From assembly GCA_026417175.1 (NCBI GenBank), contig JAOADT010000017.1:1-47996 (forward strand): a stretch of DNA of 47,996 bases. The letters run 5' to 3'. Numbering within the stretch: position 1 is the stretch's first letter; each line of letters begins with the position of its first letter. Below, in pieces: positions 1-47,996 of this stretch. The notes under the pieces are model-generated. The model had not been told where the DNA came from and made no database searches. It saw only the letters and a program-made list of their open reading frames with translations. The DNA comes from Deltaproteobacteria bacterium (lineage in GTDB: Bacteria; Desulfobacterota; Syntrophorhabdia; Syntrophorhabdales; JANXAF01). A program made the position numbers and the translations under genes.

Positions 1-1
1 A

Positions 2-70
2 TTTAAGGGTGGAATTGCTGAGTTTGCCAGAGAAGTAGGTAGAGCGGCAACTGAGTATGTAAAGGATTAG
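2..70 (+). CDS. C-terminal end of an unidentified protein (5' partial)
   Basis: An open frame runs in from the left edge and stops at TAG 68-70, giving 22 residues that end in REVGRAATEYVKD. The stretch is helical and charged. It is too short to assign to a family. It lies 46 bases before the copper ATPase on the same strand, so it could be the previous gene of the same transcript, but that is only suggested by spacing. Confidence 0.5.
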   Translation, partial: FKGGIAEFAREVGRAATEYVKD

Positions 71-116
71 CTTTTTTCAATCTTAAAGATAATGATGTGC
101 TTTAAATTTTAGTTAG

Positions 117-2549
117 ATGGCTAACAATGATCAGGCACTTGTCATTCCCATCTCGGGGATGACGTGTGCCGCTTGTGTAAGAAAAATAGAATCTAGTCTC
201 TCTCAAATAGAAGGAATAGATGAGGTTTCAGTAAATCTCATAACCGAAAAAGCCTCAATTAAAACCTCTAAGACTAGCCCACATTTGGTTAGAGAAACCA
301 TAAAAGCTATAGAAAAATTAGGATATGAAGTTCCAACTCAAAGAGTTGTTATTTCTACGTCCGGCATTTCAATGCTTCCCACAGGAAAAATAGTTGAGGA
401 TGCATTAAAAAAAATTAGCGGAATTGTCTCTGTAATTATAAATCCGGTAACAGAAGAAATAATTATCCAGTTTGTCCCTACCCTAGTTTCTCCTGACGAT
501 ATAAATGAAGCATTAGAAAAGATGGGTTTGAAACTTCCTGAAATAGGATACGAGGATATAGAGACATACGAAGAAATCAAAAAGACAGAAGAACAGACAG
601 AATTGAGTAGAAGGTTCTTAGTTTCTGCTTTTCTTACGTGCTTTATCCTTGCAGACATGTTTTTTCACTTTTTTTTTCAATTCAAAGATAGACATTACTT
701 AAATGTAGCTCTTTTCATTTTAACTACCCCAGTGTTTTTTTATGGAGGGAGTCGTTTTTTAAAAGCGTTTTTACGTTCTATTCCACGCTTTTCCTTTGAC
801 ATGAATGCGCTGATCTCAGTGGGAAGCGGTTCCGCATATCTATTCAGTTCCATAAATACGTTTCTTCCTTACATAACGGGAAGCCTTGACCATACTGATG
901 TTTACTATGAGACAACGGCAGTTATCATTACGTTGGTACTTTTAGGAAGGATTTTGGAAACAACGGCGAAAAAAAAAGCCTACGAAGCCATAAGGAAACT
1001 TTCCTCTTTAGTACCGAAAAAAGTTAGGATTATTAAAGACGGAAACGATGTCGAAGTTTCACTAAGGGAAGTTAAAGAAGGAGACATTCTTCTAATAAGA
1101 CCTGGAGAAAGAGTGGCTGTAGATGGTGTGATATTGGATGGATACGGCGTTCTTGATGAGTCTTCGATCACCGGTGAAGCTCTTCCAAAAGAAAAAAAGC
1201 CAGGGGATGAAGTTTTTGCATCTACATTAAATCAAGTAGGGTCTTTTAAACTAAGAGTAACAAGAATTGGCAAAGACACGGTACTTTCAAAAATAATAAC
1301 AATTGTGAAAGAGGCTCAAGCAAACAAACCTCCTGTGCAGATTCTTGCTGACAAGGTAGCCTCAGTTTTTGTTCCTAGTGTTTTTATTGTGGCATTTTCT
1401 TCATTAGTCGTTTGGAATTTATCTGGATACCCTATATCTTTTTCTCTTACTGTGTTTGTCTCGACTCTTATAGTAGCATGCCCGTGCGCACTAGGACTTG
1501 CAACTCCTATAGCCGTATTTGTGGCTAGCTCAAAAGCAGCAGAAAATGGGCTGATTGTTAGAAATGGGGAGGCATTCGAAATTTCAAGAAAGATAAACTA
1601 CATAGTTTTTGATAAAACTGGAACTTTAACTTACGGACATTTGAAAGTAAACGGAGTACACTCTGTGTCCCATATGAGTGAGGATGAGATTATCTTGTAC
1701 GCTGCGTCCATAGAGAGAAATTCTGAACATCCACTCGGAGAGGCTATCGTAAAATACGCTCAGGAAAAGAACGTAAAACTTTATGATGTAGAGGATTTTA
1801 CTTATATCCCCGGACAGGGTATAACTGGCGTAGTCGAATTTAAACGAATAGCGGTTGGGAATTTTTCTTTTGCAAAAAGAATTGCTACGGATATAACAGA
1901 GTTCCACAGAAAGCTTTACAGTAAACTATCAGGTGATGGAAATACAGTAGTAGTTCTCGTAGTGGATGAAAAGATATCTGGTTTTATAACTATAGCTGAT
2001 ACTCTGAGAGAAGAGGCAAGGGATGCTGTCTCAGCACTAAAGAATATGAAAATGAAAATAGCACTTTTGACTGGCGATAGTTTAAATGTGGCAAAATCCA
2101 TAGCGGAGAAACTGGGAATAAATGACTTCTTTGCTGAGGTTCTTCCTACCGAAAAATCAAGAAAAATAGAAGAACTTAGAAGTAAAGGATACTGTGTTGC
2201 AATGGTAGGAGACGGAATAAACGATGCTCCCGCGCTTGCCACTGCCGATTTGGGATTTGCAATGGGGAAAGGTACCGATATTGCGGCTCAAACTGCAGAT
2301 ATCATCCTGATTAAAAATGATTTACGGGGGATCGCCAGTTTTATTAAACTTTCATCAATTACATACAAAATAACAAGAGAGAACCTTTTTTGGGCATTCA
2401 TCTACAATGTAACTCTAATTCCAGTTGCCGCTGGTCTTTTCTATCCTTTTTTCCAGGTCCTTCTAAAACCAGTTTACGCTTCTTTAGCCATGACAATAAG
2501 TTCACTCTTCGTGGTTGGAAATTCACTGAGAATAAAAACAAAAATGTGA
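117..2549 (+). CDS. copA: Copper-translocating P1B-type ATPase (CopA)
   Basis: This is an inner-membrane heavy-metal ATPase that pumps Cu(I) out of the cytoplasm. The 810-residue length is usual for a CopA with two N-terminal metal-binding domains. The first domain carries GMTCAAC near residue 14. The second, around residues 78-145, keeps the ferredoxin-like pattern but has lost the CxxC pair (SGISMLPTGKI at the expected place), so it probably does not bind metal. The transmembrane CPC metal site (ACPCALGLATP) lies near residue 455, the phosphorylation motif DKTGTLT near 499, the HP motif (EHPLGEA) follows, and the hinge GDGINDAP is near 700. The start is the ATG at 117, with no strong ribosome binding site in front. 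The copper chaperone gene follows after 11 bases, so the two are probably one operon. CPC rather than SPC or CPH favours Cu(I)/Ag(I). Confidence 0.93.
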   Translation: MANNDQALVIPISGMTCAACVRKIESSLSQIEGIDEVSVNLITEKASIKTSKTSPHLVRETIKAIEKLGYEVPTQRVVISTSGISMLPTGKIVEDALKKISGIVSVIINPVTEEIIIQFVPTLVSPDDINEALEKMGLKLPEIGYEDIETYEEIKKTEEQTELSRRFLVSAFLTCFILADMFFHFFFQFKDRHYLNVALFILTTPVFFYGGSRFLKAFLRSIPRFSFDMNALISVGSGSAYLFSSINTFLPYITGSLDHTDVYYETTAVIITLVLLGRILETTAKKKAYEAIRKLSSLVPKKVRIIKDGNDVEVSLREVKEGDILLIRPGERVAVDGVILDGYGVLDESSITGEALPKEKKPGDEVFASTLNQVGSFKLRVTRIGKDTVLSKIITIVKEAQANKPPVQILADKVASVFVPSVFIVAFSSLVVWNLSGYPISFSLTVFVSTLIVACPCALGLATPIAVFVASSKAAENGLIVRNGEAFEISRKINYIVFDKTGTLTYGHLKVNGVHSVSHMSEDEIILYAASIERNSEHPLGEAIVKYAQEKNVKLYDVEDFTYIPGQGITGVVEFKRIAVGNFSFAKRIATDITEFHRKLYSKLSGDGNTVVVLVVDEKISGFITIADTLREEARDAVSALKNMKMKIALLTGDSLNVAKSIAEKLGINDFFAEVLPTEKSRKIEELRSKGYCVAMVGDGINDAPALATADLGFAMGKGTDIAAQTADIILIKNDLRGIASFIKLSSITYKITRENLFWAFIYNVTLIPVAAGLFYPFFQVLLKPVYASLAMTISSLFVVGNSLRIKTKM

Positions 2550-2560
2550 GGGAGTACCAA

Positions 2561-2776
2561 ATGAAGAAGTTTGTATTTTCAGTAGAAGGTATGAGTTGTA
2601 AACACTGTGAGAAGAGAATCGAGAATGCATTAAAAGAGGTAAAAAACGTGATTTCCTCTAAGGCGAATTTTCAAAATCATGTGGTTGAGATATTAGCAGA
2701 AGGAGAGCTAGACATTTCACAGATAAAACATGTTATAGAGGCTGAAGGATACAGGTTTAAGGGGCAAATCCTATAA
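2561..2776 (+). CDS. copZ: Small HMA-domain copper chaperone (CopZ-like)
   Basis: This 71-residue protein is a single heavy-metal-associated domain with the metal-binding motif GMSCKHC at residues 10-16. It fits the CopZ size and fold pattern (two helices after the MxCxxC loop, YRF near the C-terminus). It would carry Cu(I) in the cytoplasm to the ATPase encoded just upstream. The ATG at 2561 is chosen because GAGGGAG lies just before it; a longer reading from 2390 would run through copA in another frame and is not credible. The gene begins 11 bases after the copA stop, which supports co-transcription. Specificity for copper is inferred from the neighbour. Confidence 0.85.
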   Translation: MKKFVFSVEGMSCKHCEKRIENALKEVKNVISSKANFQNHVVEILAEGELDISQIKHVIEAEGYRFKGQIL

Positions 2777-3469
2777 AATTATTTAAAAACCTAATCGTTG
2801 CGGTCTCTTATCCCAATGAATATTAAACCAAAATCGTCTAACCCCCTCTTGATATGATAAAAATAAATCCGTAAAAAAATCATCCTAAAAATTATACTAT
2901 AGAAATCATGATTCCAGTAGTTTGATAAAGATGTTTAGTTCAATAAATTTTTCCGATCTAACTTATCATTTGCTAATAAACTGGAAGATATTAAAGAACT
3001 TGATATTATGAGGTCTAAAAATTTATGCACATATTTTTGTTCAAAATGAGGATTGGACTTTCGTGTGTATTTAAATTTCTAAATCAACCGGTATTACAAA
3101 TGGGATTGTTAAGAGTAATTGGAAAAGGTTATGTAAATCTTATTTTGTAAGAAATTAAGAATGTTATCAAGTTTTAAGGAAATAAATATAAAAGTGACTA
3201 TTTGGAGGTGAAGATATCAAATCAGTTGAAAATTCAAATTCAAAAACCTCTAAAGTCCCAGAAAGAAGTTCCAAAAATTAGTCCAAGAACCATTCTGACA
3301 TAGATCCTTACGATGCAAAATTAATGGAGAAGAATTAAATTGCTAGAAAAATAGACAATCGACCTTTTCCTCAGTTTTACTCATTTTAAACTCCCCCTTC
3401 TACTCCTATAAAACGTATTATAGGGTGAAATAATCAACTCAACCTGAATTTCGACGCAAGGCAAATGGT
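2777..3469. other. AT-rich intergenic region before rpmH
   Basis: About 690 bases without a convincing gene. It is very AT-rich and holds one perfect DnaA-box match, TTATGCACA, at 3023-3031. Around 3203-3400 a ribosome-binding-site-like TTGGAGGTG precedes a frame with several stops (fragments such as DIDPYDAKLMEKN), which may be a worn-out small gene. I could not relate it to any family. The rpm/rnp/yid block often lies near the chromosome origin, but there is no cluster of DnaA boxes here and no dnaA gene in view. Confidence 0.4.
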
Positions 3470-3497
3470 TTGACAGGTAGGGGGTTTTGTTGATAAT
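3470..3497 (+). promoter_or_regulatory. Sigma70-type promoter for rpmH
   Basis: TTGACA at 3470-3475 and GATAAT at 3492-3497 are separated by 16 bases, about 30 bases before the rpmH ATG. This would drive the rpmH-rnpA-yidD-yidC-jag-mnmE run. Confidence 0.6.
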
Positions 3498-3526
3498 TTA
3501 TACTCTAAAACTGACCGAGGTGGAGG

Positions 3527-3661
3527 ATGAAGCGGACATATCAACCACATAACAAGAGAAGAAAGAGAACGCATGGGTTTTTGGCAAGAATGAAAACTAA
3601 AGGAGGGAGGAAGGTAATAAACAGAAGGAGAGCCAAGGGTAGAAGGCAGCTCACGGTATAA
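3527..3661 (+). CDS. rpmH: 50S ribosomal protein L34
   Basis: The 44-residue product starts [18 protein letters not shown] and ends [11 protein letters not shown], matching bacterial L34 over its whole length. It is a small, highly basic component of the large ribosomal subunit. The ATG at 3527 follows GGTGGAGG, a good ribosome binding site. It is the first gene of the conserved rpmH-rnpA-yidD-yidC-jag-mnmE order, which confirms the assignment. Confidence 0.97.
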
Positions 3662-3690
3662 AAAGCCCCTATGTAAGCCATACCTGACCT

Positions 3691-4065
3691 ATGCCAGTTT
3701 ATTCCCTGAAAAAAGAAGAAAGATTGAGAAGTTTTGATACTCGCGGAAAGAAGTGGAAGAAACTTGGAGAGACCGAACACTTTCAGCTTTTGGGAGTAGA
3801 GAATGATTCCAATTTACGAAAATTTGGTGTTGCAGCCGGAAGAAAAACAGGAAAAGCAGTTAAAAGAAACAGGATAAAAAGGGTTGCAAAGGAGTTTTTT
3901 AGACAAAACAAGGAGGCTTTCCCTCCGGGTAAAACACTATTGATAAGGGTCAAAAAGATACCAGATAAGGTAAATTTAAAGAGAGTTGAAGAAGAGTTTT
4001 TTTTGCTATTAGGAAGAAGAGAGGAAAATGAAAAGATTTCTTGTGGTTGTTTTGAAGACTTATAG
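3691..4065 (+). CDS. rnpA: Ribonuclease P protein component
   Basis: This is the protein cofactor of RNase P, which trims the 5' ends of pre-tRNAs together with the catalytic RNA. The signature basic helix is clear at about residues 56-68 (KAVKRNRIKRVAKE, the RNR motif), preceded by the usual RFG-like strand (RKFGVAAGRK). At 124 residues it is normal length. The C-terminus overlaps the start of yidD by 38 bases, a common arrangement for this pair. No ribosome binding site is evident before ATG 3691; the alternative is translation coupled to rpmH, 29 bases upstream. Confidence 0.93.
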   Translation: MPVYSLKKEERLRSFDTRGKKWKKLGETEHFQLLGVENDSNLRKFGVAAGRKTGKAVKRNRIKRVAKEFFRQNKEAFPPGKTLLIRVKKIPDKVNLKRVEEEFFLLLGRREENEKISCGCFEDL

Positions 4066-4237
4066 ACTCTTTGTGGCACCTTATTTACCAGGCGAATGCA
4101 GGTACTACCCCACATGTTCGGCATACGCCATAGAAGCTATAGAAAAAAGAGGTGTCCTAAAAGGTGTGTTTCTAGTGCTAAGGAGAATCCTAAAGTGCAA
4201 CCCTTTTTATCCCGGTGGTTACGATCCTGTGAAATGA
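4028..4237 (+). CDS. yidD: Membrane protein insertion efficiency factor YidD
   Basis: This 69-residue protein has the diagnostic YidD pattern: an amphipathic N-terminal helix, then RYYPTCSAYAIEAI, then CNPFYPGGYDPV. YidD sits at the inner face of the membrane and aids YidC/Sec insertion of membrane proteins. The ATG at 4028 overlaps the end of rnpA; GAAGAGAGGAAA just upstream serves as ribosome binding site. It lies 12 bases before yidC. All conserved cysteines of the family are present. Confidence 0.95.
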   Translation: MKRFLVVVLKTYRLFVAPYLPGECRYYPTCSAYAIEAIEKRGVLKGVFLVLRRILKCNPFYPGGYDPVK

Positions 4238-4249
4238 TGGAGGAACTAA

Positions 4250-5794
4250 ATGGAAAAAAGGGCAGTACTTGCTTTTATATTAATGCTCATTGTGCTTTTT
4301 ATCTTTCAAACGTATTTTGCTCCAAAACCACCACAAGAGGTGAAAGAGAAGCCAGAAAAAAAAGTAGCTGAAAAAAGGACTGAAGTACATAGACCTCTTG
4401 AAAAAGTTTTTATACCTAAATCCCCACCAAAAGAGATGACAATAGAAAATGAAGTTTTTAGAGTAACATTTACCGAGGCTGGCGGAGGTATAAAGAGCGT
4501 CAGACTAAAGAAATACAAGGAGACTGTCAAGGATGAAAGAGAAAAAGAGGTAATAGAAGACATAAAACCCTATACATCGATTCCTACAGTCAAAGTTTTG
4601 GCTGGAGGAAAGGTAATGGAAGAGGTTGTCTGCCAAGGCAAATCAGAAAGATCTGAAATAAAGGGGAAACCAGAGGAGATACTATTTACTTGTTATCTTT
4701 CGGACGGAAGTACAGTACTTAAATCCTATAAGATATACCCTAGTGATTATGTAATAGATTTAAAGATAGAGACAAAGCCCAAAGTAGAAGCAGAAACTAC
4801 GATAGATATTGCCTCGATTGGATCCGCAAAGAAATCATACACATTTAAAGGACCTTTTCTGTTTGACGGTAAAAACCTCGAACAAATTGAAAAGATAGAT
4901 AATAAAAAGGATCCAAAGGTAAATTATAAATTTGCTGGCTTGGACGAAGGATATTTTGCAGTGATATGGATTCCGGAGGGTGAAATCCCTGGCCTGAGCA
5001 TCATACAGGCTGAATCAGGAATTCCTGTAATAAGGCTAATCCCAAAATCGAATTCTATCTCCGGGAAACTCTTTTTTGGTCCAAAGAAGACAGAAATTTT
5101 GAAATCATTAAATGTCAAGGCCGAAAAGATAATAGACTTTGGGTGGTTCGACATAATTGCAAAACCGCTTGTTATGCTACTTAATTTTTCTCACAGATTC
5201 ACGCATAATTACGGGGTAGACATTATTCTTCTCACAATCCTCATAAAGATCATCTTTCATCCTTTAACTTTGAAAAGCTATAAGTCTATGAAAGAGATGC
5301 AAAAGCTTCAACCTCAGATTATGAAACTGAGGGAAAAGTACAAGGATAACAGAGAAAAACTTAACCAGGAACTGATGGAACTTTACAGAAGAAGAGGAAT
5401 AAACCCTATGAGTGGATGTCTGCCGATGCTCATTCAAATCCCTGTTTTCTTTGCATTGTACAAAGCTCTGACTGGAGCTATAGAATTGAGGCATGCTCCG
5501 TTTATTCTTTGGATAAGGGATCTCTCAGAACCAGAAGACCTCTTTTCCTTTTCAATACTGGGCTTTTCCATCCCTGTCAGGATTCTTCCTTTGGTGATGG
5601 GTGTGACTCAAGTCATACAACAAAAAATGACACCAACTGGAGGAGATCCAATTCAAGAAAAAATCATGCTGTTTATGCCGATATTTTTTACGTTTCTATT
5701 CTGGGGTTTTCCTTCGGGACTAGTTCTTTATTGGCTTGTAAATAACGTCGTTTCCATACTCCAACAGCTGATCATAAACAAAAAACTGTCGTGA
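4250..5794 (+). CDS. yidC: Membrane protein insertase YidC
   Basis: YidC inserts and folds inner-membrane proteins, alone or with SecYEG. The 514 residues show the Gram-negative architecture. There is one N-terminal membrane helix (residues 5-21), a Lys/Glu-rich linker and a large periplasmic beta domain (about 60-310). A conserved five-helix core follows, containing NYGVDIILLTILIKIIFHPL, the cytoplasmic helical hairpin (SMKEMQKLQPQI...) and MSGCLPMLIQIPVFFALYKA. The long periplasmic domain is evidence for an outer membrane. The start follows GATGGAGG. It is 12 bases after yidD and 10 bases before jag. Confidence 0.97.
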   Translation: MEKRAVLAFILMLIVLFIFQTYFAPKPPQEVKEKPEKKVAEKRTEVHRPLEKVFIPKSPPKEMTIENEVFRVTFTEAGGGIKSVRLKKYKETVKDEREKEVIEDIKPYTSIPTVKVLAGGKVMEEVVCQGKSERSEIKGKPEEILFTCYLSDGSTVLKSYKIYPSDYVIDLKIETKPKVEAETTIDIASIGSAKKSYTFKGPFLFDGKNLEQIEKIDNKKDPKVNYKFAGLDEGYFAVIWIPEGEIPGLSIIQAESGIPVIRLIPKSNSISGKLFFGPKKTEILKSLNVKAEKIIDFGWFDIIAKPLVMLLNFSHRFTHNYGVDIILLTILIKIIFHPLTLKSYKSMKEMQKLQPQIMKLREKYKDNREKLNQELMELYRRRGINPMSGCLPMLIQIPVFFALYKALTGAIELRHAPFILWIRDLSEPEDLFSFSILGFSIPVRILPLVMGVTQVIQQKMTPTGGDPIQEKIMLFMPIFFTFLFWGFPSGLVLYWLVNNVVSILQQLIINKKLS

Positions 5795-5804
5795 GGGGGC
5801 AAAA

Positions 5805-6470
5805 ATGGACTACGTAGAGGTAGAAGGGAAAACATATGAAGAAGCTGTTAAGAAAGCAGCTATTGAATTGAACGCGAAAGAGGAAGACTTAGAAATTGAA
5901 GTAAAGGAAATAGATACTAAAGGAATACTTGGAATTCTTGGATCAAAGAAGGTACGAATTGTGGCACGCCTAAAGGAGAAAAGCCAAGAAACCGAGAGTC
6001 CGGAAGAATATGGGGTAACTTTTCTCCGACGTATCACACAAATGCTCGGTGTGCCTTCGGAGGTGAAAGCAAAAAAGGTAGGTGACCGAATAGTTTTTAC
6101 CCTTTCATCTAAAGAAGGAAATATCTTTATCGGAAAAAACGGAGAGGTAATGGATGCTCTCCAGTTTATCTTACGACTGGCTATTGCAAAAAAGTTTAAG
6201 CATGGATTCAAGCTCCTTTTTGATATCAACGGCTATAGAGAAAAAAGAAAAAAGGCACTTTTAGACCTTGCAAAAAAATTAGCACAAAGGGTTAAAAGGA
6301 CTGGCAGACCTATTAAGACAGAGCCTCTGAACGCTTATGAAAGGAGGACCATTCATACCTACTTTAAGAATGACAAAGTGATCCAGACCAAAAGTGAAGG
6401 TGATGGTCCAACAAAAAGAGTCGTCATAAGCTTAAAAAAAGATAGAAAATATGAAAACGGAAAAAGATGA
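5805..6470 (+). CDS. jag: Jag/KhpB RNA-binding protein (Jag-N, KH and R3H domains)
   Basis: The product of 221 residues has a Jag N-terminal domain (about 1-52, ending LGILGSKKVRI), a KH domain with the GKNGEVMDALQFILR loop (about 108-124), and a C-terminal R3H domain (LNAYERRTIHTYF near 174-186). Such proteins bind RNA and are linked to cell envelope and division control. The gene follows yidC, its usual place, with ribosome binding site GAGGGGG before ATG 5805. Its 3' end overlaps mnmE by 20 bases, suggesting translational coupling. Confidence 0.92.
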   Translation: MDYVEVEGKTYEEAVKKAAIELNAKEEDLEIEVKEIDTKGILGILGSKKVRIVARLKEKSQETESPEEYGVTFLRRITQMLGVPSEVKAKKVGDRIVFTLSSKEGNIFIGKNGEVMDALQFILRLAIAKKFKHGFKLLFDINGYREKRKKALLDLAKKLAQRVKRTGRPIKTEPLNAYERRTIHTYFKNDKVIQTKSEGDGPTKRVVISLKKDRKYENGKR

Positions 6471-7824
6471 TACCATTTGTGCTATTTCTACACCTCCCGG
6501 AGAAGCAGGGATAGGAATAGTAAGAATAAGTGGCCACTCTGCCTATAAAATACTGAAGAAAATTTTTAGACCGAAAGCTAAAACCGGGGAATTTTTGTCT
6601 CGTAAATTTTATCTTGGAAGAATAGTTGATCCAAGAACGGAAAGGGCTGTAGATGAAGTTCTCGCTGTTTACATGAAAGCTCCAAAAACTTATACAAGAG
6701 AGGACGTGGTTGAGATTCACTCACATGGTGGTTCTTATGTTCAGCAAAGGATACTTTCCATTATTCTTAACGAAGGTGCAAGATTAGCCGAACCGGGCGA
6801 GTTCACAAAGAGAGCTTTTCTTAATGGAAGGATTGATTTGTTGCAGGCAGAGTCGGTACTTGCGATAATTCAAAGTGAAAGCGAAAGAGAACTCGATTGC
6901 GCTTTAGCGCAGCTTGATGGCAGACTCTCAAAAAAAATGGGAATGATAAAAGAAGAAATCAAGACTGCCTTGGCGCTAGTTGAGGCTCAAATCGATTTTC
7001 CTGAAGAGGATGTGGATATTGATCATGCAGAGATTAAATCGCGAATAGAAAGGGTCCGTAAGGAAGTATCCTACCTCCTGGACTCGTATAGCACCGGAAG
7101 AATCATAAAGGAAGGTTATCTAGTTCTTATTGTTGGAAGGACAAATGTAGGAAAATCGAGCTTACTTAACGAGATTGTTTTGAAAGAAAAGGCTATTGTT
7201 ACGCCCCTTCCCGGAACAACCCGGGATTTAATTGAGGATGTGGTCATAATAAAGGGGATTAAAGTGAAGATAGTAGATACTGCAGGGATCCGGGATCCCA
7301 GGGATATGGTAGAGAGGGAAGGTATAGAGCGAGTAAGACGGATGATCCCGGAAGCAGATCTGCTTTTGTGGGTGGTTGACGGGTCGGAAGGTTTGCTTAT
7401 AGAAGATATAAAAATTTACGAGGAGATTAAAGGTTTTAATGTCTTATGTGTTATAAACAAAATTGATTTGAACGAAAGGGTAGATATTGATTTTTTTATG
7501 GACAAAGGACTTTCGTATGTTAAGACTTCTGCCCTTACTGGAGAAGGGATCAGCGACCTAAGAGATGCAATCTTTAAAAATCTTGATAGGAAGTCTCCCA
7601 AAAAAGGTGGATTTGTAATAACAAACGCAAGGCACAGGGACATCCTTTTAAAAACCAATGAATTTTTGGGACGGGCGATATCTTTATTCGATAGAAATAT
7701 ACATAATGAACTTGTAGCTTTTGAGTTGAAAGAAGCTTTAAGTGCTATCGGAGAGATAACAGGAGAAGTGTATTCTGATGAGATACTGGAAGAAATTTTT
7801 AGTCGTTTTTGCATAGGAAAATAG
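6451..7824 (+). CDS. mnmE: tRNA modification GTPase MnmE
   Basis: MnmE with MnmG makes the 5-(carboxymethylaminomethyl) group on U34 of certain tRNAs. The 457 residues begin DTICAISTPPGEAGIGIVRI, the conserved formyl-THF-binding N-terminal domain. A GTPase domain sits inside a helical domain: G1 GRTNVGKSS near residue 229, G3 DTAGIRD near 276, and G4 NKID near 337. The protein ends FCIGK, the family C-terminal motif with its essential cysteine. All functional residues I looked for are present. Overlap with jag suggests co-translation. MnmG is not in the window. Confidence 0.97.
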   Translation: MKTEKDDTICAISTPPGEAGIGIVRISGHSAYKILKKIFRPKAKTGEFLSRKFYLGRIVDPRTERAVDEVLAVYMKAPKTYTREDVVEIHSHGGSYVQQRILSIILNEGARLAEPGEFTKRAFLNGRIDLLQAESVLAIIQSESERELDCALAQLDGRLSKKMGMIKEEIKTALALVEAQIDFPEEDVDIDHAEIKSRIERVRKEVSYLLDSYSTGRIIKEGYLVLIVGRTNVGKSSLLNEIVLKEKAIVTPLPGTTRDLIEDVVIIKGIKVKIVDTAGIRDPRDMVEREGIERVRRMIPEADLLLWVVDGSEGLLIEDIKIYEEIKGFNVLCVINKIDLNERVDIDFFMDKGLSYVKTSALTGEGISDLRDAIFKNLDRKSPKKGGFVITNARHRDILLKTNEFLGRAISLFDRNIHNELVAFELKEALSAIGEITGEVYSDEILEEIFSRFCIGK

Positions 7825-7827
7825 AAT

Positions 7828-8262
7828 ATGAAGTTAAAACTGGATCACATAGGATTTGTAACGGAAACCAGAGAGAAAATCGAAAAAATTTTGAAGGATT
7901 TGGGGGTTGAATGTATAACTAAAGAAATACCAGACCCGAGACAAAAGGTATCTGCGTCTTTTGCAAATATTGGTGAGAGAGACAGTATATACTTGGAAAT
8001 TTTAACACCCACTGATTCTACCTCTCCAATCTCTAATTTCTTGAAGAAAAAAGGTCCTGGACTTCATCATTTGTGTTTCGAAGTGGATGATATAGAAAAG
8101 GCGGTAGAAGAATTCAAACATAAAGGCTTCCAGATTGTTTGCGAACCGACAGAATGTGAAGCATACGATATTAATTTGGGTCGGAGCCCAGTTAGAACCA
8201 CAAAAATAGCCTTCCTTTTCATACCAAATTTACTTCTCATAGAGTTGATTGAGAAAGGCTAA
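7828..8262 (+). CDS. mce: Methylmalonyl-CoA epimerase (VOC superfamily)
   Basis: At 144 residues this is a full-length two-module glyoxalase-fold protein. It interconverts (R)- and (S)-methylmalonyl-CoA in propionate metabolism. Seen: KLDHIGFVT with the first metal-ligand His at residue 7, YLEILTP around 55-61, GLHHLCFEVDDIE with His 80/81, and a C-terminal LLIELIEKG carrying the last acidic ligand. It starts 3 bases after mnmE, so it belongs to that transcript. Its stop codon overlaps the end of the convergent minus-strand gene. No mutase or carboxylase is nearby. The VOC fold is secure; the exact substrate rests on similarity to the epimerase pattern. Confidence 0.85.
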   Translation: MKLKLDHIGFVTETREKIEKILKDLGVECITKEIPDPRQKVSASFANIGERDSIYLEILTPTDSTSPISNFLKKKGPGLHHLCFEVDDIEKAVEEFKHKGFQIVCEPTECEAYDINLGRSPVRTTKIAFLFIPNLLLIELIEKG

Positions 8263-8894
8263 GATTCAAGCTTTATCTGGGGTAGGCTTGTTTTTTTAAA
8301 TAAATACACAAAAAAGTAACAAGATAAAAGAAGTAAATAATATGTCGCCAAAGAGGAAATGAAAAAACCTAGGTAAGGGATACGTATAAAACTTTTGGCT
8401 ACATAGAACCCTAAAAGAACGAGTACGTAGCCTGATATGTAATAAAATATCACCTCTTTTATTCCCTCTAAAATTTTTTCGTAGTCAAAAGCCTTTTTAA
8501 GATCCGAGTACTCGATGTAAACGGATAGCGCAAACGGAAGTGGAAAAGTGAAAAGCAAAAAAACGGGATAGGAAAGCTTAATGCATACCTTTCCAAAAAA
8601 GCCGACAATTCCAGGCATTGTTGATAGGAAAAAACCGCACGAAAAGATGAAAAACGGGATTGCCTCGTAAAGTACGCATATGAGAATTATGCGTATGCCT
8701 TCCATCCACATATTAGATTTATTTTCCCAAGTTGGTAGACCAATGTTTCCTAAAAGAAGGAGTCTGGCCATCCTGGACAGGTACCCCAAAGAGATGAAAT
8801 TCAAAACAGGTATATAAATTACAATGCCTGGAAGAACCCATCTTAAGATATACTTAGAATTGAATGTAAACTGAATAAAGGCTTTAAGATCCAT
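8259..8894 (-). CDS. DUF4013-type integral membrane protein
   Basis: The product is a 211-residue hydrophobic protein with about five or six predicted membrane segments. Its N-terminal half has the DUF4013 pattern: a YILRWVLPGIVIYIPVLNFI helix, then SLGYLSRMARLLLLG, then LPTWENKSNMWMEGI. The function of the family is unknown. It is the last gene of a minus-strand operon, starting one base after the SDR gene ends, and its stop overlaps the mce stop in a tail-to-tail arrangement. Confidence 0.75.
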   Translation of the reverse strand: MDLKAFIQFTFNSKYILRWVLPGIVIYIPVLNFISLGYLSRMARLLLLGNIGLPTWENKSNMWMEGIRIILICVLYEAIPFFIFSCGFFLSTMPGIVGFFGKVCIKLSYPVFLLFTFPLPFALSVYIEYSDLKKAFDYEKILEGIKEVIFYYISGYVLVLLGFYVAKSFIRIPYLGFFISSLATYYLLLLSCYFFVYLFKKTSLPQIKLES

Positions 8895-8895
8895 T

Positions 8896-9690
8896 TTACT
8901 TTCCCTTTTTTAGAGATGTTATGAAATCGACCAATGTATCCCTAACGAAACCTGTCATACCCCCATCCAGAGTGATAGTTTCTCCATTTATATAGTGAGC
9001 TTCCTCACTGGCAAGGAAAAGAACTAGTGAGACAAATTCTTGTACCTCTGCCATTCTTCCTGACGGGGTCCTTTTGGAAAGAAAATCCACAAAGATTTCC
9101 TTTTTTATCAAATTTTCATTCATTCCCCCCTTTATAAATCCAGGGGCCACACCACACACTGTGATCCCGTATGGGGCCCACTCATAAGATAGAATCCTCG
9201 TCATAAGAATAATGGCTCCTTTGCTTAAAGCATAAGGTAGAAAACCTTTTTCCCCGAAAAAACCTGCCTGCGAGGAGATGTTTATGATACGACCAAACCC
9301 CTTTTCTATCATTTTTTTTCCAAAAAGCTGGGTTACATAAAATGTGCCTTTCAGGTTCACGTCTATCACTTTATCGAAGTCTTCTTTGGTTATCTTTTCT
9401 GCAGGTAATAGAGGGTTCACAATCCCTGCATTGTTCACAAGAATGTCGATTCTTTGGTTTTTTGTTACAAAATCATTGACGATTTCTTCCATTCTTTTGT
9501 AGTCCAAGATATCCCCTTGATAGACAGTTAAGGAATCTTCTCTGTATTCTTCCTTTAGTGTCTCCAGTGATCTGAGGTCCCGTCCATTTACGCCTACTTT
9601 CGCCCCTTCTTTTAAGAAACTAAGTGCTAATGCCTTTCCTAGACCCTTTGAGCCTCCAGTTACAAATACAACCTTGTCTTTGAATCTCAT
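8896..9690 (-). CDS. Short-chain dehydrogenase/reductase (FabG-like)
   Basis: This is a 264-residue classical SDR. The dinucleotide-binding TGGSKGLGKALA motif is at residues 11-22, NNAG near 87-90, and the catalytic triad Ser (IINISSQAG), Tyr and Lys (YALSKGA) is complete. The end matches the family (INGETITLDGGMTGF). It would oxidise or reduce a hydroxy/keto substrate, such as a 3-oxoacyl thioester or a sugar alcohol; the substrate cannot be read from sequence. ATG at 9690 follows a strong GGGGGGAG and overlaps the radical SAM stop by four bases (ATGA type), so translation is coupled. Confidence 0.88.
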   Translation of the reverse strand: MRFKDKVVFVTGGSKGLGKALALSFLKEGAKVGVNGRDLRSLETLKEEYREDSLTVYQGDILDYKRMEEIVNDFVTKNQRIDILVNNAGIVNPLLPAEKITKEDFDKVIDVNLKGTFYVTQLFGKKMIEKGFGRIINISSQAGFFGEKGFLPYALSKGAIILMTRILSYEWAPYGITVCGVAPGFIKGGMNENLIKKEIFVDFLSKRTPSGRMAEVQEFVSLVLFLASEEAHYINGETITLDGGMTGFVRDTLVDFITSLKKGK

Positions 9691-10652
9691 ATACTCCCCC
9701 CGTATAAAGACTTAATCCTATTGTCGAACTTCGTAATTAAATCTTCATTCGTTTGTAATCGTTCCCCTGTTACTTCTTCCCATACTTCAGGTCTTTCCAT
9801 GCAAAGGTAGATAAAAAGATCTTTCTCCTTTTCTTTAAGGAGACCATACGTTAACTTGTAAACTCTTACCCTTTCTTTTTTTAAATACCTGTATTTTCCG
9901 TCCTCTCCCCTTATAAATTCTCCATATAAAAGATTTGTTCTTCTTTCTTCAAGAAAGACCTCATAGAGATCCTTCGGAAATCTAAGAGTTCCAAGGCTTA
10001 CCCAGATAACTTTTTTTAGATCAATTACTTTAGATATTTCGTCTACCATGTCTTCATAGTCTTTTTCAAATCCTGGATAGATGATTATGGGATCAAAGTG
10101 TAAACCCACGTAGCATCCTCTGTCAATGGCCTTTTTCAGGGTGATGAGCCTTTTTAGGAGAGGACTTGTTCTTTTCTCTTCAGTTTCAATTATTCTTTGA
10201 GGGGCAAGAGAAAAAGAGACAACAGTGTACTTATTCAGAAAAGGTAGAAGATGGTCTATTGATGCCCATTTGGACTTTAACTCAAAAATCGCTTTCCTTT
10301 CATTGCCAAAAATCTCAATTAACGGAATGTTAAGTTTGTATTTTCTATCAAGCGCAAGACTGTCTGAGAGTTCGCCTGTTCCAAACCTCAGAATATGCTT
10401 GGATTCTTTTCTTATGGCATCTTTTATCTGGGATATTACATATTCTAAGTCTTTCAAGATCCTTATTTCCTTATGGTTAAGATAACATCTAAGAATACAG
10501 TAGGAACAGGAAAGTATACAGCCCTCAACTAAATCTACAGTTTTATACCCGCAGCATATGTGGTTTTTAGTTCCTGGGCAGTCTCTAACGATTTGACCTT
10601 TTCCTTCAACAAATTTTACCAGAAGAAAGCTCGAAGAGCTTATCAAAATCAC
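9687..10652 (-). CDS. Radical SAM protein related to spore photoproduct lyase
   Basis: The 321-residue protein has a radical SAM cluster spaced CxxxCxxC (C45, C49, C52 in EGCILSCSYCILRCYLN), the spacing and context of the spore photoproduct lyase (SplB) family. FRFGTGELSDSLALD-type residues follow, where SplB proteins have a similar GT..DS.ALD motif. SplB repairs a thymine dimer in spore DNA. Members in non-sporulating bacteria have unknown substrates, so DNA or nucleotide repair is only a suggestion. It begins with GTG at 10652, or TTG at 10646 just after AGAGGTG. It overlaps the ParB-like gene by 47 bases and the SDR by 4, so it lies in a tight operon. Confidence 0.78.
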   Translation of the reverse strand: MILISSSSFLLVKFVEGKGQIVRDCPGTKNHICCGYKTVDLVEGCILSCSYCILRCYLNHKEIRILKDLEYVISQIKDAIRKESKHILRFGTGELSDSLALDRKYKLNIPLIEIFGNERKAIFELKSKWASIDHLLPFLNKYTVVSFSLAPQRIIETEEKRTSPLLKRLITLKKAIDRGCYVGLHFDPIIIYPGFEKDYEDMVDEISKVIDLKKVIWVSLGTLRFPKDLYEVFLEERRTNLLYGEFIRGEDGKYRYLKKERVRVYKLTYGLLKEKEKDLFIYLCMERPEVWEEVTGERLQTNEDLITKFDNRIKSLYGGSI

Positions 10653-11532
10653 CTCTTTTGATCGCTGAATTTAACTTGGTTAAAATCAATTCAATCTCTT
10701 CTTTTTTCTTTACCTTAATTGATATTTCTAGCTCCTCTTTTTCAAAATTTGGATCCATTCGTACCTTTACGTTAGGTGGAAATGCCATTCTGGAAGAGAC
10801 CTTGGCAAATTCCTGCTCTAGATCTGAAAGTAGAGGCCACGCCTTCTTTTTCAGTCTTTTTTTTGCATCTTCTAAAGTCTCCGCAAAATCTAATTCAGAA
10901 AAGACTTTATCTCCGCACTTCAATTCTGAAACAACGGCAATTTGGAAAAACTCTCTAAGGGAACTTTCGGTAACGCTTTTACCTAAAAGAAAGGATATAA
11001 TTTTGTTCCTAGTAGGTTCTTTCAATTTGAAAAAGTAACTTATTGTTTTCAGCGAAAGGGAATGTTCCAAAAAATAATTTTTTATCTCAGGCTTTTCATT
11101 TGCAATATTTAAACACAGATCCTTTACCTTTTCACTTTTTCCGAGACTAAGAATATCCATCATATTTAATATTTTTTCTTTTGGTATCCCCATTTTGTGC
11201 ATTTTTGCGACAGCAATCGCCTTTTCTACCAAATTTAGTCCCCTCAGCAGGTTTTGGCAAATAGATAGAGTTAAAGCTTCCTCACGAGATATACTTAATA
11301 TGTAGGCAGGAACAGACGATTTTCCGGACCTTGAGGCGTATTTTAGTCTCCTGAAACCATCTATTACAATATAAGGCTCAGAATAAAGAAGGGTGACAGG
11401 ATTTATGATATTTGTTTTATCGATTAATAGTTCTACGAGACTATTTTCATCAGGAAAAGAAATATGATACTCTCGATTCTCTAAATTTACATCATCAATA
11501 TTTACTAACCTTAAATCCGCATGCTCTATCAA
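10606..11532 (-). CDS. ParB/Srx-like N-terminal domain protein
   Basis: This 308-residue protein begins with a ParB-like domain: VNIDDVNLEN, then IINPVTLLYSEPYIVIDGFRRLKYA, where GFRR (59-62) sits at the place of the ParB GERR box. A helical stretch (about 85-165) resembles the ParB helix-turn-helix region. The C-terminal half is charged and unassigned. No ParA partner is in view and the protein does not look like a chromosomal Spo0J. It is probably a DNA- or nucleotide-binding partner of the radical SAM protein whose gene overlaps it. The start is read as TTG 11532, preceded by AAAAGG; this is uncertain. Confidence 0.68.
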   Translation of the reverse strand: MIEHADLRLVNIDDVNLENREYHISFPDENSLVELLIDKTNIINPVTLLYSEPYIVIDGFRRLKYASRSGKSSVPAYILSISREEALTLSICQNLLRGLNLVEKAIAVAKMHKMGIPKEKILNMMDILSLGKSEKVKDLCLNIANEKPEIKNYFLEHSLSLKTISYFFKLKEPTRNKIISFLLGKSVTESSLREFFQIAVVSELKCGDKVFSELDFAETLEDAKKRLKKKAWPLLSDLEQEFAKVSSRMAFPPNVKVRMDPNFEKEELEISIKVKKKEEIELILTKLNSAIKRGDFDKLFELSSGKIC

Positions 11533-11546
11533 AACCTTTTCTCAGC

Positions 11547-11738
11547 TCAAAGAGTATGTGTCAGGTCATAATCCTTAAAGAAATATTCGAGATTTTCGTC
11601 TTCTAAGAATTCATCGATAGATATTTCTTTTGTAACTACACTACTTCCACACTCCGGACAGAAGATATTTTTCTTATCCATCAAGTAGAATGTGAACCCG
11701 CACATACTGCAAATATACTCCTCTGGGAAACTTTTCAC
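11547..11738 (-). CDS. Small zinc-ribbon protein
   Basis: The 63-residue product has two CxxC knuckles, YICSMCGF and IFCPECGSS, about 16 residues apart, followed by an acidic tail (EISIDEFLEDENLEYFF). This is a zinc ribbon. I prefer the GTG start at 11738 because GGGAGGAAAG lies directly before it; a longer frame from TTG 11792 adds 18 residues but has no ribosome binding site. It is first in the minus-strand operon, 14 bases before the ParB-like gene, so a shared role with the ParB-like and radical SAM proteins is likely. Family and function are not recognised. Confidence 0.65.
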   Translation of the reverse strand: MKSFPEEYICSMCGFTFYLMDKKNIFCPECGSSVVTKEISIDEFLEDENLEYFFKDYDLTHTL

Positions 11739-11806
11739 CTTTCCTCCCTCGAAAATCCCAAAGATTTTTTTTGAAGCCAGAGAATTTTTCAAGGTATCGT
11801 AATCAA

Positions 11807-11835
11807 AATATAAATCTCCGGCGAAAAAAAATCAA
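11807..11835 (-). promoter_or_regulatory. Promoter of the zinc-ribbon/ParB-like/radical SAM operon
   Basis: Read on the minus strand, TTGATT (11835-11830) and TATATT (11812-11807) are 17 bases apart, about 70 bases before the preferred GTG start. It is divergent from the flavin reductase promoter 20 bases away. Confidence 0.45.
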
Positions 11836-11851
11836 TAATTATTATCTTACG

Positions 11852-11863
11852 AGGTTGCAACCT
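11852..11863. promoter_or_regulatory. Palindromic candidate operator between divergent promoters
   Basis: AGGTTGCAACCT is a perfect 12-base palindrome. It covers the -35 element of the plus-strand promoter and lies 17 bases upstream of the minus-strand -35. The position suits a dimeric regulator controlling one or both directions. Palindromes of this size occur by chance about every 4 kb, so position is the main argument. Confidence 0.35.
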
Positions 11864-11881
11864 TAATATTTCTGATATAAT
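11855..11881 (+). promoter_or_regulatory. Promoter of the flavin reductase gene
   Basis: TTGCAA at 11855-11860 and a consensus TATAAT at 11876-11881 with a short 15-base spacer, about 70 bases before the ATG at 11950. The -35 lies inside the palindrome at 11852-11863, which suggests the promoter is regulated. Confidence 0.5.
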
Positions 11882-11949
11882 TTTTCTTACTGGGGCATCT
11901 AAAACTCTGAGTTCCAAAAAAAATAAACAAACCCGAAAGGAGAAAAAAC

Positions 11950-12603
11950 ATGCATTACGATCCAGATCTAAATAATCACGGGTTACCTAAAGATCCTTAT
12001 AAGTCGTGTATAATTCCAAGACCGATAGGGTGGATTTCAACCATAAGCCCGGAGGGTCTCCATAATTTGGCTCCATTTAGCCAATTTCAAATCCTAAATT
12101 TTGACCCTCCTTACGTACTTTTTTCGGCAAACCAAAACACGAGGGGACAGAAAAAAGACACAATTAGAAACATTGAAAGCACTGGTGAGTTTGGATACAG
12201 TATGGCAACGTGGGATTTAAAAGAAAAAGTAAACATCACGGCTATGGAAGTCCCGCCTGAGGTGGACGAGTTTGAGCTGGCTAATCTTAGTAAGCAACCA
12301 GCAATCAAAATCAAACCTTGCCTTGTCAGAGAATCTCCTATAAAGTTCGAGTGTGTGCTTTACCAGCTTTTACGAATACCTGGTGGGGGCCTGATTGGTA
12401 CAATAGACGTTGTGATTGGTAGGGTTGTCATGATTCATATTGAGGACGATGTAATAGATGAGAATGGAAAAATTGATGTTCTGAAAATAAAACCCTTAGC
12501 AAGACTTGGATACTACGATTATACGGTAGTAAATTCAGTCTTTGAGATGATAATTCCCGGACAAAATGAAATTCTGCTTAAAGGGCTGGAAGGACAAAGA
12601 TGA
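11950..12603 (+). CDS. Flavin reductase-like FMN-binding protein
   Basis: The 217-residue product belongs to the FMN-binding split-barrel family. It shows IIPRPIGWISTISPEGLHNLAPFS at residues 20-43 (FMN-contact strand and the characteristic N-APFS), YVLFSANQ around 56-63, and DTIRNIESTGEFGYSMA around 72-88. Related proteins reduce flavins with NAD(P)H or act as flavoredoxin-like carriers; which applies cannot be told. ATG 11950 follows AAAGGAG. It is a single gene next to a pseudogene region, divergent from the zinc-ribbon operon. No redox partner adjoins it. Confidence 0.85.
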   Translation: MHYDPDLNNHGLPKDPYKSCIIPRPIGWISTISPEGLHNLAPFSQFQILNFDPPYVLFSANQNTRGQKKDTIRNIESTGEFGYSMATWDLKEKVNITAMEVPPEVDEFELANLSKQPAIKIKPCLVRESPIKFECVLYQLLRIPGGGLIGTIDVVIGRVVMIHIEDDVIDENGKIDVLKIKPLARLGYYDYTVVNSVFEMIIPGQNEILLKGLEGQR

Positions 12604-12760
12604 AACACCCATTGGAAAAGTAATATGTTCTTTTGAGTTTCATCAATTTTCATCCATACTTACAGGAGTTCCAGAGACAATTTTTACAAGATTCCGATCA
12701 AATCATAAATTCTGTGGCTTTTTCGAAATAAGATCAAAATCTGTCTTAGGGTGTTTCATC
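12599..12760. repeat. 12-base inverted repeat bracketing 162 bases
   Basis: GATGAAACACCC at 12599-12610 is exactly repeated in inverse as GGGTGTTTCATC at 12749-12760. The left arm overlaps the flavin reductase stop codon. The interior shows no coding frame. It could be the trace of a small non-autonomous element at the border of the pseudogene region, or chance: an exact 12-base pair within 300 bases is expected about once in a window of this size. Confidence 0.25.
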
Positions 12761-12815
12761 CATAAAAATCATCTTTTATTTGACAAGGTAAAATTTTGAT
12801 CAAATAACTTCCACA

Positions 12816-13629
12816 GTGAGAAGTAGAATTTCTATTCTCGGGATAAATGATAGAAAATTAGAATACGATAATCATTCTTCAGAAAAAAACTTACAAATTT
12901 TGTGTATTTTCAACCTAACCAAGACAACTTTTACATCGAGTAAGGTGTCAGAGATTTTAAACACTTGCAGACGTACGGTAATGAATCTTTGTGCGACACT
13001 TGTCGGATACTATTTCCTTTGTTTTTACGATGTGTCTAAGGAGTACTCTTTTGTTATAACGCTTTTCAAACTTGGACATATAGGTTATTCCAATCTTTCA
13101 CTGAGAAAGGTAGTTTCATCCTATTTAATTAATTTACAAATCAAGTTCGGAATTACCACTTATTTTGCTATTCTGCATGATGATGAGCTTCTACATATGC
13201 ACAAGTTCGAGGCCCGTAATAATTACACAAAATTTGCGTCTAATATCGGTACCAAAACTCCTAATCTTTCGATATGTTTGGATTGCTTATGACGTATCTT
13301 GAAGATGAAGAATTAAGCGGGATTTTAGAGACGGAACCACTCATTGTCTCTACTAAAAAGTCCCTAGCAGATGTCGTCACCTTTAAAGGCAGGCTTGCTG
13401 AAATAAGAAGGCAAGAATTTTTAATCGATGAAAGTGAACCGATTGACGAAGTAACAGAAATTTCAGTCTTCGTTAGACTATCTAAGTTAAAATTATTGCG
13501 GTGATTTAAATTGGTTTAGTATCAAGTTCAGTCACCTAGAAATTGAAGCATATGATGAAGGGGCATGTCCAAGTGACCGAAGAAACTAAAAAGGCCTTCC
13601 AATCAGCAAGACAGCTAATTACTCCGTAG
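12816..13629 (+). pseudogene. Degraded IclR-family transcriptional regulator
   Basis: The first frame (12816-13292) has the IclR winged-helix pattern: SSEKNLQILCIFN, then TSSKVSEIL, RRTVMNLCATLVGYYFL, then a run ending LFKLG. It continues into the effector domain (FAILHDDELLHMHKFEAR, IGTKTPNLS). It then stops, and the effector domain resumes one frame over from about 13274 (GLLMTYLEDEELSGIL ... LAEIRRQEFLIDESEPIDEV) to 13504. A last trace (VTEETKKAFQSARQLITP) sits in a third frame up to the stop at 13627-13629. At least two frameshifts are needed to join these, so the gene is dead. It lies directly before a degraded acyl-CoA catabolic cluster, so it probably once regulated it. Confidence 0.82.
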
Positions 13630-13647
13630 AAATGGGGAGAAATAAAA

Positions 13648-14427
13648 ATGGAAAAGGATGAGCTAATTATTAAAAGGGAAGGAAGGGTTTATTATGCCGT
13701 CATAAATAGGGAGGAAGCACTAAATGCCTTGAACAAGAGCGTTTTAACAAAGCTTGACCATTTGTTCGACTAATTAGAGAAAGACGATAAAGTCACAATG
13801 GTGATTATAACAGGAAAAAGAAATAAATCATTTATTTCTGGTGCGGACATAAAAGAAGTTAAAGAGGCAGAAACCGAGAGAACGGAGTTGATAAGAGAAG
13901 GCCAACTGTTCTTGAGAAAGCTATTTCATTCGTCAAAAATAACCATAGCAGCAATAAACGGGTATGCCTTTGGAGGAGGTTTTGAACTCGCTCTGGCTTG
14001 TGATATAAGGATAGCCTCGAATACAGCAAAATTGGGTTTTCCAGAGGTTACTCTTGGCGTTATGCCCGGTTTTGGTGGAACCCAGCTTCTCCCACGGATC
14101 GTAGCGATGGGAATGGCTAAATACTTGATTCTTACAGGAGCTATCATATCTGCAAGAGAGGCACTCCGAATAGGCTTAATTCATAGGATTTGTAAACAGG
14201 AAGAACTCGAAAATGAAGTAAAAAGGATTGTTAAGAGATTATCCAAGGCGGGTCCTCTTGCCCTAAAAAGTTGTAAAAAGGCTATCTCAGAAGGAATTAG
14301 TTTACCGATCGATGAGGCCTTTGATCTGGAAATTAAAATTTATGATACTGTGGCACGTTCTTAGGACGCTGAAGAGGGGTTATCCTCATTCATAGAGAAA
14401 AGGTCTCCCAATTTTAAAGGCAAATAA
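13648..14427 (+). pseudogene. Enoyl-CoA hydratase with two in-frame stop codons
   Basis: One frame from ATG 13648 (after GGGGAG) to TAA 14425-14427 gives a normal crotonase of about 260 codons, but it is interrupted by TAA at 13771-13773 and TAG at 14362-14364. Crotonase marks are clear: INREEALNAL, FISGADIKEV, the oxyanion-hole NGYAFGGGFELALACDIRIA, PEVTLGVMPGFGGTQLLPR with the catalytic Glu region, and after the second stop the typical end GLSSFIEKRSPNFKGK. Frame and spacing are preserved across both stops, so they look like point mutations. A shortened product from ATG 13798 would lack the N-terminal strand. The native reaction would be hydration of enoyl-CoA in beta-oxidation. Confidence 0.88.
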
Positions 14428-14438
14428 AGGAGGAAAAA

Positions 14439-15624
14439 ATGGGGTATGTAAAGCTCTTTACGCCTGTGAAGGTTGGAAGCATATCTTTTCCAAACAGGAT
14501 CCAAAGAACGTCTATGGTTTCCGGGTTATCTAGCGAAGATGGTTATGTAACTGATGAACTTATTGCCCGGTATCGAAGGGAGGCAAAGGGCGGTGGAGGT
14601 TCCATTGTTGTCGAGGCAGCGGTGATAATCACCTCAAAAAGCCCTTTTAATCTTAGAATTAGTAGCGACGAATTTATTCCCGGATTACAATTACTTGTGA
14701 AAAACATAAGAGAGGTAAATCCGGAGATAAAAATCGGTATCCAGATTATGCAACACCTGAAGCTTTCGCGGAGTGGGTGGAGACAAAAAGTTGAGGATTT
14801 TAGAAGAGAGGAGCTACTAGAAATCGTGAAAAACCACGTGGAGGCAACCCGAAGAGCAGTTGAAGCAGGTTTTGACTTCGTTGAGATTCACATGGCTCAT
14901 GCCTATGTGCTTGCGTCATTTTTATCAAGATCGAATAAAAGAACTGATGAGTACGGAGGTTAATTAGAAAACAGAATGAGGCTACCCATCGAAGTTTTTC
15001 TTGCAGTACGCAGTCTTGTGGGTGAAAACTTTCCGCTTGGAGTCAGAATCAACGGTGAAGATTTCACGCTCGACGGTAACACTTTGGCCCAAAGTACGCG
15101 GATTGCTGTGAAGTTGGCTGAAATAGGCGCAGACTATATAAGTGTCTCAGCCGGAAGCAGATTCGAGGATGCGAAGGTACCTGAGCCTGGAAAACCTTGG
15201 GATCCAATGTCCGGCTACAGTGGCCATCGAATGAGTCCTTGGTTTTGGTGGCCTGATGGCACTCACGTATATTTGGCAGAGGGTATCCGACGGGCGGTTC
15301 GTGAAGCAGGATATGAAACTCCAATCGTAACCGCAGGAAAGATAAGGGAACCTTCTTTGGCTGAGGAGATTCTAAAAGAAGGTAAGGCAGATATTATAGG
15401 TTTATGCAGGGCACTTCTTGCGGACCCAGATTGGCCAAAAAAAAGCTAAAGAAGGAAGAGAAAGAGAGATTGTTAAATGCGCTGCATGTAACTGGTGTCT
15501 GGAAGCGGATTCAAGGTATGAGCAGGTAAAATGCGTGAGGTACCCCGAAGGTTACTTGAGTGCACCTGATCCCTTTTTACCTAACATGGCGAGACCCGCG
15601 CATATAAAAAGAGAATACCTTTAA
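14439..15624 (+). pseudogene. Old-yellow-enzyme-type NADH:flavin oxidoreductase, broken by a stop and a frameshift
   Basis: The frame from ATG 14439 (after AAAGGAGG) shows an OYE-family FMN barrel: KLFTPVKVGSISFPNRI at the start, IGIQIMQH, the substrate-site motif EIHMAHAYVLASFLSRSNKR, then RTDEYGG. There TAA at 14961-14963 replaces the serine expected in TDEYGGSLENRMR; LENRMRLP follows in frame. It continues to 15449, where a run of eight A (near 15439-15446) shifts the frame. One A fewer restores AKEGREREIVKCAACNWC with the cysteine cluster that binds a 4Fe-4S centre in this family, ending at TAA 15622-15624. The likely ancestral role is enoate or dienoyl-CoA reduction. It is 11 bases after the enoyl-CoA hydratase remnant. 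Confidence 0.87.
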
Positions 15625-15638
15625 AGTGACGCGGAAAT

Positions 15639-16731
15639 ATGGAATACAGAGATATTCCGAATCACAAAAAGGAGGACGCTGAGAAATATATCAAAAAAGT
15701 GGTGGAGAAGTATCACAATTCCGGAAGTTTTTGATAGAACGAGAGACACATTTGCGGATAGAATAGGTCCTATTGATGATAAGCACAAGTTCACTTTTGG
15801 AGACCTTAGAAAGAAAGTGGACGCAGCTGCAGTTGGATCTATTAAATTAGGCTTGGGCAAGGCGATACCGTTTTCCTTCAACTGCCTAACTGGGCGGAGT
15901 TTGTTCTTAAGTACTTTGTTGTCCAGAAGATAGGTGCGATTCTGGTAATTCTTCTTTCTGGAGGCACATACATTGAAGTTACTCATCGGTGCAAATTAAA
16001 AGAAGCGGAAGCATGGATCGTACCGGATAGGTATAGAAAAATCGATTATACGAGTTTCATATCAGACGTTAGAAAAGATAACCCTTTTCTTGAGTATATA
16101 ATGCCCTGTTGTTTCACAACAGGGCATCCAAAAGGTATTCTCCAACTCATAATTATTACCTTATGTAAAAGAGTGGGCAAGCCTTGTAGTCCATATGAAA
16201 CAATAAAAGTGTTAGACGAATCCGGGAAGGCAGTTTCAAAAGAAAATAATGGCGAGCTCGGAGTAAAAGGACCTGGAATATTCGCGGGTTATTTAAAAAA
16301 CCCTCAAGAAAACAAGAAGAGCTTCACACCAGACAGATTTTTAGAACGGGGGATAGAGCCATAATCTACGAAAACGGCTACTTAACAATTGTTGGTAGGA
16401 TAAAGGACGTGATAATAAGAGATGCGGAAAATATAAGTCCAACTAAGGTAAGAGGAGATTTTATCGCAACACCCAGCCGTTTTGGATGTTGCAGTCATTG
16501 GAATGCCGGACAAGGACCTTATAGAGCGAGTTTGTGCCTACGTGAGACTCAAAGGAAGGGTCAACTGTAACCCAGGAGGAATTGAAAAAATTCATGGATG
16601 ACCAGGGTGCCTCCAAACTTTTGATTCCAGAAAGGTTCGAATTTGTGAACTCGATCCCAACAACTGAGGCGGGAAAACATGACAAAAAGGCACTCCGAGA
16701 GGATATAAAAAGAAAATTAGGATTGGAATAA
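15639..16731 (+). pseudogene. Acyl-CoA/aryl-CoA ligase (AMP-forming), heavily degraded
   Basis: Fragments in different frames line up with an AMP-dependent ligase. They are PEVFDRTRDTFADRIGPID and FTFGDLRKKVDAAAVGSIKLG (about 15718-15865), then QLPNW.EFVLKYFVVQKIGAI in another frame, then CCFTTGHPKGI near 16108-16140 (the P-loop place, normally TSGTTG.PKG). The middle of the enzyme is missing: KVLDESGKAV...ELGVKGPGIFAGYLKNP follows at once, then GYLTIVGRIKDVIIRDAENISP in yet another frame, then PTTEAGKHDKKALREDIKRKLG at the end. Several frameshifts plus an internal deletion make it non-functional. It would have activated a carboxylic acid for the cluster's beta-oxidation-type enzymes. Confidence 0.85.
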
Positions 16732-16822
16732 TGGCTTTTCAGTCTTTTAGCTGTCGGAATGGGGGTGAGAGCAAAATTAGGGCCAGGCCAAATAATAGTA
16801 AAAAACCAAGAGGAGGGGAAAA

Positions 16823-17674
16823 ATGGAGGTGAAAAAGCTTGGAATCATGGGATTTGGACAAATGGGTTCGGGGATTGCCCAAGTTTTTGCACAGGCTGGA
16901 TTTGAAGTTGTAGCGTTCGGTCCACGGAAAGAAACGATGGAGAAAAGGATGAAAGAGCTCGAAAAAAGACTTACATCCAAAGTGGAAAACGGAAAAATGT
17001 CAGCGAAAGAAAAGGATGAAATTTTAGAAAGGATAAGACTCACGACAAAAATACAAGATCTATATGATTGCGATTTGGTTGAGGAGTCGATACCTGAGGA
17101 TTTGGAGCTAAAGAAAAAGGTTTTTGCTGAGCTTGATGATATCTGTAAAAAAGATACCATATTTGCAACCAATACCTCGTGTCTTTCAGTGACTGATATG
17201 GCTGTTGCAACAAAGAGACCAGAAAGAGTCATAGGGATGCATTTTCACAATCCTGCTCCTGTGATGCAGTTGCTCGAGCTTGTACGAACAATCCTTACAC
17301 ATGAGGAAATAATAGAGGTCGCAAAAGCGTTTGGTCAAAAGCTTGGGAAAACAGTGGTAATTGCCCCAGATGTAGGAGGTTTCATAGTTACGCGGCTCTT
17401 TACTCCTTACCTGCTTGGTGCCATAAGAATGCTGGAAGAAGGTATTGCAACAAAAGAGGAAATCGATACAGCTATGAAACTGGCGGTGAATCATCCAATG
17501 GGGCCACTTGAAGTCGTCGATTTCATAGGACTGGATACGGAATTGTCTATCACCAATACTCTGTATGAAGAGACCAAGGATGCAAAGTACGCTCCACCAA
17601 TCCTTCTTGTCAAAATGGTTAAAGCTGGCTGGCTAGGACGAAAAACAAAAAAGGGTTTCTATGAATACAAATAA
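16823..17674 (+). CDS. 3-hydroxyacyl-CoA (3-hydroxybutyryl-CoA) dehydrogenase
   Basis: The full 283-residue enzyme oxidises 3-hydroxyacyl-CoA with NAD+, or runs in reverse. Seen: the Rossmann motif GFGQMGSGIAQ at residues 10-20, ESIPEDLELK near 92, NTSCLSVTDMA near 117, the catalytic-His motif GMHFHNPAPVMQLLELV near 139, and the C-terminal-domain motif NHPMGPLEVVDFIGLD near 228. The length equals that of single-domain Hbd/PaaH proteins. ATG 16823 follows AAGAGGAGG. It is the only intact gene among the decayed catabolic genes from 12816 to 18739, so it is either retained for another use or not yet hit. Codon use is like its neighbours. Confidence 0.92.
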   Translation: MEVKKLGIMGFGQMGSGIAQVFAQAGFEVVAFGPRKETMEKRMKELEKRLTSKVENGKMSAKEKDEILERIRLTTKIQDLYDCDLVEESIPEDLELKKKVFAELDDICKKDTIFATNTSCLSVTDMAVATKRPERVIGMHFHNPAPVMQLLELVRTILTHEEIIEVAKAFGQKLGKTVVIAPDVGGFIVTRLFTPYLLGAIRMLEEGIATKEEIDTAMKLAVNHPMGPLEVVDFIGLDTELSITNTLYEETKDAKYAPPILLVKMVKAGWLGRKTKKGFYEYK

Positions 17675-17709
17675 ATAGAACATGGTACCTGAATGAGAAG
17701 GGGGGGGTT

Positions 17710-18739
17710 ATGAGAAAGGAAATTGTTTTATGCACTAGTTTTTTAAAATTTACGTTAGGTCTTTTCCATTTCTATTTATCTTACGCCCAGGTGATAGAGC
17801 TTAAATTCAGCAACTACTTTCCTGTCACTGCTGCTCAATCAAAAATTTGTGAAGAATTTATAAAAACAGTTGAGGAAAAATCAAAAGGAAAAGTGAAATT
17901 CAGTTACTTTGGAGCAGGAACTCTCCTTACTGCAACGAAGATGGTAGATGGAGTTATTGAGGGGATAATCTGATATCGGATTTTCAAACATAGCCTACAC
18001 CCCAGGAAGATTCCCCGTAACGGATGTACTCAATCTCCCTTTAGGCTTTCCAAACGCGTATGTGGCAAATCGTGTTGCTAATGACTTCTATCGCAAGTAT
18101 AAGCCCAAAGAATGGGAGAAAGTCCACGTTCTTGCTTTACACGCCTGTGGACCTAAGTTCATTTTCTCACGAAAAAAAGCTATATTGAAATTATAAGACT
18201 TTAAAGGCTTGTCCCTTACGGGTTATGGTTATGAGGCAGATCTGATCTCTGCCCTTGGAGGAACCCCAAGGGCTATTCCTATGCCTGAGACATATGATGC
18301 CTTGCTAAAGGGCGTTGTAGACGGGGCAACAATGCCTCTTGAAGCGTTAAAATTTTGGAGATTGGCAGACGTTATAATGTACGTGACGGAATGTTATGAG
18401 GTTGGAAAAGTGGAGACATTCTTTTTAATAATGAACGTCAAGACCTGGGAAAAATTACCTTCTGAAATAAGGAGAATATTTGAAGAAATACCTTTCGAGG
18501 AAAATCTAGCAAAAATGTGGCAAGAGATTGACACCATTCAAAAAAATTATGGTCTGGAAAAAGGGGTAAGTTTTTATACTATTCCAAAGGACGAGGTACC
18601 AAGGTGGGCAAAAGCAGGGGACGCGGTTGTTGAAAAATACATTCGTTCTATGGTTTCTTCAGGCTACCAAGAAAAAGATGTTATGGAATGGATTCAGTTC
18701 ATAAAGGGAGATTACTGGTCAAAAAGACAGAAAAAGTAA
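17710..18739 (+). pseudogene. TRAP transporter substrate-binding protein (DctP type), broken
   Basis: A ribosome binding site of eight G precedes ATG 17710. The signal peptide and mature start are clear (FHFYLSYAQVIELKFSNYFP), followed by a DctP-like segment EEFIKTVEEKSKGKVKF. A frameshift at about 17970 moves the frame to DIGFSNIAYTPGRFPVTDVLNLPLG, and an in-frame TAA at 18194-18196 precedes DFKGLSLTGYGYEADLISALG. The rest is open to TAA 18737-18739 (GGTPRAIPMPETYDALLKGV). A normal DctP is about 340 residues, matching the repaired length. No DctQ or DctM membrane genes follow. It would have bound an organic acid in the periplasm. Confidence 0.87.
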
Positions 18740-18754
18740 ATTTATAAAGTTTTG

Positions 18755-18781
18755 AAAGGGTGAGAGCTAGACTCACCCTTT
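18755..18781. terminator. Hairpin at the end of the degraded cluster
   Basis: AAAGGGTGAG and CTCACCCTTT form a perfect 10-base-pair stem around AGCTAGA, 15 bases after the TRAP pseudogene. There is only a short T tract on the plus side and AAA on the other, so it may terminate from both directions or be a weak rho-independent site. Confidence 0.6.
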
Positions 18782-18885
18782 ATCCAGATCTAGGAAGTCA
18801 CTTCTAAGACCACTTCACTGTGGAAGACCTATTAACGCTTAGAGTACAAAGGTTACTGTGTCTATGGCTTATACCGAACTCTACA

Positions 18886-19944
18886 CTATGGGTAAATAGT
18901 GTTTATATCTGAAAAAAACGGCTTTACGAATTGTGCCACATCCTCCGGAGCTTCAACTACAAGGCCCTCAAACAGTAAACCATTTGCAAACCACGTATCA
19001 CTGACAGGGTATCTCTGTACGCCACTACGGGATACGATCTTAAATCCACAGGAAAAATAGGGCAGCCTTTTCCCTAAAGGACCTGAGTATATAGCAAAAT
19101 TGAAAGCAGATAATCCCCTTTGATGATAAGCCTTAAGGATTCGCGAGATACCTACGGAGATACTTCTCCAATCGTCTTCATTAAACTCTAAGAAGTTGGA
19201 TTTGCCCGTAACAATCCCGTTTATCTCATCCTCTTTTATGGGTGCAAATGGACACAAATATCTAACGTGACCGAGCTCTCCGACGAACCTTTCGTTTATC
19301 TTTTTTTCTATCTCAGCCAAGGTCTCAAAATAGTTTATACCTTTTTCGTCAAAGTACATTTTCGATTTTTCGTCATAAATCTTAATCAGGGTGTAGGGGA
19401 ATTTAGACAGCATGACTTGTATGTGAGGATGAACTATGCTTGAACCTGATGGATAAAGATAATTTGCTCCAATCTCCGCATACTCCACGCCATATTTTTC
19501 ATAAATTCTTCTTAAATAGTCGTCCGCAAGCATGAAAGCGTCAAATAGAATATCTGGAGAAAACTCATCAAGTCTCAAATAATGTTTCTCACTCAGTACA
19601 ATTATAGCCGAGTGTGCTTTATGCGGAAAAAGATTAGGAAATAATATAGCCTTATTTCTTTTAAGTCTCCCCTCTGGAACAATATTTTCGAGAAACTTGG
19701 GAGTCGAATTATGTACTTTTTCGGAACAGAAAACACACCTTTCTCTTGTTTCAGATACAATCCGATCTATTAGATCATAATCTGTATTGTAGATGAAAGA
19801 CCAAAATTTTCTCCCACTTCTCACAAATGAAACGAATCCTGTTAAAGGATCAATTCTGACCTCAACTTTTTGGGCATCTATTTCGAAGTTTTTAAGCGGA
19901 TTAAGGATTACGGCTTCCTCTTCGTACTTTTTAAAATCAATCAT
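18886..19944 (-). CDS. GalT/HIT-superfamily nucleotidyltransferase-like protein
   Basis: The 352-residue protein resembles galactose-1-phosphate uridylyltransferases. A CVFC zinc-type pair lies near residue 70, NLFPHKAHSAIIV near 104, and the catalytic HPH in SGSSIVHPHIQVML near 170; then a second half with FNFAIYSGP. GalT-type enzymes move a nucleotide between a sugar phosphate and a nucleotide sugar through a His-linked intermediate. The overall sequence is not close to classical GalT, so the substrate is open; a related phosphorylase activity is possible. ATG 19944 follows GGAGG. It is single, with the CPA2 antiporter upstream on the same strand across an 80-base gap. Confidence 0.68.
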   Translation of the reverse strand: MIDFKKYEEEAVILNPLKNFEIDAQKVEVRIDPLTGFVSFVRSGRKFWSFIYNTDYDLIDRIVSETRERCVFCSEKVHNSTPKFLENIVPEGRLKRNKAILFPNLFPHKAHSAIIVLSEKHYLRLDEFSPDILFDAFMLADDYLRRIYEKYGVEYAEIGANYLYPSGSSIVHPHIQVMLSKFPYTLIKIYDEKSKMYFDEKGINYFETLAEIEKKINERFVGELGHVRYLCPFAPIKEDEINGIVTGKSNFLEFNEDDWRSISVGISRILKAYHQRGLSAFNFAIYSGPLGKRLPYFSCGFKIVSRSGVQRYPVSDTWFANGLLFEGLVVEAPEDVAQFVKPFFSDINTIYP

Positions 19945-20024
19945 CGAAGGACCTCCCGTTTTTTACTCAAAGTTTCACAACCTCCTTTTAATTATACACC
20001 GTTTTTGAGAAATGCTCTTTTATT

Positions 20025-21227
20025 TCACTCATCGGCCAATGTCTCTTCAGCAATCTCAAGAGGTTCTCTTGGAGCTGTTTCCGCAAGAAGGTGTCTGGGA
20101 AAAAACATAATGTTGGCGATAAGCGTAGGAACGACAGCGCTCCCTATAACTGCAGTTACCAGAAAGGAATACTGAGTTTGGGTAACAATTCCATTTGTTA
20201 GACCGTAAAGGGCGGATATAGTTCCGAAGGTAAGCCCCGTGGACATCATTAGTGTATAGAACCATCTTTCGTTTTTTTCTTGCCTGAATATGGCTATAAA
20301 AGGATAGAGTCCAAAAATCTTACTTATTACCTTACCACTTAAAAGGACGAAGAAAATCAAAGGACTTACTAAGAGCGAAGAAAGGTTCACGAGGGTTCCT
20401 GCTCTTAGAAAGTAAAATGGGGTAAGAAATCCCGTAGTAAGGGTCCTTATTCGTTTAAGCCAAAAATTATCACTAATCGAGAATTCTGCGAGTACCATCC
20501 CTACAAGGTAAGCAGGAAGAACAGCTTCACTTCCTGCCCAGAAAGCAAAGGCACCAAGTCCAAAAAGTACCATTGCGATCCATTTGGTCCTTATCGCAGC
20601 CGTTTTTCCAGCGTAAACTGTCCTTATTTGGTTTGATATATGTGGCAAAAAAATTAGCATTAAAACCGTAAGGACTAAAAATATGACAGTTTTGTGTGTA
20701 AAAGGTGCGAAAATTAGTCCAAGAGCAATGACTGTGCCAAGATCATTTATAAAACATGCAGCTAGGATCCCCTTTCCAAACTCCGTCCGATTCAATCCCG
20801 TCTCAAGCATGACTGAGTATACAACGGCTATGGAAGTCGTGGAAAGAGCCACACCTGCAAGTAAACTGGCCCTCAAATCCCATCCTAGTACGTATCTCGC
20901 AACAATTGAACACCCAATAAATGGTGAAAAAAATCCGATAAGCCCAATCACATTTGCCTCTTTGATTTTTTCTCTCATGACCTGAGGTTCAAGTTCGGCA
21001 CCTGCAAGGAAGGTGAGGAAACAAGCCCCTGCAGATGCGAGAAACTTAAGCCATTCCTCATTTACACCAGGAATACCAGTGAAACCTAACTGGTTTGCAA
21101 GCGCAGCAACAACTGCACCTATGCAAATTTCCATCAGGGCAATCGACACTTTAAGATGATAGGCAATTATAGCGGCTATAACTGCAAGCCCAAGCCAGAA
21201 AGTAGCGGTAAAAAATACATGCTCCAT
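20025..21227 (-). CDS. CPA2-family cation:proton antiporter
   Basis: The 400-residue membrane protein has about 11-12 predicted helices and the sodium/hydrogen-exchanger fold. FLTFLAGAELEPQVM near residues 70-84 is the GxELdp-type motif of CPA2 proteins, SLLAGVALSTTSIAVVYSVM near 121-140 the conserved broken helix, and ACFINDLGTVIAL near 157-169 carries the Asp expected in the ion pathway (ND). No C-terminal TrkA-N domain is present, so it is a membrane-only form. It would exchange Na+ or K+ for protons across the inner membrane; ion choice cannot be read. ATG 21227 follows GGAGGA. Confidence 0.85.
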   Translation of the reverse strand: MEHVFFTATFWLGLAVIAAIIAYHLKVSIALMEICIGAVVAALANQLGFTGIPGVNEEWLKFLASAGACFLTFLAGAELEPQVMREKIKEANVIGLIGFFSPFIGCSIVARYVLGWDLRASLLAGVALSTTSIAVVYSVMLETGLNRTEFGKGILAACFINDLGTVIALGLIFAPFTHKTVIFLVLTVLMLIFLPHISNQIRTVYAGKTAAIRTKWIAMVLFGLGAFAFWAGSEAVLPAYLVGMVLAEFSISDNFWLKRIRTLTTGFLTPFYFLRAGTLVNLSSLLVSPLIFFVLLSGKVISKIFGLYPFIAIFRQEKNERWFYTLMMSTGLTFGTISALYGLTNGIVTQTQYSFLVTAVIGSAVVPTLIANIMFFPRHLLAETAPREPLEIAEETLADE

Positions 21228-21332
21228 TCAACAAATCCTCCTTTTTTCCGATTAGACATTGTGATTAAAAGAATCTGCTCATAACATCACGAAGCCTGGT
21301 GTGCATTACCTTTCATCGTATGAAGAGGCTTC

Positions 21333-21362
21333 ACATTAACATTTTTCTTAACTTATGGTCAA
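21333..21362 (-). promoter_or_regulatory. Promoter of the antiporter gene with adjacent inverted repeats
   Basis: On the minus strand TTGACC (21362-21357) and TAATGT (21338-21333) are 18 bases apart, about 105 bases before the antiporter ATG. Just downstream, GAAGCCT (21291-21297) pairs with AGGCTTC (21326-21332) and encloses CTTTCAT/ATGAAG, and GTGAT (21261-21265) pairs with ATCAC (21286-21290). These could be an operator or a leader structure. Confidence 0.4.
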
Positions 21363-21493
21363 GCGCAATGAAGTAGTGATTATGATTTTATAATGTAGAG
21401 TTTTGATATTTTAAAACAGATTTTTCTTTTTAAAACGCATACCGCCGCGAAAAAACATTTGACTTATCTCGTCTTTAGTTGTCTATATACCCC

Positions 21494-22903
21494 ATGAAGC
21501 GTTACATCATATTCTCAGCTCTTGGTCTTGGTCTTCTCATGTATTCGGTTGATACTACAATCGTTGCCGTTGCCTTTCCACACATTATCAGAGATTTAAA
21601 AACAAACTTACTCTGGGCCGGATGGACCATGTCCATATACATGATAGCAATAACCTCATCAATGCCCCTTATTGGAAACATAAGTGATATTTTCGGAAGA
21701 AAGAGAATATATCTATTCTCTGTTCTTCTCTTTACATTAAGCTCTTTTGCCTGTGGCCTGGCACCAGATGTTTATACTCTTATCTTATTTAGGTTTATAC
21801 AGGGTGTAGGGGGCGCTTGCTTTCTTCCTAATGCGGCAGGTATCGTAAGCGATCTTTTTCCAAAAGAAAGGGTAAGAGCGATTGGATTTTTTACAAGTAT
21901 CTTCCCCATAGGTGGGATAATTGGACCTAATTTGGGAGGCTACATAGTTGAACATCTATCGTGGAGATACGTCTTTTTTATCAATATTCCAATTGGGATC
22001 ATAGTTGGAACCATCATAGGTTTCCTTTTGAAGGAGAAAAAGAACGAGAATGATCCAGAGATAGATTACAAAGGCGCGATACTTTTTTTGATCACTATCT
22101 TCCTATTTATGTTGGGCCTTAACCTGATCGCTGATAACCCATATGGAACTACTCTCTGTGTCTCTATTTTGTGCTTTTTTTTGAGCTTTCTTTCTTTTTA
22201 TCTTTTTACTTATCACGAACGTTCATTTTCCAATCCTTTAATAGAGATGTCCCTACTTAAATCCACACCCTTTCTTGCCGCAAACATTTACAACATGGTT
22301 GTAGGAATGTGCATTTTTGCGGTCTTTTCATTCATACCTTTTTTTGCTACATCGGTTCACAAGCTTTCCATTCTTAAAAGCGGTGCCATTCTGACACCAA
22401 GAGCAGTTGGAACAATTCCAGCGTCTTTTATAACCAGTCTCTTTCTGGATAGGTGGGGATATAGAAAACCAATGATAATTGGGCTTATGCTAATTGCCCT
22501 ATCAACCGTTTTTCTATCTGATTACGACCTCAGAATCGTAAGATTCTTTGGAGTCAAAGCAAACGTAGTATACGTCCTTACTATGATTATATTCGTTATG
22601 GGGATTGGGATGGGGATATCCCTTCCCGCATCTAACAACGCATGTATAGAACTCATGCCAGAAAAGGTTGCCACAATCACTGGACTGAGGGGGACTTTCA
22701 GGACCACGGGAGGCTTTTTGGGTATATCTCTTATAAGTTTAGTTCTTCATTTTTCCTCTTCGTATGATAGTGGGTTCAGGGTAGTTTTTATATCATCCGG
22801 GATTTTACTTATCTCTAGTCTGACACTCGTATTTTTAATGCCAGAAGGAAAGCGTGGAGTACAACCTTTAAAAGAGGAAGCCTCAGTGGTTTTTGAGTCT
22901 TAA
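21494..22903 (+). CDS. MFS drug/solute transporter, DHA2 (14-helix) type
   Basis: The 469-residue inner-membrane carrier resembles EmrB/QacA efflux pumps. The first helix has LMYSVDTTIVAVAFPHI, the DHA signature (LDxTIVNVALP-like). GNISDIFGRKRIYLFS is the MFS motif A near residue 65, RFIQGVGGACFLPN motif B near 103, and GFFTSIFPIGGIIGPNLGG motif C near 137. About 14 membrane segments can be drawn. The ATG at 21494 is preferred over TTG 21479. There is no clear ribosome binding site, and TATATA (21484-21489) lies just in front with TTGACT 19 bases upstream, so the mRNA could be nearly leaderless. The substrate is unknown. Confidence 0.85.
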   Translation: MKRYIIFSALGLGLLMYSVDTTIVAVAFPHIIRDLKTNLLWAGWTMSIYMIAITSSMPLIGNISDIFGRKRIYLFSVLLFTLSSFACGLAPDVYTLILFRFIQGVGGACFLPNAAGIVSDLFPKERVRAIGFFTSIFPIGGIIGPNLGGYIVEHLSWRYVFFINIPIGIIVGTIIGFLLKEKKNENDPEIDYKGAILFLITIFLFMLGLNLIADNPYGTTLCVSILCFFLSFLSFYLFTYHERSFSNPLIEMSLLKSTPFLAANIYNMVVGMCIFAVFSFIPFFATSVHKLSILKSGAILTPRAVGTIPASFITSLFLDRWGYRKPMIIGLMLIALSTVFLSDYDLRIVRFFGVKANVVYVLTMIIFVMGIGMGISLPASNNACIELMPEKVATITGLRGTFRTTGGFLGISLISLVLHFSSSYDSGFRVVFISSGILLISSLTLVFLMPEGKRGVQPLKEEASVVFES

Positions 22904-23052
22904 TGAAAAAACACCTTTTAAACTGTTAAAAGTTAAAAAAATTAGCCTAGGATGTTACTTTTTAGGATAGGCTCTGGAATTAAAGCTACAATGTTGTAAT
23001 TAGCATAACTTCCAATGTAAATGTTATAATTTTAAAGGCACAGGATCCTTGA

Positions 23053-24444
23053 ATGTTTGAAGGAAAATTAAGAAAACTTTTTACGCCACATTCTGTAGCT
23101 GTCATAGGAGCATCAGAAAACTTTGAAAAACTCGGTTATCATGTAATGAAAAGCCTAATTAAGGGAGGGTACAAAGGTGCTGTCTATCCAGTAAATCCGA
23201 ATTCAAAAACTCTATGGGGAAAAGAAGCGTATAGCTCTGTTTCAAATATAAAGGGACAGGTTGATTTAGCTATAATTGTTGTGCCCACAGAGAGAGTTCC
23301 AAAAGTCCTTGAAGAGTGCGGAAAAAAGCAAGTAAATGGAGCTGTCATTATAACTGCCGGGTACAGAGAAACGGAAAAAGACGAGGGAAAGCTTCTTGAA
23401 GATGAAATAAGAAGGATTTCAGAAAGATTTGAAATCCCCATTATCGGTCCAAATACGTTCGGATTTGTGAATATCACAGATTGCGTAAACGCTTCGTTTA
23501 CATACGAATTTTCTCTCATCAAAAAAGGAGGCGTAACACTAATAAGTCAAAGTGGTGGTTTTTGTCATTTGATTGGATTCCTAGCGATAGAAGAAAGGGT
23601 TGGTATGGCAAAGCTTATGAGCCTTGGAAACAGGGTAAACATAGACTTTCCAGAAGCCGTAAAATACTTTTTGGATGAGGATCGAGAAACAAGGGTGATA
23701 GTCCTTTACATCGAGGGCATAGATGTACCCAGAAGACTTTTTGAAACTATTGAAAGGGCTAAAAACAAAAAACCCATAATCGCATATAAGTCAGGAAGGA
23801 ACGAAAAAGGAGACGCAGCGAGCAAATTTCACACTGGAAGTCTTGCAGGAAACTATAGGATCTGGAAAGGTGCCTTTCGCCAGTGGGGAATCCTAGAAGT
23901 TCAGGATTCGGAAGATTTAATTGATACCGCAAAAGCGCTGGACTCGTGTGAGCCGCTTATGGGTTCTCGGATTGCTGTTCTTTCAGGTCAGGCAGGTCCA
24001 GGAATAATAGCTGCCGACATTCTAGAAAAGGAAGGACTGAGTCTTTCTAAGTTTTCAGACCAAACGCAAAAAAAAATTAACGAAATTCTTCCACCGCTTG
24101 CCATAAGAACAAACCCGGTAGATATGGGTCCTGCCTGGCACAGTCCTCAAAGAATAATTAGTTTACTCAATGTGGTCTCGGAAGATGAAAACACAGATGG
24201 GATACTTTTTCTGAACATGTTCGCTTCGGCTAACATAAGTCTTGTTTCTGAACTGGAGAAAACTTTACGAGATAATGAGCCATTTAAAAAGCCGATTATT
24301 GCTTGCCTTAATGCTCCTTCAGGTGTATGGGATGAAGAGATAAACAAGATAGATGGAGAAAAAGGCTTCTGTGTGATCCGTACTCCAGAGAGGGCGGCTA
24401 GAACCATGGCCAATCTCCATAGGGTAAGTAGAATGATGGAGTGA
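23053..24444 (+). CDS. ADP-forming acyl-CoA synthetase, alpha subunit
   Basis: The 463-residue protein carries the CoA-binding domain (SVAVIGASENFEKLGYHV near residue 15), a succinyl-CoA-synthetase-like domain (GPNTFGFVNI, VTLISQSGGF) and the ligase-CoA region. The phosphorylated His of the family lies in FHTGSLAGNYRIW near 258. With the beta subunit encoded next, it would convert acyl-CoA, ADP and phosphate to acid, CoA and ATP, conserving energy in anaerobes that ferment or syntrophically degrade acids. A TATAAT at 23025-23030 stands before it, without a good -35. The gene overlaps or abuts the beta gene, so the subunits are made together. The acyl group is not determined. Confidence 0.88.
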   Translation: MFEGKLRKLFTPHSVAVIGASENFEKLGYHVMKSLIKGGYKGAVYPVNPNSKTLWGKEAYSSVSNIKGQVDLAIIVVPTERVPKVLEECGKKQVNGAVIITAGYRETEKDEGKLLEDEIRRISERFEIPIIGPNTFGFVNITDCVNASFTYEFSLIKKGGVTLISQSGGFCHLIGFLAIEERVGMAKLMSLGNRVNIDFPEAVKYFLDEDRETRVIVLYIEGIDVPRRLFETIERAKNKKPIIAYKSGRNEKGDAASKFHTGSLAGNYRIWKGAFRQWGILEVQDSEDLIDTAKALDSCEPLMGSRIAVLSGQAGPGIIAADILEKEGLSLSKFSDQTQKKINEILPPLAIRTNPVDMGPAWHSPQRIISLLNVVSEDENTDGILFLNMFASANISLVSELEKTLRDNEPFKKPIIACLNAPSGVWDEEINKIDGEKGFCVIRTPERAARTMANLHRVSRMME

Positions 24445-24446
24445 AA

Positions 24447-25094
24447 ATGGATAAGCTTTTGCTTGGAATGGAGGCTTTAGACTTTTTAAAGAATGAAGGT
24501 TTTCCTGTATTACGAAGTATTATTGCTAAATCTCCCGGGCAAGCATTAACAAATGCGGAAATGATAGGTTATCCCGTTGTACTCAAAATCTCGTCCAAAA
24601 AGGTTATCCATAAAACAGAAATAGGAGGAGTCAAAACACAGATCATCAACGATGTGGGATTGATGAACGCGTTTGATGAGCTTATAGAGAAGTTTGTCTC
24701 GTCCTTCGATAGAGAGTATCTCGAAGGCGTAATTGTTCAGGAGTCGGGGAAAGGTCTTGAATTTATAGTTGGAGTATACGAAGACAAACAATTTGGTCCA
24801 GTTATTATGCTTGGACATGGTGGTATACACGTAGAAGCATTGAATGATGTTTCTTTTAGGCTTCTACCTATTAGGAAAAGAGATGCGAGACTTATGATAG
24901 AAGACCTGCTCATATCTAAGGTTCTCTTTTCTTCTAGACAAGACGAAATAGATGCCCTTTTGATTGAAGAATTTCTTATAAAGGTTTCAAACCTTGTGGA
25001 AAAAAATCCAAAAATAAAGGAGATGGATTTAAATCCGGTCTTTGTTTCGAAGGAAATAAAAATCTGCGACGCACGAATAAGGTTATCCATCTAA
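24447..25094 (+). CDS. ADP-forming acyl-CoA synthetase, beta subunit (ATP-grasp)
   Basis: This 215-residue ATP-grasp protein pairs with the upstream alpha subunit. Seen: GYPVVLKISSKKVIHKTEIGG (nucleotide-binding start, with the family H-K-(S/T)-E-x-GG), EGVIVQESGKGLEFIVGV near 95-112, FGPVIMLGHGGIHVEAL near 117-133, and the terminal MDLNPVFV. Length fits a free-standing beta chain. I prefer ATG 24447 with GGAG seven bases upstream; a GTG two codons earlier overlaps the alpha stop. Fused one-chain versions are common in other bacteria, while separate subunits are the form best known from archaeal ACD enzymes. Confidence 0.87.
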   Translation: MDKLLLGMEALDFLKNEGFPVLRSIIAKSPGQALTNAEMIGYPVVLKISSKKVIHKTEIGGVKTQIINDVGLMNAFDELIEKFVSSFDREYLEGVIVQESGKGLEFIVGVYEDKQFGPVIMLGHGGIHVEALNDVSFRLLPIRKRDARLMIEDLLISKVLFSSRQDEIDALLIEEFLIKVSNLVEKNPKIKEMDLNPVFVSKEIKICDARIRLSI

Positions 25095-25162
25095 TCTTTG
25101 AGGTCTGATCTAATTTTTCACTCGATTTGCGGAAGTTTAGACCAAAAAGTAAAAGCTTCTTT

Positions 25163-26404
25163 TCATTCCGAAAAAACAGCATTTTTTCTCGGGAGTTCGA
25201 TGAGCCAAATTACGAATATGGAACCCGCGATTGAGGTTACCAAGATTATAAAAGTATGGGGCCAGTAAACACCTTTGAAATCATAGATAAGTCCAACTAA
25301 CCACACACCCAAAACTGAAAGCCCGTAAATTGTTGATTCAAATAGTCCATATATGGTACCGAATTTTTCTCCTTTAAAAAGATCTGCAAGCAAAGCCATA
25401 AATGAAGGGGCAGTAACTGCCCATCCCGCACTGAAACAAAAAACAAAGAAATGTATGAACCATTCCTGATGGGCGGTTGTTGTAAATAAAAATATGGTGC
25501 TCGAAATGAGAAAAAAGGCACCTAGTGTGTATGACATTTTTCTTCCTATTTTGTCTGAAAGCCATCCCCAAAATATGCGAAAGACAGAAGAAACAAGACC
25601 AACCATTGCAAGCCCCGATGCTGCTTTACTCATCGAAAGACCTTGATCCATAAGAATCCTCACGTTGTGGACTAAAATTATGTGAACAGCCAAAAGAGCT
25701 AGCGAGGCAAATGCTATGCACATCCAGAAATTTCTATTTTTTAGAATACCGCCTACCTTCTGACCGGTTGTAACTTGGCTGTTTTCAGAATACACTTTTG
25801 TTTGTCCATCTGTAGTGAGCCCTATCTCCTCTGGCTTATGTCTCAGTAAGAGCCCATTTGCAGGAATTAGGAGACAGATGGTGAGAAACCCCAAAATCAG
25901 AAAAGCCATTCTCCAACCATAACTAGCAATCAGTATTTGACTTAAAATCACGAGCCCAAATGTGCCTATCCCCATTCCTGAAGTCGCAATACCTGATGCG
26001 AGCCCTCTTCTTTTTTGGAACCAATGGGCAAGTACCGAAGAATAAGATACAATACTAATGAATGGTGTTCCTATCCCCACTATGAGTCCGTAAAATAAGT
26101 AAATTTCTAATACATCTTTTATTGTTGCACAAAGAGCAAGTCCAATCCCAGTAAGTAGTATTCCGGGAATTACAACCCTTCTTGGTCCAAAACGGTCTAT
26201 CAATGTACCGACAAAAGGAACGACAACCATATACATGATAAATGTGAGAGATTGGGCAAGTGCTATATCGGCCCGTGCCCATCCAAGCTCATCTACGAGC
26301 TTGGCGTAAAAAACCGAAAAACTCGATCTGATCCCCATCCAGAAGGCCATAGATATAAAACTCACTCCAACTACAACCCAACCATAGAAAAACTTAGTTT
26401 TCAT
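25163..26404 (-). CDS. MFS transporter, monocarboxylate/oxalate-formate-like
   Basis: The 413-residue 12-helix carrier begins FYGWVVVGVSFISMAFWMGI, the pattern of the bacterial MCT/OFA branch of the major facilitator superfamily. GTLIDRFGPRRVVIPGI is motif A near residue 61, YSSVLAHWFQKRRGLASGIA near 123 is typical of this branch, and GWLSDKIGRKMSYTLG repeats motif A in the second half. Family members move small carboxylates with protons. The neighbouring acyl-CoA synthetase genes converge on it, so acid export or uptake is plausible but inferred. The start overlaps no other gene. Confidence 0.82.
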   Translation of the reverse strand: MKTKFFYGWVVVGVSFISMAFWMGIRSSFSVFYAKLVDELGWARADIALAQSLTFIMYMVVVPFVGTLIDRFGPRRVVIPGILLTGIGLALCATIKDVLEIYLFYGLIVGIGTPFISIVSYSSVLAHWFQKRRGLASGIATSGMGIGTFGLVILSQILIASYGWRMAFLILGFLTICLLIPANGLLLRHKPEEIGLTTDGQTKVYSENSQVTTGQKVGGILKNRNFWMCIAFASLALLAVHIILVHNVRILMDQGLSMSKAASGLAMVGLVSSVFRIFWGWLSDKIGRKMSYTLGAFFLISSTIFLFTTTAHQEWFIHFFVFCFSAGWAVTAPSFMALLADLFKGEKFGTIYGLFESTIYGLSVLGVWLVGLIYDFKGVYWPHTFIILVTSIAGSIFVIWLIELPRKNAVFSE

Positions 26405-26553
26405 ATAAGTAATGTCTACCTTAAATATTTATCATCTAATAAGGTTTCACACAATGTCTATTCCTGAAGTGTTCGTTCTGTTCCTTGTAAGTTACTTGAA
26501 TTTAACGCATGAGTTATAACAAAATGTCTAAGAACTATGTTTCATGCGCTGTA

Positions 26554-26583
26554 TTGACAGAGCTCATCTAAAAACTTTATACT
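26554..26583 (+). promoter_or_regulatory. Sigma70-type promoter for the CDF transporter
   Basis: TTGACA at 26554-26559 and TATACT at 26578-26583 with an 18-base spacer, about 50 bases before the ATG at 26635. This is one of the best promoter matches in the window. Confidence 0.65.
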
Positions 26584-26634
26584 CCAAGTGTGAAAGGATC
26601 GTTGTATTAATACGAGGATAAGCTGGAAAGCCTC

Positions 26635-27525
26635 ATGGACGCTAGAGCACAAAGGATAAAAAGAGTACTTGTAATAACGTTTTTTTTGAATATTCTCGTT
26701 TCTGGGGTCAAAATATTTCTGGGGTACTCCATTAACTCAGTGGCAGTGGTTTCAGATGGTTTTCATTCTCTTTACGACGGTTTGTCAAATGTTATCGGTT
26801 ACATTGGGGTAGCTCTTTCATCAGCCCCTCCGGATGAAAAACATCCTTACGGACACAGAAAGTTCGAGACAATTTTTGCGATAAGCATAGGGGTCTTAAT
26901 ATGTCTTACGTGTTTTGAAATATTCAGAAAATCAATACAGTCACTTGCAGATAAGAAAGTACCAGAAATCACTGCTTCAGTTTTCGGGATAATATTTATG
27001 ACACTCATCATTAATATATTTGTCAATCGTTACGAAGTGGCCATGGGGAAGAAACTTCGAAGTGAATTCTTACTCGCCGATGCGGGACACACTGCATCCG
27101 ACATATTCATTACAATTGGGGCCATGTTAGGCCTTTTGCTTTGCAAGCTTGGAGTTCACGGCGCAGATGCGGTAACAGGTCTTCTGGTAGGTTTTATGGT
27201 AGCCCTAGTGGGATACAGGATCATCAAAGATTCGATTGACATACTTGTTGATACAGTACAGGTCGATAAAGAGGAGATAAAGACACTTGTTATGGGTGTT
27301 GAGGGGGTTACTGGATGTCACGACATAAGAACAAGGGGTACAAAGGAATCGGTATTTCTGGACCTTCATGCAGAAGTTGAAAAGAACATATCGATTGAGG
27401 AAGCGCACGAAATAGCTGACAAAATTGAGGAAAAAATCAAACAGGAGATGCCAAATATAAAAGATGTTGTGGTACACATGGAGCCAAAAGATCGGAATGT
27501 AACAACTAAGGAAGATCGGTTCTGA
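26635..27525 (+). CDS. Cation diffusion facilitator (CDF) metal exporter
   Basis: The 296-residue protein has six predicted helices and a cytoplasmic C-terminal domain. The two metal-site motifs are present: VVSDGFHSLYDGLSN (HxxxD in helix 2) and LADAGHTASDIFITI (HxxxD in helix 5). HPYGHRKFETI is the conserved loop. The C-terminal domain has a ferredoxin-like pattern with DLHAEVEKNISIEEAH and VVVHMEP, the usual dimerisation and metal-sensing part. It would expel Zn2+, Fe2+, Mn2+ or Co2+ against protons. The SDG in helix 2 with His does not decide between metals. It is single, with its own strong promoter. Confidence 0.9.
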   Translation: MDARAQRIKRVLVITFFLNILVSGVKIFLGYSINSVAVVSDGFHSLYDGLSNVIGYIGVALSSAPPDEKHPYGHRKFETIFAISIGVLICLTCFEIFRKSIQSLADKKVPEITASVFGIIFMTLIINIFVNRYEVAMGKKLRSEFLLADAGHTASDIFITIGAMLGLLLCKLGVHGADAVTGLLVGFMVALVGYRIIKDSIDILVDTVQVDKEEIKTLVMGVEGVTGCHDIRTRGTKESVFLDLHAEVEKNISIEEAHEIADKIEEKIKQEMPNIKDVVVHMEPKDRNVTTKEDRF

Positions 27526-27642
27526 AGCCTTTAATTTTTAGAGAGTTATTTAAAACAGAAGATTTAACATGCAAAACACGGAACAAAAACTGGACTCGAG
27601 CATACTATCCATGTTTAATAAATATAGAGTGGAGATAAAAAG

Positions 27643-27861
27643 ATGGTCGGGCCGGGCATACTCCTAGATGAGCTTTCCATAGATGAGGTGCATCTACATA
27701 GAGATTTTGCATGCAGACATTACAGGAGGTGTTTAATAATCGCTGCTGTAATGAAATGGCCGTCATTTTCGTGCAGACAGTGTAAGAACTTCTTGCAGAC
27801 CAAAAGTGGTCATACAGATGACAATTTTCAGATAAAGATACCAATTAAGGTCCTTTCCTAA
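27643..27861 (+). CDS. Small Cys/His-rich protein, possibly 5'-frameshifted
   Basis: The 72-residue frame has a plausible metal site: FACRHYRRCLIIAAVMKW followed by FSCRQCKNF, that is CxxxxxxC...CxxC. This resembles small cysteine-rich proteins I have seen in anaerobic bacteria, but I cannot name a family. GGAGATAAAAAG precedes the ATG at 27643. Another reading begins at ATG 27610 (MFNKYRVEIKRWSGRAYS) and stops at 27667-27669. Joined to this frame by a one-base shift near 27660 it would make a longer N-terminus. So this may be either a real short gene or a broken one. It is 117 bases after the CDF gene. Confidence 0.4.
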   Translation: MVGPGILLDELSIDEVHLHRDFACRHYRRCLIIAAVMKWPSFSCRQCKNFLQTKSGHTDDNFQIKIPIKVLS

Positions 27862-28233
27862 AGAGCGTTTTACTTGCTAATAAGGCATTAAACTCTGAAC
27901 TCCAGCTTCAGGAATACAAAATGATCGTTTAGAATTAAAAGCTGTACTTGGCATTGCAAGGTACAGGACTAAACCAAGGGCTACAGAAAAAGAAGCAAAC
28001 GTTAAGTTTAACTCAGGAACGTTTCCGAATGTGTCGATGTAGCAACTCTGTCGAGACATGACACTCTCTTTAAATACCTGATTTTGTGATTTAGATATTT
28101 TCTATGCTATTCTTAGGCTGTTAATGATACTAGATTAAGTTTCATGTTATCTGCTTTATAAACGATTTTATAAATGATCTTTTGGGCACAAACTCTGTCC
28201 TGGCTTAAAGACATATAAATACAGAAATTTTCC
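27862..28233. other. Intergenic region before the TonB/chelatase operon
   Basis: About 370 bases without a credible gene. Short open stretches at 27880-28050 in several frames (for example TKPRATEKEANVKF) contain stops and may be remnant coding DNA. No cobalamin riboswitch consensus (B12 box) was recognised here or closer to the TonB gene. Confidence 0.35.
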
Positions 28234-28266
28234 TTGACATTAACTAGGCTGGCGTAATATTAATGT
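28234..28266 (+). promoter_or_regulatory. Promoter of the TonB/ABC/chelatase operon with overlapping inverted-repeat operator
   Basis: TTGACA at 28234-28239 and TAATAT at 28255-28260 are separated by 15 bases. An inverted repeat, ACATTAA (28237-28243) and TTAATGT (28260-28266) with a 16-base gap, covers both elements, an arrangement expected for a repressor that blocks polymerase. Widely spaced half-sites of this kind are known for NikR-type nickel repressors (E. coli NikR also has a 16-base gap), but the half-site sequence differs, so the regulator is unknown. Confidence 0.45.
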
Positions 28267-28293
28267 AAAAAAAATAACATCAGCGGGGGACGT

Positions 28294-30507
28294 ATGAAAA
28301 AACTCCTGTTTCAGCCAATTCTCTTTGTTTTCCTTTTTCAGTTTTCGGTGTGTTTCGCTCAAGAGGAAAAGGGTAGTCACAGACTTGAGTCAATCATTGT
28401 CACTGCAACAAGAATAGAGACACCAGTAGAGCTTTCCCCGGCCAATGTTCACGTTTTAACGAGAGAGGAAATAGAGATTAAGGCACCATCAACCGTAGAT
28501 GAAGTACTAAACGAGCTTCCCGGTGTTTATGTGAGGAGAGGGAAGGGGCTAATGGACACTCTCTCCTCGATAACGCTAAGAGGTATTCCGGATCAAAAAA
28601 GGACCTTGATTCTTATGGATGGCATTCCGCTTAACAATTCCTATACAGGAAATGTTCGGCTTGGAGGGTATTATCCTGAGGATTTGGAAAGGGTTGAAGT
28701 TGTGAAAGGACCGTTTTCAGCACTTTATGGTGGATATGCCATGGGTGGTGTGGTGAATTTTATTACGAAGATGCCCGAAAAGAGGGAATTTACGTTAAAG
28801 GCAGGGTATGGGTCCGCATGGAAAAATGACGAGGGTATGGAGGATCTGAGAAGGGTATACTTATCGTACGGTGACAAGATGTTTGGCAAGTTGAGTGTGT
28901 TTTTGAGCTACGGATGGCAGGGAACCCATGGTTATCCGACCGACCTTAACGTTCAAACAACTCGACCTCCAGCGAACATAACGGGCTATGAAGTCACGCG
29001 GACAAGGGAGGGAAGGACGGCGTATATCATAGGACACAGAGGTGATAACGAATGGTGGGACGATGGTATCACGATCAAGGCTCAATACGAACTTCAAAAA
29101 GACAAAAAGATAAACTTATCTTTTATGAGAAACAGGTATAGGTATGATTACGAAGATCCTGATACATATCTTAGGAATGCTTCTGGCAACCCTGTATGGA
29201 GTTACTCAGGAGTTAGAGAAAACACCTTTCTTCCAGGGGGAGGAGGGGCCGTTCAAAATCAATACAGCGTGGGATTTGAGACTCCGGTTATTGGAAACTT
29301 GAAGATGAAAGTTAATATTTCTTTTTTGGAATCACCAGATAGTTGGTATGTTACTACGTCATCCCAGGCAACAAGGGCAGGCTGCGGACAAGATCCGAAA
29401 CAATGTGGATACGTTTCAAACACCCCATCCGATGCCTATATGGGTGACCTGCAGTTTACCCTTCCGCTTTTCAAAAACCATACCTTCACATTTGGAGGTG
29501 CTTTAAGGTTGGGACATGCGAATACTAAGGAACATTACCTTAAGGACTGGAGGGATGAAGACTCGAAAGCGGGTCTAAAATATGAATCAGAAGGTAAAGA
29601 CAGGACATACTCTTTTTTCATTCAAGATGAAATCGCATTTAAGGAAAATCTAATCTTCTATTTAGGATTTAGACAAGATTTCTGGAAGACTTACGACGGA
29701 TACGCGAATGACGTGGGAAAAACTGGATACCCGAAAGTTTATCCCTCAAAAACAGCCTCCTCTTTTAGCCCGAAATTTGCCTTTGTTTATAAACAGTCTG
29801 AATCTAGGACTTTCCGCGGATCCATTGGTCGTGCTTTTAGACCTCCAACCGTATACGAACTCTATAGAACCTGGACCAGCACTGCCGGTGTCACTTATGC
29901 GGGAAATCCGCATCTCGATCCTGAATATACACTGTCCTGGGACATAGGTCTGGAACAGAAACTTCCTTGGGGAACAAAAATCAGCCTGACCTATTTCGAA
30001 AATCATATGAAAGACCTCATATACCGTAAGACTGTAACGTCAACCTTACAAGAATACGTGAATGTTGGAAAAGCGGAATCTCGTGGTATTGAAGTACAAG
30101 CGGATCAAAAATTGGGCAAATGGATAAAAATTTACGGAAGCCTAACATATACTGATAGCGAAATAAAAAAGAATCCAGTCAATCCCTCCTCCGTGGGATG
30201 TAGACTCACTTATACGCCCCATCTTACTGCAAACCTCGGTATGGATTTTGAAAAATCTCGCTGGTCGTTAAAGCTTTACGGAAGATATGTGGATAAGGTG
30301 TATGCTACCGATGATAATAGGGACAGAGTGAGTAACGTTTACGGTTCGTACGATTCATATCTGCTCGTAGACGGAAGAGTTTCTTACGATGTAACCAAAT
30401 ATGCCAAACTCAGTTTTTCTGTAGATAACATTTTCAACAAGAAATACTATTACTACTACAAAGCTCCGGGCCGCTCATGGTTCACAGAATTGACATTAAA
30501 GTTCTAG
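28294..30507 (+). CDS. TonB-dependent outer-membrane receptor (first)
   Basis: The 737-residue receptor has a signal peptide (first 22 residues, ending CFAQ), a TonB-box-like SIIVTATRI near residue 33, a plug domain (VDEVLNELPGVYVRRGKG, ITLRGIPDQKRTLILMDG, VEVVKGPFSALYGGYAMGG) and a C-terminal beta barrel ending WFTELTLKF, an outer-membrane terminal strand with last Phe. Such receptors import metal chelates, haem or corrinoids using TonB energy. It opens the plus-strand operon with the binding protein, permease, ATPase and chelatase. SCGGGGG precedes the ATG (GCGGGGGACGT). No TonB/ExbBD genes are in view. The ligand is inferred only from the chelatase downstream. Confidence 0.92.
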   Translation: MKKLLFQPILFVFLFQFSVCFAQEEKGSHRLESIIVTATRIETPVELSPANVHVLTREEIEIKAPSTVDEVLNELPGVYVRRGKGLMDTLSSITLRGIPDQKRTLILMDGIPLNNSYTGNVRLGGYYPEDLERVEVVKGPFSALYGGYAMGGVVNFITKMPEKREFTLKAGYGSAWKNDEGMEDLRRVYLSYGDKMFGKLSVFLSYGWQGTHGYPTDLNVQTTRPPANITGYEVTRTREGRTAYIIGHRGDNEWWDDGITIKAQYELQKDKKINLSFMRNRYRYDYEDPDTYLRNASGNPVWSYSGVRENTFLPGGGGAVQNQYSVGFETPVIGNLKMKVNISFLESPDSWYVTTSSQATRAGCGQDPKQCGYVSNTPSDAYMGDLQFTLPLFKNHTFTFGGALRLGHANTKEHYLKDWRDEDSKAGLKYESEGKDRTYSFFIQDEIAFKENLIFYLGFRQDFWKTYDGYANDVGKTGYPKVYPSKTASSFSPKFAFVYKQSESRTFRGSIGRAFRPPTVYELYRTWTSTAGVTYAGNPHLDPEYTLSWDIGLEQKLPWGTKISLTYFENHMKDLIYRKTVTSTLQEYVNVGKAESRGIEVQADQKLGKWIKIYGSLTYTDSEIKKNPVNPSSVGCRLTYTPHLTANLGMDFEKSRWSLKLYGRYVDKVYATDDNRDRVSNVYGSYDSYLLVDGRVSYDVTKYAKLSFSVDNIFNKKYYYYYKAPGRSWFTELTLKF

Positions 30508-31478
30508 CCACTTTTACAGCATTATCACTACTATTTAGCTTTTCTTCCTTTGGGAAGACTGTAGTAATCGTTGATAAGTTGGGAAGAAGGGTTGAGGTAG
30601 AAGCTCCAGCCAAAAGGGCCATCATCGTGATATCTTATGAATTAATTCCTTCGCTCAATATCTGGAATCAGGTGGTGGGAGTCTCACGGTGGGCAGATGA
30701 AATATGCGGTGTGTATAAGGCATGGTACGGCATCAATCCTGCTTTAAGAAAACCGACAGTGGGTACTGGAACGGACATAAATGTGGAGACCGTATTGAAG
30801 CTCAAGCCCGATGTTTTCATAACCTGGACTTACAGTGAGGCAGTTATATATTTTCTCCAAAATAAGGGCATTAGAGTTATAGGCATGTATCCGGAAAGTT
30901 TAACTGAACTTTTAAGTGACATTAGGATGCACGGACTTCTTTTTGGAAAAGAGAAAAAAAGTGAAGAGGTTATAGCAAGTATGGAGGAGTACCTTAATAT
31001 AATTAGAAAAAGGATAGAAGGGATACCTTCTGGACAAAGAAAAAAGGTAGTCCACTTGGGAGGCTCCCCAACCAGGGTATCCGGCGGGATTGGCGTCACC
31101 AATGATATGTTGGTCATGGCTGGTGGATTGAACGTAGCAGGCCACATAAACCAAAGGAACGTAGATGTGCCTATTGAAAGGCTCATTGAATGGAATCCTG
31201 ACATCATATTCATCTGGGGATCAGCAAGGTATGATGAGTCCTCAATCAAAAATAGTTCCCAGTGGAAAAGTATAAAAGCCGTAAAGGAAGGGAATGTATA
31301 TAAACTGCCAAGATGGTCTACATGGTCTCCTAGGCTTGCACCAACTGTTTTGTACATGGCAATGAGGATATATCCAGAATATTTTAGGGACGTCAATTTC
31401 GAGGACATAACAGACAAATTCTACAAAAAAGTTTTCGGTGTATCCTACCAACAGGTTATAATGCATGAAAATAATTAA
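30477..31478 (+). CDS. Periplasmic metal-chelate binding protein of the ABC importer
   Basis: The 333-residue protein is a cluster-A-type (BtuF/FepB-like) binding protein. It has a signal peptide (about residues 1-26), then KTVVIVDKLGRRVEVEAPAKRAIIV, then VETVLKLKPDVFITW near 103 and IERLIEWNPDIIFIWG near 224, the conserved repeat of the two lobes. It would hand the imported chelate from the TonB receptor to the FecCD-type permease. Its ATG at 30477 lies inside the last codons of the receptor gene (31-base overlap), and its 3' end overlaps the permease gene by 14 bases. The ligand class (Fe-siderophore, haem, cobalamin, Ni chelate) is not fixed by sequence. Confidence 0.87.
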   Translation: MVHRIDIKVLATFTALSLLFSFSSFGKTVVIVDKLGRRVEVEAPAKRAIIVISYELIPSLNIWNQVVGVSRWADEICGVYKAWYGINPALRKPTVGTGTDINVETVLKLKPDVFITWTYSEAVIYFLQNKGIRVIGMYPESLTELLSDIRMHGLLFGKEKKSEEVIASMEEYLNIIRKRIEGIPSGQRKKVVHLGGSPTRVSGGIGVTNDMLVMAGGLNVAGHINQRNVDVPIERLIEWNPDIIFIWGSARYDESSIKNSSQWKSIKAVKEGNVYKLPRWSTWSPRLAPTVLYMAMRIYPEYFRDVNFEDITDKFYKKVFGVSYQQVIMHENN

Positions 31479-32466
31479 AATTGTCGGCCTTGCGATATCG
31501 CCCATCTTCGCAGCATCATTTGCTATTTTCATAGGTGCGTACGAGGTAAATCCAGTTCTTATCATTAAAATTCTTTTGGATCGTGTATTTAACTTTTTTG
31601 AAATAGGCGATATCCCTGAAAAAAACATTATCATCGATATTAGATTACCGAGAGTGGTGCTGGCCGGTATTGTTGGCGGCTCACTGTCATGCGCGGGAGT
31701 TTGCTTGCAAAGTATATTCCGTAATCCGCTTGTGGACCCATTCATCTTAGGCATATCAGCAGGAGCCGCATTTGGTTGCGCGGTAACGGTTGGATTTTTA
31801 AGTTTTCTGCCCATACAGCTCATGGCTTTTGTCTTTGCTATGATAGCTGTAGGATTGGCTTACGGTATAGCAAAAACACAAGAGGAAGTTTCAAGGTTAG
31901 CCCTTATTCTTTCTGGCGTTGTTATTTCTGCATTTTTCTCCGCGCTTGTCTCGATCATAAAATTTCTAGTTGACCCCCATAGACTTCAGGCAATCGTTTT
32001 CTGGCTCATGGGTAGTTTTTCCCTATCGGATTGGAAAGCAGTAAAAATCAGTTTTTTGGCAATCCTCATTGGAGTATTCCCCGCTTTTCTTATGAGATGG
32101 AGACTTAATGTGATGAGCATGGGTGATGAAGAGGCCCGGGCTTTAGGTGTGAATGTAAAGAGAGAACGGTTACTTTTCATTGTATTCTCAACATTTGCGA
32201 CGGCAATTTCCACTTCGTTATGCGGGATTATAGGATGGGTGGGGCTTATGGTTCCGCACATTGTGAGAATGCTTTTGGGGCCTGACCATAGAGTACTTTT
32301 GCCTTTGGCAGTCTGTTTGGGCGCTTCATTCATGATTGTGGCCGACACTGTTTCCCGTACTATCACTAACTTCGATATTCCTGTGGGGATAGTTACGGCT
32401 CTTACTGGTGCTCCCTTTTTCATATACCTCATGAAGATAGGACGGCGAGAAACCTGGGGAAGATAA
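31465..32466 (+). CDS. FecCD-type ABC transporter permease
   Basis: The 333-residue inner-membrane permease has about nine to ten helices and the FecCD/BtuC hallmarks: IDIRLPRVVLAGIVGGSLSCAG near residue 52-73, FRNPLVDPFILGISAGAAFG near 86-105, LGVNVKRERLL near 228, and GIIGWVGLMVPHIVRMLLGPDHR near 250 (the coupling helix that touches the ATPase). It forms a homodimer with two copies of the ATPase encoded next. The end overlaps the ATPase start by one base (TAATG). Confidence 0.92.
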   Translation: MKIIKIVGLAISPIFAASFAIFIGAYEVNPVLIIKILLDRVFNFFEIGDIPEKNIIIDIRLPRVVLAGIVGGSLSCAGVCLQSIFRNPLVDPFILGISAGAAFGCAVTVGFLSFLPIQLMAFVFAMIAVGLAYGIAKTQEEVSRLALILSGVVISAFFSALVSIIKFLVDPHRLQAIVFWLMGSFSLSDWKAVKISFLAILIGVFPAFLMRWRLNVMSMGDEEARALGVNVKRERLLFIVFSTFATAISTSLCGIIGWVGLMVPHIVRMLLGPDHRVLLPLAVCLGASFMIVADTVSRTITNFDIPVGIVTALTGAPFFIYLMKIGRRETWGR

Positions 32467-33236
32467 TGTTAAAGGTAAGGGATTTACATTTCAGACATAA
32501 AGAGGGATCAATAGATGTACTGAAAGGTATAAGCTTTAATGCACCAAGAGGAACGATCACATCCATTCTTGGGCCAAATGGCTCTGGAAAGACAACACTT
32601 TTCAAATGCATAAGTGGACTTTGGAAAGCTCAAAAGGGTGAAATCACTTTCGATGAAAAGCCTGTGACTAGACTTTCTCCGAAAGCGCGAGCAAAGATAT
32701 TTTCTATTGTTTTTCAGGATCACCAGCCATCATTTCCTTTTAGCGTTATAGACGTTGTTCTTCTTGGTCGGACAAGTTACATAGGGGTTTTTTCGGTACC
32801 CAGCTTAAAAGATTACGAGATAGCATCAAGTGCAATAAGTACAGTGGGAATAGAGTCTCTTAGAGATACCCCATATACCCAAATAAGTGGGGGTGAGCGT
32901 CAACTTACTTTGATTGCAAGGGCCTTGGCTCAAGACGCGCCCTGTATGCTCCTTGACGAACCTACAAGTCACCTAGATTTTAGAAATCAAATAGAGATTT
33001 TAAAAAAAGTGAGGGAACTTGCTCTTCGAAAAAACCTTGCAGTACTGATCACACTTCACGATCCCAATCTTGCTATGCTTTTTTCAGACAGGGTAATAGT
33101 TATCAATTCTGGGATGAAAGTGGCTGAAGGAAACCCTAAAGAAGTGATAAACGAAGAGATGATGAAAAGAGTCTATAAAATAGACGTGAATATTATCTCA
33201 TCGGGTGAAAATAAAATGGTGTATCCTAGAACTTAA
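32466..33236 (+). CDS. ABC transporter ATP-binding protein (FepC/BtuD type)
   Basis: The 256-residue ATPase powers the metal-chelate importer. Walker A GPNGSGKTTL lies near residue 37, the Q-loop (IVFQDHQPSFPF) near 80, the signature SGGERQLTLIARALAQ near 141, Walker B MLLDEPTSHLDF near 161 and the H-loop (ITLHDPNLA) near 195. All catalytic residues are present. It overlaps the permease gene by one base and ends 10 bases before the chelatase gene, so transport and chelatase genes are one transcript. Confidence 0.93.
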   Translation: MLKVRDLHFRHKEGSIDVLKGISFNAPRGTITSILGPNGSGKTTLFKCISGLWKAQKGEITFDEKPVTRLSPKARAKIFSIVFQDHQPSFPFSVIDVVLLGRTSYIGVFSVPSLKDYEIASSAISTVGIESLRDTPYTQISGGERQLTLIARALAQDAPCMLLDEPTSHLDFRNQIEILKKVRELALRKNLAVLITLHDPNLAMLFSDRVIVINSGMKVAEGNPKEVINEEMMKRVYKIDVNIISSGENKMVYPRT

Positions 33237-33246
33237 GGGGGCTTAC

Positions 33247-35628
33247 ATGGTCAAGCTTGTGGCAGTCGTATGGCAGAGTTACTATAACATCCTTCACCGC
33301 GCGTCAAAAAATATAAAGGAGTTTCCAATAACTGTCTACTCCGCGAGGGTAGTTGATCAGAACCCGGATTGTTTAGAGACTCTGTTGAGAGATATGGATA
33401 ATGCGGATATCCTCTTTCTTTACAGATCAAGTGAAGCCTGCTGGGATCAGATCGAGAAAGAAATCAACACAAGAAAACTGAAATCTAAAATCATTTGCCT
33501 TGGACATGACCCCTCATACTGGACTCTCTCAAATGTGGATCCCCAAATTTTGGCAATGACATATAGGTATCTTACCTTTAATGGCGAAAAAAATATAACC
33601 AACATGTTCTTATTTTTAGCTTCTAGTTTGTTCGGACTTAAAATCCCGTACGAAGAACCAGAATATGTTCCATATGAGGGTCTTTATCATCCGAGGGCTA
33701 AGAAAATTTTTAATAATGTGGCAGATTACCTTAACTGGTATGTTCCAAAAAATGCTCCCACAATTGGGATTATCTTCTCGAGACATTACTGGGTAAATAA
33801 GAACACAGAGGTGGAGGATTTCCTAATCAGTGAATTGGAGAAAAAAGGATTTAACGTCATCTCAGGGTTTGGGTACTCCATAAAAGATGAGAGTTTAAAT
33901 ACGAAAGGAACAGATGAACTCATCCTCGAGTGGTTTGTTGATGAGCGCGGAAAATCGAGAATTGATCTTTTGGTAAAACTCATCTCCTTTTTTTTGGGTG
34001 CAAGTCGGGAAAGAAAAATAGAAAATACGGATACTGCCTCATCCGGAGTTAAAATTCTAAAGAAGCTGAACGTTCCTGTGATTTCTCCTCTGGGGTCGTA
34101 TTATATGACTTTGGATGAGTGGAAAGAAAAGGAATTAGGCATGGATATAGCTTGGAGTGTGGCGCTTCCAGAATTTGAAGGAGTAATAGAGCCAGTTTTT
34201 ATCTCTGCGCAGAAAGAGAGCGATGAATTTGAAAGGAGAAAATCGCCAGTTGAGGAAAGGATAAAAAAACTCGCTGATAGAATTTCAAGGTGGATAGAGC
34301 TAAAAAGAACTCCAGTGAGAGAGAGAAAGGTAGTGTTGGTTCTTCACAACAATCCATGTGCATCAGTGGAAGCAACAGTTGGTTCCGCAGCGCATCTTGA
34401 CAGTCTAGAAAGCGTCGCTCAAATCTTAAAAAGTCTAAAGGAAGTAGGCTATGACGTAAACCCACCGGAAAATGGGAAAGTCCTCATCGATCTCATAATG
34501 TCAAAAAAAGCCATATCGGAGTTCAGATGGACACCTATTGAAGAAATAGTAGAGAAGGGCGGTGCACTAGCTCTAATCGAGAAAGATAAATATTTAGAAT
34601 GGTTTGACGAGCTTCCTGATAAGACTAAGACACGAATGGTTGAGTCATGGGGAGAGCCTCCGGGAGAATACAAAAATGGCATTCCACCCGCAATGCTTTA
34701 CAACGGAAAGATCGTGATAACAGGAGTAAGCTTTGGAAACGCACTTGTTATGGTCCAGCCCAAAAGGGGCTGTGCGGGCTCCCGTTGCGATGGTCAAGTC
34801 TGTAGAATCCTCCACGATCCTGACACCCCTCCTCCCCACCACTATCTTGCCACTTATAGGTGGATATCGCGGGAATATAGGGCACATGTGGTAATCCATG
34901 TGGGTACGCACGGAAATCTAGAATTTTTGCCTGGAAAAGGTGTGGGTCTTTCAGAGTCATGTTTGCCAGATATCGCCATAGATACGGTTCCGCACCTGTA
35001 CATATACAATGCTGATAACCCACCTGAGGGAACCATTGCGAAAAGGCGAAGTTATGCGGTTCTTATAGATCATATGCAAACCGTGCTAAAAGAAGGGGGC
35101 CTCTATAGTGAGCTTTCAGAACTTGACAGGTTACTTCTAGAATATCAGGAAGCACAGAATAAAGAGCCAGCTCGGATTCATGTTCTAGAACACATGATAA
35201 TAGACACACTATTTAGAGCCAATCTTCACAAAGAAATCATGGTTAACTTTGATGGTAAGAGAGTTTTTCTGGATAAGCTTTCGCACGAAGATCTACATCG
35301 CATAAACTTTTCTGAGATCATAAGCGAAATACATGGTAAGCTCTCCCTTATAAGGAACACCCAGATCCAGGACGGAATGCACATCTTTGGGTGCTTGCCC
35401 GAAGGAGAAAGAAAAGTTAACCTCATCTATTCCATTATGCGTTACGACGCGGGAAGCAGAGTATCACTAAGACAGGAGGTGGCGAAAATTCTCGGTTATG
35501 ATCTTTCAGATTTAATATCGAACCCAGAGAAAGTGGATAAAAAAAGCGGGAAATCCTATGGAGCCATTTTGGAAGACATAGATAGACTTGGAAAAGAGAT
35601 TATAAGAGGAGTATTAATGGAGGGATAA
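33247..35628 (+). CDS. cobN: CobN-like chelatase, N-terminal portion (split gene)
   Basis: The 793-residue product matches the first 60% of CobN/BchH-type chelatases. Marks: a Gly/His motif HVVIHVGTHGNLEFLPGKG near residue 549, preceded by QPKRGCAGSRCDGQVC near 505-518 and HDPDTPPPHHYLATYRWI. The three-cysteine loop CxxxxCxxxxC replaces the shorter loop of aerobic CobN and could bind metal or an Fe-S cluster. I start at ATG 33247 after AAGGGGG; a longer reading from 33205 lies inside the ATPase gene. It ends GVLMEG and a second gene, two bases on, supplies the rest. The chelatase inserts or removes a metal in a tetrapyrrole with the ChlI/ChlD-type ATPases downstream. Confidence 0.86.
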   Translation: MVKLVAVVWQSYYNILHRASKNIKEFPITVYSARVVDQNPDCLETLLRDMDNADILFLYRSSEACWDQIEKEINTRKLKSKIICLGHDPSYWTLSNVDPQILAMTYRYLTFNGEKNITNMFLFLASSLFGLKIPYEEPEYVPYEGLYHPRAKKIFNNVADYLNWYVPKNAPTIGIIFSRHYWVNKNTEVEDFLISELEKKGFNVISGFGYSIKDESLNTKGTDELILEWFVDERGKSRIDLLVKLISFFLGASRERKIENTDTASSGVKILKKLNVPVISPLGSYYMTLDEWKEKELGMDIAWSVALPEFEGVIEPVFISAQKESDEFERRKSPVEERIKKLADRISRWIELKRTPVRERKVVLVLHNNPCASVEATVGSAAHLDSLESVAQILKSLKEVGYDVNPPENGKVLIDLIMSKKAISEFRWTPIEEIVEKGGALALIEKDKYLEWFDELPDKTKTRMVESWGEPPGEYKNGIPPAMLYNGKIVITGVSFGNALVMVQPKRGCAGSRCDGQVCRILHDPDTPPPHHYLATYRWISREYRAHVVIHVGTHGNLEFLPGKGVGLSESCLPDIAIDTVPHLYIYNADNPPEGTIAKRRSYAVLIDHMQTVLKEGGLYSELSELDRLLLEYQEAQNKEPARIHVLEHMIIDTLFRANLHKEIMVNFDGKRVFLDKLSHEDLHRINFSEIISEIHGKLSLIRNTQIQDGMHIFGCLPEGERKVNLIYSIMRYDAGSRVSLRQEVAKILGYDLSDLISNPEKVDKKSGKSYGAILEDIDRLGKEIIRGVLMEG

Positions 35629-35630
35629 GG

Positions 35631-37100
35631 ATGGACTTCTTAGAAAGGATAGACTGGAACGATCCAAACTGGAAGGAAATAAAAAATAGAATACTTGAGC
35701 TGGACAAAAAAATCAGAGAATCAAAAGAGATCGATTCTTTAATCAATGCGCTATCTGGGGGTTATGTTCCTGCCGGTCCCTCAGGCCTCATAACCCGTGG
35801 GGGTGAGGACGTTTTGCCGACAGGAAGGAATTTTTACTCCCTTGATCCCCTAAAAGTACCCACTCCAAGCGCTTACGAAGTTGGAAAAGCTCTCGCGGAC
35901 AAGCTTCTACGAAAATATCTTGATGAGGAAGGCCGTTACCCCGAAAATGTGGCAATTTACTGGCAGTGTTCTGACATTATGTGGGCTCAAGGAGAAGGCA
36001 TGGGACAGATTCTCTCTTTACTTGGTGTAAGACCCATCTGGCTTAGCAATGGTAGAATAAATGGTTTTGAAGTAATTCCAGTATCCAAACTTAAGAGGCC
36101 AAGAATCGATGTGACCATAAGGGTGTCGGGCATCACAAGAGACAATTTTCCCATGTGCATAGAACTCCTAGATGAAGCCATCCAGGAAGTCGCTAGACTC
36201 GATGAGCCGGAAGATTTAAATTTTGTGAGAAAACATGCGCTTGAACAACTTTCCCACAATGGGGGAGATCTCCGCTCTGCTACTTTAAGGATCTTTTGCT
36301 CTATGCCTGGTACTTACCAGGCAGGCACCCAGCTTGCGGTATACGCATCTGCATGGAAAGAAGAAAAAGATCTGGCAGAGGTTTTTCTTTACTGGAACGG
36401 ATATGCATACGGTAAAGGAATATGGGGTGAAAAAAAACACAAAGAATTGGCCAACGTCTTAAAAAGCGTTGACCTGACCTATAACAAGGTAGTTTCAGAT
36501 GAGTACGATCTTTTTGGGTGCTGTTGCTATTTCGGCGCCCATGGAGGAATAACCGTAGCTGCTAGATCTCTAAGTGGCAAAGACGTCAAGACCTATTACG
36601 GCGATACCAGAAATCCCGAACATGTGGATGTGAGAAGCCTGTCAGATGAGATAAGAAGGATTGTGAGAACTAAATTGCTAAATCCCAAATGGATAGAAGG
36701 AATGAAAAGACATGGCTACAAAGGTGCTTCTGACATTTCAAAAAGGATAGGGAGGGTATACGGCTGGGAAGCTACTACAAAAGAAGTTGACGACTGGATC
36801 TTCGATGAAATCACGAAAACTTTTCTTTTAGACGCGGAAAATCGGAGATTTTTCGAGGAGCACAATCCTTATGCCATGGAAGAGATTGCGCGAAGATTAC
36901 TTGAGGCTATGGAAAGGGGGCTTTGGAATCCGGCAGAGGATGTAAAAGAGGCACTCAAATCCTTGTATCTTGAAATCGAGGGATGGATCGAAGAGAAAAT
37001 GGGTGATACGAAAGGCCACTTTCAGGGAGGAAGCATAGATGTGATAACTAAAGAAGAAATTGAGCACTGGAAGCAGAAGATGCGGGAGGTAATGGGATGA
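35631..37100 (+). CDS. cobN: CobN-like chelatase, C-terminal portion (split gene)
   Basis: The 489-residue product matches the last third of Cob[32 protein letters not shown] near residues 45-75, [44 protein letters not shown] near 107-135, and [18 protein letters not shown] near 293-310, plus [16 protein letters not shown]. Full-length CobN is one chain of roughly 1,250-1,400 residues; here 793 plus 489 gives 1,282, so nothing seems lost. GGAGGGATAAGG before ATG 35631 is a strong ribosome binding site overlapping the first gene's stop. This looks like a stable, coupled gene fission rather than a fresh break. The end overlaps the ChlI-like gene (ATGA). Confidence 0.86.
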
Positions 37101-38104
37101 TATTTCCTTTTACTGCAATAGTGGACCAGGAGGAGATGAAACTTGGTCTTATTCTAAATGTTATTGACCCCACAATCGGTGGAGTCCTAATCATGGGAGA
37201 AAAGGGGACAGCAAAATCCACGACGGTCCGTGCGCTTGCAGATTTATTACCCCATCTGGACTCTGTGAAAGGCTGCCCTTTTGGTTGTGCTCCCGATGGG
37301 CCATTTTGCACCGATTGTGCCGAAAGGACCAGAAACGGAGAGATCCTGGAAACAGAGAAAAGAAAAATGAAGGTAGTTGAGCTTCCACTGGGAGTGACAG
37401 AAGATAGAGTCGTTGGAACCTTGGATGTCGAAAGGGCAATAAAGACTGGAGAAAAAAGATTTGAACCCGGAATCCTCGCGGAGGCCAATAGAAATTTTCT
37501 TTATGTAGACGAGGTGAATCTTTTAGAAGACCACATAGTGGATCTTCTTCTCGATTCTGCTGCGATGGGAGTAAACATAGTAGAAAGAGAGGGCATTTCC
37601 TTTTCACATCCCGCGCGGTTCATACTCGTCGGCACAATGAACCCAGAGGAAGGCGAATTAAGACCTCAGCTTCTTGACCGTTTTGGCCTTTGTGTTGTAG
37701 TTAACTCATTGAAGGACAAAGATTTAAGGATCCAGATACTGAAAAGAAAAAAAAGTTTCGATGATGATCCTAGAGAATTTCTGAAACAATGGCAGGAAGA
37801 GCAGGACATTCTGAGAGAAAGAATATCCAAGGCCAAAAGAATGATAAGTAACGTTCAATTAACTGAAGAGGCTTACGATTCGGTGGTTGAAATCACGTCA
37901 TCTCTGAATCTGGATGGGCATAGAGGAGATATCGTTATGCTTAAGGCTTCCCGAGCCCTTTCTGCCTTTGAAGGAAAGGATGAAGTGACAAAAGAACACA
38001 TAAAGAAGGTGGCACCTTTTGCCCTAAGACATAGGTTAAAAAGGTTACCCTTTGAGGATCCAGTAAATGTCGACTCGCTTCTTACCATCCTGGACAAAAT
38101 CTAA
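37097..38104 (+). CDS. ChlI/BchI-like AAA+ chelatase subunit
   Basis: The 335-residue AAA+ ATPase resembles magnesium-chelatase subunit I. Walker [11 protein letters not shown] is at residues 34-43, Walker [14 protein letters not shown] near 134-146, sensor/arginine region [20 protein letters not shown] near 175-194. A cysteine-bearing insert, [15 protein letters not shown] at 60-74, follows the first helix; such cysteine clusters suggest metal or Fe-S binding. It would form the hexameric motor for the CobN-type subunit. It overlaps the upstream gene by four bases and the ChlD-like gene by 38, so it is tightly coupled. Confidence 0.9.
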
Positions 38105-39905
38105 AATAGGTTTTTTCGATTTTGTTGGATGTGAAAGCGCGAAGCTAGGCTTGATCTTAAACGCAATAGATATGCGATCAGGTGGGATTCTGCTTTTAGG
38201 GAAAAAAGGTACAGGAAAATCCACATTACTTTCAGCATTTGGTGAGCTTTTAGGTATTTTGGGTTTAAATTTTGTCTGGCTGCCCTTGAATGTAACAGAA
38301 GATTCACTTTTGGGTTCTCTTGACCTAGAAGAAACGGTGAAGAAAGGCAAAAGAGTTTATCAAAAGGGCATACTTTCAAAAATCAATGGCGGTTTTCTTT
38401 TCGTGGAAGATATCAACCTTTTCCCGCCTTACGTACTTTCGCTCATAACCGAAACCCAGTCGAGAGGGGAACTCATCCTGGAAAGAGAAGGAATTGAACT
38501 TAGGGAGCCATGTAATTTTGTTATCTGTGCCACTATGAATCCAGAAGAAGGGGAGCTTTCGCCGCACATTATGGATCGATTCGGAATGTGCGCATTCCTC
38601 GATGGAGCAAAAGACAAGGACAGAAGAAAAGAGATTCTCAGAACAAATCTCCTTGATTTCCATAAGAAGGAAGACCTTTTTCACCTGGTTAAAAAGATAA
38701 ATTTATCTAAGGATCTATTAAGGAACATCAAGACACTGGGGGATACGGTCTCATACATAGCCGATTTGGTTCTATCCCATAATGTGGAAGGGCACAGGGC
38801 GGACTTGTTTCTCCTTTATGCTTCCTTGGCTTATGCTGCCTATTGTGGCGAAAGCGAGCTTATGCCTCATCACGTGGATGCAATAAGCGAGCTTGTCTTA
38901 ACTCACAGGTCTCAAAAAAAAGAAAAGACACAAGATGAAAAACCTCATGATACTCAGAACCAAGAACTACAAAACAATATGCAAAAAAATAGCGGTTCCA
39001 AAAGCTCAGAGGGACTGCACATGGCTAAAATGGAAACTCAAAACAAAAAGGAATCTTCCACTAAAGAGGAAATTTTTCCCGTTGGAGAACGCTTTAGAAT
39101 CAGAAGGTTTATTCTAAAAAAGGATCGGATTTCCAGAAAAGCCAAAGGCAGAAGAACTAGAACCAAGTTGAAGGACAAAGGTGGAAGGTATATAAGAAGC
39201 CTGATGAGAAAAAAAGAAGAGATAGCCATAGATGCAACAATACGTGCGGCAGCACCTTTTCAGAAATTAAGGGGCACAAAGGAGTTTCTTATAATCACTG
39301 ACGATGATATAAGGTACAAGGAAAAGGAAAAAAAGATGCGCCATCTGGTAATATTTCTTGTTGACGGATCAGGCTCAATGGGAGTTGAAAAAAGAATGAT
39401 TGCCACAAAAGGAGCCATATTATCTTTACTTACAGATTGCTACCAAAAGAGGGACAAAGTATCGATGATACTGTTCAGGAAAGACAGGGCAGAAATTGTT
39501 CTACCCCCCACATCTTCGTACGATTTCGCTTTAAAGAAACTCAATGACATCCCAACAGGAGGAAAAACCCCTCTTGCGGCAGGTCTTTTAGAAACCTTAA
39601 AGCTCATAAAAAGGTCAAAGTTTAAAGAGCCTCACTGTCGATTTTTTACTTTGTTGCTCACAGACGGAAAGGCAAATGTGCCATTAAGTGATAGACCTGT
39701 TCTCGAAGAGCTAAAAGAGCTCTGTTTTTATATGCGAAAGCTCCCCGAGACTGATTACGTAGTTGTTGACACTGAGAAAAAAAATGGCCTTCTTCAAATG
39801 GGACTAGCAAAAAATATCGCAGACTGGCTTGGCGCGGGTTACTATTCTTTGGACACACTGAAAGCGGAATCTCTTATAAGTTTTGTTCCGCCATTAATGG
39901 TATGA
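38067..39905 (+). CDS. ChlD/BchD-like chelatase subunit (AAA+ and VWA domains)
   Basis: The 612-residue product has an N-terminal AAA+ domain ([10 protein letters not shown] near residues 47-56; [21 protein letters not shown] near 152-172), a Lys/Glu/Gln-rich linker (about 285-350), and a C-terminal VWA domain whose MIDAS motif DGSGSMG begins near 432. Unlike many ChlD proteins it keeps an intact Walker A. Subunit D bridges the I-type motor and the large chelatase. ATG 38067 lies inside the end of the ChlI-like gene. It is last in the operon; 116 bases separate it from the convergent binding-protein gene. Confidence 0.9.
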
Positions 39906-40021
39906 TCAAAGTAAGGCAGTTCCGAATCTTCTCGTTCATGTAATGGGAAAAAACTGAACATCGGGTAAGATTTTTTAAGCTCAAATGCTATGGTAGCTCC
40001 GGATTTTAAAATATTTCCCTC

Positions 40022-41023
40022 TCAGTCTGAGGTCGGTTCAAAATGGATCCCGTAGAATTTTTTAAAAAAGATCTGAGTCTTTTTTAGCCAATCAATTTTC
40101 AAATCTGGATGAAATTTGGATGCATGCCAGGCTAAAAGCAGAACAACCCGGGGAGTAAAGAGACCTGTGATCTTGTAGGAATACTTGTAAACCCTTTTCT
40201 CTTTCACCGCATTTACGTGCCTGAGTTGCCACATCTTTATTATATCACTTGAGCCGTACGGGGCTGTTCCCACTATGGTTATTACGTCTGGATTCCAGGA
40301 TACTAGTTTCTCCACCGATACCTCTCCAACAAATGTTTTTATCTCCGATGCCACATTTATCCCACCGGCTTTTAATATTATGTCCTGGTCTCTCCATGTA
40401 CTTCCTAAAACGAGAGTAGGTCTCTGAGAAAGCATAACTGCTTTTGGTCGCTTATTTTTGGGAACTGATGCCACTTTGGAGTCTATCTCGGCCTGGATCC
40501 TCTTCATGTGGGTTATGAGAGCCTGTGCCTTTTCTTCTTTTTGGAATATTTTCCCTAAAACCTCAATAGAGTAATAGTTCTCATCTAAGCTCTCTAAATG
40601 GAGCAAAACAACAGGAATCTTGTGATTCTCTAAGGCAGCAATTTGCTCTTTGGCCATGCCGAATGGATGTTCTGGCCCGATACCGATTAGAAGATCGGGC
40701 TTCAATGCAACTATCTTTTCAATATCAAGATTTCTCAGATCTTGTGCAACAATCGGTAAACTCTTTAGCTCCTTTATGACTTCGGGATAAAAAGGGTTGT
40801 CCATCATATTCTTACTTATAGCCACGACTTTTTTAATTTCCCCAAGTATATATATTGTTTCTATACACGTGCCCGTAAGAACAACCACTCTACTTACTTC
40901 ATCTGGAACACAGATGCGTCTTCCCTCAGTGTCTACTATTTCTCTCGAGTGAACATGCCAGGTACAAAGATATAGGCTAATAGAGAAATAAAAAAGTAGT
41001 GATAAAAACGATTTATTGCCCAC
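40022..41023 (-). CDS. Second periplasmic metal-chelate binding protein
   Basis: The 333-residue BtuF/FepB-like protein has a signal peptide (about 1-26), REIVDTEGRRICVPDEVSRVVVL at the mature start, IEKIVALKPDLLIGIGPEHP near 103 and VEKLVSWNPDVITIVG near 238. It parallels the binding protein at 30477 in length and layout but is clearly divergent in sequence. It follows the second TonB receptor by 9 bases, making a two-gene minus-strand unit that converges on the chelatase operon. It lacks its own permease and ATPase here, so it may share the ABC transporter encoded at 31465-33236. Confidence 0.86.
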   Translation of the reverse strand: MGNKSFLSLLFYFSISLYLCTWHVHSREIVDTEGRRICVPDEVSRVVVLTGTCIETIYILGEIKKVVAISKNMMDNPFYPEVIKELKSLPIVAQDLRNLDIEKIVALKPDLLIGIGPEHPFGMAKEQIAALENHKIPVVLLHLESLDENYYSIEVLGKIFQKEEKAQALITHMKRIQAEIDSKVASVPKNKRPKAVMLSQRPTLVLGSTWRDQDIILKAGGINVASEIKTFVGEVSVEKLVSWNPDVITIVGTAPYGSSDIIKMWQLRHVNAVKEKRVYKYSYKITGLFTPRVVLLLAWHASKFHPDLKIDWLKKTQIFFKKFYGIHFEPTSD

Positions 41024-41032
41024 TTCTGCTAT

Positions 41033-43120
41033 CTAAAAATTATATTTCAATGCTGCATTGAATTGGATACTCCTTCCAGGATGAATATAAACAAATTCGG
41101 TCTCATATTTCTGATTATTGAGGTTTTCCCCAGACAAAGAGAGCGTGAGTACCTTGCTTTTACCTATTTTAAAGTCTTTCCATATTTTGGCATCTAAGAC
41201 AGCGTATTTTCTCATGTGGTAGTAAGGTAAGGGGGTGTTTTCATCGTCGTAATACCTTTCATCTGAAAATCTGAGGGCCAAACGACCGTTTATTAACTTA
41301 GGATTCGTGTATAAAAAACCAACTGTCCCCCAGTAATCAGGCGAGTTCCTAAGCTCGTTACCCTTAAGAGTAGGATCTTTGGTAATTTCAGAATCATTTA
41401 GGGTGAAACTCAAAAACAGTTTTATTTGTTCGTTCAATCTTTGGTCAATGCCCAGCTCTAGTCCGCGTATTCGTGCCCCAGCTAAATTCAGCGTTCTCAC
41501 TATGTTTACCCCCTGGATGGTAGGATGAGGATCGTATCTATAGGATACTGCGTCGCTTATCTCTCCGTAATATCCGCAAAGACTAAGGTACGTTCCGTAT
41601 CTACTTAGGTTAAGCTCAAAACCTCCGTCAACCATCCAGGTTTTCTCTGGTTTCAAACCCGGGTTTGCTTCCCGCCAAGTGCTTCCTGTTCTGGTGTTCT
41701 GGAACAACCAAACGGGCAATCCAGGCCAGAATCCTGTGCCTGCTGATGCTTTAACCGATAGCGAATCGGAAAATTTGTATCTTAGCCCGCCTCTAAAAGT
41801 GGTTCTTTCCTTACTTATGGAATCAGGATGTTGAGGCGTAGATAAAAGATCGAATATATCATGGTACTTCCATTCATCATGCCTTATTCCCAAAAGGATG
41901 TTAAGTCTGTCGTCCAAAAAGGAAGATTGGTTCTGGATGTAAATGGCCCACTGATCCGTTGTATACTCGGATTCGCTATTCACGGCCTTTGTAATTCTAC
42001 TTTCGACCCACCTCTTTTCTTTGTCCCGCATCCAAAACAACCCCAACGTGAAAATGGAATTTTTTCGAAGGCTTATATCAAGCTGAGCTTCGAAGGGATA
42101 TCTTTTTTGTTTCCACATACTTGCCGTTGTGGGACTGTGGTTCCAACCAACCAAGTTGCCAGCTTGAATGATTGCTCCTCTGTTATCATATGGTCCGGGT
42201 CTGTCTAAGTGTTGGTAACCCATTGTTAAAGTAAGTTTCGCGTAATCTTCTATGTTTTTGTAGAAGCGAATGTTTCCTATTCCCTGTTCTCCATTTCTGA
42301 GCCACACCCTATTTGGTCTACCACCATCGAGAAAAAGTCTCTGTAAATTATATCCCAGCCAGAAGCCTTCTCCTTTTTCATTATCCCATCCGAGTTTAAA
42401 AGCGTAATGGCTATTTTCGTAATCATTTCTTTTCAATGATGCATAGCTTAGCCATCCGGTTTTCCCATACTTGTAAAGTCTCCATACGACGGGCAGAGGG
42501 TTCATCCTGTATCCATCCGAATAATCACCGGAGTAAGAGAAATAAAAATTGACATTCTGGCGCTTATCACCTAACTCAATGTGCGGTCTAAAAGTGTTCC
42601 TGGATCCGTAGCCCATCTCGATTTTCATCCCTTTTATATCCTCTCCTGTTTTTGTTATAAGATTTACAACACCACCCATTGCATTTGCTCCGTAAACGGC
42701 AGAAGAGGGGCCCAGCAAGACTTCGGTTCTTTTTAAGTCATGGTTGTTGACCACAGTGGACAAAAATGGAGTAACCGGAACCCCATCAACGAGGAACCCG
42801 GTCCGCCCTATAAAATATCCCGTACCCCTTAAGTGAACCCAAGGAGGACCCCAGGGAAAGTACTGGCCGGCATGGACACCTGGCAAATCTTTGATTAGCT
42901 CTCCGTAGTTGGATACATAATAGTTCGGTTGAATTTCTATCTCTTTTTGGTCAATGACGTGTAGGCTTGCCGGAACTTGAGATAAAGGTAGGCTGGTCTT
43001 TGTAGCAGTCACAACAACCTCCTCAAGGCGAACGGGCTCCTTAGGTTCAGCACCTAAAGTGAGTGAAATGTGTGCAAAAAAGAAAATAAATAGAACCGTA
43101 CTGGCAAGGACTTTCTTCAT
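41033..43120 (-). CDS. TonB-dependent outer-membrane receptor (second)
   Basis: The 695-residue receptor has a signal peptide (first ~23 residues, ending LTLGAEP), a TonB-box-like EVVVTATKT near residue 35, plug motifs (LIKDLPGVHAGQYFPWGP, VHLRGTGYFIGRTGFLVDG, TEVLLGPSSAVYGANAMGG), and a barrel ending SIQFNAALKYNF. It differs from the receptor at 28294 in barrel sequence, which suggests a different form of ligand for a shared pathway. ATG 43120 follows GGGAGGAGAAAG. A good promoter lies upstream at 43168-43196. Confidence 0.92.
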   Translation of the reverse strand: MKKVLASTVLFIFFFAHISLTLGAEPKEPVRLEEVVVTATKTSLPLSQVPASLHVIDQKEIEIQPNYYVSNYGELIKDLPGVHAGQYFPWGPPWVHLRGTGYFIGRTGFLVDGVPVTPFLSTVVNNHDLKRTEVLLGPSSAVYGANAMGGVVNLITKTGEDIKGMKIEMGYGSRNTFRPHIELGDKRQNVNFYFSYSGDYSDGYRMNPLPVVWRLYKYGKTGWLSYASLKRNDYENSHYAFKLGWDNEKGEGFWLGYNLQRLFLDGGRPNRVWLRNGEQGIGNIRFYKNIEDYAKLTLTMGYQHLDRPGPYDNRGAIIQAGNLVGWNHSPTTASMWKQKRYPFEAQLDISLRKNSIFTLGLFWMRDKEKRWVESRITKAVNSESEYTTDQWAIYIQNQSSFLDDRLNILLGIRHDEWKYHDIFDLLSTPQHPDSISKERTTFRGGLRYKFSDSLSVKASAGTGFWPGLPVWLFQNTRTGSTWREANPGLKPEKTWMVDGGFELNLSRYGTYLSLCGYYGEISDAVSYRYDPHPTIQGVNIVRTLNLAGARIRGLELGIDQRLNEQIKLFLSFTLNDSEITKDPTLKGNELRNSPDYWGTVGFLYTNPKLINGRLALRFSDERYYDDENTPLPYYHMRKYAVLDAKIWKDFKIGKSKVLTLSLSGENLNNQKYETEFVYIHPGRSIQFNAALKYNF

Positions 43121-43167
43121 CTTTCTCCTCCCGTCTGGTTGGGTATCGTGTTACTTTTGCAAATTCT

Positions 43168-43196
43168 ATATTATTCAAACTCGAAGTTGCAGTCAA
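43168..43196 (-). promoter_or_regulatory. Promoter of the second TonB receptor unit
   Basis: On the minus strand TTGACT (43196-43191) and TAATAT (43173-43168) are exactly 17 bases apart, 48 bases before the ATG. The inverted repeat found at the first TonB promoter is not repeated here, so the two units may not share a repressor. Confidence 0.6.
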
Positions 43197-43641
43197 GAAA
43201 ATTCTCGATAGCGAACGACGATAGTATCTTTTTATTAAAAATAACCCCAAGCCGCTCCTTGCACGAAAAACATTTGAGCTCCTATACAATCTCTTAATCC
43301 GCGGTCATAGTTGGTAATTCTGATTCGGTTTTCTTAGTTTGAAAACGCTGATGGTACAGTTAGTTTTTTATATGTTTAGTTCTCACGTTAGGCAGTCTAT
43401 CGATGTTTCCCAGATGAAAAGTTTAAAAAACGTTTTTTGATAATTTGTTCTTAGATGGGAGCATCGAGAGGAAAAAGGAGCTTGACCGTCCTTTGATGGC
43501 ATTGTAGTATTTACTATGGTTACTTAATTCCCGTTTGGCCGAGGGGGATTATGGTTTTAGGCAGATCCGACGTACTAATTCCAGAACCAATCAATTAGAA
43601 AATATGCACCTTAGAATCGGAGTTCTAAATAAGTAGTAACC
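43197..43641. other. Intergenic region between the receptor and the defence genes
   Basis: About 440 bases with no credible gene. It includes a 14-base palindrome AAAAAACGTTTTTT at 43425-43438 and the promoter described separately. The base and codon style changes across this gap, so it may contain the boundary of an inserted segment; no direct repeats or attachment site were recognised. Confidence 0.4.
43482..43510 (+). promoter_or_regulatory. Candidate promoter for the helicase/methylase genes
   Basis: TTGACC at 43482-43487 and TAGTAT at 43505-43510 with a 17-base spacer. The leader to the ATG at 43642 would be about 125 bases. No ribosome binding site stands directly before that ATG. Confidence 0.4.
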
Positions 43642-46600
43642 ATGCCAACTATTTACGATAATCTAGAACAAAACTTATTGGACGGACTCAAAATGGCTTT
43701 GGAAGATGCGGTTTCCGCCAGTATTTGTGTGGCATATTTTCATTTACGTGGCTGGAAAGAACTTGCAGATCTTATAGAGGACTTTTCCGGCCAAGGCGAT
43801 TCATCTTGCCGCATCTTGGTGGGTATGCATCGACCACCTGAAGAGGCGATGCGCGAAATACAGGGAGTACTTCCTCGGCCGGGTATTGATGGAGCTCGGT
43901 TATTCCAGCTTAAGCGTCAAATTACAGAAAGCTTTAAACATCAACTCGAATTCGGAGTTCCCTCAGCAGAAGCAGAAATGACACTTCGGAAGCTTTTTAA
44001 GCAACTGCGTTCCGGCAAAGTTCGGGTGAAATCGTATCTTCGCCATCCCCTTCACGCAAAGCTATATCTGATTCAACGGAAAGACCCTATAGCTCCGCTC
44101 ATCGCTTTTTTGGGTAGTAGCAATTTGACCTATCCCGGTCTTACCGGACAGGGTGAACTTAATGTGGATGTCGTAGACCAGGATGCAGCAAACAAGCTTC
44201 TTTTATGGTTTGAGAAATTTTGGAATGATCAATTCGCTATTGACCTCACAGAGGAGCTTGCTCAGCTCATAGAGCAAAGCTGGGTCTTGCAAGAAAATGT
44301 GCGTCCCTACCTCGTCTATTTGAAAATGGCTTATTACTTAAGCCAAGAGGCTCGCCAGGGCGAGCGGGAGTTCAAGCTTCCAAAAATCTTCGAAAAGAAA
44401 GGTACACCGCTTTTAGATTTTCAAACAAAAGCTGTGTCCCTGGCAGCCCATCATCTATATCGTCGAGGAGGAGCATTGCTCGGAGATGTGGTAGGACTTG
44501 GCAAGACGTTCATGGCCATTGCCATAGCACGCATTCTTCAAGAGGATGATAATTCGAATACACTCATCATTTGTCCCCCTAAACTCAAGCAAATGTGGGA
44601 ATGGTATGTGGAGCAGTATGAGATTCTCGGGAAAGTCCTTTCGCTTGGGGAGGTTATCGATACACTGCCATACCTTCCTCGATTCCGGCTTCTGATCATC
44701 GATGAAAGCCATAATTTTAGGAATCGCGAAGGAAAACGTTACCGAGCGATTCAGGAATACATCGAGCTTAACGAACCGCGTGTCCTGCTCCTTACAGCAA
44801 CTCCTTATAACAAACATTTTGAAGATCTAAGCAACCAGCTACGCCTTTTTCTGGACGAAGATCAGGATCTGAAAATACGCCCCGAGCGTTTTTTTCGTCA
44901 ATGGATCGAGCAAGGAAAAACTGAGTGGGACTTTCGTGCCCAATATCAGACTTTGCCCACCTCCCTTAGGGCTTTTGAGAAAAGTACATATCCCGAAGAC
45001 TGGCGCGATCTTATGAGGCTTTTTTTGGTACGAAGGACACGCCATTTTATTATGCGACATTACGCTCGGTTCGATGAGTCAAAGAGACGTTATTACGTAA
45101 TGCTAAATAATGAGCCTTTTTATTTTCCGGTTCGCAAGCCACGGACAGTAACGTTTTTTACTGATAAAAATAATCCTGAAGACCAGTACTCAAAACTTTT
45201 CAGCGAAAGGGTCGTTCAAGTTATCGAAACGCTTAACCTTCCAAGATATGGACTAGCCCGCTACCTCATTGATGGTGCTGAGCAAAAGGCCAACACAGAA
45301 GAAAAACGTGTTATAGCAAACCTTACACGGGCCGGTCGCCGACTTATTGGTTTTTGTAGGACTAACCTCTTCAAGAGGCTAGAGTCTAGCGGACATAGTT
45401 TCATACTCTCCCTTAAAAGGCACATCCTGCGCAACCTTGTGGTACTTTACGCATTAGAAAAAGGTAGGGACATTCCGATTGGTTTACAAAACGTTGTCTT
45501 TATGGATACAGCGGTGTCTGATGAAGATACTGAGGTTTTAGATGAGGAACTTGAAAACCTGAAACCCGAAATAGAGACCACCCCACTTTTGTCATCGAGC
45601 TTAAGCTTGCTCAATAAGGAAGCAGAAAAAGTCTATGAGTTATACTCCTCTCCTTCTTACCGTTTGCGCTTTCAATGGCTAGGAAGTAGGTTCTTTACAA
45701 CCACTTTAAAAGATCATCTAAGGGAAGACATAGAGGCTTTGATCAACATATTACAAGAGGTTGGCGACTGGCGACCGGAATCAGACGAAAAGCTTAAAAA
45801 ACTTTATGATCTTATAACGTCTTCCCATCCTGAAGAAAAGCTTCTTGTCTTCACTCAGTTTGCAGATACTGCCCGATACTTAGGAGAAGAACTTAAGAAG
45901 AGAAATATCCAAGACTTTGATATTGTGACTTCTGGAAATGCAGATCCGGTCGGATTAGCCCGGCGTTTCAGTCCTCAGACAAATGGTGGACTACGTCCGG
46001 GTGAAACAGAGCTACGGATCCTCATTGCTACAGACGTTCTCGCCGAAGGACAAAATCTCCAAGATTGCCACATTGTTGTAAACTACGATCTTCCCTGGGC
46101 TATTATCCGCCTAATTCAGCGGGCAGGGCGTGTAGACCGCATTGGACAGAGGCACGATACGATCCTTGTTTATTCTTTTTTGCCTGCAGAAGGGGTTGAA
46201 CGCGTAATCCGTCTCCGTAAGCGGCTTTTTGAGCGCCTAAAGATGAACCAAGAAGTAATAGGAACTGACGAATCTTTCTTCGGAGAGGAAGCGGCAGCTC
46301 GATTGCGTGATCTCTATACGGAAAAAGCCGGGGTCTTAGATGACGACGAAGGCGATGAGGATATAGACCTCTCAAGTCTGGCGTTGCAGGTATGGACAAG
46401 TGCTCTGGAAGCAGACCGTAAAGCAGCGCTTTCTTTGCCTCAGCTTGTTTCTACAACAGCCCCTGTTGAGGGTGAGCGATTTCCAGGTATGATCGCATAT
46501 CTTAGCTTTCCTGACGGCACAGACGCTTTGGTGCAGGTGGATGAAAATGGAGAGCTTATCTCGCAGTCCCTTTCGGCCATCTTTCAAGCAGCAGCTTGCG

Positions 46601-46749
46601 CTCCTGATACTCTCTCTCTACCTCGCGCAGAAAATCACTACGATCTTATCCGCCGGTGTGTGGAACTCGCTCTCCAGGAACGACAAATGCTTGGCGGGCA
46701 ACTTGGCTCTCTTTGGTCAATATCAGCCGAAAAGTTTATGAGCGGTTGA
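43642..46749 (+). CDS. PLD-domain/SNF2 helicase, C-terminus lost to a frameshift
   Basis: The 1,035-residue product starts with a phospholipase-D-like nuclease domain: H138 and K140 in HPLHAKLYL and GSSN (158-161), a single HxK motif of the PLD_2 type. A SNF2 helicase follows: GDVVGLGKTF near residue 281, DESHNFRNREG near 354, LLTATPYN near 381, then VFTQFADTARYLGEEL, ATDVLAEGQNLQ near 793 and LIQRAGRVDRIGQ near 825. The frame ends SAEKFMSG at 46747-46749, but the coding pattern goes on in another frame to 47030, so the true protein is probably ~1,130 residues. Helicase plus methylase gene is typical of anti-phage restriction systems. Arginine is mostly CGN, unlike the rest of the window. The intact helicase core leaves activity possible. 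Confidence 0.85.
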   Translation: MPTIYDNLEQNLLDGLKMALEDAVSASICVAYFHLRGWKELADLIEDFSGQGDSSCRILVGMHRPPEEAMREIQGVLPRPGIDGARLFQLKRQITESFKHQLEFGVPSAEAEMTLRKLFKQLRSGKVRVKSYLRHPLHAKLYLIQRKDPIAPLIAFLGSSNLTYPGLTGQGELNVDVVDQDAANKLLLWFEKFWNDQFAIDLTEELAQLIEQSWVLQENVRPYLVYLKMAYYLSQEARQGEREFKLPKIFEKKGTPLLDFQTKAVSLAAHHLYRRGGALLGDVVGLGKTFMAIAIARILQEDDNSNTLIICPPKLKQMWEWYVEQYEILGKVLSLGEVIDTLPYLPRFRLLIIDESHNFRNREGKRYRAIQEYIELNEPRVLLLTATPYNKHFEDLSNQLRLFLDEDQDLKIRPERFFRQWIEQGKTEWDFRAQYQTLPTSLRAFEKSTYPEDWRDLMRLFLVRRTRHFIMRHYARFDESKRRYYVMLNNEPFYFPVRKPRTVTFFTDKNNPEDQYSKLFSERVVQVIETLNLPRYGLARYLIDGAEQKANTEEKRVIANLTRAGRRLIGFCRTNLFKRLESSGHSFILSLKRHILRNLVVLYALEKGRDIPIGLQNVVFMDTAVSDEDTEVLDEELENLKPEIETTPLLSSSLSLLNKEAEKVYELYSSPSYRLRFQWLGSRFFTTTLKDHLREDIEALINILQEVGDWRPESDEKLKKLYDLITSSHPEEKLLVFTQFADTARYLGEELKKRNIQDFDIVTSGNADPVGLARRFSPQTNGGLRPGETELRILIATDVLAEGQNLQDCHIVVNYDLPWAIIRLIQRAGRVDRIGQRHDTILVYSFLPAEGVERVIRLRKRLFERLKMNQEVIGTDESFFGEEAAARLRDLYTEKAGVLDDDEGDEDIDLSSLALQVWTSALEADRKAALSLPQLVSTTAPVEGERFPGMIAYLSFPDGTDALVQVDENGELISQSLSAIFQAAACAPDTLSLPRAENHYDLIRRCVELALQERQMLGGQLGSLWSISAEKFMSG

Positions 46750-47030
46750 GTGCCTTTTGTCAGCGTTTGACAAGTACAACATCCATTGATTCCGCCTTGC
46801 TTACCCAGTTAGACCAGGCAATCGATCTTATCTTTCGTTATCCTTTAAAACAATCGGCCCGTGAGGCTCTGGGACGCCAGATCCGGCTGGGAATCACAGA
46901 CGATGAGTTGGCTCAAATGGTCATCCAGCGCGCCCGCGAAGAACGACTCTGTGAAATAAGTGAAAAAGAACCGATACCCGAAGAACCGCAGGTTATCTGT
47001 GCCTTGGGACTGAGAAGAATGGAGACCTAG
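46722..47030 (+). pseudogene. Out-of-frame C-terminal end of the helicase
   Basis: This stretch, in a different frame from the helicase, reads on from KVYERLSAFCQRL to LRRMET and stops at 47028-47030, three bases before the methylase ATG. It has no ribosome binding site or convincing start, is rich in charged residues (REALGRQIRLGITDDELAQM) and has the same CGN-rich codon style. It is best read as the last ~100 residues of the helicase, displaced by a small indel between about 46700 and 46725. A sequencing or assembly error would look the same. Confidence 0.7.
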
Positions 47031-47033
47031 CAG

Positions 47034-47996
47034 ATGTCGGAATTACTAAAAAGAATAGAGGAAAGCCTTCTGGAGGCACTCAAGAACAATGAGCCTCTTT
47101 TTACACTTCGTAGTCTTTTTACGGAGGTTTTATTCTGGGACGAATTACGGGCCAGCCCATTCAACATTCGGATCGGCCCTCCTTTAAACACTGATCTTAC
47201 TTTCTACTCACTTGCTCAGGCCGGTGGGTTAGCAGTTTTTCTCGTAGAATGGGTGGAAAAAGGTTTACCGGGCATTACTGCTCGTAGGGCCGTTCACAGG
47301 ATACTTTCTAACACTTATGCTGAACACCTTCTTTGTTATTTGTCCTCTGAGCGAGATGAACTCGCTTTTGTCTGGGCCAAGCGCCGTCCTCAGGGAAAGA
47401 CTGAGATGCGAACTCTCCGCTATGAGGTAGATTCACCGGCACGAACGACAGTAGAACGTCTCGCCCACCTTTACATCCCGTTAGAAGACAGGATGAAACA
47501 TTTGACTGGGCATCTGCCGATCACCTTTGTGGTTGAGAAACTTGACGACGCCTTTAGCGTCGAGGCCGTAACGGCGAAGTTCTTCGAAGACTATCGAATA
47601 GTTTTTAACCATCTCCAGAGGTTTCCTTATGAAAGATTCGGGGATAAAAAGTGGGCCCACGATTACTCTTTACAGCTTCTCAACCGTTTAATGTTCCTTT
47701 ATTTCATTCAGCGCAAAAAATGGCTTGGAGGAAATCCCCGTTTCATAGCTGAGTTTTGGCAAACCTACAAAGATTCCAATCAGCTCACTGACAGCTTCTT
47801 CGATCGCTGGCTTTCGGTAATGTTTTTTGAAGCATTCAACAATAGATTTCACGGTGGGTACACATACTTTCCAGAAAAGATACGCTTTGCACTTCAGATG
47901 GCGCCCTACCTTAATGGTGGTCTTTTTACGCGAAACTGGCTGGATAATAAATTTAGAGTCACAATACCTGATGAGTTTTTCGAATTACTCTTTGAC
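47034..47996 (+). CDS. Eco57I/type IIG-like DNA methylase, N-terminal part (cut by window edge)
   Basis: The frame from ATG 47034 is open to the end of the window (321 residues). It shows the N-terminal region typical of large restriction-modification methylases (Eco57I, PglX and DrmMI type): LLNRLMFLYFIQRKKWLGG near residues 216-234, SVMFFEAFNNR near 261 and YLNGGLFTRNW near 295. The catalytic NPPY motif is expected beyond the edge and is not seen, so methylase activity is inferred. It starts 3 bases after the helicase remnant, so the two are one operon. Of 26 arginine codons, 18 are CGN, unlike the CDF gene at 26635 (4 of 12). Confidence 0.72.
   Translation, partial: MSELLKRIEESLLEALKNNEPLFTLRSLFTEVLFWDELRASPFNIRIGPPLNTDLTFYSLAQAGGLAVFLVEWVEKGLPGITARRAVHRILSNTYAEHLLCYLSSERDELAFVWAKRRPQGKTEMRTLRYEVDSPARTTVERLAHLYIPLEDRMKHLTGHLPITFVVEKLDDAFSVEAVTAKFFEDYRIVFNHLQRFPYERFGDKKWAHDYSLQLLNRLMFLYFIQRKKWLGGNPRFIAEFWQTYKDSNQLTDSFFDRWLSVMFFEAFNNRFHGGYTYFPEKIRFALQMAPYLNGGLFTRNWLDNKFRVTIPDEFFELLFD

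Follow-up and report, generated by a model that had tools for sequence, protein, structure and literature searches.

Organisation of the locus

The window, i.e. the whole stretch of DNA that was analysed (47,996 bp), carries near its right edge, on the + strand, a gene (43642-47030) that joins a single-HxK (PLD) nuclease and a SNF2-type motor. The ATG of a methylase gene (47034) lies three bases past the stop codon of this gene (47028-47030). The features are as follows.

43642..46749, + strand: HKD(PLD)-SNF2 helicase-nuclease gene, frame-1 open reading frame of 1035 aa; homologous coding to about 46707, the last ~13 codons being off-frame
43720..44223, + strand: PLD-like nuclease domain, residues 27-194; single HxK at 44053-44061 (H138-A-K140), then GSSN
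44482..46149, + strand: SNF2/SF2 motor core, beginning with motif I (GDVVGLGKT, residues 281-289), taking in Helicase_C and closing with motif VI (QRAGRVDRIGQ, to residue 836); Pfam and alignment
46708..46730, + strand: frame lesion, with homologues aligning in frame 1 before it and in frame 3 after it (net shift of about one base); mutation or assembly error
46731..47030, + strand: displaced helicase C-terminal part in frame 3, stop TAG at 47028-47030; 51% identity (96 aa) to the tail of the closest intact helicase
47034..47996, + strand: first 321 codons of a gene for a type IIG-like adenine-specific DNA methyltransferase, by PADLOC match; cut by the contig end
47100..47489, + strand: methylase N-terminal domain, about residues 23-152, proposed helicase-docking domain; common to the Eco57I-like and MmeI-like methylases of the system

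The first-pass annotation had proposed that an HxK nuclease and a SNF2 motor are fused in one protein. This was borne out by Pfam, which matched PLDc_2 at residues 27-194 (E 2.1e-11), the N-terminal PLD of RE_NgoFVII, SNF2-rel_dom and Helicase_C (2.8e-16), and by the presence of exactly one HxK in the open reading frame, H138-A-K140, with GSSN downstream. One HKD per chain is the arrangement of BfiI and CglI, in which two subunits form one active site (PMC5737866). The motor motifs GDVVGLGKT, DESH, TATPYN and QRAGRVDRIGQ hardly vary among 21 full-length homologues, and the best PADLOC model for the motor of the window, as for those of the relatives L008 and L009, is 'HKD+Snf2' (PDLC01075, C3a139). 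AlphaFold predictions for the helicase and for the N-terminal part of the methylase had a pLDDT of 38-39 and were not used.

The adjoining gene had been described as a type IIG/PglX-like methylase, and its 321 residues present in the window do match the PADLOC type IIG model PDLC03628 (3.3e-17). They correspond to the N-terminal third of the relatives' methylases and show 36% identity, over 349 aligned positions, to the intact methylase of the closest relative. In this relative, DPxCGSG and NPPY are found at 511 and 742; in the gene of the window both motifs, and with them the catalytic and recognition parts, would fall past 47996. The locus is incomplete, as had been supposed, the right edge of the window being the true contig end. 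Searches of the same assembly (2.1 Mb, 96% complete) that used a homologous methylase and the Eco57I family as queries did not find the missing remainder elsewhere; the sole Eco57I-family match, on contig C1, is a small separate methylase-like protein and was rejected as the missing part. The GC content of the locus is 45.8% versus 39.7% (s.d. 2.0) in equal-sized stretches upstream, an offset that fits a recent acquisition.

A frame lesion in the helicase gene

The helicase had been noted to finish in a 'remnant end', which is accounted for by a shift of homology from frame 1 to frame 3, up to the stop at 47030. In tblastn against 46201-47060, all 18 non-actinobacterial homologues gave two collinear segments, one in frame 1 to about 46707 and the other in frame 3 from about 46731, while the tails of five actinobacterial helicases were too diverged to reveal the second segment. 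None of the 18 has a frame change at the lesion site. Since all of them are uninterrupted there, the copy in the window is either defective or mis-sequenced; programmed frameshifting at the lesion was rejected, as the relatives do without a frame change at this place. A relative of 83% identity (Acidobacteria MAG SKYB104) ends at residue 417, short of the lesion site. If the lesion is real, the copy in the window is probably inactive as a restriction enzyme.

Relatives are two-gene cassettes on plasmids and chromosomes

A methylase gene or its remnant is adjacent to the helicase in 55 of the 55 relatives with enough flank. In the first set, the next large gene was a methylase or a clear remnant in all 21 relatives with a readable 3' flank. 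In the second set, the methylase lay downstream in 29, one of which (L100) duplicates L019. The remaining five have it on the same strand but upstream, some of these in pieces, and one further locus (L086) was too short to tell. The system is found in several bacterial phyla, both on plasmids and on chromosomes. The plasmids include Pelobacter pPRO1, Anabaena pANACY.05, Synechocystis pSYSX and pSyn7338-2, and others from Picosynechococcus, Dolichospermum, Rhodococcus, Microbacterium, Paenarthrobacter, Pseudarthrobacter and Gordonia. The family is rarer in the phylum of the window (11 of 395 genomes, its own included) than in the cyanobacterial sample, the phylum of Phormidium (40 of 386). The phages and viral contigs searched yielded distant helicases only.

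The closest full-length relative, G605, is chromosomal. Its helicase is 64% identical to that of the window, its two genes overlap by 4 bp, and its methylase presents DPACGSG and NPPY. The cassette is flanked by housekeeping genes, for a phosphoglucose isomerase and of NADH-dehydrogenase type, and no other defence gene was recognised around it. Intact relatives on closed plasmids and on this chromosome consist of two genes only, sometimes with unrelated cargo between them and with gaps that reach 2.3 kb, which agrees with the 'separate two-gene system' that the first-pass annotation had offered as an alternative. No drmA/B/C, DUF499 or pglZ gene was found beside the intact relatives (Synechocystis pSYSX, Pelobacter pPRO1, the actinobacterial plasmids and the chromosomal copy). 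Across the loci compared, the pairing of helicase and methylase is universal, and there is no other conserved partner. The two proteins are annotated in the relatives merely as 'helicase-related protein' and 'DNA methyltransferase'.

On two actinobacterial plasmids, the helicase open reading frame is intact and the methylase is truncated or split by an IS3 element. An intact helicase beside a broken methylase is what one would predict were the methylase required to recognise the site that is to be cut.

The methylase N-terminal domain varies with the helicase

The methylases of the system fall into two sets, Eco57I-like (cyanobacteria, pPRO1, the phylum of the window and G605) and MmeI-like (Actinobacteria). 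The two sets share homology over the N-terminal ~130 residues (hhalign, E 1.7e-21), and the N-domain of the window methylase alone matches the Eco57I-like set with an E of 1.3e-12. No MmeI_N nuclease domain was detected in the actinobacterial MmeI-like methylase of L017. The proteins encoded next to more distant HKD-SNF2 genes (L004-L006) had no supported link to the methylase N-domain (probability < 3%).

Identities were compared by a Mantel test (999 permutations) in 28 Eco57I-like helicase-methylase pairs. The identity of methylase residues 1-145 correlates with that of the helicase with r 0.84, a value reached in 0 of 999 permutations, whereas the catalytic and recognition parts range from 0.42 to 0.60, with 0.49 for residues 641-830 and 0.42 for residues 831-1000. 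Controlling for the core leaves the N-domain a partial r of 0.78; controlling for the N-domain leaves the core 0.10. The cassettes of pSYSX and pSyn7338-2 have helicases that are 97% identical, N-domains that are 74%, cores that are 26% and recognition regions that are 16% identical. The comparison supports a putative co-evolution of the N-domain with the helicase, with exchange of the catalytic and recognition parts. As the N-domain follows the helicase more closely than the catalytic and recognition parts, and as the latter exist in Eco57I-like and MmeI-like versions, these data suggest that the N-terminal ~145 residues form a helicase-docking domain with exchangeable specificity behind it. 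The correlation could partly reflect gene linkage, as the methylase N-terminal end lies nearest to the helicase; linkage alone is disfavoured by intergenic distances that reach 2.3 kb. The one locus that combines a swapped gene order with a complete methylase did not tell linkage and docking apart.

This N-domain bears also on the reading in which the methylase, as a type IIG enzyme, both cuts and methylates by itself, and the HKD-SNF2 protein would be either accessory to it or an independent nuclease. PADLOC gives the relatives' methylases a type IIG label (REase_MTase_IIG for that of pSYSX), by which they may be self-sufficient, and type IIG enzymes bear a cleavage domain at their N-terminus (PMC3874165). 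However, no D...(E/Q)xK / PD-(D/E)XK triad is conserved in the N-domain in the alignment of relatives, the window having AQAGG where many relatives have AQKRG or AEKKG, and the helicase is adjoined by a methylase gene or remnant at every one of the 55 loci. A self-sufficient methylase is, then, unlikely.

The pSYSX relative and its methylation site

The pSYSX helicase (SGL_RS01585) is 46% identical to that of the window, and both genes of its cassette lie close together on the same strand. The pSYSX methylase (SGL_RS01600) matches a PADLOC type IIG model (REase_MTase_IIG) from end to end with 2662 bits, and this model either derives from that methylase or is nearly identical to it. The 'HKD+Snf2' protein and the type IIG-labelled methylase of pSYSX have the same domain order as in the window; the pSYSX cassette differs by a VapBC-like pair between the genes, where the window has none.

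The methylase M.Ssp6803IV, specific for GAm6AGGC, is located on pSYSX (PMC7296061, PMC6604393), and slr6095 corresponds to M.Ssp6803V, which is distinct from it (PMC6560206). In pSYSX 1-100,000, the sole other annotated DNA methylase is that of the cassette, which comes directly after slr6049 at 47 kb (PMC4963859) and is slr6050 by numbering. By elimination and with these secondary papers, the cassette methylase is most likely M.Ssp6803IV, with the asymmetric site GAm6AGGC; pSYSX is the sole relative for which methylation is known. If the helicase and methylase are one machine, the GAm6AGGC mark measured in Synechocystis 6803 would be the recognition site of a restriction barrier.

Proposed mechanism

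We consider, with a probability of about 0.72, that the locus is a restriction-modification system of two genes that depends on ATP, present here as a damaged copy cut short by the contig end. Gene 1 would encode the restriction subunit, in which an HKD (PLD) nuclease with one HxK forms the N-terminus and is joined to a DNA translocase of SNF2 type. Gene 2 would encode a gamma adenine methylase, type IIG-like and equipped with a target-recognition part of its own. The methylase would find an asymmetric site and methylate one adenine. At an unmodified site, it would pass the DNA on to a helicase docked at its N-terminal domain, translocation would be powered by ATP, and the meeting of two HKD domains would lead to cleavage. 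As a protomer with one HKD has to dimerise before there is an active site, cleavage probably takes two engaged complexes. Docking, translocation, dimerisation and cleavage are steps that we infer.

A model with methylase-directed loading, ATP-driven translocation and HKD pairing is proposed because an asymmetric one-strand mark is used by Type III and BREX, and translocation is also found in Type ISP (PMC12707154). SauUSI (PMC7913695) and CglI (PMC5737866) are precedents for a PLD nuclease with a motor, and Type ISP (PMC4666363) is a translocation-coupled relative. The system may be functionally like a split Type ISP or a BREX-related enzyme.

The methylase core resembles BrxX/PglX, and BREX too methylates one strand of an asymmetric site (PMC12707154), which would suit a BREX-like phage exclusion without site-linked cutting, where the HKD acts on replication intermediates only or not at all. 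However, HxK is kept in nearly all relatives, and the exception with HxD (L014) has a methylase remnant only. We regard such an exclusion system as improbable, and retain the two-gene restriction-modification system as the main reading.

Whether this system represents a distinct class of split ATP-dependent restriction-modification enzymes is a more tentative matter, to which we give somewhat less than an even chance. In such a class, an N-terminal adaptor of the methylase would dock the HKD-SNF2 translocase, Eco57I-like or MmeI-like cartridges would be swapped for specificity, and the junction would gather toxin-antitoxin modules. This pattern of adaptor and cartridge, if true, would exemplify how restriction systems switch their specificity in nature.

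Comparison with known systems

The DUF499-centred Type-2 BREX-related (BR), Hma-like systems share with the window an HKD-endoDNase N-terminal to a Swi2/Snf2 helicase, a fusion described there as the effector, and an N6 methylase (PMC12839542), and HmaA models match the window motor weakly. They differ by a DUF499 ATPase, which is absent from the assembly of the window and is annotated beside none of the relatives; PglZ (BREX) is likewise absent from this assembly, and none is annotated near the relatives. Assignment to a Type-2 BR system is therefore very unlikely, and BREX was rejected as well.

Least probable of all is the earlier reading as a class 1 DISARM fragment (DrmD and DrmMI) with drmA, drmB and drmC beyond the contig end: class 1 DISARM shares a SNF2-like helicase beside an adenine methylase, the motor matches DrmD models (PADLOC 2.7e-37, NCBIfam 1.8e-40) and the relatives' methylases match DrmMI models weakly, but the motor scores 139 bits against the NCBIfam DrmD equivalog cut-off of 610, its best PADLOC model is 'HKD+Snf2', a DrmB (DUF1998/MZB) protein is absent from its own 96% complete assembly, the surroundings of intact relatives are without drm genes, and the system, in which the nuclease is fused to the motor, is without the DrmA/DrmB/DrmC that DISARM has.

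SauUSI and CglI/NgoAVII share with the window system an HKD nuclease driven by a helicase-like ATPase. However, SauUSI reads methylated sites by an SRA-type domain, CglI consists of a PLD-B3 protein and a separate Z1 helicase, and neither comes with a fused methylase partner comparable to the one here. Type ISP enzymes (LlaGI, LlaBIII) also unite nuclease, motor, methylase and recognition in one system and act on asymmetric sites, but as one polypeptide with a Mrr-type nuclease, whereas the window system has two genes and an HKD nuclease.

The kind itself is already catalogued, either by separate PADLOC models ('HKD+Snf2' and type IIG) or as a methylase specificity; neither a functional description nor an account of the pair as one system was found in the searchable literature. 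What the present comparison suggests as new is the co-variation of the methylase N-domain with the helicase, as against the apparently exchanged catalytic and recognition parts.

Genes at the helicase-methylase junction

Toxin-antitoxin-like modules, which differ in kind, are frequent between the helicase and methylase genes of the HKD-SNF2 relatives. The kinds found there are PIN/VapC, ParE-like with HTH, zeta toxin, MNT-HEPN, DUF4258/DUF2283 and Phd-PIN; alternatively, the junction is filled by DUF29, Uma2 or YhcG genes. Junction inserts are located as follows, and are additionally present in the loci L093, L095, L101 and L107.

Junction inserts in loci of HKD-SNF2 relatives
L009 (Synechocystis pSYSX): 12487-13120
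L013: 10473-11106
L019: 10484-11114
L035: 5555-6169
L038: 4146-4957
L041: 8273-8767

These modules and genes were apparently gained on several occasions.

Neighboring and divergent loci

The pSYSX cassette is adjoined by a DUF2513 gene and a multiubiquitin/E2/ThiF cluster (L009:16438-19545). The Dolichospermum copy (L014:7001-11209) presents a degenerate HxD where the HxK nuclease motif is expected, and its methylase is only a 285-aa remnant.

Immediately upstream of a distant HKD-SNF2 gene, two cyanobacteria encode a protein of about 2397 aa (L004:2692-9885 and L005:2688-9884). In L004 this protein contains sigma-70 regions 1.2-4 and, towards the C-terminal part, weakly matches AAA.

In the window, CobN (33205-37100) consists of two ORFs separated by 3 bases, covering profile positions 1-654 and 676-1088, possibly a second lesion or a natural split.
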